Shown one piece after another: positions 1 through 64,000 of a stretch of DNA of 64,000 nt. Position 1 is the stretch's first letter, and each line of letters opens with the position of its first letter. This stretch comes from Alicyclobacillus acidiphilus NBRC 100859 (GTDB taxonomy: Bacteria > Bacillota > Bacilli > Alicyclobacillales > Alicyclobacillaceae). The stretch is taken from the NCBI RefSeq assembly GCF_001544355.1, contig NZ_BCQI01000004.1, forward strand, positions 62,001-126,000, read 5' to 3'. Both the position numbers and the translations under genes were made by a program. A model generated the notes under the pieces. The model was not told the origin of the DNA, made no database searches, and saw only the letters and a list, made by a program, of their open reading frames with translations.

Positions 1-261
1 GACCATCTTCTTTTGACCTTGCGGGTTGCTGGTGATGAGGCCCAACGAGAGGCTGATGGTAATGGGGCTGCTGCTGCTCGCGTTTTCGTGTGCAGTGTTT
101 GCGTGTGTTGCACTTGCGGTCGATGTACCGCCGGGCTTGACTTCCGCACTGCCGTTGGACGTATTGACGCCTTGCGGCACCGTCGTACAAGCGACTAGAG
201 CAAACGAAGAACCTAATCCCATCGCCGCGCCCAGAAGTGCGCGCTTGGCATGTTTCCGCAT
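1..261 (-). CDS. Solute-binding lipoprotein, N-terminal part only (runs off the left edge)
   Basis: The ORF opens with ATG at 261 on the minus strand and stays open to the window edge, giving 87 residues with no stop. It begins MRKHAKRALLGAAMG and continues to a lipobox LVAC around residues 22-25, a typical type II signal peptide with the lipidated cysteine at 25. A low-complexity Ser/Thr/Ala/Asn linker of about 40 residues follows, then TITISLSLGLI, which resembles the first strand of family 1 extracellular solute-binding proteins. A GGGGG-type ribosome binding site lies just upstream. It follows the sugar-acid operon in the same direction after a 218-bp gap holding a putative GntR operator, so it is probably the first gene of an ABC importer for the same substrate. 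The substrate is inferred from context only. Confidence 0.7.
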   Translation of the reverse strand, partial: MRKHAKRALLGAAMGLGSSFALVACTTVPQGVNTSNGSAEVKPGGTSTASATHANTAHENASSSSPITISLSLGLITSNPQGQKKMV

Positions 262-330
262 AGTAAATCCCCCTTGTATACCTAATAGAACAAGTAGTTT
301 ACGAATGCGCTTTCATGGATGCGTGTCTCG

Positions 331-358
331 TTTGTATACTTATATACTTGTATACAAT
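331..358. promoter_or_regulatory. Putative GntR/FadR-family operator upstream of the lipoprotein gene
   Basis: This AT-rich stretch contains TTGTATAC (332-339) and the 10-bp palindrome TTGTATACAA (348-357), which fits the TNGT...ACNA half-site pattern of FadR-type GntR repressors. A closely related sequence lies upstream of the cluster's own GntR gene at 8927-8944. It stands about 70 bp upstream of the lipoprotein start, where a repressor could block transcription. Confidence 0.45.
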
Positions 359-441
359 GATTATAGATGAACGCAGAGACAAAAATCAAGACGCGTCTTC
401 AAGAAGAATTTCGACAAATTCACCAGTACGGGTATGTCGAT

Positions 442-468
442 CGCGCCGGATCGGTACGATCCAGCGCG
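442..468. terminator. Strong hairpin at the 3' end of the sugar-acid operon
   Basis: The arms are CGCGC + GGATCG and CGATCC + GCGCG around a GTA loop, with a single C/A mismatch between the two helical blocks. It lies 11 bp beyond the stop codon of the last operon gene. No U-tract follows on the minus strand, so it may act as a 3'-end stabiliser or a weak terminator. Confidence 0.4.
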
Positions 469-479
469 TCGTATTCCGC

Positions 480-1361
480 TCATCCCTCGACCGGGTTTCG
501 CAGCACTCCGATATCGCCAATCGCGATTTCAATCAGGTCCCCTGCCGTCAGCGAAAATTCGTCTGGCGGGACGATCCCTGTGCCGGTCATCAACGCTGTG
601 CCGTCCTGAATGACGTTGTCCCGCAACAGGTAGGAGATCAGTTCGGTGAAGCTCCGACGAAATTGCGACAGCGACACGGTTCCGTTGTACGCGATCTCGC
701 CGTCCCGCCGAATGGTCAATTGAATGTCCCAATTCTCCGGATGCTCTTCCCCGTCGTTCCACAGCAGCGCCGGACCCAGGGAACAGCTTTGTGCGAACAG
801 CTTCGCCTGCGGCAGATACAGTGGATTCTCACCTTCGATGTCGCGCGAACTGAAATCGTCGCCGATGGTCCAACCGATGATCGAGCCGTCCGCAGCGATG
901 ACAAGCGTCAATTCAGGCTCAGGCACCATCCACTGGGAATCGGATCGCAGTCGCAACGGTTTTCCTGGTGCGACCAATCGGTCGCGGGTCGCTTTGAAGA
1001 ACAATTCCGGCCGCTCCGCGGTGTATACCCTGTCGTAGACGCTGTCCTTCACCTGTGTCTCCGCGTTGCGCGCGTCGAGGCTGCGCTCGTACGTCACCCC
1101 TGACGCCCACACCTCCGGCGCGGCGACGGGAGGCAACAGGCGACCTTGTCGCTCGAGATCGGCAAACGACAGGCAATCTCCGGTCGCCAGTCTCTTCCCG
1201 GCTTCCGCCGGTGACAGGTCGAGCGCGCGAAGCGCATGCCACATCGCAATCGGATCGGTCCACGCTGGGACGCGCTTGGTCACGCTGTACACGGCGTCTC
1301 CCTCGAGTATGCCTAGGTGGACGCGATCATCGTCTGGGTGCAGAAATCGGATGGTTTTCAT
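480..1361 (-). CDS. Fumarylacetoacetate hydrolase family protein, probable 2-keto-3-deoxy sugar-acid dehydratase
   Basis: 293 residues, beginning with ATG behind AGGAGG (7-nt spacing). The C-terminal two thirds carry FAH-fold features: a PELFFKA segment, metal-ligand acidic residues in VPEPELTLV, the FSSRDIEGENPLYLPQAK block and a TGTGIVPP segment near the C-terminus. Relatives in non-phosphorylative pentose pathways dehydrate 2-keto-3-deoxy-pentonate to 2-oxoglutarate semialdehyde. The upstream gene encodes the matching semialdehyde dehydrogenase and the one before it a YjhG-type dehydratase, so this would be the middle step. It is the last gene of the operon, 12 bp after its neighbour. Another FAH-type activity, such as a hydrolase, cannot be excluded from sequence alone. 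Confidence 0.8.
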   Translation of the reverse strand: MKTIRFLHPDDDRVHLGILEGDAVYSVTKRVPAWTDPIAMWHALRALDLSPAEAGKRLATGDCLSFADLERQGRLLPPVAAPEVWASGVTYERSLDARNAETQVKDSVYDRVYTAERPELFFKATRDRLVAPGKPLRLRSDSQWMVPEPELTLVIAADGSIIGWTIGDDFSSRDIEGENPLYLPQAKLFAQSCSLGPALLWNDGEEHPENWDIQLTIRRDGEIAYNGTVSLSQFRRSFTELISYLLRDNVIQDGTALMTGTGIVPPDEFSLTAGDLIEIAIGDIGVLRNPVEG

Positions 1362-1373
1362 CTGTGGCCCTCC

Positions 1374-2807
1374 TCATCCGTAATAGATTGCGCAGGTCTT
1401 CGTCTGCGTGTAGAAATCCAGCGCGGCTTGTCCCTGCTCGCGGGAATGGGAACTGGAAGCTTTCATGCCGCCGAATGGCGCTTGATACTCGACGCCTGCG
1501 GACTCCAGATTCACGCGGACCATGCCCGCCTCTGACTCATTCAGAAAGCGCAAGGCGTGATGGATGTTCTGCGTGAATACGGATGCGCTCAGACCATAGA
1601 CGGTCTGATTGCTCAACTGGACCGCTTCATCGAAGCCGCTCGCGGGAAGCAGCGCCATGACGGGGCCAAAGATCTCGTCCGTCACCAATGGGCTGTCTCT
1701 GTCAACGCCTTCGATCACGAGCGGCTGGACGTAATAGCCTTCCGCTTCGGCGTTGAGCTGACCTCTGTGCAGGCGTTTGGCGTTGGTCTCCGCCAGTTTC
1801 ACGTAGGACTGCACTTTTTTGAACTGTTGCCTGGATGCCACCGGGCCCAGGTACGAGCGTGGATCGAGCGCGGAGCCGGTGTAGACGTCTTTCAATTGGT
1901 CCGTCAAAGCGGTCAGAAACGCGTCGTATATCGTCGCTTCGACGATCACGCGGCTGGTCGCTGTGCATTTCTGCCCGGCGGATCGGAATGCGCCGCTCAA
2001 GATGGCGGGTACCGCCACGGACAGATCCGCATCCGCCAGAACCACTGCGGCGTTCTTCCCGCCCATTTCCGTCTGGTATTTGATGTTGCGCGCCGCAGCC
2101 ATGGCGGCGACGTGCATGCCTGTATTCGTCGAACCCGTAAAGCTCACACCGTCAAGGGTTGTCTTCTCAAACAGCGCGCCGCCGAGCTCTGGCCCCCTGC
2201 CGATCACGACATTCAGCACACCGGCCGGCACGCCTGCGTCTGCGAACACCTGCGCGATTCGCGTCGCCGACAGCGACGCGTTCTCCGCGGGCTTCCAAAT
2301 GACCGTGTTGCCGCAGATGAGGGCGGGTGCGATTTTCCAAATCGGGATGGCGACCGGGAAATTCCACGGAGTGATGATGGCGACGACGCCGAGCGGAACA
2401 CGGCTCGTGTACTGGAGCACCTGTGTTTGGCTGGCCGGAATGACTTGGCCGACCGCTCGCGCGCCTTCGGCTGCGTAATACTTCAGCAGATTGACGCCGC
2501 GCATCACCTCCCCTTTCATTTCGGTGATGGGTTTTCCCATTTCAGAACTTGCAAGCACGGCGATTTCTTCGAGTTGTTGCTCCAACAGCGCGGCAGCCCG
2601 GTAAAGGATGTCGCCCCGCGCCATGGGTGGTTGATCGGCCCAGCTTGGCAGGGCCTTGCGTGCGGCGTCGCCTGCGGCAATCACGTCGGACTCGTCCGAA
2701 AAGTGGAGCACACCGACGTCGACTGAGATATCCGAGGGTGAACTGATCACCATCGTTTCGGATGTCGGCGCATACCACTCGCCGCCTATCCAATTCTTTG
2801 ATTCCAC
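1374..2807 (-). CDS. Aldehyde dehydrogenase, probable 2-oxoglutarate semialdehyde dehydrogenase
   Basis: 477 residues from a GTG start at 2807 (VESKNWIGGEW); an AAGGGGG site 7 nt upstream favours this over the longer open frame. NAD(P)-dependent aldehyde dehydrogenase hallmarks are all present: TPWNFPVAIP, the FTGSTNTG cofactor loop, the general base Glu in EMGGKNAAV and the catalytic Cys in SAGQKCTA. Overall sequence resembles the YcbD/KGSADH group, which oxidises 2-oxoglutarate semialdehyde to 2-oxoglutarate. This would be the final step, feeding the carbon into the TCA cycle. It sits between the dehydratase and FAH genes with gaps of 16 and 12 bp. Confidence 0.85.
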   Translation of the reverse strand: MESKNWIGGEWYAPTSETMVISSPSDISVDVGVLHFSDESDVIAAGDAARKALPSWADQPPMARGDILYRAAALLEQQLEEIAVLASSEMGKPITEMKGEVMRGVNLLKYYAAEGARAVGQVIPASQTQVLQYTSRVPLGVVAIITPWNFPVAIPIWKIAPALICGNTVIWKPAENASLSATRIAQVFADAGVPAGVLNVVIGRGPELGGALFEKTTLDGVSFTGSTNTGMHVAAMAAARNIKYQTEMGGKNAAVVLADADLSVAVPAILSGAFRSAGQKCTATSRVIVEATIYDAFLTALTDQLKDVYTGSALDPRSYLGPVASRQQFKKVQSYVKLAETNAKRLHRGQLNAEAEGYYVQPLVIEGVDRDSPLVTDEIFGPVMALLPASGFDEAVQLSNQTVYGLSASVFTQNIHHALRFLNESEAGMVRVNLESAGVEYQAPFGGMKASSSHSREQGQAALDFYTQTKTCAIYYG

Positions 2808-2823
2808 GTTGAGACCCCCTTCG

Positions 2824-4818
2824 TCATGCGTCAACCTGCGGTGAAAGCGCCAAGGCTTTCTTCCCCGCTTCAATCACTTCGATGATCTTATCCACGTCGT
2901 ATACGGCCCCTTTCCACGCCCCGCCGCTGACGGATTGGAGAGCCGCCCAGAGCCGGGTGTCGTCGGGAAGGTCGGGATCGGGCGCCAAATCGGCCAACGG
3001 TGTGCGTTTTGCGAGGACGGCCGCGCCCTCCTCCGGCGTGACAGGCGCGCCTAGGCGGCCCACGAAATCGACAGTTCCTTCGAGTCGCACGCGATCGATC
3101 TCGATTTGAATCAGATCTCCGTCCCGCAGGCGCCCAATCGGTCCGCCCGCAAGCGCCTCCGGGCCAACGTGGCCGATACACGCCCCGGTGGACACGCCCG
3201 AAAATCTGGCGTCTGTGACCAGTGCGACACGCTTGCCAAAAGGCAGGTACTTGAGGGCCGAAGTCAGTTGGTACGTTTCCTCCATCCCAGTGCCGGACGG
3301 CCCGCGCCCCGTCAGTACCAACACGTCCCCTGCCTCAATCGATCCGTTTTTGATAGCTTCGATAGCCGACCGCTCGGTCGTAAACACCTTGGCTGGCCCG
3401 ATGTGGCGGTACACGCCGTCCGCGTCCACAACGCTCGGATCGATCGCGGTCGACTTGATCACCGATCCCTCCGGCGCCAGATTGCCCGTCGGAAACACCA
3501 AGGTGGACGTCAGACCGCGAGATCGCGCGATATCCGGTGCCATAATGACGTCGTCCGGGTCGATCCCGTCCACCTCACGCAGCCGTCTTCTCACGTTGTA
3601 CCTGCGTTCAGAATCCTGCCACCAGTCCAACACGTCGGCGAGCGCCTGCCCCGCGATGGTTTTGACGGAGAGATCGAGCAGCCCCGCCTTTCGCAAATGC
3701 AGCATCACTTCGGGCACGCCGCCGGCCAGGAAGACCCGAATCGTCGGGTGATCGACAGGGCCGTTCGGCAATACGCTCACCAACCGAGGCACCTGCTGGT
3801 TGATCTCCTTCCAGTCGCCGACCGTCGGGATCGACAACCCTGCAGCGTGCGCGACGGCGGGAATGTGCAGCAACAGGTTGGTCGATCCGCCGAATGCCGC
3901 GTGCAAAGCCATCGCGTTGCGCAGACTGGCGTCCGTCAAGAGGTCCTGCATGCCCCAGCCAAGCCGCATGGCCTGCATGAGGGCCCTTGCCGAATGACGG
4001 GCCATTTCCAGCCAGATGGGCTGCCCTGATGGGATGAGCGCGGAATGCGGCAAAGCGATTCCCAGCCCTTCAGCGATCACTTGCGCAGTCGCCGCCGTGC
4101 CAAGAAACTGACAACCTCCTCCGGGCGACGCGCAGGCCTTGCAGGCGGCCTCGGAGGCGTATTCAAGATCGATCTCGCCATGGGCGTAACGGGCGCCAAT
4201 CGTTTGAATCTTCCCTGCGTCTTCGCCGTCTTCCGGGGGCAAGGTCACACCCCCCGGTACAATGATTCCTGGCAATTCACGCAGCGAAGCGAGCGCAATC
4301 ATGGTGGCGGGCAAGCCTTTGTCACAGGTGGCGACGCCCATCACGGCCCTGCGTGTCGGCAGTGATCGAATCAAGCGCCGCATCAATAACGCCGCGTCGT
4401 TTCGATATGGCAGAGAATCAAACATGGCGGTTGTTCCCTGTGATCGGCCATCGCAAGGGTCGCTGACGTAGGCGGCGTACGGAATGGCCCCTCGTTGGCG
4501 AAACGCTTCTGCCGCCGCCTTGACCAACAGGCCAATTTCCCAGTGGCCCGTATGGTATCCGAGGGCGACGGGTGTCCCGTCTTCCTCGCGCAGGCCTCCC
4601 TGCGTGCTCAATATCAGCACGGACTTGCCGAGCACCTCGGCCGGACTCCATCCCATTCCGACGTTTTGGGTTAATCCAAACAGGTCTCCGCTCGGCCAAT
4701 TGCGCAGCATGTCCGCAGTGAGCGGCAATTTTCCGGCAGGCCCTTTGGCCTTGGTCGGAATGTCGTAGATATCGTCAGACTGCGATTGAAGCATTCGGGA
4801 CAAATCCTCGGTGTCCAT
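2824..4818 (-). CDS. yjhG: YjhG/YagF-family D-xylonate dehydratase
   Basis: 664 residues, close to the about 655 of E. coli YjhG and YagF and longer than ordinary IlvD/Edd enzymes. Blocks recalled as characteristic of the family include [66 protein letters not shown] and [16 protein letters not shown]. The three Cys in the PCDG, TCDKG and GGCQ blocks are the Fe-S cluster ligands expected in this superfamily. Start: ATG at 4818 has AGGGGGG six nt upstream; the ATG at 4824 touches that site and the one at 4845 would overlap the previous gene. The known reaction is dehydration of D-xylonate to 2-keto-3-deoxy-xylonate. Acceptance of other pentonates or hexonates is possible. Confidence 0.9.
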
Positions 4819-4829
4819 CTTCATCCCCC

Positions 4830-5906
4830 CTAATCCTCTGCCCATGGTTGGACCGTCGAGGTGATTTCGTCACCGCTTTGGATGGACTGCTCGATGAGCA
4901 TCGCCAAGTAGTGATCTTGAGCGCCTTCTGCCAGGCTGTAAAAATCGGGACCTCCTCGCGCGTAGTCCGCCATCTTCCGCATACAGGCGGCGACCGCGAT
5001 TTCATCGTCGTAGAGGCGCGCGCCGGCGAACGGATTTTGGTACACCCACTGGTCCCCGCAGATGATCCCGCTTAAAAAGTAGCCCTCGACATTCTCCTCC
5101 TCGCCCCGATTGACGCGTTTCAAATCGAGATGGAGCGGTGTGCGGTGGTCCAGCAGCAAATTCACGCGATGATCGTCAATTTCACCGCGCACCCCACGGA
5201 CGGACAAGTGGGTTGACCGAATCCAGGAGCGGTGCTGATCGGCGGTGAAATCGTAAATGCCCAATTTGTCGCCAAACCGAATCCAGGCGATGTCCCGTCT
5301 GGACATCACGATGGATTCCGCAATCGGCGGACCGGCCCGCGTCGGACCGGCCACCATGGGGGATTCAAATCGCATGCCCCGGATGTCCGCGGGTTCGAAG
5401 CGTACGCCAAGCAACTTGCGGAGCAAGCTGATTCCGTGATAGCCGTGAGAAATCGAAACGGTGGCTTGGGTGATATCGCCCAACCTTCCCGACTGGACAA
5501 TCTGTAACCTCGCGGCGTGCATCGGGCGGAACGCGTACTGCTCTGCGACCTGAATTCGTGCGCCAAGCCGGGTGAGCCGGTGCAATTCCAACAATCCCTC
5601 AAGATCCGCGGCCGGAGGTGTCTCCACCAGGGCCGGTATGCCCGCTCGCCGCAAATCGTCGACATACTCCACGTTTGCGGCCGGATGAATGGAGAGAACG
5701 ACGAAATCGGGCGTGTGAACCGCGAGCAGTTCACCGAGGGTCCGGAAAGTCGAAACGGCCCAATCTCGTTCAATCACTTGTCCCTTTTCGCGATCCCGGA
5801 CCACCATGCCGCATACGTCGAACAATTCCGGCAACGATCTCGCGACGTTCAGAAAATATTTGGTCCGAAAGCCTCCCCCAACGATGGCGAAGGATACGGC
5901 GGTCAT
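4830..5906 (-). CDS. Gfo/Idh/MocA family NAD(P)-dependent oxidoreductase
   Basis: 358 residues. The N-terminal Rossmann fold begins [14 protein letters not shown]. The usual EKP motif is replaced by ETPPA near residue 94. A C-terminal alpha/beta domain follows, with a SHGYHG segment and a GIICGDQW stretch. Members oxidise or reduce sugars, inositols and sugar acids. Its 5' end overlaps the preceding isomerase gene by 4 nt (ATGA), implying translational coupling. It may be the sugar or sugar-acid dehydrogenase that feeds the dehydratases, but the substrate is unknown. Loss of the catalytic Lys of EKP is worth noting because several relatives without it have altered chemistry. Confidence 0.75.
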
Positions 5907-6712
5907 AGGTCGATACCCAGTTCGCCGGCCAAGTTGCGAATGTATTCAACCTTTGGCCCATAGTCGTCGGGGTTGGACATGTGCTCCAACAGAGCGGGAA
6001 CGGGCAACGGGTCGATTGCCCGAAGCAGCGCTGGGTAATCCAGGTTGCCCTCGCCAATCGGCACTTCCGACATATGATACGTAATCGGCCGCGCACGTAG
6101 AAACGTATCTTTCAGATGAACGAGAAAAATCTTGTCGCCGACGGTTTCCACAAAGCGGCGCATGAAATCGCCGTTTTGAAAATACCGTTCGATATTCATG
6201 CAATTGACGGGATCGAACAGGATGCCCATCTTTGGATGGTTCACTTTGTTGGCCAATTGCAGGGCCCGCTGCTCAGAACTGACCGGTGTCATCACCCAGG
6301 TTTCAATCACGAGATGGACATCGAAGTCGAGGCCATCCAGTACTTGCAGGCAACTGTCGGCCAACACGTCCAACGCGTGATCGGTCCAATTGTCGATGTG
6401 CGCCGACGCCGTCTCGCGGGGGCGACTGGGATCGCGATGCCCGCCTCCGACGACGACGTTCTTGCAGCCTGCCAGATGCGCCACGCGCATGGCCTGCCTG
6501 ACGTGCTGAATGTTCTCCTGGCGAATGGCTTCATCCGTACTCGATAGATTGCAGTACGCGCCGATCTGCGCGTTCATGATCCCCAGTTCCTCAAACCGGC
6601 TCCGCAGAGCCAGTAGATCTTCGTCCGTCGCGTGCTCCGACAGTCTCATTTCGGCCGCTTTGACGGACAGCGTCTTGGCGTGATCGGGCGGTACAGCCGC
6701 GCCTAGAATCAT
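5903..6712 (-). CDS. Sugar phosphate isomerase/epimerase-like TIM-barrel protein
   Basis: 269 residues with the xylose-isomerase-like (AP endonuclease 2) fold. Candidate metal ligands occur in the expected order: Glu in VIETWV, Asp in LFDPVNC, His in FLVHLKD and Glu in ALLEHMS. A VVVGGGHRDP segment and an IGEGNLDYPAL motif also match the family. The ATG start has AGGGGG 7 nt upstream. Its stop overlaps the Gfo/Idh start. Such proteins interconvert sugars, inosose or keto-sugars, often as partners of Gfo/Idh enzymes. The precise substrate cannot be read from the sequence. Confidence 0.75.
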   Translation of the reverse strand: MILGAAVPPDHAKTLSVKAAEMRLSEHATDEDLLALRSRFEELGIMNAQIGAYCNLSSTDEAIRQENIQHVRQAMRVAHLAGCKNVVVGGGHRDPSRPRETASAHIDNWTDHALDVLADSCLQVLDGLDFDVHLVIETWVMTPVSSEQRALQLANKVNHPKMGILFDPVNCMNIERYFQNGDFMRRFVETVGDKIFLVHLKDTFLRARPITYHMSEVPIGEGNLDYPALLRAIDPLPVPALLEHMSNPDDYGPKVEYIRNLAGELGIDL

Positions 6713-6746
6713 ATGGAGTCCCCCTGTCTTGGTCCAAGGTTGGGAT

Positions 6747-7964
6747 TTACTTGTGGTCTGCCCAGCGATCGTTTGGAATCAATGGAAACCAGTCGATTCT
6801 GGACGGATCTCTGTCATACGGATAGCCGCCCAATTTTTGATATAGCTCCGAGTATTCGGCGAGTTTATCGGGATCGAGCGCAACGCCCAATCCAGGACCG
6901 GTCGGTACGTCGATGCACCCATCGCGATATGTCAACTTGCCGCCGACGATGATGTCGTCGCTCAGGTGGTGGTAGTGCGAGTCTGCAGCGAATGTGAAGT
7001 TGGGGAGCACGGCACCGAGGTGCAGCATGGTGGCGAGTTGGATGCCAAGTTCTCCTGAAGAGTGCACGCCAATCGACGACTGGAAGGTCTCACACACGCT
7101 CGCCGCTTTGACACAGGCGCGAATGCCGCCCCAAAACGTCGTGTCCAGAAGGATCACATCGAAGGCTGGCGTCAGCGTGTTCGTCGCCAGCTGTTCAAAG
7201 TTGACGACGAAGGTGTTTGTCGCGATGGGAATGCGAACGTTTTGGCGCACTCGACGATTGCCGTTCAAGCCGTAGGTTGGGTCTTCGAAGTAGTCGTTGT
7301 TCAGTCTCTCGATGCTCTTGCCAAAGCGAATCGCCTCTTCGACGCTGAGGGCGGCATTGGGGTCGTAGCGAAGCCGATCCTCGGGGAAAGCGCTTGCAAG
7401 CGCGTGATAACATTCCAATTCATAATCTGGATGAAATACGCCGCCTTTCAATTTGTGGACGCGAAAACCGTGTTCGTTTCGCAACGCTGTGGCGTGCTGC
7501 ACGAGTTGATCGATTGTCCGAACTTCGCCGAGGCCGGACTCGGAGTTGGGGAGTCGAAAGAAGAGGTAGCTCGCAAACGGTATCCGATCCCGCAATCGTC
7601 CGCCAAGAATCTGGGAGACGGACACATTCAAGTATTTGCCCATCAGGTCCAGACAGGCAAATTCGACAGCTGCCAGCATCTGCGTGCGATTGTTGTAGAG
7701 GCTCGCTGTCGGATTGGCGATTTTAAACCGAAGTTCTTCGAGCTGGAACGGATCGTGACCGATTAAGTACTGTTTCAGACCGCGAATCGCGGCTTCGGCG
7801 CTTTCTCCTCCTCCGCCCATTTCACCGAGGCCGACGAGCCCTTCATCCGTAAACACTTGTACGATGGTCCGTACAAATCTGCCCCAATGCACGCCGTTGC
7901 TGTGGCGCAACGGGGCTTCGAGCGGCAAGGTCACTGTGGTTGCGGTCACGTCTGAGATTCGCAC
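6747..7964 (-). CDS. Enolase-superfamily acid-sugar dehydratase (glucarate dehydratase-like)
   Basis: 405 residues, GTG start with GGGAG upstream. An N-terminal capping domain is followed by a barrel with the KxK catalytic motif (HKLKGGVF), metal ligands around RYDPNAAL and FEDP, the TN segment, and the His of GVHSSGE paired with an Asp in VILLD. YLFFR and the long C-terminal region resemble glucarate dehydratase rather than mandelate racemase. The glucarate-type reaction yields 5-keto-4-deoxy-glucarate. With a YjhG dehydratase in the same operon, this enzyme may handle a second acid sugar or the opposite epimer. It is the first enzyme gene after the regulator, 55 bp downstream. Confidence 0.8.
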
Positions 7965-8019
7965 GATTCATCTCTCCCTTGCACGGAAGTGATTGCTCCA
8001 AACGTGGTATGTCACTGGC

Positions 8020-8724
8020 TCAATCCGTGAAATAGTCTGGATATTTGTCCTTGACGACTTGAATGTCCTCACTCACTCTCGACAAGTGAGCACTCAGGAT
8101 GGAGGTGGCTCGATCTCGATCCTTCGACTGCAACGCCTCCAACAGTTGTTCGTGCTCCCGAACAAGTCCTTCCGTATACGGGATTTCCTGCAACGACAGG
8201 AGACGAACGCGATTGAGGTGACCCCTCATCTGGGACACGACCGAAACGAGTGTCGCATTGCCGATGGCGGATAGGAGAAGTCTGTGAAACGCTTCATCGG
8301 CTTGCAAGAACTGTACGGCATCGCCGTTTTGGATGACTTGCTTCTGAGATTGAAGATTACTGGCCAACGCTCTGTAGAGGTCTTGGTATTTTGTCTGTGC
8401 GGGTTCCCATTGGTCGACGATATTGCAAATGGCGCTGACTTCAAGGCTCTCCCTGACGAATCTTGTCTCTTCTACTTTGCGTTCCGAAATCAGCGCAATT
8501 TTCATGCCGCGTTGCGGCAGCACGTCGATCAACTGTTCAATATGCAACGCGCGAACGGCTTCGCGAACCGGCGTCCGACTGATGTTCAACATCGTGGAAA
8601 ATTCCGATTCGTAGACTGTCTGTCCGGGTTTCAGGCGCAACGTGAGGATATTTTCCCGAATAATTTCGTACGCTTGTTCCCCAAGTGTCTTCTTCCCTTC
8701 TCCAAATACCATACCGATGACCAT
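8020..8724 (-). CDS. GntR family transcriptional regulator, FadR subfamily (FCD domain)
   Basis: 234 residues from ATG at 8724, with GGAGGG six nt upstream; an in-frame TTG at 8730 abuts the site and is less likely. The N-terminal winged helix contains the GntR signature: LRLKPGQTVYESEFS, then SRTPVREAVRAL. The all-alpha FCD ligand domain follows, with metal/ligand-binding candidates in ADEAFHRLLL, MRGHLNR and REHEQLLEAL, ending with LSAHLSRV. FCD regulators usually sense sugar acids or organic acids, which agrees with the downstream genes. It probably represses this operon and the transporter at the left edge through the shared TTGTATAC sites. Confidence 0.9.
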   Translation of the reverse strand: MVIGMVFGEGKKTLGEQAYEIIRENILTLRLKPGQTVYESEFSTMLNISRTPVREAVRALHIEQLIDVLPQRGMKIALISERKVEETRFVRESLEVSAICNIVDQWEPAQTKYQDLYRALASNLQSQKQVIQNGDAVQFLQADEAFHRLLLSAIGNATLVSVVSQMRGHLNRVRLLSLQEIPYTEGLVREHEQLLEALQSKDRDRATSILSAHLSRVSEDIQVVKDKYPDYFTD

Positions 8725-8926
8725 GTTCAACCCTCCGAGTCACAACGTCAGGATGCTGGTGTGTCCAGTCCGGTTCGGTTCATTGTCGAGAATCGAGCCC
8801 GTTGACAACGTCTCCCGCGCTGTGAGGTTCCTGACACAAATCACCTCTTTTATCCATGGAATGAGGTCACTTGAGCAAAGTTTCCGTAGACATCCTAGAG
8901 CGAGGTGCGGTTATAGAAGCAGTGTA

Positions 8927-8944
8927 TTGTATACTTGTATTCAA
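8927..8944. promoter_or_regulatory. Putative GntR operator upstream of the sugar-acid operon
   Basis: TTGTATAC followed directly by TTGTATTCAA, closely related to the sequence at 331-358. It lies about 200 bp upstream of the GntR start codon in an otherwise gene-free stretch (8725-9018). A site repeated at both promoters of the cluster is most simply the target of its own regulator. This is inferred from matching sequence and position only. Confidence 0.4.
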
Positions 8945-9018
8945 GTCAATGTACCCAATCGTCTTCAAGTAGCCACTTTCGGCTGTCATGCCGCGGAGAA
9001 CCGCTATGCCGGCACATC

Positions 9019-9816
9019 TCATGAGACGATATGCGGCTCGGCGGCCGTTTCCGATACTGTGCCGGGATTCACGAGACGCAACGCGAAGAGGGATGAGAAC
9101 ACCATGGAGCTGACGTGTTGATAACCCGTCGCGGTAAGATGAATACCATCGTCGCTGAGCATGGATCGCCACAGTTGAACTTGTCCATCGCGGGCGCGCA
9201 CATCGATATGGTCAACCCCGAGCTTTCCCACACATTGGCGCAGCGCTTCGTCGTATCGGTTATGCCAGTGTTCGATTCCACCGCAGCAGGCGATCCAATG
9301 CGCGATGCCCGTGCCAAACCGCTTGGACAGATGCCGATAGTAGCGAACTGGATCTAAAGGCAAGAGCGTCAACAGGAGCGGTTTCGCACCCGCCTCTTGA
9401 ATCTGTTCCACCATGCGTTCGATGTTGCTCGCAAAACGTTCGAGGGGAACATAAGGTGTGTGCTCGAGATCAGGGGCTTCAGCGACCTCGTTCCAGCGAA
9501 AATCGCAGTCGTTGGCTCCAATTTCGATCACGACGATGTCTGGCTCCTCGGACAAGACGTCCTTCGCAAGCCGCTTCAGGAGCGAACTTGAATTATCGTT
9601 AAACGCGCCGCGATTCGTCACGGTGATCTCACCGAGTGCGGTTGTGGCGCCAAAAGCTGACCGCAGCGACTGTTCGAGAAGTTTTGGATATGGGTTCTCG
9701 ACAATGCGCAATCGGCCGCGAATCAAGGATACTCCCCTGGTGAGACTATCGCCGGCGCAAACAATCCGCATAGGTTGTCCAACCTTCTTTCTTTTTGACT
9801 CATCCTTACGATTCAT
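9019..9816 (-). CDS. SGNH/GDSL-type esterase or lipase
   Basis: Up to 265 residues. SGNH blocks are clear: block I CAGDSLTRG (nucleophile Ser), block II NRGAF (the usual Gly within it), block III IGANDC (Asn), block V DDGIHLT (Asp and His). There is no signal peptide, so it is probably cytoplasmic. The start is uncertain: ATG at 9816 gives a 16-residue charged leader, while ATG at 9771 begins right at the conserved MRIVCAGDS. Candidate substrates are acyl or acetyl esters of sugars or lipids. It is transcribed divergently from glnA and lies next to the sugar-acid operon, so it could be a sugar deacetylase, but nothing in the sequence proves this. Confidence 0.8.
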   Translation of the reverse strand: MNRKDESKRKKVGQPMRIVCAGDSLTRGVSLIRGRLRIVENPYPKLLEQSLRSAFGATTALGEITVTNRGAFNDNSSSLLKRLAKDVLSEEPDIVVIEIGANDCDFRWNEVAEAPDLEHTPYVPLERFASNIERMVEQIQEAGAKPLLLTLLPLDPVRYYRHLSKRFGTGIAHWIACCGGIEHWHNRYDEALRQCVGKLGVDHIDVRARDGQVQLWRSMLSDDGIHLTATGYQHVSSMVFSSLFALRLVNPGTVSETAAEPHIVS

Positions 9817-9864
9817 AACCAAATTATAAATGATAACTCATTGAAAAGCGAAATCCAACGATTG

Positions 9865-9881
9865 TGTTAGATTTTCTGACA
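9865..9881. promoter_or_regulatory. GlnR/TnrA box
   Basis: TGTTAGATTTTCTGACA matches the Bacillus GlnR/TnrA consensus TGTNA-N7-TNACA at every defined position. It ends 7 bp before the -35 element of the glnA promoter, the usual place for nitrogen-dependent repression of a glutamine synthetase gene. Confidence 0.7.
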
Positions 9882-9888
9882 TAACGTG

Positions 9889-9917
9889 TTGACTCATAAT
9901 TCTTGCATTTCTATAAT
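9889..9917 (+). promoter_or_regulatory. SigA promoter of glnA
   Basis: TTGACT (9889-9894), a 17-bp spacer and a perfect TATAAT (9912-9917). It is followed by a short leader and a GGGGGAG ribosome binding site for glnA. Confidence 0.8.
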
Positions 9918-9958
9918 GAGTGGAGTTAACACAGATATGCTTTAGGGGGAGTGGAATT

Positions 9959-11380
9959 TTGACACCGCGCGACATTTTAGATCTGATGAAGAAAAACAAT
10001 GTTGAAATGGTGGACTTCCGAATCGTCGATGTACCTGGACGTCAGCATCACGTGACTGTTCCCGCTGTCGAAGTCGACGAGGGAGTACTTGAAAATGGAG
10101 TCGCGTTCGACGGTTCCAGCATTCAGGGCTTCCGGGGCATTGAAGAGAGCGACATGGTCATGAAGCCTGTCCTGGATTCCGCGTTTATTGACCCATTCAT
10201 GGCGGTACCAACCCTTTCGCTCGCGTGCTCCGTGTATGAGCCGAGCGGTTCACGATACGATAGAGACCCCCGTTTTATTGCAGAAAAAGCTGAATCGTAC
10301 CTGAAGGACAGCGGGATTGCGACCACAGCCTTTTTCGGTCCGGAGCTCGAGTTCTTCATCTTCGACGACATTCGTTTCGACTCCACAAACCGTGGTTCGT
10401 TTTATCAAATCGATTCCGTCGAAGCGATGTGGAATACCGGTACTGGAGAGAAAAATCTTGGTTATCAAGTGAAAAACAAGGGTGGCTACTTCCCTGTTCC
10501 CCCAATTGATACACAACAGGATATCCGGACTGAAATGGTCAAGGAATTGATGAATGTCGGCATTCGAGTGGAGCGTCATCACCACGAGGTGGCGACGGCG
10601 GGACAGGCTGAAATCAATTTCCGCTTCAATACGTTGACCAAGACGGCGGATACCGTCATGGCATACAAGTACATCATCCGCAATGTCGCGCATAAGTACG
10701 GCAAGACCGTAACATTCATGCCGAAACCGATTTTCGGCGACAACGGATCGGGCATGCATGTGCACCAAAGTTTGTTTGACGGCGACAAGCCGTTGTTCTT
10801 CGAGGAAGGTAAATATGGCAACATGAGCGATATTGCGCTGCATTACATCGCAGGCATTCTCCACCATGCTCCTGCGATTTTGGCTTTCTCGAATCCGAGC
10901 ACGAACTCCTACAAGCGTTTGGTTCCAGGCTTTGAGGCGCCGGTCAATCTGGTCTTCTCCAAAGGCAATCGCAGCGCCGCCGTCCGCGTTCCGGTCGCTG
11001 TGGTGTCGCCGAAGACAGCGCGCATCGAGTTCCGTACACCGGATTGCACGGCGAACCCGTATCTCGCGTTTGCCGCAATGCTGATGGCTGGCCTGGACGG
11101 CATCAAGCGCAAGCTCGACCCCACGGCACTGGGCTACGGTCCAATTAACAAAAACATCTATGAGTTGTCCGCTGACGAAAAAGCCCAGATTCGCAGTGTG
11201 CCTGGTTCGCTCGACGAGGTGCTGCAGGCGCTTGAAGCCGATCACGAGTTCTTGCTCGAAGGCGGCGTCTTCAGCAAGGATTTCATCAACACATGGATCG
11301 AGTTCAAACGGACGACGGAAGTCGCTCCGATGAAATTGCGCCCTCATCCCTACGAATTCCAAATGTATTACGACCTGTAA
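9959..11380 (+). CDS. glnA: Type I glutamine synthetase (GSI-beta-like)
   Basis: 473 residues from a TTG start at 9959, with GGGGGAG 8 nt upstream. It makes glutamine from glutamate, ammonia and ATP. Family motifs: FDGSSI, the metal-site EFF (GPELEFFIF), EINFRFN, GSGMHVHQS, NPSTNSYKRLVPGFEAP and RIEFRTPD. The C-terminal half (KNIYELSADE, EGGVFSKDFI, RPHPYEFQMYYDL) aligns with the E. coli-type GSI-beta enzymes, including a Tyr at the adenylylation position, rather than with the about 444-residue GSI-alpha of Bacillus. There is no glnR beside it. A SigA promoter with a GlnR/TnrA box precedes it and a strong terminator follows, so it is a monocistronic nitrogen-regulated unit. Confidence 0.93.
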   Translation: MTPRDILDLMKKNNVEMVDFRIVDVPGRQHHVTVPAVEVDEGVLENGVAFDGSSIQGFRGIEESDMVMKPVLDSAFIDPFMAVPTLSLACSVYEPSGSRYDRDPRFIAEKAESYLKDSGIATTAFFGPELEFFIFDDIRFDSTNRGSFYQIDSVEAMWNTGTGEKNLGYQVKNKGGYFPVPPIDTQQDIRTEMVKELMNVGIRVERHHHEVATAGQAEINFRFNTLTKTADTVMAYKYIIRNVAHKYGKTVTFMPKPIFGDNGSGMHVHQSLFDGDKPLFFEEGKYGNMSDIALHYIAGILHHAPAILAFSNPSTNSYKRLVPGFEAPVNLVFSKGNRSAAVRVPVAVVSPKTARIEFRTPDCTANPYLAFAAMLMAGLDGIKRKLDPTALGYGPINKNIYELSADEKAQIRSVPGSLDEVLQALEADHEFLLEGGVFSKDFINTWIEFKRTTEVAPMKLRPHPYEFQMYYDL

Positions 11381-11402
11381 GGCGTATCGCGCATTGCAAA
11401 AA

Positions 11403-11438
11403 AACAGCCTGCACCGTTTGTGTGCAGGCTGTTTTTTT
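11403..11438 (+). terminator. Rho-independent terminator of glnA
   Basis: A perfect 12-bp stem (AACAGCCTGCAC / GTGCAGGCTGTT) with a 7-nt loop runs into an 8-T tract. It begins 22 bp after the glnA stop. Confidence 0.9.
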
Positions 11439-11518
11439 GCAGAGAGGACAACATCGCGCTGTCGTCTGTGGCCGCGGAGCGTCAAGAGATCAGATCAATT
11501 TGCTTGGGGTCAGCCCGA

Positions 11519-12070
11519 TTATCTCGTGATCCATGGGCCCGTCAACCGGTCAAGAAATGGCGACAGTGCGCAGATGAGCGCGTCGCGAAACATTTGGGCG
11601 CGTGTGATTTGTCCGTTCGTCAGAATACCGATGGTGCCTTCCCCGGCGCGTACGTGTTTGCGGCCTGCCCATTCGTCAACGACGTCGCCCAATTCCCTGC
11701 CAGAACGTACGGCTTGTGCAATTTCCTCTGGCAGATGGATGCGGACTCCTCCGCCTACTCTAACTTCGCGCTCGGGCGTTGCCACTGCGGCCCAGTTACA
11801 TAGAAACATGCCAAGGCGTGTCTCGACAACGCCGCCTTCCAGACCAATTCCGAGATCGCCATGCACAGCCAGCACCGCGTGAATCGCGCGATTCTGGGCC
11901 CCTTGCAAGGTTTCGTCGTCGGAAAACGGCTGCGCCGACACGCCGGACGGTGCGTTCACGCTGCCAAGCTCCACAGGAATGTTCAATTGACGAAATGTCA
12001 TTTCGACGGCCTTCACTTTGGCGGCGTTGGAGGAACCAACTGCAATGCGCCAGATGCGGTTTGTATTCAT
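11519..12070 (-). CDS. DUF84 family inosine/xanthosine triphosphatase
   Basis: 183 residues, ATG with AGGAG six nt upstream. YjjX/DUF84 signatures are present: VGSSNAAKVKAVE at the N-terminus, the QPFSDDETLQGAQNRA block, and GIGLEGGV. This family hydrolyses non-canonical purine nucleoside triphosphates such as ITP and XTP, keeping them out of nucleic acids. It faces away from the FAD oxidoreductase gene and stands alone after the glnA terminator. The substrate range is inferred from the family. Confidence 0.85.
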   Translation of the reverse strand: MNTNRIWRIAVGSSNAAKVKAVEMTFRQLNIPVELGSVNAPSGVSAQPFSDDETLQGAQNRAIHAVLAVHGDLGIGLEGGVVETRLGMFLCNWAAVATPEREVRVGGGVRIHLPEEIAQAVRSGRELGDVVDEWAGRKHVRAGEGTIGILTNGQITRAQMFRDALICALSPFLDRLTGPWITR

Positions 12071-12218
12071 GGAGCACTCCTCACCGATTCGGATCTGGCT
12101 GCATTGGCCGATGGATCGAATCTATATCTTTTTTCTTTATACCACGTATGGCATGTGCGATGGAATCATATTGAGGTATGATAGACAGTGGTTTTCGAAC
12201 ACCGGGAGGTAGCTCGAT

Positions 12219-13481
12219 TTGATACAGAAGACGCACAGCTACGACGTCGTCGTGGTCGGTGGCGGGAGCGCTGGGGTGGCTGCCGCTGTCGGTGCGGCCA
12301 ACGTCGGCGCCAAGACGCTGCTGATTGAAAAGAACCCGTATTTTGGCGGTGCATCGACACATAGTTCAGTCCTCACCATCTGCGGTTTATTTGCGCAACA
12401 AGAACCTACGACACAGGTTGTCGGCGGTGTCGGTCAAACATTTCTCAATCACCTGGCAAGACTGGGCAGATACGACGGTCCGTTTCGCAACCCTGGCTCG
12501 GGCAATGTGATCGTGCCATTGGATGGTGAAACGACGAAATTTGCGCTGGATCAACTGGTCCTCGACGCGGGCGTGATTCCGCGGTTGCACACGATGGTCA
12601 TCGGTGCGGACGTCGATGGACGTCAATTGCGGGCCATTGAATGTTTCCATCACGGTGGTCCTTTTACGGTGGAAGGGGCTGCCTTCGTCGATGCCAGTGG
12701 CGAAGCGGATCTGGCGACGTTTGCGGGAGCGGACGTTCGATACGGCGGCAACGAGGGACGTGTGCAGGCCGGGACGTTGGTGATGCAGTTCGGCGGCGTC
12801 GCACCGGATATCAGTATTCACCGTCACCAGTTCACGGCGGCCGTGTGGCAGGCCAAGCGCGCAGGCATGGATTACTTGACGAAGGACCGAGGCATGGTCG
12901 TGCGTCTCGCGGGATCGAATCACGTATTGGCTCTGTTCGCAGACGAAGACGTGAACGGCTTGGACAGCGAGAGCTTGACACAGGCGGAAATGTCGGGACG
13001 CCGCCAGGCTTGGGGATATCTGGAGGCCTTTCGTCAGTATGTGCCTGGGTTCAAGGACGCCTATTTGGTACAGACGGGCCCTGCCATCGGCGTGCGTGAA
13101 ACGCGCCATGTGTCTGGAGAATATCGTTTGGCTGGAGAAGAAGCGATTCACGGAGCCCGCTTTGAGGACGCCATCGCCCGCGGCGGCTGGCCCGTCGAAA
13201 TTCACGAACCCGGTGAAGCCGCGAGGTATCAACAGATCAAAGACAAGTCGTATTATGAAATTCCGCTGCGAACATTGAAGGTGGATCGGATTGACAATTT
13301 GTGGTGCGCCGGGCGGATCATCGATTGCGATCCGATAGCGTTCGCCTCGGCCCGCGTGATGGGGACCGCGTTCGCGACGGGCCACGCTGCCGGTGTGGCA
13401 GCCGCCTTGCACGCGAGTGTTGGACGCGTGGCCGCCGCGGACGTTCGGCGAGAGTTGATACGCCAGGGCGCCATTCTATAA
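12219..13481 (+). CDS. FAD-dependent oxidoreductase (FAD_oxidored family)
   Basis: 420 residues from TTG at 12219 with GGGAGGT 8 nt upstream. The N-terminal dinucleotide-binding motif is VVVGGGSAGVAAAVGAANVGAKTLLIEK, shown here only as the GGGSAG core plus the terminal Glu. It is followed by the GGAST segment and, mid-protein, VDASGEADLATFAG, which is typical of the PF12831 group. The C-terminal block LWCAGRIIDCDPIAFASARVM completes the FAD site. There is no second cofactor domain. Enzymes of this group act on varied small molecules and the substrate here is unknown. It is a single-gene unit ending at a terminator shared with the convergent Nramp gene. Confidence 0.8.
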   Translation: MIQKTHSYDVVVVGGGSAGVAAAVGAANVGAKTLLIEKNPYFGGASTHSSVLTICGLFAQQEPTTQVVGGVGQTFLNHLARLGRYDGPFRNPGSGNVIVPLDGETTKFALDQLVLDAGVIPRLHTMVIGADVDGRQLRAIECFHHGGPFTVEGAAFVDASGEADLATFAGADVRYGGNEGRVQAGTLVMQFGGVAPDISIHRHQFTAAVWQAKRAGMDYLTKDRGMVVRLAGSNHVLALFADEDVNGLDSESLTQAEMSGRRQAWGYLEAFRQYVPGFKDAYLVQTGPAIGVRETRHVSGEYRLAGEEAIHGARFEDAIARGGWPVEIHEPGEAARYQQIKDKSYYEIPLRTLKVDRIDNLWCAGRIIDCDPIAFASARVMGTAFATGHAAGVAAALHASVGRVAAADVRRELIRQGAIL

Positions 13482-13509
13482 TTCCAGATGTCGATTTCAG
13501 TGAATGTCA

Positions 13510-13540
13510 AACAAGAGAGGGTTGTCCCTCTCTTGTTTTA
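13510..13540 (+). terminator. Terminator between the convergent FAD oxidoreductase and Nramp genes
   Basis: A 12-bp perfect stem (AACAAGAGAGGG / CCCTCTCTTGTT) with a TTGT loop and a following TTTTA on the plus strand. The minus-strand tail is T-poor, so it mainly ends plus-strand transcription. Confidence 0.8.
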
Positions 13541-13567
13541 ATAACAGATGGAAAGAAGCTCTCTTCC

Positions 13568-14830
13568 TCACAGCACTTGAAATCCCATATAGGCACCGAA
13601 CGCCATGATGATGACTGAAATGCTCCATACCACGTATTTGTACAAGCCTTTCATCCGCCATTCGGGAGGCAGAACCTTCGCCTCGAGCAGCAGCAGAAAT
13701 CCCAAGACAAACGGCAGCAGCAAGGCGTTCATGACTTCCGTATCGACCGCCAAATTGACGAGGTTGATACCGCTGAAGACCAAAATGGCGCCGCCGACGT
13801 GGGCGCATGTATAAATCGTGTAAAACCCCTTCGCGTCCCGCCACTTTGCGTTCAGACTGTGCTTGATCCCAGCCACTTCCCCAATTCCCCAAGCGCCGGC
13901 AAGCGACACGACCAACGCGGCGACAAACGATGCGCCAAGCATCCCCAGTCCGAAGATCACTTTGGCCCCACCAACACCGAGAAACGGCATCAATCCTTGC
14001 GATATTTGGGCGACGGTCTGCAAAGGCTGGGACGGGTTCGTGCGTCCGATCGTCGCCGCAATCATCACGACAACCGCGATCATAATCACCTGCGTCAAAA
14101 TGGAACCGCATACGGTGTCCCACCGTGCGATGCGAAGGTGTTTGCGGGTCAAATTGCGATCCACGACAGCCGACTGTTGATAGAAAATCATCCATGGCAT
14201 GATGACGGCGCCGACGTTGGCTGCCAGGAGAAATACGTAACTCGACGATCCGAGCGGAACTGTACGCAAACCGTTCCACAAGGCCTGCCCAGTTGGATGG
14301 GCCATGATGGCTGCGGGAACCAGCAGCAACTCGAACAGCCCCATGGCGATCCCGACGCGTTCCACACGCTTATAGCTTCCCGTCACCCCGAGGCCGATCA
14401 GCAGAAATGTGGCCATGGTGACTGTATAGCGCGGCGATATGCCGAATAACTCGCCTACGCCTGCAATTCCCGCGAATTCGGTGACGAGCGCCCCAACGGC
14501 CGACAAAAACAAAGTGCTCACAGAGAACATGGCCCATTTGCCGCCGAAGTGCTCGCGTATCAGTTCACCGTGCCCCTTCCCTGTCGCAATGCCAAGGCGC
14601 ACCGTTATCTCTTGAACGAGATAGACAATGGGGATGAGGACAATCTGCGGGAGCACCATCGAATACCCCCATTCGGCTCCGGATTGGGCGGCGGTGACGA
14701 TACAGCCAGCGTCTGTGTTGGCAAGCATGACGATGATTCCAGGGCCGAACATGGCCAAACCGAGCATCATGCGACGGAGTTTATGGCGGGGTGCCTGAAT
14801 GCCCATCGCGATTGACTCAGTATCTTTCAT
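13568..14830 (-). CDS. Nramp-related divalent metal transporter with altered substrate-site motifs
   Basis: 420 residues, about 11 hydrophobic segments. ATG at 14830 has GAGGT 7 nt upstream; the longer frame to 14869 has no such site. The first membrane helix reads GPGIIVMLANTDAGC where classical Nramp proteins have DPGN, so the metal-binding Asp is kept but Pro and Asn are replaced. Helix 6 reads VIMPWMIFYQQSAVVD where classical proteins have MPH, so the Met is kept and the His is Trp. Family membership is clear from the overall pattern, yet metal selectivity may differ (Mn, Fe or even Mg). A DtxR/MntR-like palindrome 45 bp upstream points to manganese or iron control. Confidence 0.85.
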   Translation of the reverse strand: MKDTESIAMGIQAPRHKLRRMMLGLAMFGPGIIVMLANTDAGCIVTAAQSGAEWGYSMVLPQIVLIPIVYLVQEITVRLGIATGKGHGELIREHFGGKWAMFSVSTLFLSAVGALVTEFAGIAGVGELFGISPRYTVTMATFLLIGLGVTGSYKRVERVGIAMGLFELLLVPAAIMAHPTGQALWNGLRTVPLGSSSYVFLLAANVGAVIMPWMIFYQQSAVVDRNLTRKHLRIARWDTVCGSILTQVIMIAVVVMIAATIGRTNPSQPLQTVAQISQGLMPFLGVGGAKVIFGLGMLGASFVAALVVSLAGAWGIGEVAGIKHSLNAKWRDAKGFYTIYTCAHVGGAILVFSGINLVNLAVDTEVMNALLLPFVLGFLLLLEAKVLPPEWRMKGLYKYVVWSISVIIMAFGAYMGFQVL

Positions 14831-14874
14831 GGACAAGACCTCACGTAGATGATGGATTAGGCTTCCCAACTTAC

Positions 14875-14893
14875 CTTGGTTAGTCTAAACTAA
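14875..14893. promoter_or_regulatory. DtxR/IdeR/MntR-type metal-responsive operator
   Basis: CTTGGTTAGTCTAAACTAA matches 15 of 19 positions of the DtxR/IdeR consensus TTAGGTTAGCCTAACCTAA, with the core GTTAGT-CTAA-ACTAAC as a perfect inverted repeat. It lies 45 bp upstream of the Nramp start codon and overlaps a possible minus-strand -10 (TAGACT, 18 bp from TTGTAA). Confidence 0.6.
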
Positions 14894-14940
14894 CGGGAAT
14901 GTTGATTACAATAGTCTACTTTGTTCGCAGGGGGGTGCAT

Positions 14941-15024
14941 ATGGCTGCTATCGAGGATTTTCACAAATTGGACATACGTGTTGGCACCGTGATCGGATTG
15001 CCGGATCGAGAGGATGAGACTTGA
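14941..15024 (+). pseudogene. csaA: Truncated csaA remnant (tRNA-binding-domain protein, N-terminus only)
   Basis: The frame opens with ATG behind AGGGGGG and encodes 27 residues before TGA. Residues 1-18 (MAAIEDF-HKLDIRVGTVI) match the start of CsaA, a roughly 110-residue dimeric tRNA-binding-domain protein, almost position for position. The match fades after residue 20 and the rest of the domain is absent. The 3' part overlaps, on the opposite strand, the last about 21 codons of the neighbouring hydrolase. The simplest reading is a csaA gene cut short by a rearrangement that placed the hydrolase gene against it. Translation of the fragment is possible but a function is unlikely. Confidence 0.7.
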
Positions 15025-15941
15025 CGCGCGAGCCATTCATGGATGTGCGCGAACACTTCCATGCGGTTCAACTCGTGCAACAGCTCGTGGCGTGCGCCAG
15101 GATACAACCGCATTTGTACGTCCTGGATGCCGATTCGGCGATAGATGTCGGCAAGTTTCATGACGCCGCGCCCTTGGTGGCCGACGGGGTCCAATTCCCC
15201 GGCAATGAGGAAAATCGGCAGCGTTCGCGGGATTTTTTGAAGATTCGACGGTTTGTACATATCGAGCAGGGCTTGAAACATGTCCCCCATCGAAGCTGCC
15301 GAAAGTGGGAAACCACAACGCTTATCCGACAAAAAGGCGTCGACGACGTCGGGATCGCGGGAAAGCCAATCGTACGGCGTGCGAATCGGGCGGAAGCGTC
15401 TATTGTACATACCGAACGTCAACCAAGTGAGCAACTTGCTCATTGCGGCAGGTCCGTGTCTTCGGGCATATCGCCGGGCGATGGCAATGCCGGCGTATAA
15501 GCGATATCCCTCTGGACCGTTGCATCCGCACAAGATGCAACCGTCGATCCCTTCCGCGCCGCGTACCAGATAACCCTGGGCCACAAACGATCCCATGCTG
15601 TGGCCGAACAAGTAGACAGGGACATCGGGATGGACAGTTTTCAGCCACGAAACGACCGCACCGACGTCCTGCGTCAATCGGGTAAATCCGTTCACTCCAA
15701 GATACCCGAGCGTCCCGGCCGTCTCACCGGTCAGGCCATGCCCCCGTTGGTCATAGGCGCAGACGAGAAAGTCGTGTTGATTCAAATAGGCCGCAAAATC
15801 GCTGTAGCGAGCACTGTGCTCACCCATTCCGTGCAAGATCAAGACAATGCCTTTGACGGCGTCCGAATGCGGAAAAAACGCTCGGCCGAACAGACGGGTC
15901 CCATCATTCAAATGGAGTTTCCAATTCGGTTCAATGGACAC
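14961..15941 (-). CDS. Alpha/beta hydrolase, monoacylglycerol lipase-like
   Basis: 326 residues, GTG start with GGAGG 9 nt upstream. Serine hydrolase features: oxyanion segment LILHGMGEHSARY, DQRGHG, nucleophile elbow GHSMG, acid GELDPVG and His in GARHELLHE. This is the PldB/monoglyceride lipase (hydrolase_4) group. No signal peptide is seen, so it is probably intracellular, acting on monoacylglycerols or lysophospholipids. The last about 21 residues (VSSSRSGNPITV and on) are encoded by the antisense of the csaA remnant and look non-native, so the original C-terminus was probably replaced when the two genes were joined. The catalytic core is complete. Confidence 0.85.
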   Translation of the reverse strand: MSIEPNWKLHLNDGTRLFGRAFFPHSDAVKGIVLILHGMGEHSARYSDFAAYLNQHDFLVCAYDQRGHGLTGETAGTLGYLGVNGFTRLTQDVGAVVSWLKTVHPDVPVYLFGHSMGSFVAQGYLVRGAEGIDGCILCGCNGPEGYRLYAGIAIARRYARRHGPAAMSKLLTWLTFGMYNRRFRPIRTPYDWLSRDPDVVDAFLSDKRCGFPLSAASMGDMFQALLDMYKPSNLQKIPRTLPIFLIAGELDPVGHQGRGVMKLADIYRRIGIQDVQMRLYPGARHELLHELNRMEVFAHIHEWLARQVSSSRSGNPITVPTRMSNL

Positions 15942-15974
15942 GTTTCTGAACCTCCACAGTCGGCCCGCCAGTCG

Positions 15975-16913
15975 TCAGCCCTGCATGCCCTCGCGCGCCA
16001 AGCCGGCAGCCTGTGGCACGCTCGGATAAAAATATTTGTAGAAGTCGTACATCTGGTGACGATCATACACGGATTCCCCAGGCGTATCGTTGGGTATGAC
16101 AATCTCGGTACCCAACGAGGAGCCGTAATCGCTGAAGACGTCGCCTTGAAAATGATAGTCCTTGACACTGCTGGCTTGCGATATGGACGGATGGAATCCC
16201 GTTCCGATTGAATTGAAAACGGTCGATCCCGTAATGTTCCAATTCGCCCATTTGCCGCTGTCCAACGTATAAATCTTTTGCGCGAGCCAGCCGCCCATCG
16301 AATGTCCTGTCAAAATCACGTGTGTAGGTTGGCCATGAAGCTGCGCCTCGACCTTGTTCACGAATTGCTCGGCCGGCGTCAACTGTTCGACCATGTTTGG
16401 CACACTGAGGTAAATTTCCGCGTCGGCGACCAAATCCTGGACATTCACCGTTCCACGGAACGCGATCACGACCGTATTCCCCTGCTGGTACGCCACCGCG
16501 TAAAAGCCATCCTGATTCTCCAGATTGTCGACCGCGATGATCTTCCATGTATTCAAATCGGAAAAGAAAAACTGGTTCGCCTCCTGATACGGCACGTGCC
16601 AGTCCAACTTGTCGACGTGTGTGACTTCGTCAGAGATCGATTTCGGGCCCTGTTGATGGGCGGATAAAACTTCGAGATCACGCATGGATTTTCCAACATA
16701 GTCCTGCAGATCCACGTAAGATAGATCGGTCAATTTCATCAAAACGCCGTCGTATATACCGTTCGTCGTCATCGTCGCAGTTGCAGGCACCTTTGCCGAA
16801 GGCGTGTTCACGCGAACAACGGCATTGACGGTTAAAAATCGAAATGGAGCAATCAGCATAACGGATGCAACGCAGAAAGCCAGCAGGCGTTTCCAGTAAG
16901 CTGGTGATCTCAT
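15975..16913 (-). CDS. Secreted or membrane-anchored class 3-like lipase
   Basis: About 312 residues from ATG at 16913; a TTG at 16943 is an alternative. Basic residues then a hydrophobic stretch (about residues 9-28) form a signal peptide or N-terminal anchor. Further on: VVIAFRGTVNVQDL, then the nucleophile elbow ILTGHSMGGWLAQ, then an FNSIGTG segment. These fit lipase class 3/DUF2974-like serine hydrolases. His candidates lie in the YDRHQMYDF region. It is transcribed with the other hydrolase 33 bp downstream, suggesting a lipid-degrading pair, one exported and one internal. Confidence 0.75.
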   Translation of the reverse strand: MRSPAYWKRLLAFCVASVMLIAPFRFLTVNAVVRVNTPSAKVPATATMTTNGIYDGVLMKLTDLSYVDLQDYVGKSMRDLEVLSAHQQGPKSISDEVTHVDKLDWHVPYQEANQFFFSDLNTWKIIAVDNLENQDGFYAVAYQQGNTVVIAFRGTVNVQDLVADAEIYLSVPNMVEQLTPAEQFVNKVEAQLHGQPTHVILTGHSMGGWLAQKIYTLDSGKWANWNITGSTVFNSIGTGFHPSISQASSVKDYHFQGDVFSDYGSSLGTEIVIPNDTPGESVYDRHQMYDFYKYFYPSVPQAAGLAREGMQG

Positions 16914-17082
16914 GTCTGCTTCGGTAAACTCCTTTACGAGCAATATGCGTAGCCACGGACAGCGTCAGTCCATTCCGAACAGGACTTTGCATCAGTATAG
17001 CATACACACCCACAAACATTTGAAGGAAAATTCCATATGAGATGACATAATAAATGTTATGTATACTTGGCGAGTTCATTCA

Positions 17083-17538
17083 CTATGACTGCCCGTCTGT
17101 CTGTTCCAATTCGAGTATCTGTTCTACCCGATGTCGAATTTGATGCAATACGCCCATCAACTCGCCTTCGAGTCCCGCGGCAATCTCGCTCATGACGCTT
17201 CGTTCAAGGTGACACAAGGCGTCGACCGTCGATCGCCCTTTTTCTGTCAGGTGGATGTAGTGCGCACGCCTGTCTTCGGAACTCGACGTTCGCACCACCA
17301 TACCCTTGCGGTCCAGAATGTCGATGATGCGTGTGATGGTCGTTTTATCCTTCTGAGCTGTCCGTGACAGCTCCGTTTGCGTGGTACGTTCGTTTCTCCG
17401 AAGGCAGTACATGACAATCCATTGTTCAGGCGTGACGTCGTACTCGCGAAAGCGCAATGTCGTCAACTGGTTGACTTTGCGATACGTCGCGCCAAGTAAA
17501 AATCCGATGGAGTCGTTCAGCGGGTTGTAATCCACCAT
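17083..17538 (-). CDS. MarR family transcriptional regulator
   Basis: 151 residues from ATG at 17538 with AAGGAG 7 nt upstream. Winged-helix features: VTPEQWIVMYCL, TTQTELSRTAQKDKTTITRIIDIL as the recognition region, and the wing sequence VVRTSSSEDRRAHYIHLTEKG with the conserved DRR. It lies 33 bp downstream of a FUSC exporter gene in the same direction, the common layout for a drug- or phenolic-sensing repressor that controls its own operon. A palindrome before the FUSC gene (19256-19277) is a candidate operator. Confidence 0.9.
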   Translation of the reverse strand: MVDYNPLNDSIGFLLGATYRKVNQLTTLRFREYDVTPEQWIVMYCLRRNERTTQTELSRTAQKDKTTITRIIDILDRKGMVVRTSSSEDRRAHYIHLTEKGRSTVDALCHLERSVMSEIAAGLEGELMGVLHQIRHRVEQILELEQTDGQS

Positions 17539-17571
17539 TCGTCGTCTCCTTGAACAGATTGTCAATCAAAA

Positions 17572-19218
17572 CTATACCAGCTTGTGCGTCAGTGAGCCCT
17601 TGTCTCTCGTGATAACAGCTGCCGCCTCAATCTCCTGTTGAAGTTCAAGACATGCCTCGACAAACGGAGAGCCGTGATCGAGTGCATTCGGGTGCAACGC
17701 CTCGTTCACCTTGTTGTCGGTATCGACGGAAAGGTGGATATCGACCGCACGCGCCAGCGACTCAAACCAGGAAAGGTCGAAGGCGTGTAGCTCCGTATGG
17801 TTGTGCAGAAGCGACGCCCGAACATGTTCATCCATGATGGTCTTGGCGACTTGATGAACCGCCCGAATCACTCCCCACAGCGCATTCGTATCGCGGCTTC
17901 GTCGAGGATATTCCTGCAGGGCGCTGTGATAAATGGTATCCATGTGTGAAATCGCCAGGTCCACTTGGTACATGAGCTCCTCGATTTCCTCCGCAGACGC
18001 GTCTGTGTTTGTCAACCCTGCGCGCAACCGTCCGATGGTCCGGAGGCATCGCGCGATGACGGAGCGAAGCCTTGCAGAAGCTGCGCGCCGCCACAGCAAC
18101 AAACTGGCTGCCAAGCCAATTGTACACCCCAGCAGCGTATCGATGAATCGAGCGCTCACCAAAGCTTGGGCTGTCATCCCAGTATTGGCCGTTTCCGCGA
18201 TCATCAATGCCAGCGGAGTGATAAAAATAGCCGCCAGTCCGTAATTCCGGGGAATCAGAAGCTCGACGACAGTTTGCAAGGCAAAAATAATGAACGCGAT
18301 CGCGATATCTGACGGATGGACATAGAAAATGGCTCCGGCGATGAGGACCCCAATGGCCGTCCCGAGTGCGCGTTGTATCGCGCGGTGGATGGTCGCCATC
18401 ACGGTTGTACCAATCAGGACCGACGCGCAGCCAATGGGCACCCAATAGGGTCGATGATTGCCAAGCAGGTACGCGATGATGGTCGACGCAAAGATGCCGA
18501 TTCCAATCCGAAGCGTGAGCGGCAGGATGATGGAATCCCTGCGAAGGGCTGTCCGCAGTCGAGTTTCGACGGACAGGCGGCGGATCGCGGTTGGCGCCGT
18601 TGGCCCGAGTACGGTTGACCCGAGCGGGTTCGATCTCGCCTGCTGATTGGCCGATTGGCGGCGGTATCGTCTGGTCAGGACCACTGTGATCGCCATGGTG
18701 ATGATCCAGGCCACGCTGCCGCCGACGAGCGCAAAGGCGACTCGGGTGCCGACGGAACCGGGATCGACCGGCATGCCCGTACCAATTGCGCAAGCCATGA
18801 TGAAGAAAAAGGGACCAGGCGGCGGAACTTTGAACGTACTGCATAGAAACATCGCCGCTGAACCGACGAACGCGAAGACGACGGCCATCAACCACGGCGA
18901 AACAGCGGAAACCGTACCAAGCCCTAGGGAGACAGCCAACCCCACCATGACGTACAGCAACCGCAGACCCAACTGCGGGATCGGCAAATTCGTCACGTAA
19001 ATGCTCGTGAAACCGCCGATTGTACAAAGCAGCCCCCACAGGGGATGTCCGATCACGCTGCATACGAACATGGGCACAAACAGGCTGAACCCAGCTCCGA
19101 GCGCGCGCCTAAAGGGATATGGAACTCGGTTGATCCTCAACATATGGCGGATCCCAATCGGATCTGGGTGCGGCGGAATGACCGATTCACGTCTCTTTTG
19201 CTCAGACTCTCTCTCCAT
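17572..19218 (-). CDS. FUSC family inner-membrane protein, probable aromatic compound efflux
   Basis: 548 residues from ATG at 19218, preceded by GGAGAGG. Two blocks of about five to six hydrophobic helices (about residues 35-190 and 240-390) are separated by a basic cytoplasmic linker, and a soluble C-terminal helical domain follows. The second block contains RPYWVPIGCASVLIGTTVMATIHRAIQRALGT, of which RPYWVPI and RALGT are the FUSC-like landmarks. Relatives such as AaeB and YccS export aromatic acids or are linked to fusaric acid resistance. Downstream MarR supports an inducible efflux operon. The substrate is unknown. Confidence 0.8.
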   Translation of the reverse strand: MERESEQKRRESVIPPHPDPIGIRHMLRINRVPYPFRRALGAGFSLFVPMFVCSVIGHPLWGLLCTIGGFTSIYVTNLPIPQLGLRLLYVMVGLAVSLGLGTVSAVSPWLMAVVFAFVGSAAMFLCSTFKVPPPGPFFFIMACAIGTGMPVDPGSVGTRVAFALVGGSVAWIITMAITVVLTRRYRRQSANQQARSNPLGSTVLGPTAPTAIRRLSVETRLRTALRRDSIILPLTLRIGIGIFASTIIAYLLGNHRPYWVPIGCASVLIGTTVMATIHRAIQRALGTAIGVLIAGAIFYVHPSDIAIAFIIFALQTVVELLIPRNYGLAAIFITPLALMIAETANTGMTAQALVSARFIDTLLGCTIGLAASLLLWRRAASARLRSVIARCLRTIGRLRAGLTNTDASAEEIEELMYQVDLAISHMDTIYHSALQEYPRRSRDTNALWGVIRAVHQVAKTIMDEHVRASLLHNHTELHAFDLSWFESLARAVDIHLSVDTDNKVNEALHPNALDHGSPFVEACLELQQEIEAAAVITRDKGSLTHKLV

Positions 19219-19558
19219 GGCAGGACCTCTCCACACGAACGATATCATTCGCACATATAGTTGCATAGCATACTATAAGCATATCACATAAATGGCTCGG
19301 AGGCCTTTTGAGTACATTGCGGTTTCAGACGCGGTCTCGATGCATGGACAATTCTCAACGTATGATAATCAGCCGATTCAGCCGTGTGATCAGTGTGCGG
19401 AGATTCATCTGGAAGCATGTGTTCGCGAGGGTGTCGAGACGGTTCGGGTGGGTCCATGAGAGGTTCGATACGCGAGACGACAAGACGAAGAGGAGGATAC
19501 CGGAGAAATCGGGACACCCATCTGCGCTTCGGGTGCCCCTGTTCGGACTCTCCGTCGA
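19219..19558. other. Gene-free stretch between the S9 peptidase and FUSC genes
   Basis: About 340 bp. Besides the candidate MarR operator, the only structure seen is a hairpin at 19511-19539 (GGGACACCC / GGGTGCCCC, one mismatch) 20 bp after the peptidase stop, without a T-tract, perhaps a weak terminator. No open frame here has a ribosome binding site or recognisable product. Confidence 0.5.
19256..19277. promoter_or_regulatory. Candidate MarR operator upstream of the FUSC-marR operon
   Basis: TATAGT and ACTATA, perfect inverted arms 10 bp apart, form a 22-bp element 38 bp before the FUSC start codon. The surrounding sequence also has flanking GATAT/ATATC symmetry. Size and place fit a MarR dimer site over the operon promoter. 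Confidence 0.4.
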
Positions 19559-21649
19559 TCACACGTTCGGTAAATGGTCGTGAATGTAGCCGAAAATGGC
19601 CTGCAAACGTTGGATGCGCAACGACGGTTTGCCGCTTCGCGACAGGCCGTGGCTGGCATCTGGAACCCGGACAAACTCGGCCTCTTTGCCTTTGTATTTC
19701 AGCCAAGTGTAGAATTGCTCGGCCTGTTCGATAGGACACCGCAGGTCTTGCTCGGAATGAATGAGCAAAATCGGCGTTTCGACGTCATCTGCATAGGCCA
19801 GCGGCGAGGATTTCCACAAACGCTCCAAATCTTGAATCCCGTCCCGCGACACTTCCATGTTGACGAAATGCGGACCAATATCGCTGCAGCCGAAGAACGA
19901 TATCCAGTTTGAGATGGAGCGTTGGGATACGGCGGCGAAAAACCGTTTGGTGTGTCCGACGAGCCAGTTCGTCATGAATCCGCCGTAGCTTCCCCCCGTC
20001 ACGGCGACGCGTGTACCGTCGAGAAACGCGTATCGATCCAGCGCGGCTTGCAGCCCGTTCAGAATGTCTTGCGCGTCTTTTTCTCCATAGTGCTGACGCA
20101 CCGCGTTCACAAACTCCTGTCCATAGCTTGTGCTGCCTCGCGGATTGACGTATACCACGGCATAGCCCTGCGCCGCGAACCACTGCATCTCATGGAACAT
20201 ATGCGTTCCATAGTGCGTGTGAGGCCCACCGTGGATTTCGAGGATGACAGGATAGGTCTTGCCTTCCGAGTACCCGATTGGCTTCATGACCCAGCCCTGG
20301 ACCCACCAGTCGTCCTCGGATTGAAACCAGAAAGATTCAGGCCGCGACAATTCGAGATTGGCGAGCAGATCTTGATTCGGTGCGTACAGCACGCGGGCGT
20401 CGGATTGGATTGGGGACGTCTCCATCGGCTCAGTCGGCCGTCGATCCCGCCGCACAAAACCCTGCTCCGGTATCTTTGCGGTGTACAGCCTGCTCGGATC
20501 GGTGAACGTGGAACACGCGGCGACGACGTGATGACCGACCACCGCAAACTGGTACGCGGAGAACGGGCCTGTGAACACGACTTCCCCATGACTGGACGAA
20601 TCAAGGGTGAAGCGAACCACGTCGACCTTTGCTTCCCGCTCCGACAACACGTAGATGGCGTGTCCATCGTTCGACCAAATGAGTTGCGCAGACGGTACAC
20701 TTGGACCTAGGTCGGTTAAGGTGTGATCGGACAGGTCGTCCGGAAAGTCTTTGGACAAGTGCCGTTCGATACGTCCTTCTGCATCGAGCAGGTACAGGTT
20801 GGCGTGTGCCGCAAATCCATAGGTCTCATAGGCGGCTTCATCCGTGGCGATGGCCGCAATCGATCCGTCGACAGGCGAACATTCGATTTGTTGAAACAGC
20901 AGACTGTCGTTGACCAAGGAGATGTCGAGCGTCTCCAAATTCAATCGGTACAGATCCGTATATTGTTGCGCGAGATCGTCGTCTCGGCCGCGTAAAAAGT
21001 ACAGGGTCTTGCCATCGGCGGCTATCGAGTACGAATGGATATCGTCCGGTTCAGCGGTCAGTTGTCGAACCGCTTTGGTCGCTAGGTCGATTTCGACGAG
21101 TTGCGCGCGTTCGTGGTTGGATAGACCTTCCCCGTCCCGCTTGTAATACAGCCGGCGATAACGCTTGCTGTTCTTCTTCCACGCCTCAGCCCGCTTCGAC
21201 AGCTCGGCCTTTTGGTTCTCGAACGTCGCCTTCGTGTCGATGAATTCGAGTTGTTTGTCTTCTGAGACTTGCGCCAAGGCAAACAGCTTCGTGCCGTCCG
21301 CCGACCAGGCAGGAGCCGACGCGCCGCCCACCAGCGTGGTCAGGCGCTGCGCTTCACCGCCGTCGCTCGGCATCACCCATATTTGACTGCCAAGTTGATC
21401 TTTTCGCACAAATGCGACGCGGCGTCCGTCGGGAGACCAACACGCTTGATGATTGCGATCACCGTTGGTTGCAAACGGTATGACCTGTGCACTGTCGAGG
21501 TTCATCTTGTACAACTCGGTGCGATAGGTATCTTCGGCGGCAGAACACGTCTGCAACTCGAACAACAGCGTGTTGCCGCTTGGAGATGGGGCAAGTCTGC
21601 CGACAAGTTGAAATAGCGCGAAATCTTCTACATCAATAGGTCGTTTCAT
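19559..21649 (-). CDS. S9 family serine peptidase (prolyl oligopeptidase / acylaminoacyl peptidase type)
   Basis: 696 residues. An N-terminal beta-propeller of about 400 residues has repeated WSPDG-like blades (CWSPDGRRVAFV, AWSADGTKLFAL, IWSNDGHAIYVL). The C-terminal alpha/beta hydrolase domain contains NPRGSTSYGQEF, the nucleophile GGSYGGFMTNW, the acid in HSEQDLRCP and the His in DASHGLSRSG. No signal peptide, so it is intracellular. Members cleave short peptides or N-acylated residues, serving peptide turnover. The gene is a single unit; a near-perfect 18-bp palindrome at 21680-21697 sits 30 bp upstream of the start. Confidence 0.9.
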   Translation of the reverse strand: MKRPIDVEDFALFQLVGRLAPSPSGNTLLFELQTCSAAEDTYRTELYKMNLDSAQVIPFATNGDRNHQACWSPDGRRVAFVRKDQLGSQIWVMPSDGGEAQRLTTLVGGASAPAWSADGTKLFALAQVSEDKQLEFIDTKATFENQKAELSKRAEAWKKNSKRYRRLYYKRDGEGLSNHERAQLVEIDLATKAVRQLTAEPDDIHSYSIAADGKTLYFLRGRDDDLAQQYTDLYRLNLETLDISLVNDSLLFQQIECSPVDGSIAAIATDEAAYETYGFAAHANLYLLDAEGRIERHLSKDFPDDLSDHTLTDLGPSVPSAQLIWSNDGHAIYVLSEREAKVDVVRFTLDSSSHGEVVFTGPFSAYQFAVVGHHVVAACSTFTDPSRLYTAKIPEQGFVRRDRRPTEPMETSPIQSDARVLYAPNQDLLANLELSRPESFWFQSEDDWWVQGWVMKPIGYSEGKTYPVILEIHGGPHTHYGTHMFHEMQWFAAQGYAVVYVNPRGSTSYGQEFVNAVRQHYGEKDAQDILNGLQAALDRYAFLDGTRVAVTGGSYGGFMTNWLVGHTKRFFAAVSQRSISNWISFFGCSDIGPHFVNMEVSRDGIQDLERLWKSSPLAYADDVETPILLIHSEQDLRCPIEQAEQFYTWLKYKGKEAEFVRVPDASHGLSRSGKPSLRIQRLQAIFGYIHDHLPNV

Positions 21650-21804
21650 ATAGGCTCTCTTCGAGGTCGTTCGAAATGTGTCACGGGATCCTGTGACGCT
21701 GTTCGGACTCGCTCTTCGTACTCCCTTCCGCTCGTCTGAGATGGCAAAACAACCACGTGAATCGGCCGTTTGAATACATATTTCGAGATGAACCCGCGAG
21801 AATC

Positions 21805-22044
21805 CTATACATGAAATTTTCTCGTTTTTGAATTTAACCGATCCGTGAGAAGTTGGGAGTCAAGATAATCACGTGGACTAATCGTGGGGGTAGTTACGGT
21901 GCTTTCGGCAGCAAAGGTGAGAAAGAGCCGTTTCGGCTTTCCGTATTGCGCGATGACACTGTTCTTGGACATTCCGTGTCGTTCGACGCAATGCACTGAG
22001 GTAAGTTCCTGTAACAACTCCTTGCAGATAGGGCATGTGACCAC
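21805..22044 (-). CDS. Small putative zinc-finger protein, function unknown
   Basis: 79 residues, GTG start with GGAGGGGG 8 nt upstream. It starts VTCPICKELLQEL and continues HCVERHGMSKNSVIAQYGKPKRL, a C-x2-C and H-x4-H layout followed by a short basic helix. This resembles the Ros/MucR-like single zinc fingers found in small DNA-binding proteins and near HNH nucleases, though the Cys-His spacing (about 11) and the tail are its own. The C-terminal 35 residues are polar and without known motifs. It is a lone gene between the S9 peptidase and the EAL-GGDEF gene. The DNA-binding role is inferred. Confidence 0.6.
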   Translation of the reverse strand: MVTCPICKELLQELTSVHCVERHGMSKNSVIAQYGKPKRLFLTFAAESTVTTPTISPRDYLDSQLLTDRLNSKTRKFHV

Positions 22045-22201
22045 CTAGCATTCCCCCTCCATCGCCGCAGCGAGTGTGGTTAAAGATAGGAACATCGTGA
22101 TGGCGCGACATATGTTGTATATATCTCTAGTTTACCGAAAATATCGAAGAAGATGTACTGAATATTTGTAAAGAATTGATGACACAGACTTCATGCGCTG
22201 T

Positions 22202-24490
22202 TTACACGCTCTGAGAGCTGACCATGTCGGCGTAGACGCCAAACACGATGGAACTTTGGCTCTCCCGTTTCGCTTCGCGCTTGAGAACGCCGGCGCAGGC
22301 CGCGATGGATTCCTGTGAGATCTCCGAAAACGGCGGATCGCAGCGCAGGACAGAGAGCGAAATCGTCAAACCATCGACTTCCATGACGTTGCCTTCCCTG
22401 TCGCGGACAGTCCACGATCCGTTCTCCGGCATGGGAAACGCGTTTTCGAATTCGGTGTGGAATGTTGACCGAATGGTCTTTGCCAGATCATATGCGTTCT
22501 CAGACGTCGTGATCACGATAAAATCGTCACCTCCGATATGACCAATAAATCTGTCGGCCTCCGGCAGCATGGCGACACTCTTGCGAAGTGCTTCCGACAA
22601 TGCGCGAATCGCGTGATCGCCTTTTTGGAAGCCAAACGCGTCGTTGAACCATTTGAAGTGATCGAGATCGGCATAGATGACGGAAAAGGCCTTTGCTTCG
22701 GACAGACGCTTGGACAATTCGATGGTGATACGGCGGTTCCCGGGCAATCCTGTGAGTGGATTTGCGTCTCTCGCGAGTTCCATTTGTAAATTTGTCAAAG
22801 AATTGAGAATCATTTGGACCGTCAGACCACCGTGCAATCGTCCCTCGTTTGTTACGATGATGAGATCGTAGAGTTGTTCAGCGCTGCGCCCCATGGAAAG
22901 GACGGATGAGTTTTCCAACGAGACGGACTTGTCCAGGATCAGCGGATGCCTGTCCATGACCTGGCTGATTGGACGATTCCAAAACAAGGACACGCCGTAT
23001 TTGGTCGCGAGTCGTCTGAACAGTTTTTCCCGCATGACGAGTCCAATCGGGCGATTGTTTTCGGTGATGACGATGCCTGTGACGTGTTCATTCTGATGGA
23101 AGTATGTGACAATTTCGCGTGCTTCGACATCGGCTGTGAAGGTGGTCACGGGCTTGGCGATGTCGCCCACTGTCGTGAAGGTGCTCTGCGGCCGCGCATT
23201 ACTGGTCGAGACGCGCAACGCTTCCCGCAGCAATCCGGAGACAGGCTGCAAATTTTGCGCTGGGCGCCCCAACAAGTATCCTTGTGCGTAAGGAACACCA
23301 AGGTGCAGCACCTGCGTCAACTCCTCGGACGTTTCAATGCCCTCCGCAATGACCTTGCATTCGCATGCCATCGCGGCCTGGCACAAGGCTTCGACCAGCT
23401 TCTGCCGCAACTTGTCCTCGTGGATATTTTGGATCAGGCTGCGATCGATCTTGATAAAATCCGGCTTGATCGACACGATGCTTTGCAAACTCGAGTACCC
23501 TGCCCCGGCGTCGTCGATGGCAATCAAGTATCCCGCGTTTCGATATTGATTCAGGATCTGGTTGAACTGATCAAAATCTTCGATGGATCTGCGCTCGGAA
23601 ATCTCGAGAACGATGTTGTGCGGCTCGAGTCCCCGACCTTCGAGCACGAACCGGAGCCGATCCAGGACAAAATCTTCCTCGGTGAACATCGAAGCGTTGA
23701 TATTGAGGAACAATTTGAGGTTCGGAACCTCCGGCTGAAAATAGGTCATGGCTTTCTCCAGCGCGACTTCCTCAAGCGCGTGCAGTTGACCGACCTGTTC
23801 CGCGAAATCGAACAGCCGCAGCGGCGTCGCAAACACGCTTCCGATGGGACCGCGCGACAAGGCTTCATATCCATATGCCTCTCCCGTCCACAGCGATACA
23901 ATCGGTTGATACACGCTCTCGATGCGCTGGTTTTGGATGATGTCGCGCAGTTCAGCTTGCCGACCGCGACGAATGGGGTCGTTATGCTGATTGGATTGCA
24001 CAATTGCGTCGACCAGCGCGTCGTAGTAGATGTCGCGAAATGGACGATCCGTTTCCGGGCGGATAACCCCTGTGCCGAACCGCAGTTCGATGAGATTGGA
24101 AAGCTGCGGCACCGCTCGTTCGAAATCGCCGGACAAAGTCGACGAAAGACTGGTGGTTGCGTCGTACAGCAATGTCGACAGGCGTCCATGGCCAAGCGGG
24201 AATTTCACGAGGATGAACGTCGAATTGGAAATGGTCTCGTGACTGATGATCGCGCATCCTGCCAGAGAACGGAGCGTGGCCAGACGAGACTCGATGAGTT
24301 GCATGATGTGCTGTACAGATGATTTGCCAAATTGGGTTTGGATCTTGGCGAGTGACGGAATGTCGAAGTGAATGAGTCCCAACGGATCCTTGATGCGGCT
24401 CTCAGAGTTCCCATAATCTCGCGTCAAGTGCATTCGTAGTGAATCCAATACGGGATATATGCGATGGTGTAGGAATCTGCGACCTTCCAT
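22202..24490 (-). CDS. EAL - CBS pair - GGDEF cyclic-di-GMP signalling protein
   Basis: 762 residues, ATG with GGAGG 8 nt upstream. An N-terminal region (1-170) resembles a degenerate GGDEF fold. An EAL domain follows (about 185-430) with EAL at 209-211, NINAS, LEISER, DDAGAGYSS, KIDRSLI and AEGIET, all the residues expected of an active phosphodiesterase. Two CBS motifs occupy about 440-570. The C-terminal GGDEF domain has DLDHFKWFNDAFG and the signature GGDDF at 653-657, where Asp replaces the canonical Glu, so cyclase activity is possible but uncertain. No membrane segment: a soluble protein, probably regulated by nucleotide binding to the CBS pair. Confidence 0.9.
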   Translation of the reverse strand: MEGRRFLHHRIYPVLDSLRMHLTRDYGNSESRIKDPLGLIHFDIPSLAKIQTQFGKSSVQHIMQLIESRLATLRSLAGCAIISHETISNSTFILVKFPLGHGRLSTLLYDATTSLSSTLSGDFERAVPQLSNLIELRFGTGVIRPETDRPFRDIYYDALVDAIVQSNQHNDPIRRGRQAELRDIIQNQRIESVYQPIVSLWTGEAYGYEALSRGPIGSVFATPLRLFDFAEQVGQLHALEEVALEKAMTYFQPEVPNLKLFLNINASMFTEEDFVLDRLRFVLEGRGLEPHNIVLEISERRSIEDFDQFNQILNQYRNAGYLIAIDDAGAGYSSLQSIVSIKPDFIKIDRSLIQNIHEDKLRQKLVEALCQAAMACECKVIAEGIETSEELTQVLHLGVPYAQGYLLGRPAQNLQPVSGLLREALRVSTSNARPQSTFTTVGDIAKPVTTFTADVEAREIVTYFHQNEHVTGIVITENNRPIGLVMREKLFRRLATKYGVSLFWNRPISQVMDRHPLILDKSVSLENSSVLSMGRSAEQLYDLIIVTNEGRLHGGLTVQMILNSLTNLQMELARDANPLTGLPGNRRITIELSKRLSEAKAFSVIYADLDHFKWFNDAFGFQKGDHAIRALSEALRKSVAMLPEADRFIGHIGGDDFIVITTSENAYDLAKTIRSTFHTEFENAFPMPENGSWTVRDREGNVMEVDGLTISLSVLRCDPPFSEISQESIAACAGVLKREAKRESQSSIVFGVYADMVSSQSV

Positions 24491-24589
24491 GCCACTCGCC
24501 TCCTCTGTTCCAACGTGAGGATTGTAGCGAATATGTGTAAAAATCCTGTCAACGTTTTGATAAGATTTGATGAGAATCGGGAGAATTCG

Positions 24590-25954
24590 TCAATGGATTT
24601 GGCGCAGGCGTTCGACGATCCGCTCAAGCTGCATTCCTCTCGACGCTTTCACAAGCACCGTGGCTCCAACTGGCACCAAGTTTGCGGCTTCGTCGATGGC
24701 TGCTTCCACCGTGGCGATGTGCCGAACCGCGGACATGCCAGCCGACCGCGCCGCGTCCGCGATCCACTGCGACATCTCGCCAACGGCGATGAGACCTTCG
24801 ATCCCGAGCTTCGCCACAAATGCTCCAACTTCTCGGTGCCCCGCTTCCGACTCGGAGCCGAGTTCAAACATATCGCCAAGAATCGCGATCCGATTCGAGG
24901 AAGCGAGGTGCGCTAGCACGTCCAAACTCGCTTTCGTCGATGCCGGACTCGCATTGTAGCAATCGTCGATAATGCGTATTGAACCGTTCTCGATGATGTT
25001 CAGGCGGCCAGCCGTCGCGGTGAGCTCTCGCAGCGCTTCGACCGATTGCGCAAGCTGCAATCCGGCTCGAATACCGACGGCAATCGCCGCCAACGCGTTG
25101 ACGACGTTGTGCGTGCCAAAGGTCGGGATGAAGGCCGCAGCCGCTTCTCCCTCCGCGTGCACGACGAATGTCATGCCTTGACTGGTCCATTCAACGTCCG
25201 TCGCCCGAACGTCCGATCCTTCACCAAGCCCGTACCACGTGATGGGCGCGGCTGACTTTGAGGCGATCCGGCGCAGCCAAGGGTCGTCTCCGTTCAAGAT
25301 GGCGTGGCCGTCACTTGGCAGCGACTCCAACAGTTCGCCTTTCGCCTGCGCGATACCCGCTTGACTGCCGAGCAATTCGATATGGCTTTGGCCGATGTTC
25401 GTGATCACGCCGATGGTTGGCGTCGCGATCTCGCACAAGGCCTGAATTTGTCCAAACCCGCGCATCCCCATCTCCAGGACGATGGAACGATGTTGAGGCA
25501 AACGCTGTAGTATAGTGAGTGGTAAGCCCAATTCGGTGTTGCGGTTTCCTTCTGTGTACAGACAGTCGCCGCTTTTGGCGAGAACCGCAGCGACCATTTG
25601 TTTGGTTGTCGTCTTGCCGTTGCTGCCGGTGATGCCCACAACGGGGCCGGCAAACGCTTGACGTTCGGCGATAGCTAGCAGTTGAATGGAGCGTAGCGGA
25701 TCTTCGACGCGAATCAGCGGTCCGCGGGTCGTCTTGACGTCCCGGCTGACAATCGCTACACTTGCTCCGCGTTCGAAGGCTTCGTCCACAAACGCGTTGC
25801 CATCGACTCGCTGGCCGATAAACGCCACGAAGGCATCTCCTGGCTGAATGATCCGGTGATCGATGCAGATGCCAGTCACTTCGCGCGTTTGGTCGCCGGA
25901 GACGTACAGATGCGGAATCCGGCTGCTCAGTTCTTGAACGGTGATGGGCGTCAT
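24590..25954 (-). CDS. murF: UDP-N-acetylmuramoyl-tripeptide--D-alanyl-D-alanine ligase
   Basis: 454 residues from ATG at 25954 (MTPITVQELS); the longer open frame overlaps the divergent ddl gene and is rejected. Mur ligase features: the P-loop GITGSNGKTTTKQM, EMGMRGFGQI, NADDP-like LNGDDPWL, FGTHNVVNALAAIA and DDCYNASPAS. It adds D-Ala-D-Ala to the UDP-MurNAc-tripeptide in the cytoplasm, completing the pentapeptide precursor. ddl, which makes the dipeptide substrate, lies divergently 56 bp away, so the two may share a control region. In many Bacilli these genes are co-directional. Confidence 0.93.
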   Translation of the reverse strand: MTPITVQELSSRIPHLYVSGDQTREVTGICIDHRIIQPGDAFVAFIGQRVDGNAFVDEAFERGASVAIVSRDVKTTRGPLIRVEDPLRSIQLLAIAERQAFAGPVVGITGSNGKTTTKQMVAAVLAKSGDCLYTEGNRNTELGLPLTILQRLPQHRSIVLEMGMRGFGQIQALCEIATPTIGVITNIGQSHIELLGSQAGIAQAKGELLESLPSDGHAILNGDDPWLRRIASKSAAPITWYGLGEGSDVRATDVEWTSQGMTFVVHAEGEAAAAFIPTFGTHNVVNALAAIAVGIRAGLQLAQSVEALRELTATAGRLNIIENGSIRIIDDCYNASPASTKASLDVLAHLASSNRIAILGDMFELGSESEAGHREVGAFVAKLGIEGLIAVGEMSQWIADAARSAGMSAVRHIATVEAAIDEAANLVPVGATVLVKASRGMQLERIVERLRQIH

Positions 25955-26010
25955 TGGCTTTCCCGTTCCTTTCTCTATCTCACATGATTTGTTTAAAGGA
26001 GTTGCGTTCG

Positions 26011-27150
26011 GTGCAAAACAAGCGGATTCGAGTTGGTGTGATTTTCGGTGGGCGATCCGGGGAACACGAAGTGTCCCTGCAATCGGCAAAGTCTGTCATG
26101 GAAGCACTGAACCCACATCATTATAGCATTGTGCCCATTGGAATTTCGAAAGACGGCGTATGGCATGTCGGCAAACATGCGATGAAAGCCTTGGAAGAAG
26201 GACATGTGACGACGTCCGCGCTGCCAAGCGGCAAGGCTAGTTATATCAACAAATCGGTTGGCGGCTTGACGCCCATTCAATCAACCAAGTCCCAGGACGT
26301 GCTGCCGCCGTCGCTGGCAGGCGAAATCGACGTCGTGATTCCTGTCATGCATGGCACATTCGGCGAAGACGGCGCCATCCAAGGATTGCTCGAGCTGCTC
26401 AACGTCGCCTACGTCGGAGCGGGCGTGCTGGCGTCGGCAGTTGGCCTCGACAAGATCGTGATGAAGCAGGTGTTCGGCGCGGTCGGGATTCCGCAAGTCA
26501 ATTATGTCGCGTGCACGCGAAAGGAATTGGAGCAGCATCGCGACAGCGTGATCGAAAAAATCGAGGGCAATTTGACGTATCCGGTCTTCGTCAAACCGGC
26601 AAACCTTGGATCGAGCGTGGGAATTTCCAAGGCGAAATCGCGTGCCGATCTCGACAAGGGGCTGACCTTGGCGGCGCGGTACGACCGAAAGATCATTGTC
26701 GAACAAGGCTTGGACGTGCGCGAGATTGAGGTGGCAGTCCTCGGCAACGATGTTCCGCAAGTGTCTGTCGCGGGCGAAATCATACCGTCGAACGAGTTTT
26801 ACGACTACAGCGCCAAGTACGTGGGCGGAACGTCGAAGTTGATCATTCCGGCGGAAGTGACGGACGGACAGCGGGCCGAGATCGAACATTACGCCGTGCA
26901 GGCGTTCCAGGCCATCGATTGTGCAGGATTGGCCCGCGTGGACTTCTTCATTGAAAAGTCGACGGGGAAAGTGCTTGTCAACGAGATCAATACCATGCCC
27001 GGCTTTACCCGTTACAGCATGTATCCGAAGCTGTGGGAAGCGAGCGGCATGTCGTACAGTGCGTTGTTGGATCATTTGATTCAACTTGCTCTGGAACGAC
27101 AGGAGGAGCGGGAGCGGACGGTTCGAACCTTTGAGTTGGAAGAGGACTGA
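26011..27150 (+). CDS. ddl: D-alanine--D-alanine ligase
   Basis: 379 residues from a GTG at 26011, chosen because AAAGGAG stands 9 nt upstream; the frame extends further but would start inside murF. ATP-grasp signatures: [48 protein letters not shown] and the terminal [10 protein letters not shown]. It joins two D-alanines for peptidoglycan precursor synthesis, which murF uses. The size is within the usual range for Firmicutes. It ends 1 bp before the convergent SDR gene, leaving no room for a terminator. Confidence 0.94.
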
Positions 27151-27151
27151 A

Positions 27152-28048
27152 CTATTCCAAGTCGGATGGCTGTATCGAAAATGGGATGGAGGGCGGCGCG
27201 AAACGTTCGTACGCTCGCGCCGCGTTGGCGGAGACGTTGCCTTCCCGCAACATGATCAACTGATCCATGGTCAACGGCAGAAGCCCTGTCCAGTCGAGCA
27301 ACCGAAGGGCGTTTTCCAAAACGAACATCGGCACGTGCACCATCCGCTTGCGAACCTCCAATGCCGACATCAGCTGCTCGACGATTTGTTTGTACGTGAC
27401 GACGTTCGGACCACAGACGTCGAACGTTTCCCCGACGACTTCGACGAAGGTCAGCGACTTCGCGAACACGTCCGCCACCACGGTCGTGTGCACTGGCTGC
27501 AACGGAAACTCGCCGTCCCCCACGACGGGAACGACGGGCATTCGCTGGATGGTTTGGGCGAGCTCACTGAGGAAACTCGGCTTCGGCCCGCCTTTGCCGA
27601 ACACGACCGACGGCCGGAAGATGGTGAATTCCAGTCCGCTTTGCCGAACGCGCTTTTCCGCGTCCCATTTGCTTCGATGATACGCGCTCACCGCATCCGG
27701 CCGCGCACCGAGCGCGCTCATGTGAATAAACCGTTTGACGTTGGCTTTGGCCGCGGCCTCCAATAACACGGAGGTCCCCTCCACGTGAATTCGCTGCATC
27801 GTGATCATTCTCCTGGGCTGTTCACGGATGATGCCGACCAAGTGAACCACCGCGTCGGCTCCGTGCAACCCTAATCGCAGCGATGGCAGATCAAAGAGAT
27901 TCCCTTCCACCAATTGAACATTCGAAGGAAATAGATGCCCCACATCTGGCCGTCTCGTGAGTACTCGGACATGATGACCGTCCGTGATCAGCCGGCGGAC
28001 CACAGGCACACCGACAAAGCCCGTTCCGCCCGTTACGAATATGTCCAT
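27152..28048 (-). CDS. NAD(P)-binding SDR-family protein, complex I NDUFA9-like
   Basis: 298 residues. N-terminal Rossmann motif VTGGTGFVGVPVVRRL, then VVHLVGIIRE and the catalytic-like YHRSKWDAEK; the overall layout matches the NDUFA9/TMR group of atypical short-chain dehydrogenases (NmrA-related). These bind NAD(P)H and often act as assembly or quinone-associated factors rather than classical dehydrogenases. It follows dnaD on the same strand (17-bp gap), where B. subtilis has nth, so it is a replacement at this site. Its exact role is unknown. Confidence 0.8.
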   Translation of the reverse strand: MDIFVTGGTGFVGVPVVRRLITDGHHVRVLTRRPDVGHLFPSNVQLVEGNLFDLPSLRLGLHGADAVVHLVGIIREQPRRMITMQRIHVEGTSVLLEAAAKANVKRFIHMSALGARPDAVSAYHRSKWDAEKRVRQSGLEFTIFRPSVVFGKGGPKPSFLSELAQTIQRMPVVPVVGDGEFPLQPVHTTVVADVFAKSLTFVEVVGETFDVCGPNVVTYKQIVEQLMSALEVRKRMVHVPMFVLENALRLLDWTGLLPLTMDQLIMLREGNVSANAARAYERFAPPSIPFSIQPSDLE

Positions 28049-28065
28049 GCCGTTCGCTCGCCTTC

Positions 28066-28845
28066 TCAGCCTTCAGGAAATAGTTGATAAAAGTTGGCAT
28101 ATCGCTCGTCTCGAGCCTGACCCTTGCCACCTTGCGTGTTCAGAGACTTGTCGTTCTTCCCCCGCGGAGCCCGATTCGACACGGCCGCAGACGAATTCCG
28201 ACTGGATGAGACTTCGCGTGCGGCGCGATCGCGATATTGCCTCCGGTACTCTTCCAGATCTTGCTGAGATTGAATGCGATGGCGACCCCAGTCCAACAAG
28301 ACGCGATCGATATATCGGAAACTGTACTTATTTGCAAGGACGGATTCCTTCAAGGCCTCTGCCACCAACCACTCAGGATAGCCGTCCTCAGCCAGCCACG
28401 TGCGAAGCTGCTCGCATTCCATGGCGGACAGCGGTCGGCCGAACTCCTCTTCGAACATCGTGACAGGATCTTTGCGGAACGATCTCGTGTCCTTTGTCGA
28501 GGATTTGCCGCGAAGTTTATCCCACAACGGCTGGATATCAAAGTACGTGACATGGGCCCCCGTGTCGTCGAACCGTTCACCGATGGCGAGGAAGCCTTCT
28601 CGAACGAGCCTCTCCACACAGACCATCACTTCTTTACTCGACATGCCGCAAAGGTCACCCAGTTCGTGCGGCGACAGTTCCGTCGTGCCACGGATTTGCC
28701 CGCTTCCGATGATTTGCAGGATGAGTAGCATTTCATGCGCATGTAAGCCCAGATTGGCATATGACTGCATCAATGTGTAAGGAATGCTCATGAAGGGGGT
28801 GCTCAAGAAATCTCCATTGCCAAGATGACGACCAGACGGTTTCAT
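28066..28845 (-). CDS. dnaD: Replication initiation protein DnaD
   Basis: 259 residues from ATG at 28845 with AAGGGG 9 nt upstream. The N-terminal DDBH1 winged helix includes MLLILQIIGSGQ and the LSPHELGDLCGMSSKEVMVCVERL helix-turn-helix. The DDBH2 domain includes FEEEFGRPLSAMECEQLRTWL and the YxxxIL-like FRYIDRVLLDWGR. The C-terminal tail is basic and disordered, as usual for DnaD. It acts with DnaA, DnaB and DnaI to load the replicative helicase in low-GC Firmicutes. Gene order asnS-dnaD is the same as in B. subtilis. Confidence 0.93.
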   Translation of the reverse strand: MKPSGRHLGNGDFLSTPFMSIPYTLMQSYANLGLHAHEMLLILQIIGSGQIRGTTELSPHELGDLCGMSSKEVMVCVERLVREGFLAIGERFDDTGAHVTYFDIQPLWDKLRGKSSTKDTRSFRKDPVTMFEEEFGRPLSAMECEQLRTWLAEDGYPEWLVAEALKESVLANKYSFRYIDRVLLDWGRHRIQSQQDLEEYRRQYRDRAAREVSSSRNSSAAVSNRAPRGKNDKSLNTQGGKGQARDERYANFYQLFPEG

Positions 28846-28867
28846 GTTGCACTTCCCCTTCGTGATT

Positions 28868-30163
28868 TCAAGGATACAAGCGATACAGCGTACGAGGAAA
28901 ACCGATGGCTTCCCGAATGTGTTCGATGCCTGCGATCCATGCGACGGTTCTCTCGAGCCCCAGGCCAAACCCCGAATGTGGAACGGATCCGAAGCGGCGC
29001 AAATCCAAATACCAATCGTACGTGTCTTCCGGCAGCTTGTGTTGTGCAAAGCGCTGTTTCATCAGGTCGTAGTCGTGAATGCGCTGGCTGCCGCCGATGA
29101 TTTCACCGTACCCCTCCGGGGCCAGCATGTCGGCGCAAAGCACGACTTCCGGACGATTCGGATCGGGTTGCATGTAGAAAGCTTTCAACTCGGTGGGATA
29201 GCGCTCAATAAAGACTGGTTGCGAAAACTGACCCGCAAGTTCGGTTTCGTGCGGCGCGCCAAAATCGTCTCCCCACTTGATGTCGAACCCTTTCTTCTGC
29301 AGCCACGCGATGGCTTCATCATACGACATTCTCGGGAAAGTTCCCGGCACTTTCGCCAGTGCGGAGATATCGCGATTGAGCGTGCGAAGCTCTTCTTCGC
29401 AATGGTTCAAGACGTGGGTGACCACATGCGACACCAAGGATTCTTGAACTCGGAGGTTTTCTTCGTGTTCCACGTACGCCATCTCCGGTTCGACCATCCA
29501 GAATTCGATGAGGTGGCGTCGAGTCTTGGATTTTTCGGCGCGGAAGCAGGGGCCGGCAGAATACACTTTGCCCAAAGACATGGCGGCAGCCTCCATGTAC
29601 ATTTGGCCGCTCTGTGTCAAATACGCTTCTTCGTCGAAGTACGTGGTCTGAAACAGTTCGGTCGTGTCCTCACAGGAAGACGGTGTCAATATCGGCGGAT
29701 CGACCCGAGTAAAGCCTTGACCGTCCAGGTATTCCGTAATCGCGCGTTGGATATGGGCGCGAATCCGCATGAGTGCGGCCTGTTTCGGCACGCGCAGCCA
29801 GAGATGACGGTGATCCATCAAGAAGTCGACGCCGTGTTCTTTGAGTGTGATTGGATATTCCTGCGCAATTTGAACAGGCTCCACTCTTTGCACCACGAGT
29901 TCCACGCCGCTTGGCGCACGCTCGTCGGCGCGGACGACGCCTTCCACCCGGACAGACGATTCCTGAGTCAAGGATGCGCACTCCGCGAACACTTCATCCC
30001 CAACCTCTGACTTGACCGCGACGCATTGAACAAGGCCAGTTCCATCCCGAAGCTGCAGGAACTGGATCTTTCCGCTGGAGCGTTTATTGTACAGCCAGCC
30101 TTCCAGCATGACCGTTTGCTCTATGTACGATGGCAACGAACCGATTTTCACCACAGGTGCCAA
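28868..30163 (-). CDS. asnS: Asparaginyl-tRNA synthetase
   Basis: 431 residues from TTG at 30163, chosen because GGAGGGA lies six nt upstream; the GTG at 30178 would be inside that site. Class II synthetase: N-terminal OB-fold anticodon domain ([24 protein letters not shown]), motif 2 [12 protein letters not shown], and motif 3 [10 protein letters not shown]. Its length (431) is close to the about 430 of Bacillus AsnS, and the absence of an AspRS-type insertion supports AsnS over AspS. It precedes dnaD by 22 bp. No T-box leader was recognised; the promoter has an extended -10. Confidence 0.94.
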
Positions 30164-30198
30164 GTGAGTTCCCTCCACGGATGATCTCTTTCGGATCG

Positions 30199-30207
30199 AT
30201 TATAACA
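30199..30207 (-). promoter_or_regulatory. asnS: Extended -10 promoter element of asnS
   Basis: On the minus strand the sequence TGTTATAAT gives a perfect -10 with a TGn extension, 35 bp before the asnS TTG start. No clear -35 is seen, as is common with extended -10 promoters. Confidence 0.6.
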
Positions 30208-30249
30208 AAAAAGGACGACCCTAAATACCATCGTTCGAGGGTATTCGGG
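30207..30249 (-). terminator. Terminator after the FtsH-like gene
   Basis: On the minus strand CCCGAATACC and GGTATTTAGGG pair (one bulge, one mismatch) around a loop of about 10 nt, followed at a short distance by TTTTTT. It separates the protease operon from the asnS promoter. Confidence 0.7.
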
Positions 30250-30291
30250 CCGTTCCGGCAAGAAATCTCTAATCGCTGCCACGGACCATCA

Positions 30292-31833
30292 TCATACAGA
30301 CGGGCTCATTTCGAGCGCTGGGGTATGGGCGACGGACGCGGAAGCCAGGGATTGCGACTGAACTTGCATCGATTCCATCCATTTGCGGAATTCCGCGCCG
30401 TCGATGCTCTCTTCCTGCACGACATATTCGGCAAAGCGCTCAATGTCGGCTTTGTATGGCTGTAACACTTCGCGTGTCGCCTGCTCTTGCGTCGCGAGGA
30501 TGTGGCGAACTTCCTTCTCAAGAACTTGTTCGGGCAGATGTTCTTCGTCGACGATTCCAAGACGGGACAAGCCGCAACGCACCATCGTGCGAGCCAGCGA
30601 GGATGCCTGAACGAAGTCGTTCTGAGCGCCCGTGCTGCGATTGCCGTAGTGAAGTTCCTCGGCGAGGCAGCCCGCCAAGGCCACATTGATCTGCTCTTCC
30701 AGTTGATTCTTGGTGTAGAGATATTGATCCGCTTCAGGAATCTGCCGCACGAATCCGAGCGCGTTGCCGCGCGGGGCAATCGTGATGTGCGACACCGTTC
30801 CAGGACGCATCAATTCGCTGATAATCGCGTGTCCAAGCTCGTGCACGGCGACGCGGCGCAATTCTTCATCCGTTGGCCGGCGCCCCGTCTTCTCGCCCAT
30901 CAGAACTTTGTCCACGGCGTCGCGGAACATTTCTTGTGTAATCGTCTTCGCGTCTTGCCGCAAGGCGATAATCGCCGCCTCATTGACCAAAGCTTCCAAT
31001 TGAGCGCCGGAAAAACCGTATGTTTCGCGGGCGATGTGTTCGAGATCGACCGAACTGTCGAGCGGTTTTCCCTTTGCCACGATATTCAAAATGTGCAGTC
31101 TGCCCTCTTTGTCCGGCAAATCAACTTTGATTTGGCGATCGAAACGCCCTGGCCGCAGCAACGCCGAATCAAGGATGTCCGGGCGGTTGGTCGCAGCCAT
31201 GACGAGCACAAACGGGCTTTGCGATGTGCTCATGCCGTCCATTTCGGTCAACAACTGATTGAGTGTCTGATCGTACTCCTGGTGGCTGTGTTGACCGCGG
31301 CGTCCACCAACCACATCGATCTCGTCGACAAAGATAATGGCGCTGTCCTTATTTTCGCGTTTCGCCATGGCGCGAGCGCGTCGGAACAGTTCGCGGACGC
31401 GCTGAGCGCCGACGCCGACGTACATTTCCACAAACTCTGAACCTGAAGCGGATAAAAAGACAGAGTCGGTATACGTTGCAGCCGCCTTTGCCATCAAAGT
31501 CTTACCCGTTCCCGGCGGTCCCGTCAGCAGGATCCCTTTCAGGGGCCGAATGCCAAGGGACTTAATCCGATCCCGGTAGCGCAAGAAGTCGAGTGCTTCG
31601 CGAAGCTCCCGTTTCGCCGATTCCTGTCCGCCGATCTCTTCAAACGAGATATTCGGGCGCACGGGTGTTTCGCGAGTCGAAGCACTTGTCGCACCTTTGC
31701 GATCCATGACCATCCACAGCAACACTCCAAGTCCGATTAAAAAGAGAACAGGTAGAACCTGAACGAGATGCAGCATGCCAAGGAAAATGAGGATTGCTAC
31801 GCCTACGCCGATAAGCCATTCTTTCATCATCAA
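30292..31833 (-). CDS. Compact FtsH-like membrane AAA+ metalloprotease
   Basis: 513 residues; TTG start 9 nt after AAGGAGG (ATG at 31830 is the alternative). Two adjacent hydrophobic segments (about 5-20 and 24-43) replace the usual pair separated by an external domain of about 70 residues. Then come Walker A GPPGTGKT (105-112), Walker B IIFVDE (166-171), the second region of homology RPGRFDR (227-233) and the zinc motif HELGH (331-335) in place of HEAGH, with the third metal ligand near NDF (405-407). This is a complete ATP-dependent protease without the external domain, at 513 residues shorter than housekeeping FtsH (about 640). Its start overlaps the stop of the upstream membrane protein gene, so the two are probably partners. 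Confidence 0.85.
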   Translation of the reverse strand: MMMKEWLIGVGVAILIFLGMLHLVQVLPVLFLIGLGVLLWMVMDRKGATSASTRETPVRPNISFEEIGGQESAKRELREALDFLRYRDRIKSLGIRPLKGILLTGPPGTGKTLMAKAAATYTDSVFLSASGSEFVEMYVGVGAQRVRELFRRARAMAKRENKDSAIIFVDEIDVVGGRRGQHSHQEYDQTLNQLLTEMDGMSTSQSPFVLVMAATNRPDILDSALLRPGRFDRQIKVDLPDKEGRLHILNIVAKGKPLDSSVDLEHIARETYGFSGAQLEALVNEAAIIALRQDAKTITQEMFRDAVDKVLMGEKTGRRPTDEELRRVAVHELGHAIISELMRPGTVSHITIAPRGNALGFVRQIPEADQYLYTKNQLEEQINVALAGCLAEELHYGNRSTGAQNDFVQASSLARTMVRCGLSRLGIVDEEHLPEQVLEKEVRHILATQEQATREVLQPYKADIERFAEYVVQEESIDGAEFRKWMESMQVQSQSLASASVAHTPALEMSPSV

Positions 31834-32369
31834 GTCGAAGCACCTCCTTGCCGATTGCCATACGGAATCACGCGGTACAGATACGAATTGCCTTTTGCCA
31901 GTTGAATGTAGATATCCTGACTATCCATCGTCAGGCGGGCGTCAATTCCATCTTTCTTCGCCAATTCCGCGACCTGAGACACCATTTGGGTGTAATTTTG
32001 CTTCGCAATTCCCTCTTGAATATAAAACACAAACGAGCTCTCGAACACTTGCGTCAATGGACCTTCATGATTGTCAGAGATTTGAAGCGAGACGTTGGTT
32101 CCGAGCCGATTCTCGATTTGTGTCGATATGGCGTGATATGTCTGCTGCAGGTCGCCGTTCTTCAATTTGTCGAATGGACCTAGCTGGATTTGAACGAGGT
32201 CGGGACTTCCCGTCGAGATATTGACCGTCTGCACGCCTGCTACCTGTTGCAGGTTGCGCTTCAATGGATTTAACAGATTGAAATGCTGATACGCTTGCCA
32301 TCCGCCGAACAGGATGGACAGAACAAAGATGGCGACTACAAATATGGGAACCAATCGCACGCGGGACAA
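31830..32369 (-). CDS. Single-pass membrane protein of unknown function, partner of the FtsH-like protease
   Basis: 179 residues, TTG start with GAGG just upstream. One N-terminal hydrophobic segment (about residues 6-24) anchors about 150 residues that would lie outside the membrane; this domain is rich in Gln, Asn and Asp and has no motif I recognise. Its TGA stop overlaps the TTG start of the protease gene, which means coupled translation. FtsH proteins often work with single-pass modulators (HflK/HflC, YccA), so a substrate adaptor or inhibitor role is a reasonable guess only. A LexA-like box and an extended -10 lie 40-70 bp upstream. Confidence 0.7.
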   Translation of the reverse strand: MSRVRLVPIFVVAIFVLSILFGGWQAYQHFNLLNPLKRNLQQVAGVQTVNISTGSPDLVQIQLGPFDKLKNGDLQQTYHAISTQIENRLGTNVSLQISDNHEGPLTQVFESSFVFYIQEGIAKQNYTQMVSQVAELAKKDGIDARLTMDSQDIYIQLAKGNSYLYRVIPYGNRQGGAST

Positions 32370-32408
32370 CAGAACCTCGCCCCTTTCTCCAGATTACGTC
32401 GTGAACCC

Positions 32409-32438
32409 AGTATAACATGTGAACCGAACGTACGTTCA
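32409..32438 (-). promoter_or_regulatory. LexA (SOS)-like box with overlapping promoter
   Basis: CGAACGTACGTTCA at 32425-32438 matches 13 of 14 positions of the Bacillus LexA/DinR consensus CGAACRNRYGTTYC. On the minus strand an extended -10, TGTTATACT (-10 hexamer at 32409-32414), follows it by 10 bp, so a bound repressor would cover the promoter of the membrane-protein/protease operon. Confidence 0.55.
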
Positions 32439-32497
32439 CAGTAGATTCTTCCCGATCTTCCACTCGGTCCGACTACTTCATTGTAACAATAGTGCAC

Positions 32498-32992
32498 TCA
32501 GTACTTCCAGAGAACGCGTCCAGTTGTCGCGTCGACGTAGACAAACCGAAGTTTGCTGCCGGCCGTGCCCACGACTTCATAGACGATATGGTCGCGCGGG
32601 TGAAGTGTGCCGCTCGCTTGGGATGTTACGTAACCCAATGTTTCGGCGGTCGGCACAATCCCGCTCTGGCGAGCCTGTTTGACCGCGGCTGACTTCGGCA
32701 GAACGCTCGCAGTCGGAACGACGAATGCTTCATTTTGGTTCTGATCGTAAAATGCGTACCATTCTTGATGAAACGCGTCGGTCCCTTCGAACACATCTTC
32801 GACTCCAGAAGCTGTGAACACTTGGTATGTCTGCAGATGATCGATAGGCGTATGGTTCAACACATACTGCGCCGCAGCCGTTTCAGCGCTCCAGTAGGAG
32901 GACAAGTTGCGCCAGAGCCACATCGCGACTCCGGCGGCAACCAAAATCAGGAGCAATGGTACTGTGACTGCCCACACCCGCCATGTACTCAT
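32498..32992 (-). CDS. ypmB: YpmB-like membrane-anchored protein (DUF5590/PepSY type)
   Basis: 164 residues. An N-terminal membrane anchor (about residues 8-27) is followed by an external domain. The C-terminal end, IVYEVVGTAGSKLRFVYVDATTGRVLWKY, has the PepSY-like pattern in which VDATTG is the recognisable core. Its ATG overlaps the ypmA stop (ATGA). The ypmA-ypmB pair upstream of asnS is the same as in B. subtilis. Function is not established; the external PepSY-like domain suggests a cell-envelope role. Confidence 0.8.
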   Translation of the reverse strand: MSTWRVWAVTVPLLLILVAAGVAMWLWRNLSSYWSAETAAAQYVLNHTPIDHLQTYQVFTASGVEDVFEGTDAFHQEWYAFYDQNQNEAFVVPTASVLPKSAAVKQARQSGIVPTAETLGYVTSQASGTLHPRDHIVYEVVGTAGSKLRFVYVDATTGRVLWKY

Positions 32993-33165
32993 TCGATGTC
33001 CGTCCGATACAGCGTAATTTGCATTTTATCTGGTTCATCCGATTTGGACAGACCGAAGATGATGTCCTTGTCTTTCAAATTGCGGTTTAAAAAGTCCACC
33101 AATAGATACAAATCGTCTGTCTTCTGACATTGATGCGTAGCCAGTACGTTGAGTTTACCTTCCAA
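32989..33165 (-). CDS. ypmA: YpmA-like small protein (DUF4264)
   Basis: 58 residues from a TTG at 33165 (GGTGG six nt upstream). It starts LEGKLNVLA and contains LVDFLNRNLKDKDIIFGLSKSD and a final ITLYR. The pattern VDFLN-LKD-FGLSK matches B. subtilis YpmA, itself about 56 residues. The stop overlaps the ypmB start by 4 nt. It is easily missed because of its size and TTG start. Function unknown. Confidence 0.8.
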   Translation of the reverse strand: MEGKLNVLATHQCQKTDDLYLLVDFLNRNLKDKDIIFGLSKSDEPDKMQITLYRTDIE

Positions 33166-33182
33166 AATGTTCCACCGTCCGC

Positions 33183-33929
33183 CTAAGGTTTGAACTTGCG
33201 CAGTTGATTGAGAAATTCTTGGTGCGTGAATCCGAACCGCAATGGTGTGAGGCTCACCTGTCCGTTTGCGACGGCGCGAATATCCGTCTCGCCTTCTCCG
33301 GGCAGGTCAATCAAATCGCCCCCATATCGATATACTTGCCGTCCTTCCGCGTCCAGTTCCAGTGTAAAGACGTCGTGATAACGGCGAACCCCAACATCTG
33401 TCCAAGTCCATGTCGGCGTGCCTTCCAGCAGTGGAATATTCACGTTGATGAACGTGTCCGGCGGCAATGTGATTGGATAAATGAGTTCAAATATTATTTT
33501 ACTGACATCTGCCGCGATCGCAAAATCGAACGGTGGACCCACGTGCGAAAACGCGATGGCCTTCACGCCCTGCAAGGCCGCTTCGCCCGCGATTGCGACC
33601 GTGCCGGAATATAGGATGTCGGTGGCGAGATTGGCGCCTTCGTTAATGCCGGACAGAACGATGTCGAAAGGGTTTTGGCGGTGAAGCGTCGCGAGTGCCC
33701 ATTTGACACAGTCGACCGGCGTTCCCGATGTTTGGTACGCTTCCACCGCCCCTGGCACCCCGCGTTCTTTAACCACAATTGGCCGATGCAGACTGATGCC
33801 GTGGCTGGAAGCGCTTCGCTGGGTGTCAGGGGCCACAACCGTCACGTCGCCCACCGTCGCCATGACCGTCGTCAGTGCGCGTATGCCGTCCGCGTCGATG
33901 CCATCGTCATTACTTATCAGTATGCGCAT
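33183..33929 (-). CDS. surE: 5'-nucleotidase SurE
   Basis: 248 residues from ATG at 33929 with AAAGGAG 7 nt upstream; the longer frame lacks a site. SurE signatures: MRILISNDDGIDADGI with the metal-binding Asp pair, VAPDTQRSASSHGISL, and LSGINEGANLATDILYSGTV. It dephosphorylates nucleoside 5'- and 3'-monophosphates. It is immediately upstream of ypmA (17 bp), so the unit probably reads surE-ypmA-ypmB. Confidence 0.93.
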   Translation of the reverse strand: MRILISNDDGIDADGIRALTTVMATVGDVTVVAPDTQRSASSHGISLHRPIVVKERGVPGAVEAYQTSGTPVDCVKWALATLHRQNPFDIVLSGINEGANLATDILYSGTVAIAGEAALQGVKAIAFSHVGPPFDFAIAADVSKIIFELIYPITLPPDTFINVNIPLLEGTPTWTWTDVGVRRYHDVFTLELDAEGRQVYRYGGDLIDLPGEGETDIRAVANGQVSLTPLRFGFTHQEFLNQLRKFKP

Positions 33930-34016
33930 GGAATGTCTCCTTTCCTGCCAGCATTCCCGCAACATACGCCAAAGTCGGCCGCCCATACTAGGAGTACTTC
34001 AGCGGGAGGTGTTGTT

Positions 34017-34241
34017 ATGACTGCTCCGAAACGGACTCACCACGTGAATTCACCGCTGGAAACGTATGTCGACGGGATTGAACAAACACTTCTCACGTCC
34101 GCCATGTTCGGTGAAGCGTCGGCCCAATGCGTTGAATGGGCCAAGGTGCGAGTCACCTTTTCGGAGGAGGAGTGGCCGCATCCAGAGTCCCATGACCTCG
34201 TGCAGCCCGAAGGTCTCACGATTGGGTCAAGGCATCTTTAA
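34017..34241 (+). CDS. Small protein of unknown function
   Basis: 74 residues, ATG with a strong GGGAGGT six nt upstream. It begins MTAPKRTHHVNSPLETYVDGIEQ and has an acidic, Trp-containing C-terminal half (CVEWAKVRVTFSEEEWPHPE). No membrane segment, no Cys pairs, no recognised motif. It is transcribed away from surE, and its last 26 bp overlap the 3' end of mtaD on the opposite strand. The ribosome binding site and distinct composition argue for a real gene, but conservation has not been tested. Confidence 0.55.
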   Translation: MTAPKRTHHVNSPLETYVDGIEQTLLTSAMFGEASAQCVEWAKVRVTFSEEEWPHPESHDLVQPEGLTIGSRHL

Positions 34242-35529
34242 TGCGTTTGACTTCATACTGGACTCGTTCCGTGTCAATCGACACGGGCTGCCGATTCGCC
34301 ACGACACATTCGCCGTTGACGAATACATCCTGCACATCGTCCGCGCCCGACGCGTAGACGACGTCCGACAACAGATTGTGCTGAGGAAGAAAGTGCGGCG
34401 AGTTGCCGTCCAGCAAGACGAAGTCCGCAGGCGCGCCTTTGTGCAAAACGCCCAGTCCATTCTCGATGAAACAAGCGCGTGCGCCGCCCGCTGTCGCCAA
34501 ATGAAACGCTGTTTTTGCATCGATGCATTCCGCGTCTTCGTGAACGCCTTTGTGAAGCGTTGCGGCCAACCGCATTTCCTCGAACATATCGAGGTTGTTG
34601 TTGCTTGCCGCTCCATCTGTGCCGATCCCGACGACAATCCCCTTTTCCAGCATCTTCGGCAAAGGCGCGACGCCTGAACCAAGTTTGAGGTTGCTTTGGG
34701 GATTGTGCGCGACGCGCACACCGTATTGCTTCATCAGGTCGATGTCTTCGTCTGTGACGTGCACGCAGTGGGCCGCCAGCGTAGGCACCGAAAAGAGGCC
34801 TGTGCGCGCGACGTGCGCCACCGGTGTGAGACCGTGATCGCGAAGGGAATTTTCCAGTTCCACGCGCGTTTCACTGATGTGAATTTGCACGGGAAGACGA
34901 AGCTCCGCGGCCAAGTCGGCGACTTCGGCGAGAAATTCGGGACTGCACGTGTACGGAGCGTGAGGTCCTAATGTGACTGTTATGCGCCCATCGTATGTAT
35001 TGTGCCACGCTTTGAACGCCCGGCTGCGCCGACGCCCATTTTCCCGGTTCTGTTCGTCGAATCCGACCATTCCAACCGACAGTACGCCGCGCATCCCGGA
35101 TTCGGCGACCGCGCGCGCCGCGTTGTCCATCATCATGTACATGTCGGTATACGCGGTCGTGCCAGAAATCAACATTTCCCAAGCCGCCAACAGGGTTCCC
35201 CAATAAATCGCGTCTTCGGTGAGTTTGTCTTCGAGCGGAAAGATCCGATCACTCAACCAACTCATCAACGGCATGTCGTCGCCCGCACCGCGAAGCAGTG
35301 TCATGGCAGCGTGGCCGTGCGTGTTGATGAGACCAGGGATGGCGATTCGATTCGGTTTGCGAATCCACCGATCAACGTGCGGGAATGCTTCGCTGGGCCG
35401 AAAATCGCCCTGACCCACATGCTGGATAACGCCGTCCTGGATGACGAAGTGTACGTTGTCGTTGATAACCGTGTTCGCGTCGAGTATGGCTTGTCCAACT
35501 TCGATCACGCTAATACGTCCGCTTGGCAA
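34216..35529 (-). CDS. mtaD: 5'-methylthioadenosine/S-adenosylhomocysteine deaminase
   Basis: 437 residues from TTG at 35529 (GAGGAG 8 nt upstream); the longer frame runs into mtnA and is rejected. Amidohydrolase metal site: NTHGHAAM, then the Glu and His in IHISETRVELE, AHCVHV and the Asp of GTDGAASNN. The length and the SISSIG-type core match the MtaD/SsnA subgroup. It deaminates MTA and SAH to the inosine forms. It is the third gene of a salvage unit with mtnP and mtnA, giving the cell two fates for methylthioadenosine: phosphorolysis or deamination. Confidence 0.9.
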   Translation of the reverse strand: MPSGRISVIEVGQAILDANTVINDNVHFVIQDGVIQHVGQGDFRPSEAFPHVDRWIRKPNRIAIPGLINTHGHAAMTLLRGAGDDMPLMSWLSDRIFPLEDKLTEDAIYWGTLLAAWEMLISGTTAYTDMYMMMDNAARAVAESGMRGVLSVGMVGFDEQNRENGRRRSRAFKAWHNTYDGRITVTLGPHAPYTCSPEFLAEVADLAAELRLPVQIHISETRVELENSLRDHGLTPVAHVARTGLFSVPTLAAHCVHVTDEDIDLMKQYGVRVAHNPQSNLKLGSGVAPLPKMLEKGIVVGIGTDGAASNNNLDMFEEMRLAATLHKGVHEDAECIDAKTAFHLATAGGARACFIENGLGVLHKGAPADFVLLDGNSPHFLPQHNLLSDVVYASGADDVQDVFVNGECVVANRQPVSIDTERVQYEVKRIKDALTQS

Positions 35530-35570
35530 TGCGATTGCTCCTCTCCTATTCGACGAGTCCGCCCAGGGAA

Positions 35571-36584
35571 TCAGGACGAAAATCCAGTGGTGTAGGGCGG
35601 CTGGACGATCCCTCGCTCTGTGATGATGGCCGTGATCAGCTCTCCCGGCGTCACGTCGAACGCAGGATGCAGGGCCGATGCGCCTTCCGGCGCGATGGGC
35701 AAATCCCACATATGCGTGACCTCTTTGGCATGCCGCTGCTCGATGGGAATCGCATCCCCCGACTCGGTGCGAAGGTCAACCGTGGTCATCGGTGCCGCGA
35801 CATAAAATGGAATACCGTGGTATTTGGCCAGCACCGCAAGCGAATACGTCCCGATTTTGTTGGCGGTATCGCCGTTTCGAGCAATCCTGTCCGCGCCGAC
35901 GATCACGGCGTCCACCATACCTTGTCCCATCAAATAGCCCGCCATCGAATCCGTGACGATGTCGAAGGGAATGCCTTCGTCCATCAATTCGTAGGCCGTG
36001 AGGCGTGCGCCCTGCAGGTATGGGCGCGTCTCGTCGACATACACACGCTGCAAACTGCCATCCCGGTGCATGCTGCGAATCACGCCAAGCGCTGTTCCGT
36101 ATTCAACCGTCGCCAGCGATCCGGTATTGCAGTGCGTCAAAATGCGCCCGCCGACATCTTTCAATAACTCGGCGCCGAGATCTCCAATTCGTCGATTGGT
36201 TTGCACATCGAGTTCGGCGATGCGCAAGGCGTGTCGATAAAGTTCCTCGGCAATCCGGCTTTCGTCGTCGACTCCGCGCAGCACCTCGTCCATCTCGTCG
36301 AGCGCTTGAGCGAGATTGACCGCGGTTGGCCGAGCCTTGCGCAACTGTTGCGAAGCTTCGATCAGTTGCTCCTTCAAGCGAGGCTGCCCCTGCAGTCGAT
36401 GCGCCTCGGCAGCCAGGCCGAACGCCGCCGCCGCGCCGATGGCCGGGGCGCCGCGCACCTTCATGGCGGTGATGGCGTCTGCAACTTCCGCCGCCGAGCG
36501 AAACGTCTCCCAGACCGTCTCATGCGGCAACTTCGTTTGATCCAGCAGCGATATTTCGCCGGGAGCCCATTGGATGGCTCTCAC
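35571..36584 (-). CDS. mtnA: S-methyl-5-thioribose-1-phosphate isomerase
   Basis: 337 residues from GTG at 36584 with GGGGAGG 7 nt upstream; its GTGA overlaps the mtnP stop. The product resembles eIF2B-alpha-type isomerases: KVRGAPAIGAAAAFG, HCNTGSLATVEYGTALG with the catalytic Cys, ETRPYLQGARLTAYEL, and VGADRIARNGDTANKIGTY with the catalytic Asp. It converts methylthioribose-1-P to methylthioribulose-1-P in methionine salvage. The later salvage genes (mtnB, W, X, D) are not in the window. Confidence 0.94.
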   Translation of the reverse strand: MRAIQWAPGEISLLDQTKLPHETVWETFRSAAEVADAITAMKVRGAPAIGAAAAFGLAAEAHRLQGQPRLKEQLIEASQQLRKARPTAVNLAQALDEMDEVLRGVDDESRIAEELYRHALRIAELDVQTNRRIGDLGAELLKDVGGRILTHCNTGSLATVEYGTALGVIRSMHRDGSLQRVYVDETRPYLQGARLTAYELMDEGIPFDIVTDSMAGYLMGQGMVDAVIVGADRIARNGDTANKIGTYSLAVLAKYHGIPFYVAAPMTTVDLRTESGDAIPIEQRHAKEVTHMWDLPIAPEGASALHPAFDVTPGELITAIITERGIVQPPYTTGFSS

Positions 36585-37384
36585 GCCGATTCCTCCCCTG
36601 TCAACGGAGCCTGTCCGCCTACCGCGGTCGTGCACCCGCATGTACGTTCGCCCGTGTCGTTCTCGATGAACTGATAGAACAAGCGCCGCAGCTTCTCCAC
36701 GTTGGCTGCCATCGCGCTTGTGACTTCCTCGTGCGTCAGCGGGTGCGGCGACAGGCCGGCGGCCCAATTGGTGACCATGCAGACCGTCGCGTAGCACAAT
36801 TCCAGCTCTTTCGCGAGCGTCGCTTCGGGCATGCTCGTCATGCCGACGACGCTGCCGCCGAGCTGTGCGTACATCGCGATTTCAGCTTTCGTTTCAAAGC
36901 GAGGTCCTTCCGTGCAGACGTACACGCCGCCATCGTGCAGGTCGTAGCCCAACTTGCCGGCGGCCTCTCTCAGGCCTCGGCGAAGCCGTGAACAGTACGG
37001 ATCCGACATATCGACGTGCACGACGCGCCCTTCATCGAAAAACGTGCTTTTTCTCGACTTTGTCATGTCGATCACGTCGTCCACCAACACCAGTTCGCCA
37101 GGCTGGTACGATCGCTGTAGCGAACCGACGGCCGCCGTCGCCAACACCTGCTCGACGCCGAGCGACTTGAGCGCGTACAGATTCGCCCTGTAATTGATGA
37201 GGTGCGGCGGTGTGCCGTGCTGCACCCCGTGTCTCGCCATGAACGCGACCTCGCGATCCGCGTAGCGGCCAATCGTGACCATTGTATCGCCATACGGCGT
37301 ATGTATCGTTTTTGTATCTGCATCGGCGATGTCACCAGCGTTGTAGACCCCGGTGCCGCCGATGATGGCGTAACGAATGCCCAT
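36581..37384 (-). CDS. mtnP: 5'-methylthioadenosine phosphorylase
   Basis: 267 residues, ATG with GGGAG 7 nt upstream. Purine phosphorylase family motifs: AIIGGTGVYN phosphate site, MARHGVQHGTPPHLINYRAN, EGPRFETKAEI, and VGMTSMPEATLAKELELCYATV. The substrate-site segment and length match MTAP rather than general PNP. It splits methylthioadenosine into adenine and methylthioribose-1-P. First gene of the mtnP-mtnA-mtaD unit. Confidence 0.93.
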   Translation of the reverse strand: MGIRYAIIGGTGVYNAGDIADADTKTIHTPYGDTMVTIGRYADREVAFMARHGVQHGTPPHLINYRANLYALKSLGVEQVLATAAVGSLQRSYQPGELVLVDDVIDMTKSRKSTFFDEGRVVHVDMSDPYCSRLRRGLREAAGKLGYDLHDGGVYVCTEGPRFETKAEIAMYAQLGGSVVGMTSMPEATLAKELELCYATVCMVTNWAAGLSPHPLTHEEVTSAMAANVEKLRRLFYQFIENDTGERTCGCTTAVGGQAPLTGEESA

Positions 37385-37435
37385 GGTTTCACTCCCTGCT
37401 TGACTTGCTTAGCCTGATTATACGCGACAACTTCC

Positions 37436-38326
37436 CTATTGTCCCGAAATCGCCTCCAACAAGTCGCGTATGGAGCCCCGCTTCTCGGAATGAAACAAAT
37501 CGCCGAATTTCCGAATCCGATCCGGTACGTTGTCGATCGTAAAATCGCGAGGATGGCATCCGTTCTCCAATTCCGACCACGTGATGGGCGTCGATACGGT
37601 TGCTGAGGGTGTGGCACGCACGCTGTACGCGCAGATGAGCGTTCTCGACTCGCCGTGCTGCGGCGCGTCCACGTAGACTTTGTCCCCGCGATCTTTGACG
37701 AACCGCTCGGTCGTCACGATGTTCGGCCACTTCTGTTCTAGATAACGCGCGATGAACTGCACGAACCGTTTGGAATCGTCGTACGGGATGGTCGATTGCA
37801 GAGGCACGTAGACCTGAAGACCGGTTGCCCCGGAGGTTTTGACCAAGCTTGGCAGTTGCAGAGATTGCAAGGTATCGCGCAAGTGGATGGCGACTTCGCG
37901 AACGCGTTCGAAATCGGACGTATCGGTTGGGTCGAGATCAAACGACAGCGTATCGGGCTCATGGACGCTGAGCCGGTGCAACCCCGCATGAAATTCAAGC
38001 GCGCCGAGGTTGCCGTAGTGCAACAGGGTCGCTATGTTGTGGATCACGATTTCCTTCTTGCCTTCCGCGTTGATGCGAAACGGCACGAATTCAGGCGTTC
38101 CAGCAAGTACATGGCGCTGATAGAATCGTTTGCCGACGGCGCCGTGTGGACAGCGCACGAGTGTGATGGAGCGATCCGCCAGATAAGGCAGCATGACAGG
38201 AGCGACCGTGGCGAGATACTGGAGATATTGGATCTTGGTCCTGTGTACTTCCGGGAACAGGATCTTGTCCGGATGCGTAATGTTCACCGGCACCTCCGCC
38301 TGAACTTCCAATTGCTCCACAGCCAT
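37436..38326 (-). CDS. LigD-type primase-polymerase (NHEJ polymerase domain as a free protein)
   Basis: 296 residues, ATG with GGAGG 8 nt upstream. LigD POL domain features: THPDKILFPE, FYQRHV, HYGNLGALEFHAGLHR, the catalytic acidic pair in LSFDLDP, KTSGATGLQVYVPL, and KDRGDKVYVDAPQH. No ligase or phosphoesterase domain is attached; the ligase is a separate gene 88 bp away on the other strand. It fills gaps and adds nucleotides during end joining with Ku and the ligase. Confidence 0.9.
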   Translation of the reverse strand: MAVEQLEVQAEVPVNITHPDKILFPEVHRTKIQYLQYLATVAPVMLPYLADRSITLVRCPHGAVGKRFYQRHVLAGTPEFVPFRINAEGKKEIVIHNIATLLHYGNLGALEFHAGLHRLSVHEPDTLSFDLDPTDTSDFERVREVAIHLRDTLQSLQLPSLVKTSGATGLQVYVPLQSTIPYDDSKRFVQFIARYLEQKWPNIVTTERFVKDRGDKVYVDAPQHGESRTLICAYSVRATPSATVSTPITWSELENGCHPRDFTIDNVPDRIRKFGDLFHSEKRGSIRDLLEAISGQ

Positions 38327-38413
38327 ACATGCCGCCTCCCCATTCTCGTTTCCCGCCTAGTGTGCCCGATTCCGGGCAAACTGATGGAATACAGACATCG
38401 CGAACAGGAGCGG

Positions 38414-39370
38414 ATGAAGGTGGATCTCCCCGTGATACGGCCGTTTGAGCCGATTCAAGTGCAGGAATTGCCAACGGGCAGCCACTGGATCGGCCAGGTC
38501 AAGTGGGATGGCGTGCGGCTGCTCACGTACATCGATGGCGGGCAGATTCGGTTGTGGAATCGCAATGGCCGGGAGCGAACGCAGCAGTACCCTGAGCTTT
38601 TGCAACTGCGAGAGTACGCGCATGCCAATTCCTGTGTGCTGGACGGCGAAGTCGTCGCGATGGTCGATGGCAGGCCGTCGTTCTACGAATTGATGCGGCG
38701 GGATCGCTCCCAGACGCCCAAGGCCATCCAGGCCGCTTCCCGCGATGTACCCGTTCTCTACATGGTTTTTGACATGTTGTTTCTCGATGGAGATTGGCTT
38801 GTCGAGAGAAATTTGGAGGAGCGCCAAACGCTGCTCAGGCGCGTTCTGGAGCCGGCGCATATGTATCGAATGGTCGACAATGAGGCCGATCTCGGCGCGC
38901 TGTTCGAAGCGACGAAACAACTGCGGCTAGAGGGCATTGTGGTGAAAGACCTGCGCAAACCGTACTTGATTGGCGGAAAGGACAATCGGTGGCAAAAGCT
39001 GAAACACATCCGCAACGCGGTCCTGGCCGTTGGCGGAGTCACACTCCGCGATGACCAGCCCAACGCACTGATTGTGGGCCTTTACGACGAACGTCAGCTG
39101 CTGCATTGTGTCGGGCATGTCGGTACCGGGAGGCTGCCACAAACGGAGTGGAAACAACTGCTGGCAGAACTGACCTACATGGCAGAATCGCCCTTCGTCG
39201 AGATTCCGAACGACCTTCGGCGTGGTGCGGCCCGTTGGGCCGCACCAGAGCTGACGGTCAAGGTTTCGTTCCTCGAGTGGACGCCCGACGCAACCCTGCG
39301 CCAGCCTGTACTGATTGCCCGCTCGGACGTCCCGCCGTTCGAATGCACGATGGCGAAGGCGGACATGTGA
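38414..39370 (+). CDS. ATP-dependent DNA ligase, LigD ligase-domain type
   Basis: About 318 residues; ATG at 38414 is used, though its AGGAG is only 3 nt away and GTG at 38420 (9-nt spacing) may be the real start. The adenylation motif I is QVKWDGVR with the nucleophile Lys; further motifs are VLDGEVVAM, VFDMLFLDGDWL, EGIVVKDL and KLKH, followed by an OB-fold domain. It seals breaks in NHEJ. It is transcribed away from the polymerase gene and towards ku, so the three NHEJ genes cannot share one transcript. Confidence 0.9.
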   Translation: MKVDLPVIRPFEPIQVQELPTGSHWIGQVKWDGVRLLTYIDGGQIRLWNRNGRERTQQYPELLQLREYAHANSCVLDGEVVAMVDGRPSFYELMRRDRSQTPKAIQAASRDVPVLYMVFDMLFLDGDWLVERNLEERQTLLRRVLEPAHMYRMVDNEADLGALFEATKQLRLEGIVVKDLRKPYLIGGKDNRWQKLKHIRNAVLAVGGVTLRDDQPNALIVGLYDERQLLHCVGHVGTGRLPQTEWKQLLAELTYMAESPFVEIPNDLRRGAARWAAPELTVKVSFLEWTPDATLRQPVLIARSDVPPFECTMAKADM

Positions 39371-39398
39371 GCCAGGCAGGTAAGGACGGACCATTTGC

Positions 39399-40217
39399 TT
39401 ACGAGGTCTTTTTCTTCCTTCCTTTGCCTTTGAGGGGTTCCGCCTTGGTCATTTGGATGCTCTTTTGCAGCGCGTCCATCAAACTGATCACGTCGGCCGT
39501 GGCGGCGGCTGGCTTCTCGACTTCGCCTGTCGTCTCCATGTGGGCAAGTTTCTGTTCGACCAAACGCTCCACCGCGTCTTTGCGCTCGTCTTTGAATTGG
39601 GCGGGATCGAACGGTTTGCTGAGCTGTTGGATGAGCTTGACGGCCATGTCGAGTTCTTCCTCGGCGACGTCGGGAGCCTGATGAACGAACGGCAGTTCCG
39701 ACGTGGACCGGACCTCGTTCGGCCAAAACAGCGTTTGCATGATGAGCACGCCGTCGCTCATGCGGATGCAGGCCATGGCCTCGTTGGCCCGCAGCACCGT
39801 TCGGGCAACGGCGATTTTATGGGTGTCTCCGAGGGCCTGTGCCAACAAGGCGTAAGCTTTGCGTCCAGTTTGCTCCGGCGCAAGGTAATACGTGTTGTCG
39901 TAATAGACCGGGTCGATTTCATGCGCGTCCGTGAAATGGACGATATCGAGCGTTTGCGAGCGCTCGTGGTTCAAACTTTCCAGTTCGTCGTCCTCGATCA
40001 CGACGAACTGCCCTTTCGCGTACTCGAAGCCTTTGACAATATCCTCTGCCTTCACTTCGATGTCGCACGTGGGGCACGTCTTCTGGTACTGAATGGGCGT
40101 TTTGCACGCTTTGTGCAATTGCCGAAAACGAACACTCTGGCTCTCCGTCGCTTTGTACATGCGCACGGGGACGTTGATCAGGCCGAAGCTGATGGAACCT
40201 TTCCACATCGTATGCAT
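39399..40217 (-). CDS. ku: Non-homologous end-joining protein Ku
   Basis: 272 residues from ATG at 40217 (MHTMWKGSISFGL); ATG at 40208 is an alternative and the much longer frame is rejected. Bacterial Ku features: MWKGSISFGLINVPVRMYKAT, a zinc-ribbon-like CKTPIQYQKTCPTC remnant, FTDAHEIDPVYYDNTYYL, and the C-terminal basic tail KGKGRKKKTS that often binds DNA. It forms a ring-shaped homodimer on DNA ends and recruits the LigD activities. It converges with the ligase gene (28-bp gap). Confidence 0.94.
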   Translation of the reverse strand: MHTMWKGSISFGLINVPVRMYKATESQSVRFRQLHKACKTPIQYQKTCPTCDIEVKAEDIVKGFEYAKGQFVVIEDDELESLNHERSQTLDIVHFTDAHEIDPVYYDNTYYLAPEQTGRKAYALLAQALGDTHKIAVARTVLRANEAMACIRMSDGVLIMQTLFWPNEVRSTSELPFVHQAPDVAEEELDMAVKLIQQLSKPFDPAQFKDERKDAVERLVEQKLAHMETTGEVEKPAAATADVISLMDALQKSIQMTKAEPLKGKGRKKKTS

Positions 40218-40290
40218 CCCTGCACCACCCTCCCGTCGACTCGGACTCCTACGAGTAGGGTGGGTCACACACGCCCGCGGCATGCCTCGA

Positions 40291-43128
40291 CTAGCGAGCA
40301 GATTGCCCCAAAAATGTTTGAATATGCGAGAGGACATCCCGTTCCGGAGCAACGAGCGGACGAACGCCTGGCAACGACTGCACGAACGTGGTGCCATAGC
40401 GCTGTGTGATAAGGCGTTTGTCGTACACGACAACGACGCCTTTGTCTTGGCGAGTTCGAATCAGGCGGCCAAATCCTTGGCGAAAACGCACAACCGCTTC
40501 CGGCAGGCTCGACGCCCAGAACGGACTCGTTCCATTCTGTTCGATCCGCTCGTGCCGCGCCTCGGTCACCGGGTGGGTCGGCGGCGCAAACGGTAACCGG
40601 ACGATGACGAGCGTCGTCAGTTGATCGCCAGGGAGGTCGATCCCTTCCCAGAACGACTGGGCACCGAGCAGCACGCTCTTCGGGTTGTTGCGAAACGCTT
40701 CGAGCATCGCTGTCCTGCCGCCGTCGATCTCCTGCGCCAGCAATTGCAGACCGTGCTGGCGCAGCGGCTGGCGGATCAGCTTGGCCGTTTCCCGCAGCAT
40801 CTGATGACTGGTGAAGAGAGCGAGAATCCTCCCCTGACTGACGACCGCCAATTGATACAGCGAGTCTCCGAGCCACATCGCCGCCTCTTGCGGCGACATC
40901 TTCGCCAACTCGGGCACGTCGTTGGGAACACAAAGCATTGCCTGCGCGCTGTAGTCGAACGGCGAAGGCACGTGTGTGGCAATCAGTTTGCCGTCGCGGA
41001 CGGATTCCTGGAGTCCGAGTTGTGCCACCACGTAGTCGAAGTTTCCTTTGACGGACAGTGTGGCGGAGGTGAGAATCACCTTGTCGTACCGTTCAAACAG
41101 CGCGGAGCGCAGTGCGGCGGAAACGTCGATCGGCGCCCGATGCACGCTCCAGCGCGGGCGTGACGTGCCTCGGCGTTCAATCCAGGTCACAAAGTCCGGC
41201 AACTCGAGCGACGTGCTCTCAAGCAAGCGGACGCTTTCGATCCATGTGCCGAGAAATCCCGACGCGTCGACGATGCGGCCCGCCTCGTCGTCGGATACGG
41301 CGTTCTTGGCCCATTCCTGCAGGCTTTGCTGGAGCTCTTCGAGCGATTTCAACGGATGGGCAAGCTCGTCCATCGCCTGCACGAAGAGGCGGAACTCGTC
41401 GGTTTGCCGCCACGCGTCGGTGAGCCGGTACTCCGCTTTGCCCTGCGGAACGAGTCCGCCAAGGATGTTGAATGCGTGATCGCAGGTCCGTTGAATCTCT
41501 TCAATCCACTCCTGCGCGGCGTCCAGGCGCTCAACCATCCGCTTGGGCGCGGTCGGCGATTCTGCCGCGCGCGTCCTAAGATCGGCAAGCACCCCGCTCT
41601 TGCCTCGATCTCGGCTCAGTCGGTTGGCAAACGCCGCCAACTGGACGGCGTGCACTTCGCTTCCCAGATGCTTCGTCGCCTGTTCCTCCAAATGGTGGGC
41701 TTCGTCGATCACGAGCGCATCGTATTTTGGCAGGACTCGATTGTCCGCCTTCATGTCGGACAACAAGAGCGAGTGATTGGTGACGACGACGTCAGCCAAC
41801 TGCGCCGCGCCCTTGGCGCGAAAGTAGTAGCATGGTCGAAAGAACGGACACCGCTTGTTGATGCACGAATCGGTTTCACTTTGCACGCGCGCCCACTGCG
41901 CGTGACCCACCGCGCCGGTCGACAAGGTGTCCCTGGTTCCGTCGGGCGTTTCCGTCAGCCAGACGAGCAGAGACATGACGCCTTGAATCTCGTCCATCGG
42001 CGTGACGAACGACTGTGCCGTAGATTCGCCTTTGATCTTGCGAAGGCAGACGTAGTTCTTTCTGCCCTTCTGGACAGCCAGGGAAATGGTGCCGTCAAAC
42101 AGCCGTTGCAGCGTGGGGAAATCGCGTTGCTCGATTTGATCCTGCAGCGCGATGGTGTGCGTGCTGACGACGACCTTTTCATCCGTCGCCAACGCGTAGA
42201 GGACGGCAGGGATCAGGTAGGCCATCGACTTGCCAGTTCCCGTCCCGGCTTCGATGACCGCGTGTTTGCCGTGCACAAGCGCTTCGCTCACCTTTTCAAT
42301 CATGGTCATTTGACCCGCTCTAGGTTCATACCCTTCAAGCAGTCTGCTCATGGGTCCGTCTGGACCCAGCAGTTCGGACGCTTTTCGACCGAGATCTTCG
42401 AGATGGTCCAGCACGCCGGCACGACCATTTCGTTTGGGCGTCCGTTCCGGCTCTTTCGCAAAGACGAGGCCATCGCGGACGTCCAACGGTTCCGGCAAGG
42501 TGTCGCCCGATTGCTCCAAGACGTGCGCTGCCTGTTGGCTGAACCAATCGGACGTGATCGAGGAATAGAGTGAGGCGAGTTGGCTCAGGTTTTGCAGGAC
42601 CAAGAGCGGCAACCGAATTGCCTTTTGCTCCAGCTTGTACAAGACTTGACCGGCCAGCAGGGCGTCGGCGACACCCCGATGGGTTTCATCGACGTCAATC
42701 TGCAGGGTTCGGGCAACGTTCTCCAGTCGGTAGTTCGAGAGACTGGGAAACAGGATGCGAGCCAGATTGAGCGTGCACAATCCGTCCGCGCCGAGGAGCG
42801 TGTGGCCAATCGACTCGCACTTCTGCTGAATGAACGAACGATCAAATTGTAAATTGTGAGCGACCATGACGGAATCTCCGAGAAACGAGAGGAACTCAGG
42901 CAAGGCGTCTTCCAACGCCGGCGCGGTTTTCACCATATCGTTCGAGATTCCGGTCAAGTCGGTGATTTCCTGCGGTATGCTGCGGGACGGACGGATCAGG
43001 CGGTGGAAAGTTTCCACCGCCTGATTGCCATCCATTCTAACGGCCCCGATCTCGATGATGTCATCGCTGGTCGGATCGAATCCGGTTGTTTCGATGTCCA
43101 CTACAACGTATGTCACGTTTCGGAGCAA
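40291..43128 (-). CDS. dinG: ATP-dependent helicase/exonuclease DinG
   Basis: 945 residues. The N-terminal DnaQ-like exonuclease begins VVVDIETTGFDP, with the Exo motifs DIET, HNLQFD (Asn-Asp) and the final HRGVADALL, all intact. The XPD-like helicase follows: Walker A EAGTGTGKSMAYL, DEAHHLEEQA, and LGAQSFWEGIDLPG. The Fe-S-type cysteines appear as CINKRCPFFRPCYYF. The start is uncertain: TTG at 43128 or GTG at 43116. The exonuclease-helicase fusion is normal for Bacilli. It follows the TPR gene by 50 bp. Confidence 0.93.
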   Translation of the reverse strand: MLRNVTYVVVDIETTGFDPTSDDIIEIGAVRMDGNQAVETFHRLIRPSRSIPQEITDLTGISNDMVKTAPALEDALPEFLSFLGDSVMVAHNLQFDRSFIQQKCESIGHTLLGADGLCTLNLARILFPSLSNYRLENVARTLQIDVDETHRGVADALLAGQVLYKLEQKAIRLPLLVLQNLSQLASLYSSITSDWFSQQAAHVLEQSGDTLPEPLDVRDGLVFAKEPERTPKRNGRAGVLDHLEDLGRKASELLGPDGPMSRLLEGYEPRAGQMTMIEKVSEALVHGKHAVIEAGTGTGKSMAYLIPAVLYALATDEKVVVSTHTIALQDQIEQRDFPTLQRLFDGTISLAVQKGRKNYVCLRKIKGESTAQSFVTPMDEIQGVMSLLVWLTETPDGTRDTLSTGAVGHAQWARVQSETDSCINKRCPFFRPCYYFRAKGAAQLADVVVTNHSLLLSDMKADNRVLPKYDALVIDEAHHLEEQATKHLGSEVHAVQLAAFANRLSRDRGKSGVLADLRTRAAESPTAPKRMVERLDAAQEWIEEIQRTCDHAFNILGGLVPQGKAEYRLTDAWRQTDEFRLFVQAMDELAHPLKSLEELQQSLQEWAKNAVSDDEAGRIVDASGFLGTWIESVRLLESTSLELPDFVTWIERRGTSRPRWSVHRAPIDVSAALRSALFERYDKVILTSATLSVKGNFDYVVAQLGLQESVRDGKLIATHVPSPFDYSAQAMLCVPNDVPELAKMSPQEAAMWLGDSLYQLAVVSQGRILALFTSHQMLRETAKLIRQPLRQHGLQLLAQEIDGGRTAMLEAFRNNPKSVLLGAQSFWEGIDLPGDQLTTLVIVRLPFAPPTHPVTEARHERIEQNGTSPFWASSLPEAVVRFRQGFGRLIRTRQDKGVVVVYDKRLITQRYGTTFVQSLPGVRPLVAPERDVLSHIQTFLGQSAR

Positions 43129-43178
43129 CTCCCATTTTGCGAGATGATCCTATTCTAGCAAAGTGGACTGGACTGGGG

Positions 43179-44570
43179 CTAGGGGCCGTCCGCATGACGA
43201 AGGACATCCGCTGGAACCCCGAGTTGAACCGCTCGTTGCAGCGAGGCGACCAAATCTTCCGATTCCGCCCTGCGTTCGTAGACCACCGCCTGATAGAGCG
43301 CCGCGAGGCGGCGAATGGAAGTCTGGGAGGACTTGGCGGCCGCGTGCAAATGCTTCATCGCCAGGTGTGTGTCGTGGGAACGTATGGCGAGACGCCCAAG
43401 AAGCAGCGAAACCATGCCCGGAACGGACGGCAATTGGTTGGCCAAGTTTGCCAAGACGCCCTCCGAACGATCGTAGTCTCCGATGAGATACAAACAACAG
43501 CCGAGCAAGGCTGTCAGCGGCAGATCGTCCGGGGCGATGGTGAGCGCCCGTTTGCACAACACCGACGCCCTCGCACTGGAACCCATCACGACGCAACACA
43601 AAGCCTCCAGGTAGAGACCGAGTGCGAGGTTGTCTTGATGGCGCTGGTATTCCCGGGCTTGCATCAACGCATGCTGGTGCAGGCCCACGGCCAACAGCAG
43701 CATCACGCGAAGCCGAATGCATTTGACGGTCGACGCTGTCGGCGGAATGATCTCGGCAATGGTCTTCGCGGCCCGGCCGTTGCCTGCCCAAACCAACGCC
43801 AGAGCACGCCAGAGCAAGGCTTCCTCGTCATCCGTTCGCGCGTGGGATTGGGCGAAACAGCGTTCCGCTGCCGCAAATTCACCCAGGTGGATGTGGCATA
43901 CGCCAAGATTGAACCAGACTTCACCGCGGTCGGAGTCGAAGTCGAGCAAGTTGTACAGCGTATGGATGGCGTTCTGCCAATCGCGTTCGCTCGCATGTAG
44001 GAACGTGCGAACTTCGAGCAGCGCCTGCAGCACGATCTCGTCATCAGCATCGACTGCCGCTTCGACCGTCGCAAGTGTTTGTTTGGCTTCGTCGAGGTGG
44101 CCTGCGTGGAGTTGACTGAGCGCGACGTAAATCATCGCCCCGAGGCTGTCGCCGCTGCAGTCCGCTTCGTCGATCGCGTCGGAGAGTGTCTTTGCGGCGT
44201 GATCGAACATGCGAAGATCGTAGTAGGCAAGTCCTTTGCGAAGTTGACATTCGTACTTGGCCGACAGGTCAAACAGGCCTTCGGCGTACGGACTGTCGAG
44301 GGCGTCCCCCGATTCCACCATCGTCCCGTTGTCGGAAGGCGTCTCCGAAGGCATGGCATCCTTCGCGACGGACGGCGACTCGAGCAGCGCGTACGTCTCT
44401 TCGATGGCTTCGTCCACCGACATCCACGCATCCAAGGTTTTGTTCGCCAGTTCTCGCAAGGTCAACAGCGTATCGGACAATTTCTCCCGCAATGTCTCAT
44501 CGGCAGTGGGCAGTTTCGATCTCAGCGCTTGAACCGCTTCCGCGATGGCTGCAAGTTCCACGTACTGCAC
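43179..44570 (-). CDS. Tetratricopeptide-repeat protein, function unknown
   Basis: 463 residues, GTG start with AGGAGG 8 nt upstream. It is almost entirely helical. TPR-type units are visible as YECQLRKGLAYYDLRMFDHAAKTLSDAI, WFNLGVCHIHLGEFAAAERCFAQSHA and the LLGCCLYLIGDYDRSEGVLANLA region; only the alternating helix pattern is diagnostic. No signal peptide or enzyme domain. It occupies the place between birA and dinG where B. subtilis has panBCD. Role as a protein scaffold is inferred from the fold. Confidence 0.75.
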   Translation of the reverse strand: MQYVELAAIAEAVQALRSKLPTADETLREKLSDTLLTLRELANKTLDAWMSVDEAIEETYALLESPSVAKDAMPSETPSDNGTMVESGDALDSPYAEGLFDLSAKYECQLRKGLAYYDLRMFDHAAKTLSDAIDEADCSGDSLGAMIYVALSQLHAGHLDEAKQTLATVEAAVDADDEIVLQALLEVRTFLHASERDWQNAIHTLYNLLDFDSDRGEVWFNLGVCHIHLGEFAAAERCFAQSHARTDDEEALLWRALALVWAGNGRAAKTIAEIIPPTASTVKCIRLRVMLLLAVGLHQHALMQAREYQRHQDNLALGLYLEALCCVVMGSSARASVLCKRALTIAPDDLPLTALLGCCLYLIGDYDRSEGVLANLANQLPSVPGMVSLLLGRLAIRSHDTHLAMKHLHAAAKSSQTSIRRLAALYQAVVYERRAESEDLVASLQRAVQLGVPADVLRHADGP

Positions 44571-44639
44571 GGCGCGTTCCTCCTCGCTTTCATCCCCCTA
44601 GCGTCCGTCGCTCGCGGAACTTTATGCAACCAATTGCGA

Positions 44640-45650
44640 TTAGGGGATGACGTCGCGGGCTTGAAAGAGGATTTCGCCGCTGTGAACACGATGTCGCGTG
44701 CCATCGTCGAGCAGCATCAGGAGGTTGCCGTGATCGTCGACGTCGATGGCGGTCCCCGCCACGATCTCCCGCCCCACTTGGACTTCGACGCGCGATCCGA
44801 TGGTCGCGCAAGCGGCCAGCCACTCGTCGCGAATGTCCGCGAAGCCGCCGCCCTCGTCGAACAGACGGTAAAGCGCCGCGATCTCGGCGAGAATATCGGC
44901 GAGCAGCCGCGGACGGTAGACTGGTTTGCCTGTCGCGGACAGAATTGTCGTGGCTTTGCCCTGCAAGTCGGCCGGCAGGTCCTGCTCTACAAAGTTGGCG
45001 TTGATGCCGATTCCGAGCACGGCGTAATCGATGGTCTCGCCGGCTGTGCGCATCTGCGCCAGAATTCCGCACAGTTTTCGCCCGTTCAAGAGGATGTCGT
45101 TAGGCCACTTGATGCGCGTGTTCACACCGTGTTTGGCCAGGGCTCGCTGGACCGCCAGACTCGCCAGCAGCGTCAAGTCGGCAGCTTGCGACAAGGCGCA
45201 CGGGTTGCGCAGGAGGATCGAAAACCACATGCCGCCTTTCGGCGATGTCCACGCCCGATCCCGCCGGCCCTTGCCGCCGGTCTGCACACCGCAGGTGACC
45301 ACCGTGCCGTGCGGTTGGCCCTCGGACGCCAATTGAATCGCCGTGACATTGGTCGATTCCCGTTCTGCCGCCCACAGAATCAGATGTCCCAACGCACCTG
45401 CGCGATCTGGCGCCAAGTGCGGTTTGACCAAGGCCGGCATCAACTCGTCCGGCCAATCGCGCAAGACGTAACCGACCCGAGTCGACGCCTCGAACGTGAA
45501 CCCCAACGCTTCGAGTTGCTTGATGTGCTTCCAGACAGCTGTTCGGCTGAGGCCCAACTGGTGGCTCAATTCCTCCCCTGAAATGGGCTGCTTGGACTGT
45601 GTAAACGCCAGGACCAGGCGCTGTTGAATATCCATGTCATCCAAGGTCAT
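44640..45650 (-). CDS. birA: Biotin operon repressor and biotin--protein ligase
   Basis: 336 residues from ATG at 45650, which overlaps the cca stop (ATGA). The N-terminal helix-turn-helix (ISGEELSHQLGLSRTAVWKHIKQLE) is followed by the catalytic domain with ESTNVTA, the biotin-loop GKGRRDRAWTSPKGGMWFSILL, IKWPNDIL and GIGINANF, and a C-terminal SH3-like domain. It attaches biotin to carboxylases and represses biotin genes. The class II architecture with a DNA-binding domain is the rule in Bacilli. The longer frame upstream is an artefact inside cca. Confidence 0.94.
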   Translation of the reverse strand: MTLDDMDIQQRLVLAFTQSKQPISGEELSHQLGLSRTAVWKHIKQLEALGFTFEASTRVGYVLRDWPDELMPALVKPHLAPDRAGALGHLILWAAERESTNVTAIQLASEGQPHGTVVTCGVQTGGKGRRDRAWTSPKGGMWFSILLRNPCALSQAADLTLLASLAVQRALAKHGVNTRIKWPNDILLNGRKLCGILAQMRTAGETIDYAVLGIGINANFVEQDLPADLQGKATTILSATGKPVYRPRLLADILAEIAALYRLFDEGGGFADIRDEWLAACATIGSRVEVQVGREIVAGTAIDVDDHGNLLMLLDDGTRHRVHSGEILFQARDVIP

Positions 45651-46885
45651 GACGACATTCCCCTCTTTATGCTCTCGTCTAACGCTGCGGCGAGGAGTGT
45701 GCGAGGCTCGTTTTCCAAACGTCCGTCCAGCACCTGTTCGCGAAGCCATCGCAGCAGTTGGCCGATTTCTGGGCCGTGGATGCCTGACTCCAGCAAATCC
45801 TGGCCGAAAATGGCGAGATCGCGATTGGACCAAAGGGGCTGCCGGCGAATCTTCTCCTCGGCCTGCGCGATATTTGCCACGTCCGTCGGCGACAGCCACG
45901 ACCAGATTTGCAAGGCTCGCGTCGCCGCGTCGTGGCCCGCTTCGAACAGCGTGTGTGTGGACCAGCCTGTTTCGCCGCCGCGCAAGAGTCTCTGGACCAA
46001 CTCGCAGACGCTTTGTGCCGACTTGGCAGCGTCCTTGCCCAAGGCGAACATTTGGCAGAGCTGTTTGACGAACTGCGGTCCATCGTCCAGACCGGCGAAC
46101 AGAACGGCTAAACCGTCGATACCAACTGGCGCAGCCTCCGCCTGTGCCGCCGCGTGAGCCGCTTTCATCATCCATGCGAAGCCCTGGCGCAGACACGCCA
46201 ATGGTTCCCCTTTGACCAACCACAGACGGGATTCGGCCAACAACGGCAGGTGTCGCGGCCAGGGTCCCGCGAGCAAACGCAGCAATTCTTGGCCGATCCG
46301 TTCGTTCGCGATCGGGCCCATCGCCTCTGCGGCGCGATCGACAGCGGCCCACGTCTCGGCTTCCATCTGGAGATCATACGTGACGGCGAAACGCAAGGCA
46401 CGGAGCAGCCGGAGGCCGTCTTCGCAGAAGCGCTCCTCTGGCACTCCGACAGCGCGCAGTTGGCGATTGGCGAGATCGACGGCGCCGCCAAATGGATCGA
46501 TGAGCGTCCCATCGCGGGCGATGGCCATCGCATTCATGGTGAAATCGCGCCTCGCCAAGTCGGCCATGAGATCGGTGGAAAACGACACGTACGACGGCCG
46601 TCGCCCGTCGAGATACGGACCTTCTTCGCGAAATGTCGTGACTTCGATGTGATGGCCCCCGCAAACCACCGTCACGGTTCCGTGGCGAAGCCCCGTGTCG
46701 ATGGTTTGCCTGAATAACCGCTTCACCTCGTTCGGCGCCGCGGATGTGGCCACGTCAAAATCGTGGATCTCCTTGCCGAGCCACATGTCGCGAACGGCGC
46801 CGCCGACGAGGTAACTCTCATAACCGGCGTCCGACAAGGTCGACATGACGGGAATCACCGGTTCTGGCACGGGAAAGCGTCTCAT
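45647..46885 (-). CDS. cca: CCA-adding tRNA nucleotidyltransferase
   Basis: 412 residues from ATG at 46885, overlapping the bshA stop (ATGA). Head domain: YLVGGAVRDMWLGKEIHDFDVAT with the DxD metal pair, then the RRDFTMNAMA segment, and the neck motif EDGLRLLRALRFA typical of class II enzymes. It adds or repairs the 3' CCA of tRNA. Position between bshA and birA matches B. subtilis. Confidence 0.94.
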   Translation of the reverse strand: MRRFPVPEPVIPVMSTLSDAGYESYLVGGAVRDMWLGKEIHDFDVATSAAPNEVKRLFRQTIDTGLRHGTVTVVCGGHHIEVTTFREEGPYLDGRRPSYVSFSTDLMADLARRDFTMNAMAIARDGTLIDPFGGAVDLANRQLRAVGVPEERFCEDGLRLLRALRFAVTYDLQMEAETWAAVDRAAEAMGPIANERIGQELLRLLAGPWPRHLPLLAESRLWLVKGEPLACLRQGFAWMMKAAHAAAQAEAAPVGIDGLAVLFAGLDDGPQFVKQLCQMFALGKDAAKSAQSVCELVQRLLRGGETGWSTHTLFEAGHDAATRALQIWSWLSPTDVANIAQAEEKIRRQPLWSNRDLAIFGQDLLESGIHGPEIGQLLRWLREQVLDGRLENEPRTLLAAALDESIKRGMSS

Positions 46886-48003
46886 ACCATGCCGCAGACC
46901 CGTCGATAGATGGCCTCGTACTCGCCTACCTTGTCCCCGATATAAAACGACTTCTGCGCTCGCTCCCTGGCCTGTTTCGCAATGCGCGCATACAGTTCTT
47001 TGTCTTCGAGCAACCGCAGCGTATGGGCGGCCATCGAGTCCGTATCGCCGATCTCCGAGAGAAACCCTGTCTCTCCGTGCACGACGACCTCGGGAATGCC
47101 GCCAGCGGTCGATCCGATGACAGGGATCCCGCACGCCATCGCCTCCAGCGCCACCAGTCCAAAGCTCTCTTTCTCCGAAGGCAGCAGAAGAATGTCCGCG
47201 GCGGCGACCAATGGGGCGACTTCGTCCTGTTTGCCGAGAAAGTCGACATACGGATTCAAGCCGAGATCGTGCACTCGATCTCTCGCGCGCGACAGGTCCG
47301 GGCCTTCGCCGACGAGCACCAATCTCGCTTCGATGGACTGGCGGACCTGGGCGAAGATGTCGATCACGTCGCAAATCCGCTTGACGGGACGGAAATTCGA
47401 GATGTGCAGAAGCACTCGTTCTCCCGGTTTGGCGAGCGATCTGCGCACACGCTGACCGACTTTCGGCACGAACACGTCGGTATCAATAAAGTTGTAGACA
47501 CATTCGATGGGCTTCTCCGTTTGAAACAGCTCGACGGTCTGTTCAATCAAACTTCGACTGACGGCAGTCACGGCGTCGCTCCGTTCGATACCGAGCTTCA
47601 TGACTTGCTTGAGACTGCTGTCCTGGGCGAGCACGGTCACGTCGGTCCCGTGAAGCGTCGTCACCACTTTGACGTCGCGCGACGCCATTTCCTTGGCGAG
47701 AAACGCGCAGACAGCGAATGGCAACGCGTAGTGGGCGTGCAGCACATCCAATTCATAGTCGTCGACGACCTTCGCCATCAACGCGGCCAATGAGAAATCG
47801 TAAGGCGGCGTTCGCAGGACGGGATAGGTGGCTGTGTCAATTTCGTGTATGTATACGTGCTCAATAAACGTGCCAAGCCGAAATGGAACATCGGTGACGA
47901 TGAAGTGGACTTCGTGTCCACGGCTTGCCAACGCTTTCCCGAGTTCCGTGGCGACTGCGCCGGAACCGCCGATGGTTGGATAACAGCTGATCCCAATTTT
48001 CAA
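46882..48003 (-). CDS. bshA: N-acetyl-alpha-D-glucosaminyl L-malate synthase (bacillithiol step 1)
   Basis: 373 residues from a TTG at 48003 with GGGAGGT 8 nt upstream (LKIGISCYPTIGGSG). GT4 glycosyltransferase: the GGSGAVATELG donor loop, LHAHYALP, HISNFRPVKR and the EX7E-type PSEKESFGLVALEAMACG. The family transfers GlcNAc from UDP-GlcNAc to L-malate. In B. subtilis bshB1 and mgsA lie between bshA and dapB; here they are missing, with dapB directly upstream (46-bp gap). Confidence 0.92.
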   Translation of the reverse strand: MKIGISCYPTIGGSGAVATELGKALASRGHEVHFIVTDVPFRLGTFIEHVYIHEIDTATYPVLRTPPYDFSLAALMAKVVDDYELDVLHAHYALPFAVCAFLAKEMASRDVKVVTTLHGTDVTVLAQDSSLKQVMKLGIERSDAVTAVSRSLIEQTVELFQTEKPIECVYNFIDTDVFVPKVGQRVRRSLAKPGERVLLHISNFRPVKRICDVIDIFAQVRQSIEARLVLVGEGPDLSRARDRVHDLGLNPYVDFLGKQDEVAPLVAAADILLLPSEKESFGLVALEAMACGIPVIGSTAGGIPEVVVHGETGFLSEIGDTDSMAAHTLRLLEDKELYARIAKQARERAQKSFYIGDKVGEYEAIYRRVCGMV

Positions 48004-48049
48004 AGTGGTGCCACCTCCCGTGATCGTTCCTCTCGCCGTCTGTTCGTTG

Positions 48050-48775
48050 TCACCAAAGCAAATGCTCAAGTCCATAGACGACCTGCCGCAACTGGACGAC
48101 TTTTCTGCAGGCGGTCAATACGCCAGGCATGAAACTCTCCCTGTTTAACGAATCGTGGCGAATGGTCAGGATTTCTCCGGTACCGCCAAAAATGACCTCT
48201 TGGTGCGCGACAAACCCTGGCAGTCGAACGCTGTGAATGGGCACGTCGTAATCCACATCCATCATTCGCTTCGTCCGAATGGCCGTCCCTGACGGCATGT
48301 CCCGCTTTTGGTCGTGGTGAAGCTCGATGATCTCCGACTTTTGCATCCATTTCGCTGCCTCGGCCGCAAACCGCATCATCAGCAGCGCCCCAATGGCGAA
48401 ATTGGGGCAAACAAGTCCTCCAATTTCCCGTTCCGCGGCGATTTGATTCCAACGTTCCAAGTCGTCTTGCGAATAGCCTGTGGCGCCGACGACTGGACGC
48501 ACGCCTGACAAGAGGGCGAAATCGACATGGTTGACCACTGACTCAGGCGTCGTCAGATCCAACCAGACGTCTGGCCGTTCTGTTGCTATCAGGGTCTCTG
48601 CATTGTCGTAGGCCTGTCCAAACGGTTCCAGACTCGCCTCCACATCGGGCCGCTTTTCGCGAACGAGCAACCCTGCGATGACGAGATCGTCCGTGGCCGA
48701 GACAGCCCGAACGGCTGCGGTTCCCATGCGCCCTGTGGCTCCGGCGATGGCTACGCGTATCACATTATTTGTCAC
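48050..48775 (-). CDS. dapB: 4-hydroxy-tetrahydrodipicolinate reductase
   Basis: 241 residues from GTG at 48775 with GGAGG six nt upstream, overlapping the preceding TPR gene by 11 nt. NAD(P) motif VAIAGATGRMGTAAV, DLTTPESVVNH, VVGATGYS, LVCPNFAIGALLMMRFA, and the substrate/catalytic ELHHDQKRDMPSGTA. It makes tetrahydrodipicolinate for lysine, diaminopimelate and, in spore formers, dipicolinate. Somewhat shorter than the 267 of B. subtilis but with all motifs. Confidence 0.93.
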   Translation of the reverse strand: MTNNVIRVAIAGATGRMGTAAVRAVSATDDLVIAGLLVREKRPDVEASLEPFGQAYDNAETLIATERPDVWLDLTTPESVVNHVDFALLSGVRPVVGATGYSQDDLERWNQIAAEREIGGLVCPNFAIGALLMMRFAAEAAKWMQKSEIIELHHDQKRDMPSGTAIRTKRMMDVDYDVPIHSVRLPGFVAHQEVIFGGTGEILTIRHDSLNRESFMPGVLTACRKVVQLRQVVYGLEHLLW

Positions 48776-49196
48776 GTGTCTCCTCCTCTGCTTCCACACA
48801 CGCGGTCGGGTATAAGCGGCACAATTGGTCAAGCTGCCTGCGCGCATCCAGATGCAGCGGATCGTGGGCCAACGCTTGACGGAGCAGCTTCAACGCGCCC
48901 TTGGTATCCCCTTGAAAAAAGGTCGACTGGCTCTCTTCGACCAATTGGGAAGCCGTGATCACTCGCCAATTTTCCACGTATTCGGCGCGATCCGGCGCCA
49001 ATTCCATGGCCCGCATGGCCCATCGGCTGGCATTTGCGAGGTCGCCGTTGCGATGGGCCGTGATGGATGCGTGAAAATACGGTTCTGGCCGGGACGGATT
49101 CGCTTCGATGGCGCGGACGAACGAAGCCAACGCTTCGTCGTACAACCCTACGTACAAGTAGGCGAATCCGGCTTGAATCAACCGATCGTCGTACAT
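48765..49196 (-). CDS. Small TPR protein
   Basis: 143 residues from ATG at 49196 with GGAGGTG six nt upstream. Helical repeats: LIQAGFAYLYVGLYDEALASFVRAIEANPSRPEPYF carries the TPR pattern (A-Y-Y-G-Y-A-F-A-P), and a second unit includes GDTKGALKLLRQALAHDP. No export signal. Overlaps dapB by 11 nt, so it is co-transcribed with the dapB-bshA-cca-birA run. Function unknown. Confidence 0.75.
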   Translation of the reverse strand: MYDDRLIQAGFAYLYVGLYDEALASFVRAIEANPSRPEPYFHASITAHRNGDLANASRWAMRAMELAPDRAEYVENWRVITASQLVEESQSTFFQGDTKGALKLLRQALAHDPLHLDARRQLDQLCRLYPTACVEAEEETRDK

Positions 49197-49337
49197 GTAC
49201 ACCACCTCCGTGCATTGTACGGAGGCCGTCTTGCAAGGGATTGTACCTTGGCCCACGGACGGAACTGACGGTCCAGATGCCCCCGAAAGGCCTTTCCCTA
49301 CCTATTTCAACGTGCCAAGTCGCTGTGTCGCCATTGG

Positions 49338-49691
49338 CTATTTCTCGATCCTCGTCCAGCGGTCTTTGTCCCTCGTTTGAAACTTCTCCATGACCGCGGC
49401 AAACGCGTCGTCGAGTGAGATATTCAACCGATTGGCGAGACAAGCGATCACGAACAACATGTCCCCCAGTTCGAGCGCGATGCTTCCATCCGCTTCATCC
49501 TGACGCTTCGGTTTTTCGCCAAAGTGATGATTGACCTCTCGAGCCAGTTCTCCGAGTTCTTCGCTCAACCTCACCACGAGCGTCATCGGTTGAAAATAGC
49601 CTTCTTTAAATTGTCCGATATAATCATCGACCTGTTTTTGCATATCCGCGAGTCCCAACTGCTTGTTCACTCCCCTGCGGCCAGTCGCCAT
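49338..49691 (-). CDS. ypjD: MazG-like nucleotide pyrophosphohydrolase (YpjD type)
   Basis: About 117 residues using ATG at 49691; ATG at 49733, GTG at 49670 and TTG at 49658 are alternatives, and the promoter -10 lies only 17 bp before 49733, which argues against that start. All MazG landmarks are present: RLSEELGELAREVNHHFG (EELGE), then ALELGDMLFVIACLAN (E-x3-D). The end RDKDRWTRIE matches YpjD. It hydrolyses non-canonical or excess NTPs. Same neighbourhood (ypjD-dapB) as in B. subtilis. Confidence 0.88.
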   Translation of the reverse strand: MATGRRGVNKQLGLADMQKQVDDYIGQFKEGYFQPMTLVVRLSEELGELAREVNHHFGEKPKRQDEADGSIALELGDMLFVIACLANRLNISLDDAFAAVMEKFQTRDKDRWTRIEK

Positions 49692-49750
49692 CCCCATCGT
49701 CCTGTCGCCGTGTCGTGGGTCATGGTCCTTCATCCTGTCTATCCTCTCAC

Positions 49751-49756
49751 ATTATA
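49751..49756 (-). promoter_or_regulatory. ypjD: -10 element of the ypjD promoter
   Basis: Minus strand TATAAT, perfect consensus. No good -35 at 16-18 bp was seen. Its closeness to the first possible ypjD start is used to prefer a start further down. Confidence 0.5.
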
Positions 49757-49864
49757 GCGAACCAAGCGGCTGAAACATAAACGGGACAGCATGTCATATG
49801 CATGTATGGACGATTTTTGGACCAGCCCGCGAAGGCCGACTGGTTGAAAGAAGGAGTGAAGGGT

Positions 49865-51136
49865 TTGAGCCAAGCCAAAAAGGGACACGTGTTTACCGTG
49901 CTCCTCGCCGCCATGGCAGTTGTTTTCACGCTCGCTCTGGTCATTTATCCAAAGCCAGGCTATGAGGCGGGCATGTCAGGTCTCAAGGTGTGTTGGGAGA
50001 TTATCATTCCTTCTCTACTGCCGTTTTTTATCTTGTCGGAGCTGTTGTTAGGTCTCGGAGTCGTTCGTGGATTCGGCGTCCTGCTTGAGCCTCTTATGAG
50101 ACCGCTCTTCAGCGTGCCAGGCGTTGGCGCGTTCGCGCTCTCCATGGGTCTTGCAGCCGGATACCCGATGGACGCGGTCATTACCGCCCGCTTTCGCGAG
50201 ACGAACCAGTGCACGCGCATTGAAGGAGAACGCCTGCTCGCGTTCACCAACACCGCCGATCCGCTGTTTATGTTTGGCGCGGTTGCCGTAGGTATGTTCA
50301 AGTCGCCGGCACTCGGTGGATTGCTCGCGATCGCGCACTACGTATCGTCATTTTTGGTAGGGGTCGCGTTCAAATTCTGGGGCCGCAAAGATCCGACCCA
50401 TCTCGCGGAGATCCAGGCGCGGGAGATCACTCGGCCAAAGGGCAACATCTTCAAGCGGGCGTTTGACGAGATGTTGAAAGCTCGCGAGGTGGACGGCCGC
50501 CCGTTCGGCAAACTGCTCGGCAACGCGGTGACGGAGTCGGTGCAAACGATTCTTATGATTTCGGGCTTCATTGTGTTTTTCGCGGTCCTGATTGAAATTT
50601 TGCGGATCAGCGGGATCATGACCGTGATTGGTTGGCCAGTCGCTGTCGTCTACCACCTGTTCCACATCAACGGTGGTTTGGTCAATCCCACCCTGGCAGG
50701 TGTGCTTGAACTCGACATCGGCAGCGCGCAAGCGGCAGCGGTCAACGCGCCCATAATTCAAAAATTGGCCTTGGTCAGCGGAATCATCGCTTGGAGCGGA
50801 TTGAGCGTGCATGCTCAGGTCGCGAGTGTTCTGACGAACACGGACATTCGGATGCGGCCGTACTTTATCGCTCGGTTTCTGCACGCTGTCTTGGCTGCGG
50901 CAATTACCGTCATCCTGTATCTCTTCGGTGTGGGCAAATCGGCGAGCGCAGCCATGGTGCATCTGACGCCGGTATCCGCCGTGGCCGAAGCGGCGTCCAA
51001 CCATTCGTTTTGGCAAGTGGCATCGTCTGGTCTGCGGGTGTGGGTCGTTGGCCTTGCCGTGATGTTAGGGTGTTCGTTCCTGTTTGCGATGGTTCGCCGT
51101 ATGCGAGTCATTCGGTTCTACGCAAGAATGAAGTGA
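49865..51136 (+). CDS. ylbJ: Sporulation integral membrane protein YlbJ
   Basis: 423 residues from TTG at 49865 with GAAGGAG 8 nt upstream. About eight to nine membrane helices with the duplicated Gate-type (nucleoside recognition-like) pattern: PSLLPFFILSELLLGLG, SMGLAAGYPMDA, FTNTADPLFMFGAVAVGMF, and in the second half LVNPTLAGVLELDIG and SGIIAWSGLSVHAQVAS. YlbJ is required for spore cortex formation, and its presence supports a spore-forming host. A terminator follows. Confidence 0.9.
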   Translation: MSQAKKGHVFTVLLAAMAVVFTLALVIYPKPGYEAGMSGLKVCWEIIIPSLLPFFILSELLLGLGVVRGFGVLLEPLMRPLFSVPGVGAFALSMGLAAGYPMDAVITARFRETNQCTRIEGERLLAFTNTADPLFMFGAVAVGMFKSPALGGLLAIAHYVSSFLVGVAFKFWGRKDPTHLAEIQAREITRPKGNIFKRAFDEMLKAREVDGRPFGKLLGNAVTESVQTILMISGFIVFFAVLIEILRISGIMTVIGWPVAVVYHLFHINGGLVNPTLAGVLELDIGSAQAAAVNAPIIQKLALVSGIIAWSGLSVHAQVASVLTNTDIRMRPYFIARFLHAVLAAAITVILYLFGVGKSASAAMVHLTPVSAVAEAASNHSFWQVASSGLRVWVVGLAVMLGCSFLFAMVRRMRVIRFYARMK

Positions 51137-51187
51137 TTTGTATGCGCTGCAGGGTTTGTACAAGAGGTTGGCATCGTGCAAAGACGT

Positions 51188-51230
51188 GGGTCGCCGCCAG
51201 GGAGTCCAGTGCTTCCGAGCGACCCTTTTT
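51188..51230 (+). terminator. Rho-independent terminator of ylbJ
   Basis: Outer stem GGGTCGC / GCGACCC, inner stem GGGAG / CTTCC, then TTTTT. It lies 51 bp after the ylbJ stop. Confidence 0.75.
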
Positions 51231-51333
51231 GCTGTGGCCATGCGGGTACTTCGTTCGTCCGCGCCGGCCATGGGGATGCAATTTCGGATAAGCTCCTCCG
51301 GTGATTCACGTCATCCCCCGATGAGAACAGTTT

Positions 51334-51371
51334 GAGGGCCGCCTCCGTTTTGACACTCCAGGGCGGCCCTC
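51334..51371. repeat. 10-bp perfect inverted repeat between ylbJ and uppP
   Basis: GAGGGCCGCC and GGCGGCCCTC, 18 nt apart. No T-tract on either side. It is the only other structure in the gene-free 51137-51443 stretch between two convergent genes and may help end uppP transcription. No coding frame with a ribosome binding site was found here. Confidence 0.6.
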
Positions 51372-51443
51372 ACTACGAAACTAGGAATGCAGGATGGTGG
51401 CAGGGCTGCATGGACTGCCTTTTGGTCAGCCCACGCCTTCCGC

Positions 51444-52253
51444 TTAGCCCAGCAACGACGGAAACCAATGATGGCCAATCAGTTGGTCGTACAGGACGAA
51501 CGCCGCAACGGCCCAGGTGTAGCACGCAAAGACGCGCATCCGGCAGTTGCTGACCAACCAGCGCGTCCACTTGACGCCAAAGTATCCAGCGACGGCGGCA
51601 GCCAAGGTGCCGAGCAGCATGGAGCCCCAAGGAAGCGCTAGCATGGCCGTCTTATGTTCGATCACGTCGTCCAGTTTGACAAGCGTCGCGCCCAGAATGG
51701 CTGGAATAGACAGGAGAAACGAAAAGCGGGTTGCCGCCTCGCGATCCATACCACGCCACAGCCCTGCGGCGATCGTCAATCCAGAGCGTGAGAGAGCTGG
51801 CAAAATGGCGATTCCCTGGAACGTGCCAACCCACAGGCTGTCCGACAAGGTGATGGTCGACTCGGTTTTGGTTCCGCTTTTGACGCTGTCGATCCACCAC
51901 AACACGACGCCAGTGATGACGAACTCGAAGCCAATCGTGATGCCGCTCTCAAACAAGTTGTCGAACCATTCTTCGCAGACGGCACCAACGACTGCGGTTG
52001 GCAGGAGCGCGACGAGAATCATCCACGTGATGCGCGACTTCGGGTGCCGCCACAGCCAGGCCACCTCCCGGCGCATCGCGTAGACCACGGCCGCGAGCGT
52101 GCCGATGTGGAGCAGCAGGATGAACAGCGTGTCTTCTTCGATGTCGACGTGCATCAATTTTTCGGCGATCACGATGTGCCCCGACGAGCTTACCGGCAAA
52201 AATTCGGTAATGCCTTGCACAATTCCCATGACAATGGCTTGCAGAACAGTCAA
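51444..52253 (-). CDS. uppP: Undecaprenyl-diphosphate phosphatase
   Basis: 269 residues, TTG start with AAGGGGG 7 nt upstream. BacA/UppP features: GIVQGITEFLPVSSSGH with the catalytic Glu-rich motif, and in the second half FQGIAILPALSRSGLTIAAGLWRG, the SRSG motif. Around seven to eight membrane helices. It recycles the lipid carrier for peptidoglycan and can confer bacitracin resistance. Confidence 0.94.
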   Translation of the reverse strand: MTVLQAIVMGIVQGITEFLPVSSSGHIVIAEKLMHVDIEEDTLFILLLHIGTLAAVVYAMRREVAWLWRHPKSRITWMILVALLPTAVVGAVCEEWFDNLFESGITIGFEFVITGVVLWWIDSVKSGTKTESTITLSDSLWVGTFQGIAILPALSRSGLTIAAGLWRGMDREAATRFSFLLSIPAILGATLVKLDDVIEHKTAMLALPWGSMLLGTLAAAVAGYFGVKWTRWLVSNCRMRVFACYTWAVAAFVLYDQLIGHHWFPSLLG

Positions 52254-52472
52254 ATTGGTTCCCCCTTTACGGCCGCGATTTCAATCAAGCTCGCACAGCT
52301 TGCGCCCACCCTTGTCCACAAGCGCGAATCTCCGGATGGGCACAGGTGTACATGCATTAGATGTATATTTGCGGACAAGCGGGAACATGTCCGAGACGCC
52401 TCCGAAGATCTCGCTGGTGTCATGAAGGCCGGATCGTGTCCATATGTATAGACCGTATTGGGGGGTATAGAC

Positions 52473-53519
52473 ATGTCCTCGCGTTGGATGACGGTGCAAG
52501 TCGCTTGCGTTTACATTGGAACGGTGGTCGGAGCCGGTTTTGCGTCCGGGCGGGAGATTTATCAGTTTTTTGCGCAATTTGGGCCGATTGCATATGTCTC
52601 CATCGCGCTCGTTACCGTTCTGTTTGCGTGGATCGGCTTCCGTCTCATGGCCTTGGGTGCAATCTTGGGCGCGAATTCGTTTCGGGACGTCAACGCGCAC
52701 TTGTTCACGCCCCGTGTCCGCCGCATTGTCGATTTCGCCATCCTGTTCATGCTCTTCGGCACAACGGTGGCGATGCTGGCCGGTACGGGAGAGCTGTTTC
52801 GCGAACGCCTGTCGCTTCCGTTTACGGTTGGCGTAGCCGCGGCGGCCGGCGTAACGCTCGTCACGATGCTGTTTGGCATGAACGGCCTGCTGCGGGTCAA
52901 CAGCGTCATTGTCCCGCTCTTGACTTGCTTCGTCGTGTACACGGCGGTCCATACCTGGGTTCACATGCACCCGCCGCTTCACGCTTTGTTACACCCGGAG
53001 GCTGTCGATTCGCGCACAGGCTTCGTCGTTTGGATCAACGCGCTGTTGTACGCGGCGATGAATGTTGGGCTTTCCGTCGGCGTGCTGGTTCCGCTCGGCG
53101 GTCAGATTCGCGATCAGCGGACGCTTCGCAACGGCGCTTTGGTTGGCGCCGTCGGCTTGGGCGTACTGCTGTGCTGTGTCACGTTCTGCCTGTTCGCATA
53201 CATGCCGGATGTGCAAACGTACGCCATTCCCATGGGCTACATTGCGTCGCACTTCCAATCGTGGTTGACGTGGATGTTCATTGCGGTCCTGTTCGGCGAA
53301 ATTTACTCGACGCTCATCGGCAACGTCTACGCCATCGGGTCGACGATCGCGAGCGGCAAACGCCAATTCCTGTGGACGAGTGCGGCCGTTCTCATCGTCG
53401 GCGGGATTCTGGGACATTTCGGGTTTCGGATCATCGTTGCCTACGCCTACACCGCGTTTGGTTGGGTCAGTATGTGGTTCTTGTTGATGCTGATGTTTGC
53501 GCGGCCGCGTTTGCGGTAA
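52473..53519 (+). CDS. YkvI-like multi-pass membrane protein
   Basis: 348 residues from ATG at 52473 behind GGGGGT. About ten hydrophobic helices. The first, IGTVVGAGFASGREIYQFFAQFG, has the unwound GAGFASGRE motif found in the YkvI group of APC-superfamily transporters. Substrate unknown. It is divergent from uppP across a 219-bp region in which no regulator site was recognised. Confidence 0.8.
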   Translation: MSSRWMTVQVACVYIGTVVGAGFASGREIYQFFAQFGPIAYVSIALVTVLFAWIGFRLMALGAILGANSFRDVNAHLFTPRVRRIVDFAILFMLFGTTVAMLAGTGELFRERLSLPFTVGVAAAAGVTLVTMLFGMNGLLRVNSVIVPLLTCFVVYTAVHTWVHMHPPLHALLHPEAVDSRTGFVVWINALLYAAMNVGLSVGVLVPLGGQIRDQRTLRNGALVGAVGLGVLLCCVTFCLFAYMPDVQTYAIPMGYIASHFQSWLTWMFIAVLFGEIYSTLIGNVYAIGSTIASGKRQFLWTSAAVLIVGGILGHFGFRIIVAYAYTAFGWVSMWFLLMLMFARPRLR

Positions 53520-53540
53520 AATGCCCCAGGCTCGTATAAT
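53511..53540 (+). promoter_or_regulatory. Promoter of the yitT-like gene
   Basis: TTGCGG (53511-53516), 18-bp spacer, perfect TATAAT (53535-53540). The -35 overlaps the last codons of the ykvI-like gene. Confidence 0.55.
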
Positions 53541-53606
53541 AGCGAAGAAGTCGGGTCAAATTGACCTGGAATCGAGCTTCAGTCGAAGTCGAAGGGGTTT
53601 TTGCCC

Positions 53607-54470
53607 ATGGTCCGTGGCACGTTTCAATGGTTGATGATCGTGGTTGGGGCTTTCATCTATTCCATCGGACTCAACGCGTTCTTGGTTGCCAATCACCTCG
53701 CCGAAGGCGGGTTCGTCGGCATTTCATTGCTGCTCTTGTACAAATTGCACCTTCCCATCGGCCTCACGTTTTTTGTGCTGAATATCCCGCTGTTGCTTGT
53801 CGCGTGGCGGCTCTTCGGCCATGCGTTCGTTGGCAAGACGGCGCTCGGCGTCGCATCCGTTTCCGGTTTCTCTGAATTGACGCAGGATGTGCGGATTCAG
53901 ACGCACGATCCGCTCTTGGCCGCCCTCTACGCTGGCGTCGTGACGGGCATTGGCTTGGGACTCATCTTTCGGACCGGCGGCACGACCGGCGGATCGGATA
54001 TCATCGCGCGGATATTGCGGCATTATCGCGGCATGGCGATGGGACAAATCCTATTTGGCATTGATCTCGTCGTGATCGCGTTGGTCACCATCATCATCGG
54101 CAGAGAAACCGCGATGTACTCGCTTGTGGCGTTGTTCGTGTCGAGCCGGGTCGTCGACTTTGTCATTGAGGGCGCGTCGAGAGCCCGCGCGATCACGATT
54201 GTGTCGGACAAGAACGAGGAGATAGCCAACCAAATTCATCAGCAACTGGAGCGGGGCACGACGTTGTTGCAAGCGCGCGGCGGCTACACTGGGACAAGCC
54301 GGGAAGTGATCTACTGTGTGGTAGCGAGAGAAGAGGTAGTGCGCGTTCAACGCATCATTCAGCAGATTGACCCTGTGGCGTTTGTGACGATTCACACGGT
54401 TCACGAAGTGCTCGGTGAAGGGTTCTCGTTTCACGACGAAACGAGTTCTCGAAAACACAAATTGTTTTAG
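53607..54470 (+). CDS. YitT family membrane protein (DUF2179 C-terminal domain)
   Basis: 287 residues from ATG at 53607 (AAGGGG 9 nt upstream; TTG at 53601 possible). Five to six membrane helices in the first 190 residues, with NAFLVANHLAEGGFVGISLLL and GLIFRTGGTTGGSDIIARIL, landmarks of the YitT group. The C-terminal cytoplasmic DUF2179 domain contains GTTLLQARGGYTGTSREVIYCVV. B. subtilis has several paralogues of unknown function; transport is suspected. Confidence 0.88.
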   Translation: MVRGTFQWLMIVVGAFIYSIGLNAFLVANHLAEGGFVGISLLLLYKLHLPIGLTFFVLNIPLLLVAWRLFGHAFVGKTALGVASVSGFSELTQDVRIQTHDPLLAALYAGVVTGIGLGLIFRTGGTTGGSDIIARILRHYRGMAMGQILFGIDLVVIALVTIIIGRETAMYSLVALFVSSRVVDFVIEGASRARAITIVSDKNEEIANQIHQQLERGTTLLQARGGYTGTSREVIYCVVAREEVVRVQRIIQQIDPVAFVTIHTVHEVLGEGFSFHDETSSRKHKLF

Positions 54471-54479
54471 ACGCTTGAA

Positions 54480-54512
54480 GAGGCGTCCGCTCACCGATTG
54501 TCCGGACGCCTC
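54480..54512. terminator. Hairpin between the convergent yitT-like and reoY genes
   Basis: GAGGCGTCC and GGACGCCTC, a 9-bp perfect stem with a 15-nt loop, 9 bp after the yitT-like stop. T-poor on both strands, so its strength as a terminator is uncertain. Confidence 0.5.
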
Positions 54513-54563
54513 CCGCAACGTTTCTCGCTTTAACCAACCGACGACCATAATGGTCTGTCACGG

Positions 54564-55139
54564 TTACGCGCCAGCCGTGGACGTTGTCAGTTCATTGCGA
54601 TCAAAGGCGATCAGCCGCTCGCTTGCCGTGATAAACGCCATTCGATCTCCCGAATCGAGCGCTTCGTCGACGGCCTGCATCAGCTCTCTTCTGCGCTGTG
54701 CGCGCAGCGATTGATCAATGACCCATTCCGCCTGCAGCGAAAGCAATTCCCGCATCGCTGGATCCATGTCGGTCTTCGATGGCTCCTCGAGTACCGATGC
54801 AAATTCGGGACAGGATGACCGATCCTTGAAAAACAATCCGACATAGATGTCTTCGTCCGGGTGCTGATACAAGTCCATAAACGCCTGCTCAACATCGGTG
54901 GTGACAGGTTTGTTTCGGCGATAGTAGCGGAAGGGAGCGACATGCACACACGTGGTCGAGACGACAATCACGCGAGAGAAGTGACGAAAGTTGTCTACGA
55001 AATGTACACGTTGCAACACGTTTTCACGCGTCATCATATAGCGCAGCAGCATTTCCGCCTCACGACTTTGCAAATCGTAGTTGGCCAGAAACCAGCGCAG
55101 AAAATGTTTCTTTTCAGCAACGGTTACGATGGTTCCCAT
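54564..55139 (-). CDS. reoY: ReoY/YpiB family protein (UPF0302)
   Basis: 191 residues from ATG at 55139, GGGAGGAG 7 nt upstream. UPF0302 features: KKHFLRWFLANYDLQSREAEMLLRYM, NVHFVDN-like RVHFVDNFRHF, and a C-terminal four-helix part RRRELMQAVDEALDSGDR. In Listeria ReoY is needed for ClpCP-dependent degradation of MurA, linking PASTA-kinase signalling to peptidoglycan synthesis. In B. subtilis the gene (ypiB) neighbours ypiA and ypiF, absent here. Confidence 0.85.
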   Translation of the reverse strand: MGTIVTVAEKKHFLRWFLANYDLQSREAEMLLRYMMTRENVLQRVHFVDNFRHFSRVIVVSTTCVHVAPFRYYRRNKPVTTDVEQAFMDLYQHPDEDIYVGLFFKDRSSCPEFASVLEEPSKTDMDPAMRELLSLQAEWVIDQSLRAQRRRELMQAVDEALDSGDRMAFITASERLIAFDRNELTTSTAGA

Positions 55140-55300
55140 AGCCATTCTCCTCCCTGCTTCACCAGATCTCCGAAGCGTCCTCCATCGAGCGGCACCTACA
55201 AAAATAAGAATTGTTTGTTCATTCTATTCGGTGAGGCCGCCTTCTTTTCCTGCAGACATCTGTTTTTCAGAATTTGCGCCAGCGCCGTGCCGAACCCATG

Positions 55301-56677
55301 TTACGACGTCAACGTTCCAGTTGTTGGAATACCCTTCGCCCACTCGTCAAACATCCGATCGACGTTGCCAGGCACAGGTCCCATTCCCCGCTCTGCCAAC
55401 AGCACCCGCCATTTGGCAAAGTCGTGGCCCGCGTTCAGGCCTCGCGTGACGGTCTTTTCCAACACGCGGTAGATCCGCATGGCACCGCCGCTCTTCAAAT
55501 CCGCGAACTGGGCGATTTGCGCTTCCAACGCGCTGTCCTGGGCGGTGACGACGATCTCAAAATTGGGTTGCACAATCAGCGACGCTTGACGATATTCCTG
55601 TTCGTCCGGCAGGTGTGCTTCGTCTTGTGTTAGTAATTCTTGACCGAGTTTTGTGATTTGAAACCATACTGGTTCCTTTTCATCGCCATCAAATCCCGTT
55701 CGAATAATCCCGAGGTGTTGTAACATGCGCAGAATCCGCTTCTCCCAGACATCCCACTCTGTGTCGTAGTAGAACGACTCGATGTGGCATTGGCAAATCT
55801 GGAAAACCGATTGACTGGACACCCACTCGTCCGCAACCATGCGGATAGTTTCAATCACTTCCCGCAGTCTTGGAATGGGTCTTCGGTAAATCCGCAGATA
55901 GTAGTGGTACATCCGTTGGAGCTGCACTTTCCTTGGCGTCGCGCGCCACTCGTCGACCGCCGATTGAGAAATCTGGAGCTGGCACTCCGGGGTCTCGATG
56001 AACATGTCGTGATCGAACCCGAAATCATACATCAACGCCAGTCGATCCGGATAGTCGTAAACCCGCCGCCCATACCCGAAGCGCCATTCGGGAAGTGCAA
56101 GGTCCTCCGCCACTTCGAATAATTCCATGAGCTGCTGCACGTTCTTCTTGTACATGGCGCCGCCAATCGTGAGCCTCACGTCATGGTTGGCGACATAGTT
56201 CAACAGCGTGTCCATGTCTTGTACCATGGCCATCTGTTCATCGTACTGCAGCAGCGGTTCGTCGTCCCTGCAGATTCGCTCCGCCATCCACTGGCTGCGG
56301 AAATGGGTTTGAATCGCCCGGCGAATCTCGTCTGGAATCACGTACACCAATCGCTTTTCGGCGATCGAGTTCGCATACAGCCATCCTTGTGAAAGCGCTT
56401 TATGGAGGGCGTTCTGATCCGTATCCCGCAGGAGCCCGCGCACCTCTTCCTTCGAAAACTTCGTCCGAGAGTGCAGGGCCAGGCGGCGAAACGACTCTCC
56501 CCAATCCTCGCACCATGCGCTGATGAGATGTTCCAATTGGTGGTTCGATCGCATGTTTAGAAGGATATTCTCCATGAGGTCGAGTTTAGAATACATCGCG
56601 CACTCGAGTTTTTGGTACACGGCGATATCCCGCAGCGTCTTGACCGACGCATGGTTCAAGCATTCAGCTAGTCTCAT
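55301..56677 (-). CDS. Helicase-associated protein with XPB/Ssl2-like N-terminal domain
   Basis: 458 residues, ATG start; the nearest AAGGAG is 14 nt upstream. Mostly helical, with winged-helix-like stretches near residues 50-120 and 300-350. The C-terminal SLIVQPNFEIVVTAQDS resembles the Helicase_C_3/XPB N-terminal family, which begins with such a LIVQPNF strand. No ATPase motifs. It follows the XPB-type helicase gene by 67 bp and is co-directional, so it probably forms a complex with it, as Bax1 does with archaeal XPB, though Bax1 is a nuclease and no nuclease motif is visible here. Confidence 0.75.
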   Translation of the reverse strand: MRLAECLNHASVKTLRDIAVYQKLECAMYSKLDLMENILLNMRSNHQLEHLISAWCEDWGESFRRLALHSRTKFSKEEVRGLLRDTDQNALHKALSQGWLYANSIAEKRLVYVIPDEIRRAIQTHFRSQWMAERICRDDEPLLQYDEQMAMVQDMDTLLNYVANHDVRLTIGGAMYKKNVQQLMELFEVAEDLALPEWRFGYGRRVYDYPDRLALMYDFGFDHDMFIETPECQLQISQSAVDEWRATPRKVQLQRMYHYYLRIYRRPIPRLREVIETIRMVADEWVSSQSVFQICQCHIESFYYDTEWDVWEKRILRMLQHLGIIRTGFDGDEKEPVWFQITKLGQELLTQDEAHLPDEQEYRQASLIVQPNFEIVVTAQDSALEAQIAQFADLKSGGAMRIYRVLEKTVTRGLNAGHDFAKWRVLLAERGMGPVPGNVDRMFDEWAKGIPTTGTLTS

Positions 56678-56744
56678 TGGAATTCATCATTCTCCTTCCC
56701 TTTACGACACTTGGTTTGTGTGCATCAATGTTGTGAATCCTTGC

Positions 56745-58196
56745 TCAATTCAAAGCGAGTTCTTCGTAAGCAACGATTTCGTATGTGTAACCTTGTTCAA
56801 TCAAATATTTTTGTCTGTGCAGGCCGTGCTGTTCTTCGATGCTGTTCGCTGTGACAAGTGAGTAGAACCGGGCAGGATCTCCGCTTGGCCGAAGAATCCT
56901 GCCGAGTCGCTGCGCCTCTTCCTGACGGGAACCAAACAGGCCCGACACCTGGATGGCGACATTGGCGTTCGGCAGATCCACCGCCACATTCGCTATCCGG
57001 GACAGCACGAGCATCGATATTTCGCCACCGCGGAATCGCCTGTAGGTTTCGAGGCGAGTTTGGTGCGGCGTGCTGCCGGACAGCATCGGCACCCCAAGCC
57101 GCGTCGCGATGGCTTGCAAAAACGCGGTGTAGTGTCCCATGATCAGAATTCGTTCACCAGCGTGTTTCGCGCAAAGCCATCGAATGACGTTGAACTTTCG
57201 CTCGTTGTCGGCTGCGATGCGGTGGCGATGCTTGGGCAGCGCCCGGGCGTACCTTTCTCGATCCAGATCGGACAATGGGATGCGAATCTCCTTGCAGACG
57301 ACTGGTGACAGGTGTCCCTGCTTGGACAAATCCACCGAGTGCGCCTGAAAGACGATGGGGCCGACCAGCGTGAGCACGTCCATGGCGCGGCCGTCTTCAC
57401 GCACAAGCGTGGCTGTCAAACCAAGTTTTCGTTTGGCCTCCAACTGGCTCGCCAGACGAAACAGTTTCGCCGGAAGCAGATGCACTTCGTCGTAAATGAC
57501 GAGGCCAAACGCGCCCTCCCGGTAACGGGCCAGATGATGAAATTCGCCGCTGCGCCGCCGGGCAGTCAGGCGTTGGTACGTCGTGATGGTAATCGGCTTG
57601 ATGGTGCGGCCGTTGTCGATCCCGACCGACGTCTCCGCAACGTCTGTCCACGTTCGGATGTGCGCCAGCCATTGTGCCGCCGCCGCTTCGTTCGGCACCA
57701 ATATCAGCGTCGGCAAGGCCAGTTTCGCGAGAATGGCTGTTCCGACCACGGTTTTGCCCGCTCCACACGGCAGTACGACGATTCCGCCGCCTTGGCTGGT
57801 GATGAAGGCGTCCACTGCGGCAACCTGATAATCTCGCAACGATCGTTGACTGGACAGGTGGATGTCGAGCGCGGGCAGCAGGTCCTGCCGCTGCGGCTTT
57901 GTGCCTGCTGCGGGGCAATTGGACATCGATTCGACGATCCGCCGCTGCAACGTCGCCGGAATCGGCCCTTGGGCGTAAGCGCGCAAGTAGGTCAGCACAT
58001 CTCGCGCGGACCTGCCGCGCATGGCAGCCGATCGCAACCGCAGCGGGGTCACTTCGTACACCGTGAACGGTTCCATGAACTGTATGGGCTGCGCGAAGTC
58101 GTCCAGACAGATGCTATCCTCGACGTGTCGCGACGAGGCCTTTGATTGACTGTGTTTCACGTACAACGTGCCGTCTGCCTGGGGATAGAGCAGCAT
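56745..58196 (-). CDS. XPB-type (Rad25-like) superfamily 2 DNA helicase
   Basis: 483 residues, ATG start. Motif I LPCGAGKT (142-149), motif II DEVH (236-239), motif III TAT (261-263), the XPB-specific RED at 266-268, and motif VI QEEAQRLGRILRP (425-437). An N-terminal damage-recognition-like region of about 110 residues precedes the core. Bacterial XPB proteins are 3'-5' translocases with suspected repair or transcription roles. The 5' leader is unusual: a run of 11 G (minus strand) ends 5 nt before the ATG and serves as or hides the ribosome binding site. Confidence 0.9.
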   Translation of the reverse strand: MLLYPQADGTLYVKHSQSKASSRHVEDSICLDDFAQPIQFMEPFTVYEVTPLRLRSAAMRGRSARDVLTYLRAYAQGPIPATLQRRIVESMSNCPAAGTKPQRQDLLPALDIHLSSQRSLRDYQVAAVDAFITSQGGGIVVLPCGAGKTVVGTAILAKLALPTLILVPNEAAAAQWLAHIRTWTDVAETSVGIDNGRTIKPITITTYQRLTARRRSGEFHHLARYREGAFGLVIYDEVHLLPAKLFRLASQLEAKRKLGLTATLVREDGRAMDVLTLVGPIVFQAHSVDLSKQGHLSPVVCKEIRIPLSDLDRERYARALPKHRHRIAADNERKFNVIRWLCAKHAGERILIMGHYTAFLQAIATRLGVPMLSGSTPHQTRLETYRRFRGGEISMLVLSRIANVAVDLPNANVAIQVSGLFGSRQEEAQRLGRILRPSGDPARFYSLVTANSIEEQHGLHRQKYLIEQGYTYEIVAYEELALN

Positions 58197-58201
58197 GGTA
58201 T

Positions 58202-58212
58202 CCCCCCCCCCC
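58202..58212. repeat. Homopolymer C11/G11 tract at the XPB ribosome binding site
   Basis: Eleven C on the plus strand (G on the coding strand), ending 5 nt before the helicase ATG. It is the longest G/C homopolymer noticed in the window. Slippage here would change the spacing or strength of the ribosome binding site, though miscounting in sequencing is also possible. Confidence 0.8.
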
Positions 58213-58410
58213 GTTCCGCCAGATGTAGCGCTGTCAATCGTCGATTGACGTCGATTGTAACGTGAGTGATTGAACGTGATCGATTCAGTGGCTCGATTGA
58301 GTATGGTCGATATGGAATAATTTCTCTAAAAAGCGGAACAGATATGCATGGAAGTGGAGAAAAGAGGCGAAACAAGAGCCTGGGAGACGGGGTTGGCGAA
58401 TGATGCGCTT

Positions 58411-58481
58411 GTCGGAAGGGTGTCGGAAGGGTGTCGGAAGGGTGTCGGAAGGGTGTCGGAAGGGTGTCGGAAGGGTGTCGG
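58411..58481. repeat. 11-bp tandem repeat, six copies plus a partial seventh
   Basis: GTCGGAAGGGT repeats six times without error (58411-58476) and runs into GTCGG, which joins the first copy of the 265-bp repeat. The last copy is shared with that larger unit, because AAGGGTGTCGG also starts its second copy. 58213-58410, between the G tract and this repeat, shows no gene. Confidence 0.95.
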
Positions 58482-58735
58482 CGAATAAGCGGCCGAGAGC
58501 CGCTTATTTGGCCCGAGCCGGCGGAATTTCAGTGAATAAGCGGCCGAGGGCCGCTTATGTTGGCTGACATGGGCTCGATCCGGCCGATTGGTGGCAAATA
58601 AGCGTCCGAGGGCCGCTTAAATTGCCCGATTTAGATCATTCGACAGGAATAAGCCTCTGAGGGCCGTTTATTTGGGACCGGGCCCAGCGCGCACCGGTCG
58701 CGGCCCGCCCCCACTGGTCCGGACGGCCGCGGATG
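58471..58735. repeat. 265-bp direct repeat, copy 1, with four internal palindromes
   Basis: Identical to 58781-59045 except for two adjacent bases (GA at 58659-58660 versus CT). Inside are four related palindromes starting at 58484, 58535, 58597 and 58648, so spaced 51, 62 and 51 bp. The consensus is AATAAGCGGCCGAGGGCCGCTTATT, a 10-bp stem with a 3-5 nt GAG loop; the third has one mismatch and the fourth several. Between them lie unlike sequences of about 25-38 bp. No open frame with a ribosome binding site crosses it. Confidence 0.95.
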
Positions 58736-58780
58736 TTGCTTGTACAGGCGCGCGAGCGGTGGCGATGGCGTGTTTGGCGC

Positions 58781-59045
58781 AAGGGTGTCGGCGAATAAGC
58801 GGCCGAGAGCCGCTTATTTGGCCCGAGCCGGCGGAATTTCAGTGAATAAGCGGCCGAGGGCCGCTTATGTTGGCTGACATGGGCTCGATCCGGCCGATTG
58901 GTGGCAAATAAGCGTCCGAGGGCCGCTTAAATTGCCCGATTTAGATCATTCGACAGGAATAAGCCTCTCTGGGCCGTTTATTTGGGACCGGGCCCAGCGC
59001 GCACCGGTCGCGGCCCGCCCCCACTGGTCCGGACGGCCGCGGATG
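58781..59045. repeat. 265-bp direct repeat, copy 2
   Basis: Second copy, offset by exactly 310 bp from the first and separated from it by 45 bp of unique sequence (58736-58780). Palindromes begin at 58794, 58845, 58907 and 58958. The near identity (2 differences in 265) means a recent duplication or ongoing homogenisation. Confidence 0.95.
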
Positions 59046-59335
59046 GGTGCCTTATGCCGTCGCGTGCGTTCATCCGCTTCAATGCCGTTTCAGGTCTGAC
59101 GCAATTCGACTTCGGCTAGTCCAAGAAAAAGACAAAAAAAGAAGGAATCCGCTTTCACGAATTCCCGTACAGGAGATTCTGCTAGGAGTGGAGAGAAATC
59201 AGAACATAACACCCTTCGAAGACAAAGATAAATCACTTTGGAAGCGCTGTCAATACCATTTTTACAGCCTTTTATCATTTATTTTCATAGACCCTTGGCC
59301 AGTGAATCTTCCCACGCCGCCAATCCCATGCCCAC
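59046..59335. other. Gene-free, locally AT-rich stretch between the repeats and tyrA
   Basis: About 290 bp. A purine-rich A-tract region near 59125-59145 and AT-rich 59220-59290 stand out against the GC-rich repeats. No ribosome binding site, recognisable protein or clear terminator hairpin with T-tract was found. With the repeats it makes about 1.1 kb of non-coding DNA from 58197 to 59335. Confidence 0.6.
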
Positions 59336-60193
59336 TCACTCCGGTCGCTTCTCCTCGAAGGCCTGGCGTTTCTCCCGGGCTTCGTCCAGCAGTGCGCGAA
59401 GGCCGTCGGCGTCGGCGTGGTCCAGGCAGGTTCGGAATTGATCGATAGATCGTCCTAGTCGATCCAGCATGTTCAGCACGTGCTCGCGATTTGCCAGCAG
59501 CGTGTCCACCCAGAAACCGCTCGGCGAGCCAGCGAGCCGCGTGATATCCCAAAAAGCCGGACCGGCCATCGCGGCGCCAATTTCCGCGGATTCAGCGGAA
59601 GCCGCCAGCATGGCGGAGAGCGACGCGAGATGAATGCCATGGCTCAGGGATGCAAGGAGGCGATCGTGGGCTTCCGCATTCTCAAGGTACTGCAACCTCG
59701 CGCCAAGCGAAGTGACCAGATCGGCGATCTCGGCAGGCGCCGGATGGGATTCGAGAAATATCCACGGCCGACCGTGAAACAGGTCGGCGTCGGCCGCCGC
59801 AGGTCCGCCGCTCGCCTTCCCTGCCATCGGATGAGACGGTACGAAGCGCTCGATTCGCGACGTTCGAGCCGCATCGCAGATGGGCGATTTGACCGACGCA
59901 ACATCCATCACCCGCTTGGCGCGACTGGCTGCCCAAGGCAGCAACGCGCAGGCGGCGTAGGGAGGAGTGGCGAGTACAATCAAGTCGTAGGGGTCAGTTA
60001 CGGCTTCCATCGCGGCGTAAACCGCGTCGAACATGGCGTGATCGACGATGTGCTGGCGATACGCCGGGTGTGGCTCGACCGCGTCAATGTGTAGGTCCGG
60101 ACGAGAACGCCGCAAAGCGAGCCCCATCGAAGTTCCGATGAGCCCCGCTCCGACAATCAGGATCGATTGGATACCGGATGCCTGCGCCGTCAC
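59336..60193 (-). CDS. tyrA: Prephenate dehydrogenase
   Basis: 285 residues, GTG start directly after the aroF stop. NAD motif LIVGAGLIGTSMGLALRR, then DVASVKSPI, the catalytic-site HPMAGKASGGP, and LSHGIHLASLSAML with the substrate-binding His. It oxidatively decarboxylates prephenate to 4-hydroxyphenylpyruvate for tyrosine. The C-terminal ACT domain found in B. subtilis TyrA (about 370 residues) is missing, so feedback by tyrosine through that domain is not expected. Confidence 0.92.
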   Translation of the reverse strand: MTAQASGIQSILIVGAGLIGTSMGLALRRSRPDLHIDAVEPHPAYRQHIVDHAMFDAVYAAMEAVTDPYDLIVLATPPYAACALLPWAASRAKRVMDVASVKSPICDAARTSRIERFVPSHPMAGKASGGPAAADADLFHGRPWIFLESHPAPAEIADLVTSLGARLQYLENAEAHDRLLASLSHGIHLASLSAMLAASAESAEIGAAMAGPAFWDITRLAGSPSGFWVDTLLANREHVLNMLDRLGRSIDQFRTCLDHADADGLRALLDEAREKRQAFEEKRPE

Positions 60194-61225
60194 TTATCGC
60201 TTGCCTGCCTCAGCGTCGTACTCGCGCACCAGGCCATGAATCGTTCGAACCTGGCTGCTCAAACGGTCAAACTCGTCGAGGGTGATGGTTTGGCTGCCAT
60301 CCGACCAGGCTTCTTCCGGTTTCGTGTGAACTTCCACGATCACGCCGTGAGCTCCGGCGGCCATGCCAGCTCGCGCCATGGTTGTGACGTACCGCGCGTG
60401 CCCGATGCCGTGGCTCGGATCCACCATAATGGGCAGGTGCGACAAATGGCGAACAACCGGAATCGCGTTGAGATCGAGCGTGTTTCGCGTGTACGTTTCG
60501 AACGTGCGAATACCGCGTTCGCAGAGAATGACGTTGGGATTTCCCTCGGCCATGATGTATTCTGCGGACATCAGCCACTCTTCGATAGAGTTGGCAAAGC
60601 CGCGTTTCAGCAGCACAGGGCGATTGGTCCGTCCGACCGCCTTGAGCAGCGCAAAGTTCTGCATGTTGCGCGCGCCAACCTGGAGGACGTCGACGTAATC
60701 GGCGACGAGATCGACCAGTCCAGGCTCCATAATCTCGGAAACGACCGCAAGTCCCGTCGCTTCGCGCGCGTCTGCGAGGTATTTCAGGCCTTCTTCGCCA
60801 AGCCCTTGGAACGAGTACGGGGACGAACGAGGTTTGAACGCGCCTCCGCGCAGAAATTGCGCGCCGCTCGCTTTGATGGCCTTGGCGATCTCGATGAGAC
60901 CCTCTTTCGACTCCACCGAGCAAGGTCCCGCCATGATCGTCGGCTCTGGACCGCCGACCACGTGGCCGAGAATGTCGATGGTGGTATCGTCTGGGTGGAA
61001 CGCCCGGCTGGCGAGCTTGAACGGATTACTCACGGGCACGAGTTTCTCGACCCCTGGCATATTTTCGATGCCGAGCTCGCGAACCTGCTCTTTCGGTCCG
61101 ATGACGCCGACAATCGTGGTTTCCGCTCCCACCGATAGATGGGCGCCCAATCCTTTGTTCTTCAACACTTCCATGACGCGATCGATCTCAGCCTGAGTCG
61201 CGCCCACTTTCATAACGACTATCAT
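60194..61225 (-). CDS. aroF: 3-deoxy-7-phosphoheptulonate synthase with N-terminal regulatory domain
   Basis: 343 residues, ATG with AAGGAG 8 nt upstream. Residues 1-70 form a ferredoxin-like regulatory domain (MIVVMKVGATQAEIDRVMEVL) as in Thermotoga-type enzymes, in place of the chorismate mutase found on B. subtilis AroA(G). The catalytic barrel contains AGPCSVES, LRGGAFKPRSSPYSFQG, LLKRG, CERGIRTFE and DPSHGIG. It condenses PEP and erythrose-4-P, the entry to the shikimate pathway. Probably feedback-controlled by aromatic amino acids through the N-domain. Co-transcribed with tyrA. Confidence 0.94.
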   Translation of the reverse strand: MIVVMKVGATQAEIDRVMEVLKNKGLGAHLSVGAETTIVGVIGPKEQVRELGIENMPGVEKLVPVSNPFKLASRAFHPDDTTIDILGHVVGGPEPTIMAGPCSVESKEGLIEIAKAIKASGAQFLRGGAFKPRSSPYSFQGLGEEGLKYLADAREATGLAVVSEIMEPGLVDLVADYVDVLQVGARNMQNFALLKAVGRTNRPVLLKRGFANSIEEWLMSAEYIMAEGNPNVILCERGIRTFETYTRNTLDLNAIPVVRHLSHLPIMVDPSHGIGHARYVTTMARAGMAAGAHGVIVEVHTKPEEAWSDGSQTITLDEFDRLSSQVRTIHGLVREYDAEAGKR

Positions 61226-61276
61226 GTGTCTCTCTCCTTCTCACGCCACTCTGTCGAACTACCGAATTGTTTGAAA

Positions 61277-61306
61277 AGTCTATCACAAATATCGCGAATT
61301 GGACAA
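61277..61306 (-). promoter_or_regulatory. Possible internal promoter for aroF-tyrA
   Basis: On the minus strand TTGTCC, an 18-bp spacer and TAGACT with a TGA extension just before the -10. It lies in the 92-bp gap between trpA and aroF, about 50 bp before the aroF start. Both hexamers match consensus at only four of six positions. Confidence 0.4.
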
Positions 61307-61317
61307 CGGTAGGAATT

Positions 61318-62124
61318 TTACAATCGTATCCTTTGGCACGCGTTTTTCAGTTGCCGGGTAAATTCGGCGACGGATTCTGCGACCGAGCCGTCTCCTTCGC
61401 TTTGTGCCTGTTCAATGCGCCGCACGTACGCGCTGCCTACGATCACGCCGTCCGCAAAGGCCGCAATCTCAGCCGCGTGTTCCGGCGTACTGACGCCGAA
61501 GCCAACGCATGCGGGCAAGTCCGTATATCGCTTGACTGTTTCCACGAGCGATTTGACCCCGCTTGCGACGGAACTTCGTTCACCTGTCACACCGAGCGAC
61601 GATACGCAATAGACGAATCCGTGCGCTTGGGCGCTGATGGCGCGGACTCTCTCCTCGCCTGATGTCGGGGCGACCAACGGGATGAACGAGATATCGTACT
61701 GACTGGCCATCTGGGCCAATTCAGGTGCTTCCTCGATGGGAACGTCGGGGATGATCACGCCATCGCCGCCGCTTGCTGCGAGATCGCGGAAAAATCGCTC
61801 TGTTCCATACTGCATGACGGGATTGACATACGTGAACGCGATCAAAGGTTTTTCCGTCTTGCTCCGAACGTCCCGGATTAAACGAAAGCAGTCTGGCAGC
61901 TGATGGCCTTGCTGCAGACTACGCAAGGCGGCTGCCTGGATGACTGGGCCATCGGCCAGAGGATCGGAATAAGGGAAGCCAATCTCCACCATATCCGCGC
62001 CAGCTTCGAGGATGGCGACGATGGCGTCGAGCGAGCGCCCGTAATCGGGATCGCCCGCGACCACGAATGGAATCAACGCGGCTTCGCCGTTCAAGCCTGC
62101 AAACGTCTGGTCAATGCGGTTCAT
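61318..62124 (-). CDS. trpA: Tryptophan synthase alpha chain
   Basis: 268 residues from ATG at 62124, overlapping the trpB stop (ATGA). Barrel motifs: the catalytic Glu in [19 protein letters not shown], the Asp in [24 protein letters not shown] and the phosphate loop [10 protein letters not shown]. It releases indole from indole-3-glycerol phosphate for TrpB. The much longer frame upstream lies inside trpB and is an artefact. Confidence 0.95.
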
Positions 62125-63338
62125 TGTGACAGCTCCCCTTCCATGCGTGCCACTTGCTCGACGTCTTTGTCCCCGCGGCCTGACAAGCAAATCACGACGC
62201 GGGTGTCCTTTGGCATGCGGGAGGCCTCTTTGACGACGTACGCAATCGCGTGGGCACTTTCCAAAGCAGGGATGATACCTTCCAGCTTGGAGAGGAGATA
62301 AAACGCGTCGAGCGCTTCGGCGTCGGTCACCGGGACGTATCGAGCGCGACCGATTTCCGCGAAATGCGCATGTTCCGGTCCGATGCCTGGGTAATCCAAT
62401 CCCGCCGAGATCGAGTGCGCGGGTGTCACCTGGCCATAGGGATCCTGCAGGAGCATGGTCTTTGCGCCGTGCAGGACACCTGGTCGACCCTTGTTGATAC
62501 TTGCGGCGTGTTCCTCCGTCTCGACGCCGCGGCCGGCGGCTTCGACGCCGATCAACTCGACTTCGGTATCCTCGACAAATGGGAAGAAAATGCCCATGGC
62601 GTTGCTGCCGCCGCCGACGCACGCGACAATGGCGTCTGGCAGACGATGTTCCATGGCCAGCATCTGCTGCTTGGTCTCATCGCCGATGATGCGCTGGAAT
62701 TCGCGGACGATTTGAGGATATGGGTGTGGCCCGACCACCGAGCCGATGATGTAATGGGTATCTTCCACATGGGAAACCCAGTGGCGGATCGCTTCGTTCG
62801 TGGCGTCCTTGAGCGTTTTCGTCCCTGATGTCGCAGGCACGACCTCGGCCCCGAGCATCCGCATCCGGAATACGTTCAACGCCTGCCGCCGCATATCTTC
62901 TTCGCCCATGAACACGGTGCACTCCAGTCCAAAGCGGGCGGCGACGGTCGCCGACGCCACGCCGTGCTGGCCTGCACCGGTTTCGGCGATGATCCGCTTC
63001 TTGCCTGTGCGCAGCGCGAGCAGAGCCTGTCCAATGGTGTTGTTGATCTTGTGCGCACCGGTGTGGTTCAGATCTTCTCGCTTCAGGTAAATCTTCGGCC
63101 CACCCAGGGCTTCGGTCAGACGCTCCGCGTAATACAGCGGCGTCGGCCTGCCGGAATACTGCGTCAGGTAATATGATAATTCTTCTTGAAACGAAGGATC
63201 CGCCTTGAGGCGAAGAAAGTCCTTCTCCAATTGGATGAGCGCGTTCATCAATGTCTCTGGAACATAACGTCCGCCAAACTGGCCGTATCGGCCGTTCGGG
63301 TCGGGGAACAGATAGGACTGCTGCGATTCGCTCAACAT
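62121..63338 (-). CDS. trpB: Tryptophan synthase beta chain
   Basis: 405 residues using ATG at 63338 (AAGGTGG 5-6 nt upstream; GTG at 63344 and 63347 also possible). PLP enzyme: [16 protein letters not shown], the Lys of [25 protein letters not shown] and [10 protein letters not shown]. It joins indole and serine to make tryptophan. Length and the TrpB1 pattern fit the partner-dependent enzyme. It follows trpF by 13 bp. Confidence 0.95.
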
Positions 63339-63351
63339 CTCCACCACCTTG

Positions 63352-64000
63352 TCAATTGTCCGTCGACACGGACTCGAGAAGCTGCCTGATGCGCGCGGGA
63401 TCTTTGCGGCCGTTCGTCTCCACGCCGGACGAGATGTCGATCCCGGTCGGTTTCACGGACTTCAGCAACCTGCCGACATTCTCTGGCGTGAGCCCGCCTG
63501 CGACAAACCACGGCAATTCGTACAGATACTGCGATATCACATCAAGGATGGACCAGTCGAACGATTGCCCGTGTCCACCGGTCACGCCGGTGACCGATGG
63601 AACTTTTGCGTCAAACAGCAAACCGTCGACGGTCTCCCTGTACCGTTGAATCTGGGACACAATCTGTTCGACGTTCGGCTCTGCGAGCGGAACGGGGATT
63701 GCTTTCCAAACAGGAATGCCTGCGCTTCGGAGCGATTTGCACAACTCGGGAGATTCGTCTCCGTGCAGTTGGACACAGTCGATGCCGGTCGCCCCGACCA
63801 CATCGAGGATGGCATCGTAGTCGTGATGGGCGAAGACGCCGACCGTCCGCGCCCGGCGGCCAACCGCCTGAACCAGACGGCTGGCGGCGGCGGGATCGAC
63901 ATACCTGCGGGATTTTTCCACAAAGATGATGCCGACGTGCGTGACCAGATGGTGACTGGCAAACGACAAGTCATCCCCTGGCTGCATGCCGCAGATTTTC
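63352..64000 (-). CDS. trpF: Phosphoribosylanthranilate isomerase, first residues cut off by the right edge
   Basis: The frame is open to the window edge. The visible part begins [10 protein letters not shown], the N-terminal KICG motif with the catalytic Cys, so only a few residues are missing. Later motifs: [48 protein letters not shown] and [10 protein letters not shown]. It performs the Amadori rearrangement of tryptophan synthesis. The rest of the operon presumably lies to the right. Confidence 0.93.

Follow-up and report, generated by a model that had tools for sequence, protein, structure and literature searches.

The gene-free gap of ~1.1 kb between the XPB and TyrA genes of this genome (1139 bp; 58197-59335 of the 64-kb window, that is, of the whole stretch of DNA analysed) carries two copies of an element that consists of four palindromes at constant spacing, and this element was found in at least 118 distinct places on 49 contigs of the same genome. 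The latter number comes from a covariance model with which 150 of 1090 candidates were scored, and it may therefore be a lower bound. We lean towards reading the element as a dispersed, non-autonomous family of ~189 bp that would be copied by a putative dimeric binding protein, or by an enzyme that this protein recruits, and that would hinder DNA polymerases, giving rise to the short tandem repeats at its borders.

Three kinds of repetition had been described in this gap by the first-pass annotation, and each of them was borne out. The six exact 11-bp tandem copies correspond to an array of the unit TGTCGGAAGGG, detected by TRF with 6.5 copies and a 100% match. Between the two 265-bp units there are indeed two base differences, at 58659/58969 and 58660/58970, which lie mid-palindrome in what is the fourth dyad on the + strand, and eight 25-mer palindromes, four in each unit, are spaced at 51/62/51 bp. 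When the units are stretched to 271 bp there are four differences, and their start-to-start distance is 310 bp. Run at a score of 50 on the whole window, TRF reported the 11-bp array and the 265-bp unit pair as its only arrays. Each 265-bp unit holds one four-palindrome element of ~189 bp. The copies were oriented by the GTCGAAT mark beside the first dyad, which places them on the - strand; the covariance model scores both strands nearly alike. The features are as follows.

58410..58481, + strand: short tandem repeat that abuts element copy 1, with 6.5 copies of an 11-bp unit; the + strand is the G-rich one, and its 3' end points into copy 1
58471..58735, no strand: duplicated unit 1, 265 bp, which includes element copy 1 (sequence comparison)
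58484..58672, - strand: four-palindrome element copy 1, dyads 58484-58508, 58535-58559, 58597-58621 and 58648-58672, spaced 51/62/51
58638..58647, - strand: asymmetric linker mark of copy 1, CCTGTCGAAT; across the genome the consensus following the first dyad is TGTGTCGAATC
58781..59045, no strand: duplicated unit 2, 265 bp, which includes element copy 2; two differences from unit 1
58794..58982, - strand: four-palindrome element copy 2, dyads 58794-58818, 58845-58869, 58907-58931 and 58958-58982
58948..58957, - strand: asymmetric linker mark of copy 2, like that of copy 1 (consensus TGTGTCGAATC, here CCTGTCGAAT)

The same gap contains a run of 11 C (58202-58212) just upstream of the start of the XPB-like gene (58196); such runs can vary in length.

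The array is real, and when the palindrome and the unit were searched over this genome and its relatives, the idea of a single local site gave way to the at least 118 places mentioned above. The palindrome pattern AATAAGCGGCCNNRGGCCGCTTATT (up to 3 mismatches) had 268 forward-strand matches in this genome and its reversed control none, and a 310-base query gave 81 matches. The assembly comprises 165 contigs and is 99.96% complete, with several element copies near contig ends. Copies occur on average about once per 33 kb; contigs C2 (162 kb), C11 and C15 are without an element among the listed places. Alignment of the copies revealed a common unit of four palindromes at constant spacing. The first dyad is followed by an asymmetric linker of conserved sequence, TGTGTCGAATC, which fixes the orientation of the element. 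Each dyad is 25 bp long with the core AATAAGC-N11-GCTTATT, and the 51/62/51 spacing is near whole helical turns. Among 120 elements extracted with a scan that admitted only ±1 per spacing, 78 had exactly this spacing, 34 were one base off at one spacing, and 8 deviated at two or three. Removal of copies more than 85% identical left a non-redundant set of 100 elements, in which those with exact spacing have a mean pairwise identity of 65.7%. Two or more copies were present in 19 of the 72 clusters.

The geometry extends beyond this genome. At E <= 0.01 the covariance model matched 11 of the 41 genomes of the family, and geometry within one base was verified in nine genomes from five genera: this one and eight others (G012, G006, G015, G030, G019, G029, G033 and G039). 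These eight carriers have different inner sequences around a TAAG/CTTA core at the same geometry. One genome with a single weak, one-hairpin match (G004) and two whose palindrome arrays have another spacing (G028 and G031) were left out of this count. The arrays of the latter two (L074 and L084 in G028, L076 and L085 in G031) also have another inner sequence, and those of G028 carry GCGATCGC between the units. Some arrays in G019 and G029 are longer, with steps alternating between ~51 and ~62, and the copies of G029 are spread along one 5.2-Mb contig. A stricter pattern, in which TAAG-N13-CTTA recurs four times at 51/62/51 and up to 3 mismatches are allowed, matched 6 of the 59 genomes of the order (this one, G012, G006, G019, G015 and G030) and 1 of the 398 in a phylum sample, namely this one, with zero matches for the reversed control in both sets. 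Since this pattern misses G029, G033 and G039, the zero in the 397 other phylum-sample genomes speaks of that spacing only. Within the genus, 12 of the 14 other species had no match to it. No match to the element was found in viral contigs (exact patterns) or in plasmids and phages (blastn), and among the papers listed by literature searches none is on it, judged by title or abstract opening.

Comparison of closely related copies at different loci suggests how the family became dispersed. In three such pairs (96, 96 and 91% identical) the flanks are alike for only 0-26 bp. Two copies on contig C40, 6.3 kb apart and 95.8% identical, share 16 and 20 bp of flank; the C14/C102 pair (95.8%) shares 26 and 14 bp, and the C70/C63 pair (91%) is alike up to the outer palindromes and ~4 further bases. 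The C40 pair is the only interior one; the other two, each with one copy near a contig end, could be broken tandem arrays. Some pairs of 80-86% identity came out with long flank extensions by this measure, up to 400 bp, and inspection of one of these (L122/L134) showed flanks that are unlike and repeat-rich, which suggests that such values are chance or repeat matches. In six relatives without a verified element the TyrA-XPB order is kept and the aligned ends are ~250-290 bp apart, compared with 1139 bp here; the flank fetched from carriers G006 and G012 showed no TyrA. No target duplication was recognised in the pairs of this genome, where the flanks of the element are often tandem repeats, and neither a transposase nor a binding protein for the element was found. 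Judged by these sequences, the element looks like dispersed non-autonomous DNA that moves or has moved.

Next to the gap, positions 55301-58196 encode an XPB-type helicase (PF16203) followed by a partner with Helicase_C_3 and a weak, below cut-off match to Tfb2. Eight further species of the genus retain this pair, which stands next to TyrA in six of them. The proposal that the array is the target of this helicase system, with XPB as the cognate enzyme, finds no support: of the 15 genomes of the genus, 9 have an XPB homologue (E <= 1e-50), and in six of these 9 no element was verified. As far as the data show, the helicase pair is a neighbour by chance. A search for related loci with XPB returned one relative, in Paenibacillus humicus. 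Gene orientations around the element (++/+-/--/-+: 30/24/21/18 at 93 loci) showed no clear preference relative to control gaps (33/20/21/25 at 99 gaps) in a test based on crude ORF calls, with a long ORF overlapping 45 loci. A recurrent neighbour gene was also considered and rejected: among the largest ORF families, two have coordinates that place them over the element itself and another resembles ABC ATPases (two members inspected); the remaining families have six members or fewer. At one locus in each of two genera (L009 in G033 and L126 in this genome) the neighbours that flank the element are homologous on either side, and by a rough estimate about one such case is expected by chance.

The most regular feature of the surroundings is a set of short tandem repeats. 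For 108 elements the sequence extends 150 bp or more to each side, and in 81 of these TRF reports an array no farther than 60 bp from an edge. These arrays mostly start 0-10 bp from the element and have units of 6-24 bp with a mode of 9-11. Arrays were found in 115 of 216 120-bp tiles flanking the element versus 4 of 259 control tiles taken from intergenic DNA of this genome; at the same loci, 29 of 210 tiles 280-400 bp away contained one. The 11-bp array in the window is one case of this general pattern. Repeat units are locus-specific, and the left and right units were alike in 1 of 34 elements; insertion of the element into a pre-existing array was rejected, since the two units differ in the other 33. 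The arrays follow a strand rule: left arrays are G-rich (50/56) and right arrays C-rich (44/46), which means that on both sides the G-rich strand has its 3' end towards the element. In the non-redundant set this holds for 97 of 103 array-bearing flanks. Flanks with no detectable array are also G-skewed inward (57 versus 12, with 4 ties), and the skew is therefore not only a product of visible arrays; the bias fades over ~120 bp. Most copies that were looked at have short repeats beside them, which suggests that the cell may find these spots hard to copy accurately.

In the other carriers, arrays were present in 28 of 102 flanks, with the G-rich strand pointing inward in 24, outward in 3 and tied in 1. 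By base composition alone (80 bp) the rule is weaker in other genera (left 40/51, right 32/51), where the copies are not independent. Only 2 of 14 flanks carry arrays in G015 and G030; at some loci of these genomes arrays lie farther out, for example a 9-bp unit outside the end of a longer unit in L219/L229. G-quadruplex motifs on the inward strand occurred in 58 of 231 flanks, a count explained by composition because shuffling gave 50. A bias in side relative to replication direction, such as a fork model might predict, was borderline in the first 40 regions (19 versus 8, p 0.05) and did not recur in the next 20 (4 versus 5); the pooled counts of 23 versus 13 gave p 0.13, so that no such bias was shown.

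The element itself is unevenly conserved. In 19 close pairs, differences were found at 12 of 912 outer-arm positions versus 66 of 1692 linker positions (p 1.5e-4) and at 15 of 228 loop positions. The two arms of a dyad are moreover coupled: in the 100 non-redundant elements 3324 of 4400 cells were paired versus 3237 ± 13 after shuffling, a level that none of 300 shuffles reached. The excess at inner positions amounts to 66 cells, or 16.5 per site, compared with a mean of 3.9 and a maximum of 9.3 for cross-site combinations; partners slid by two columns also gave some excess, 16.2 and 10.2 cells versus the 66 in register. An earlier result with 29 elements (82.6% paired versus 82.2% shuffled, reached by 65 of 500 shuffles) had pointed to no arm coupling and is superseded by the larger set; that first test was probably underpowered. 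The preservation of spacing and arms noted at the outset is thus supported by the fixed geometry, the low substitution of outer arms and the coupling. Taken as a sequence pattern, this conservation fits sequence-specific recognition of the outer arms together with palindromy of the inner arms at the DNA level. The inner-arm palindromy may be kept by selection or by hairpin-templated correction, both of which are compatible with the data.

Low outer-arm substitution, fixed spacing and the spread of copies over the 5.2-Mb contig of G029 would also be expected if the copies were not mobile DNA but host sites, bound in arrays by a protein of nucleoid structure, partition or condensation and kept by selection for chromosome organisation. 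We consider this unlikely. The number of places in this genome, set beside the 12 of 14 other species of the genus with no pattern match, disfavours the partition or condensation site that had been suggested, and so do the shorter gaps that relatives have at this position, in which no element was verified, and the near-identical copies at different places. Phased multi-site protein targets such as resolvase res sites, iterons and parS/Noc sites share with the element several ~25-bp dyads near whole helical turns; the element differs from them in its more than 100 scattered copies and in the variable arrays that flank these.

A passenger role was weighed as well. In G015 and G030 the quartet lies inside a longer unit of ~450 bp with inverted ends of the type TTGAGACYGTCGATTCACT, and this form looks like a MITE; the quartet may have been captured by a transposon or, conversely, the other carriers may have lost the ends. 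That the whole family consists of MITEs, passengers of a conventional transposon whose transposase recognises terminal inverted repeats, is in our judgement quite unlikely, since the likeness of copies in this genome ends within the short distances given above without such ends. Five G015/G030 copies with both ends located showed no clear target duplication (four more had an assumed end), and no autonomous copy was recognised at 30 motif-bearing loci of these genomes (~1.5 kb on each side). At one locus of this set, L248, a further, third motif of weak score lies at a distance of 1.2 kb; the longest ORFs of this locus presumably encode a glycerol kinase and a RecJ-like protein. Like bacterial MITEs, the element is small, gene-free, apparently mobile and devoid of an enzyme of its own; as a difference, neither a pair of terminal inverted repeats nor a target duplication was seen to define its ends in the pairs of this genome that were looked at.

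The arm coupling at inner positions could likewise point to a structured RNA of four hairpins encoded in many copies, as the first-pass annotation had considered. The covariation of the stems was confirmed in so far as the arms are coupled; the G-U tolerance typical of RNA did not appear on either strand, because GT cells (191 versus 208 shuffled) and AC cells (213 versus 237) were both below expectation. RNAalifold gave no four-hairpin consensus, Rfam had no match at gathering score in 58197-59335, and promoter-like sites numbered 1 versus 0.7 expected. This explanation is therefore very unlikely.

The suggestion of a mobile, REP-like palindrome family held for the mobile family and failed for REP. 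Dispersed palindromes in tandem clusters, and PF01797 (Y1/RAYT) matches in carriers G015 (4) and G030 (3) with partial ones in G033 and G006 (1 each), are what a REP/BIME element moved by RAYT could leave. No PF01797 match occurred in this genome, the one with the largest number of listed copies, nor in carriers G029, G012, G019 and G039, and GTAG/CGTC tags at palindrome ends were not enriched (6 and 16 of 960 versus 15.4 and 22.7 shuffled), so that we regard movement by RAYT as highly improbable. The REP features given in PMC3733652 match the element in short palindromes, more than 100 copies, clustering at regular distances and a patchy occurrence between species. Set against the same features, the element is unlike REP/BIME/REPIN with RAYT (TnpA-REP) in having no PF01797 match in this genome and no tag enrichment, and also in its fixed quartet geometry, its divergent copies (mean 66% identity) and its border tandem repeats. 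The element is filed among dispersed palindromic repeats (REP/BIME, MITE-like in its working), here without REP tags, RAYT or MITE-type ends.

An assembly artefact or a decaying repeat, which the 165 contigs and the copies near contig ends might suggest, has a negligible chance of being right, given that relatives whose assemblies comprise 2 contigs (G029, G033 and G012) show this architecture too and that the arms are more conserved than the linkers. A CRISPR-like array does not fit: the linkers are related between copies, and no cas family was found among the three neighbours scanned.

The reading of the element as a dispersed, copied obstacle would work as follows. A putative dimeric protein would recognise the outer arms (TAAGC/GCTTA), and the dyad spacing would let several dimers act together. 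This protein, or an enzyme recruited by it, may copy the element to further sites and leave no target duplication that can be seen. Folded or covered by protein, the element would then hinder DNA polymerases entering from either side, which would pause at the first palindrome; this role as an obstacle is read from the sequence pattern. The nascent 3' end may fray, slip and re-prime, leaving short tandem repeats at each border, with units that give a G-rich nascent strand favoured. Longer slips may duplicate the element together with part of its flanks, a whole unit of ~280-380 bp, and the pair in the window could be such a case. In fission yeast, fork arrest is reported to cause slippage at short repeats (PMC3475662). 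The element would resemble replication fork barriers such as RTS1, where fork arrest has this consequence (PMC3475662), and it is unlike RTS1 in that its own barrier activity is deduced from sequence.

We tentatively raise a further proposal, which we hold to be rather less than probable, that these elements form a new class of bacterial selfish DNA. Such a class would combine a phased dyad quartet, a sequence specific to each genus, a constant geometry, a putative mover or binder, and telomere-like border repeats with the G-rich strand ending at the element on both sides, and each copy would be a built-in replication obstacle or break point. If this is true, a single genome would offer more than 100 natural replicates of one defined obstacle, many with a two-sided record of repeat growth, and the strand rule would be a constraint for any model of slippage or break repair. 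It would also mean a palindromic repeat family with no Y1/RAYT gene in the genome for which the most copies are listed, and the constant geometry should lead to the cognate protein.
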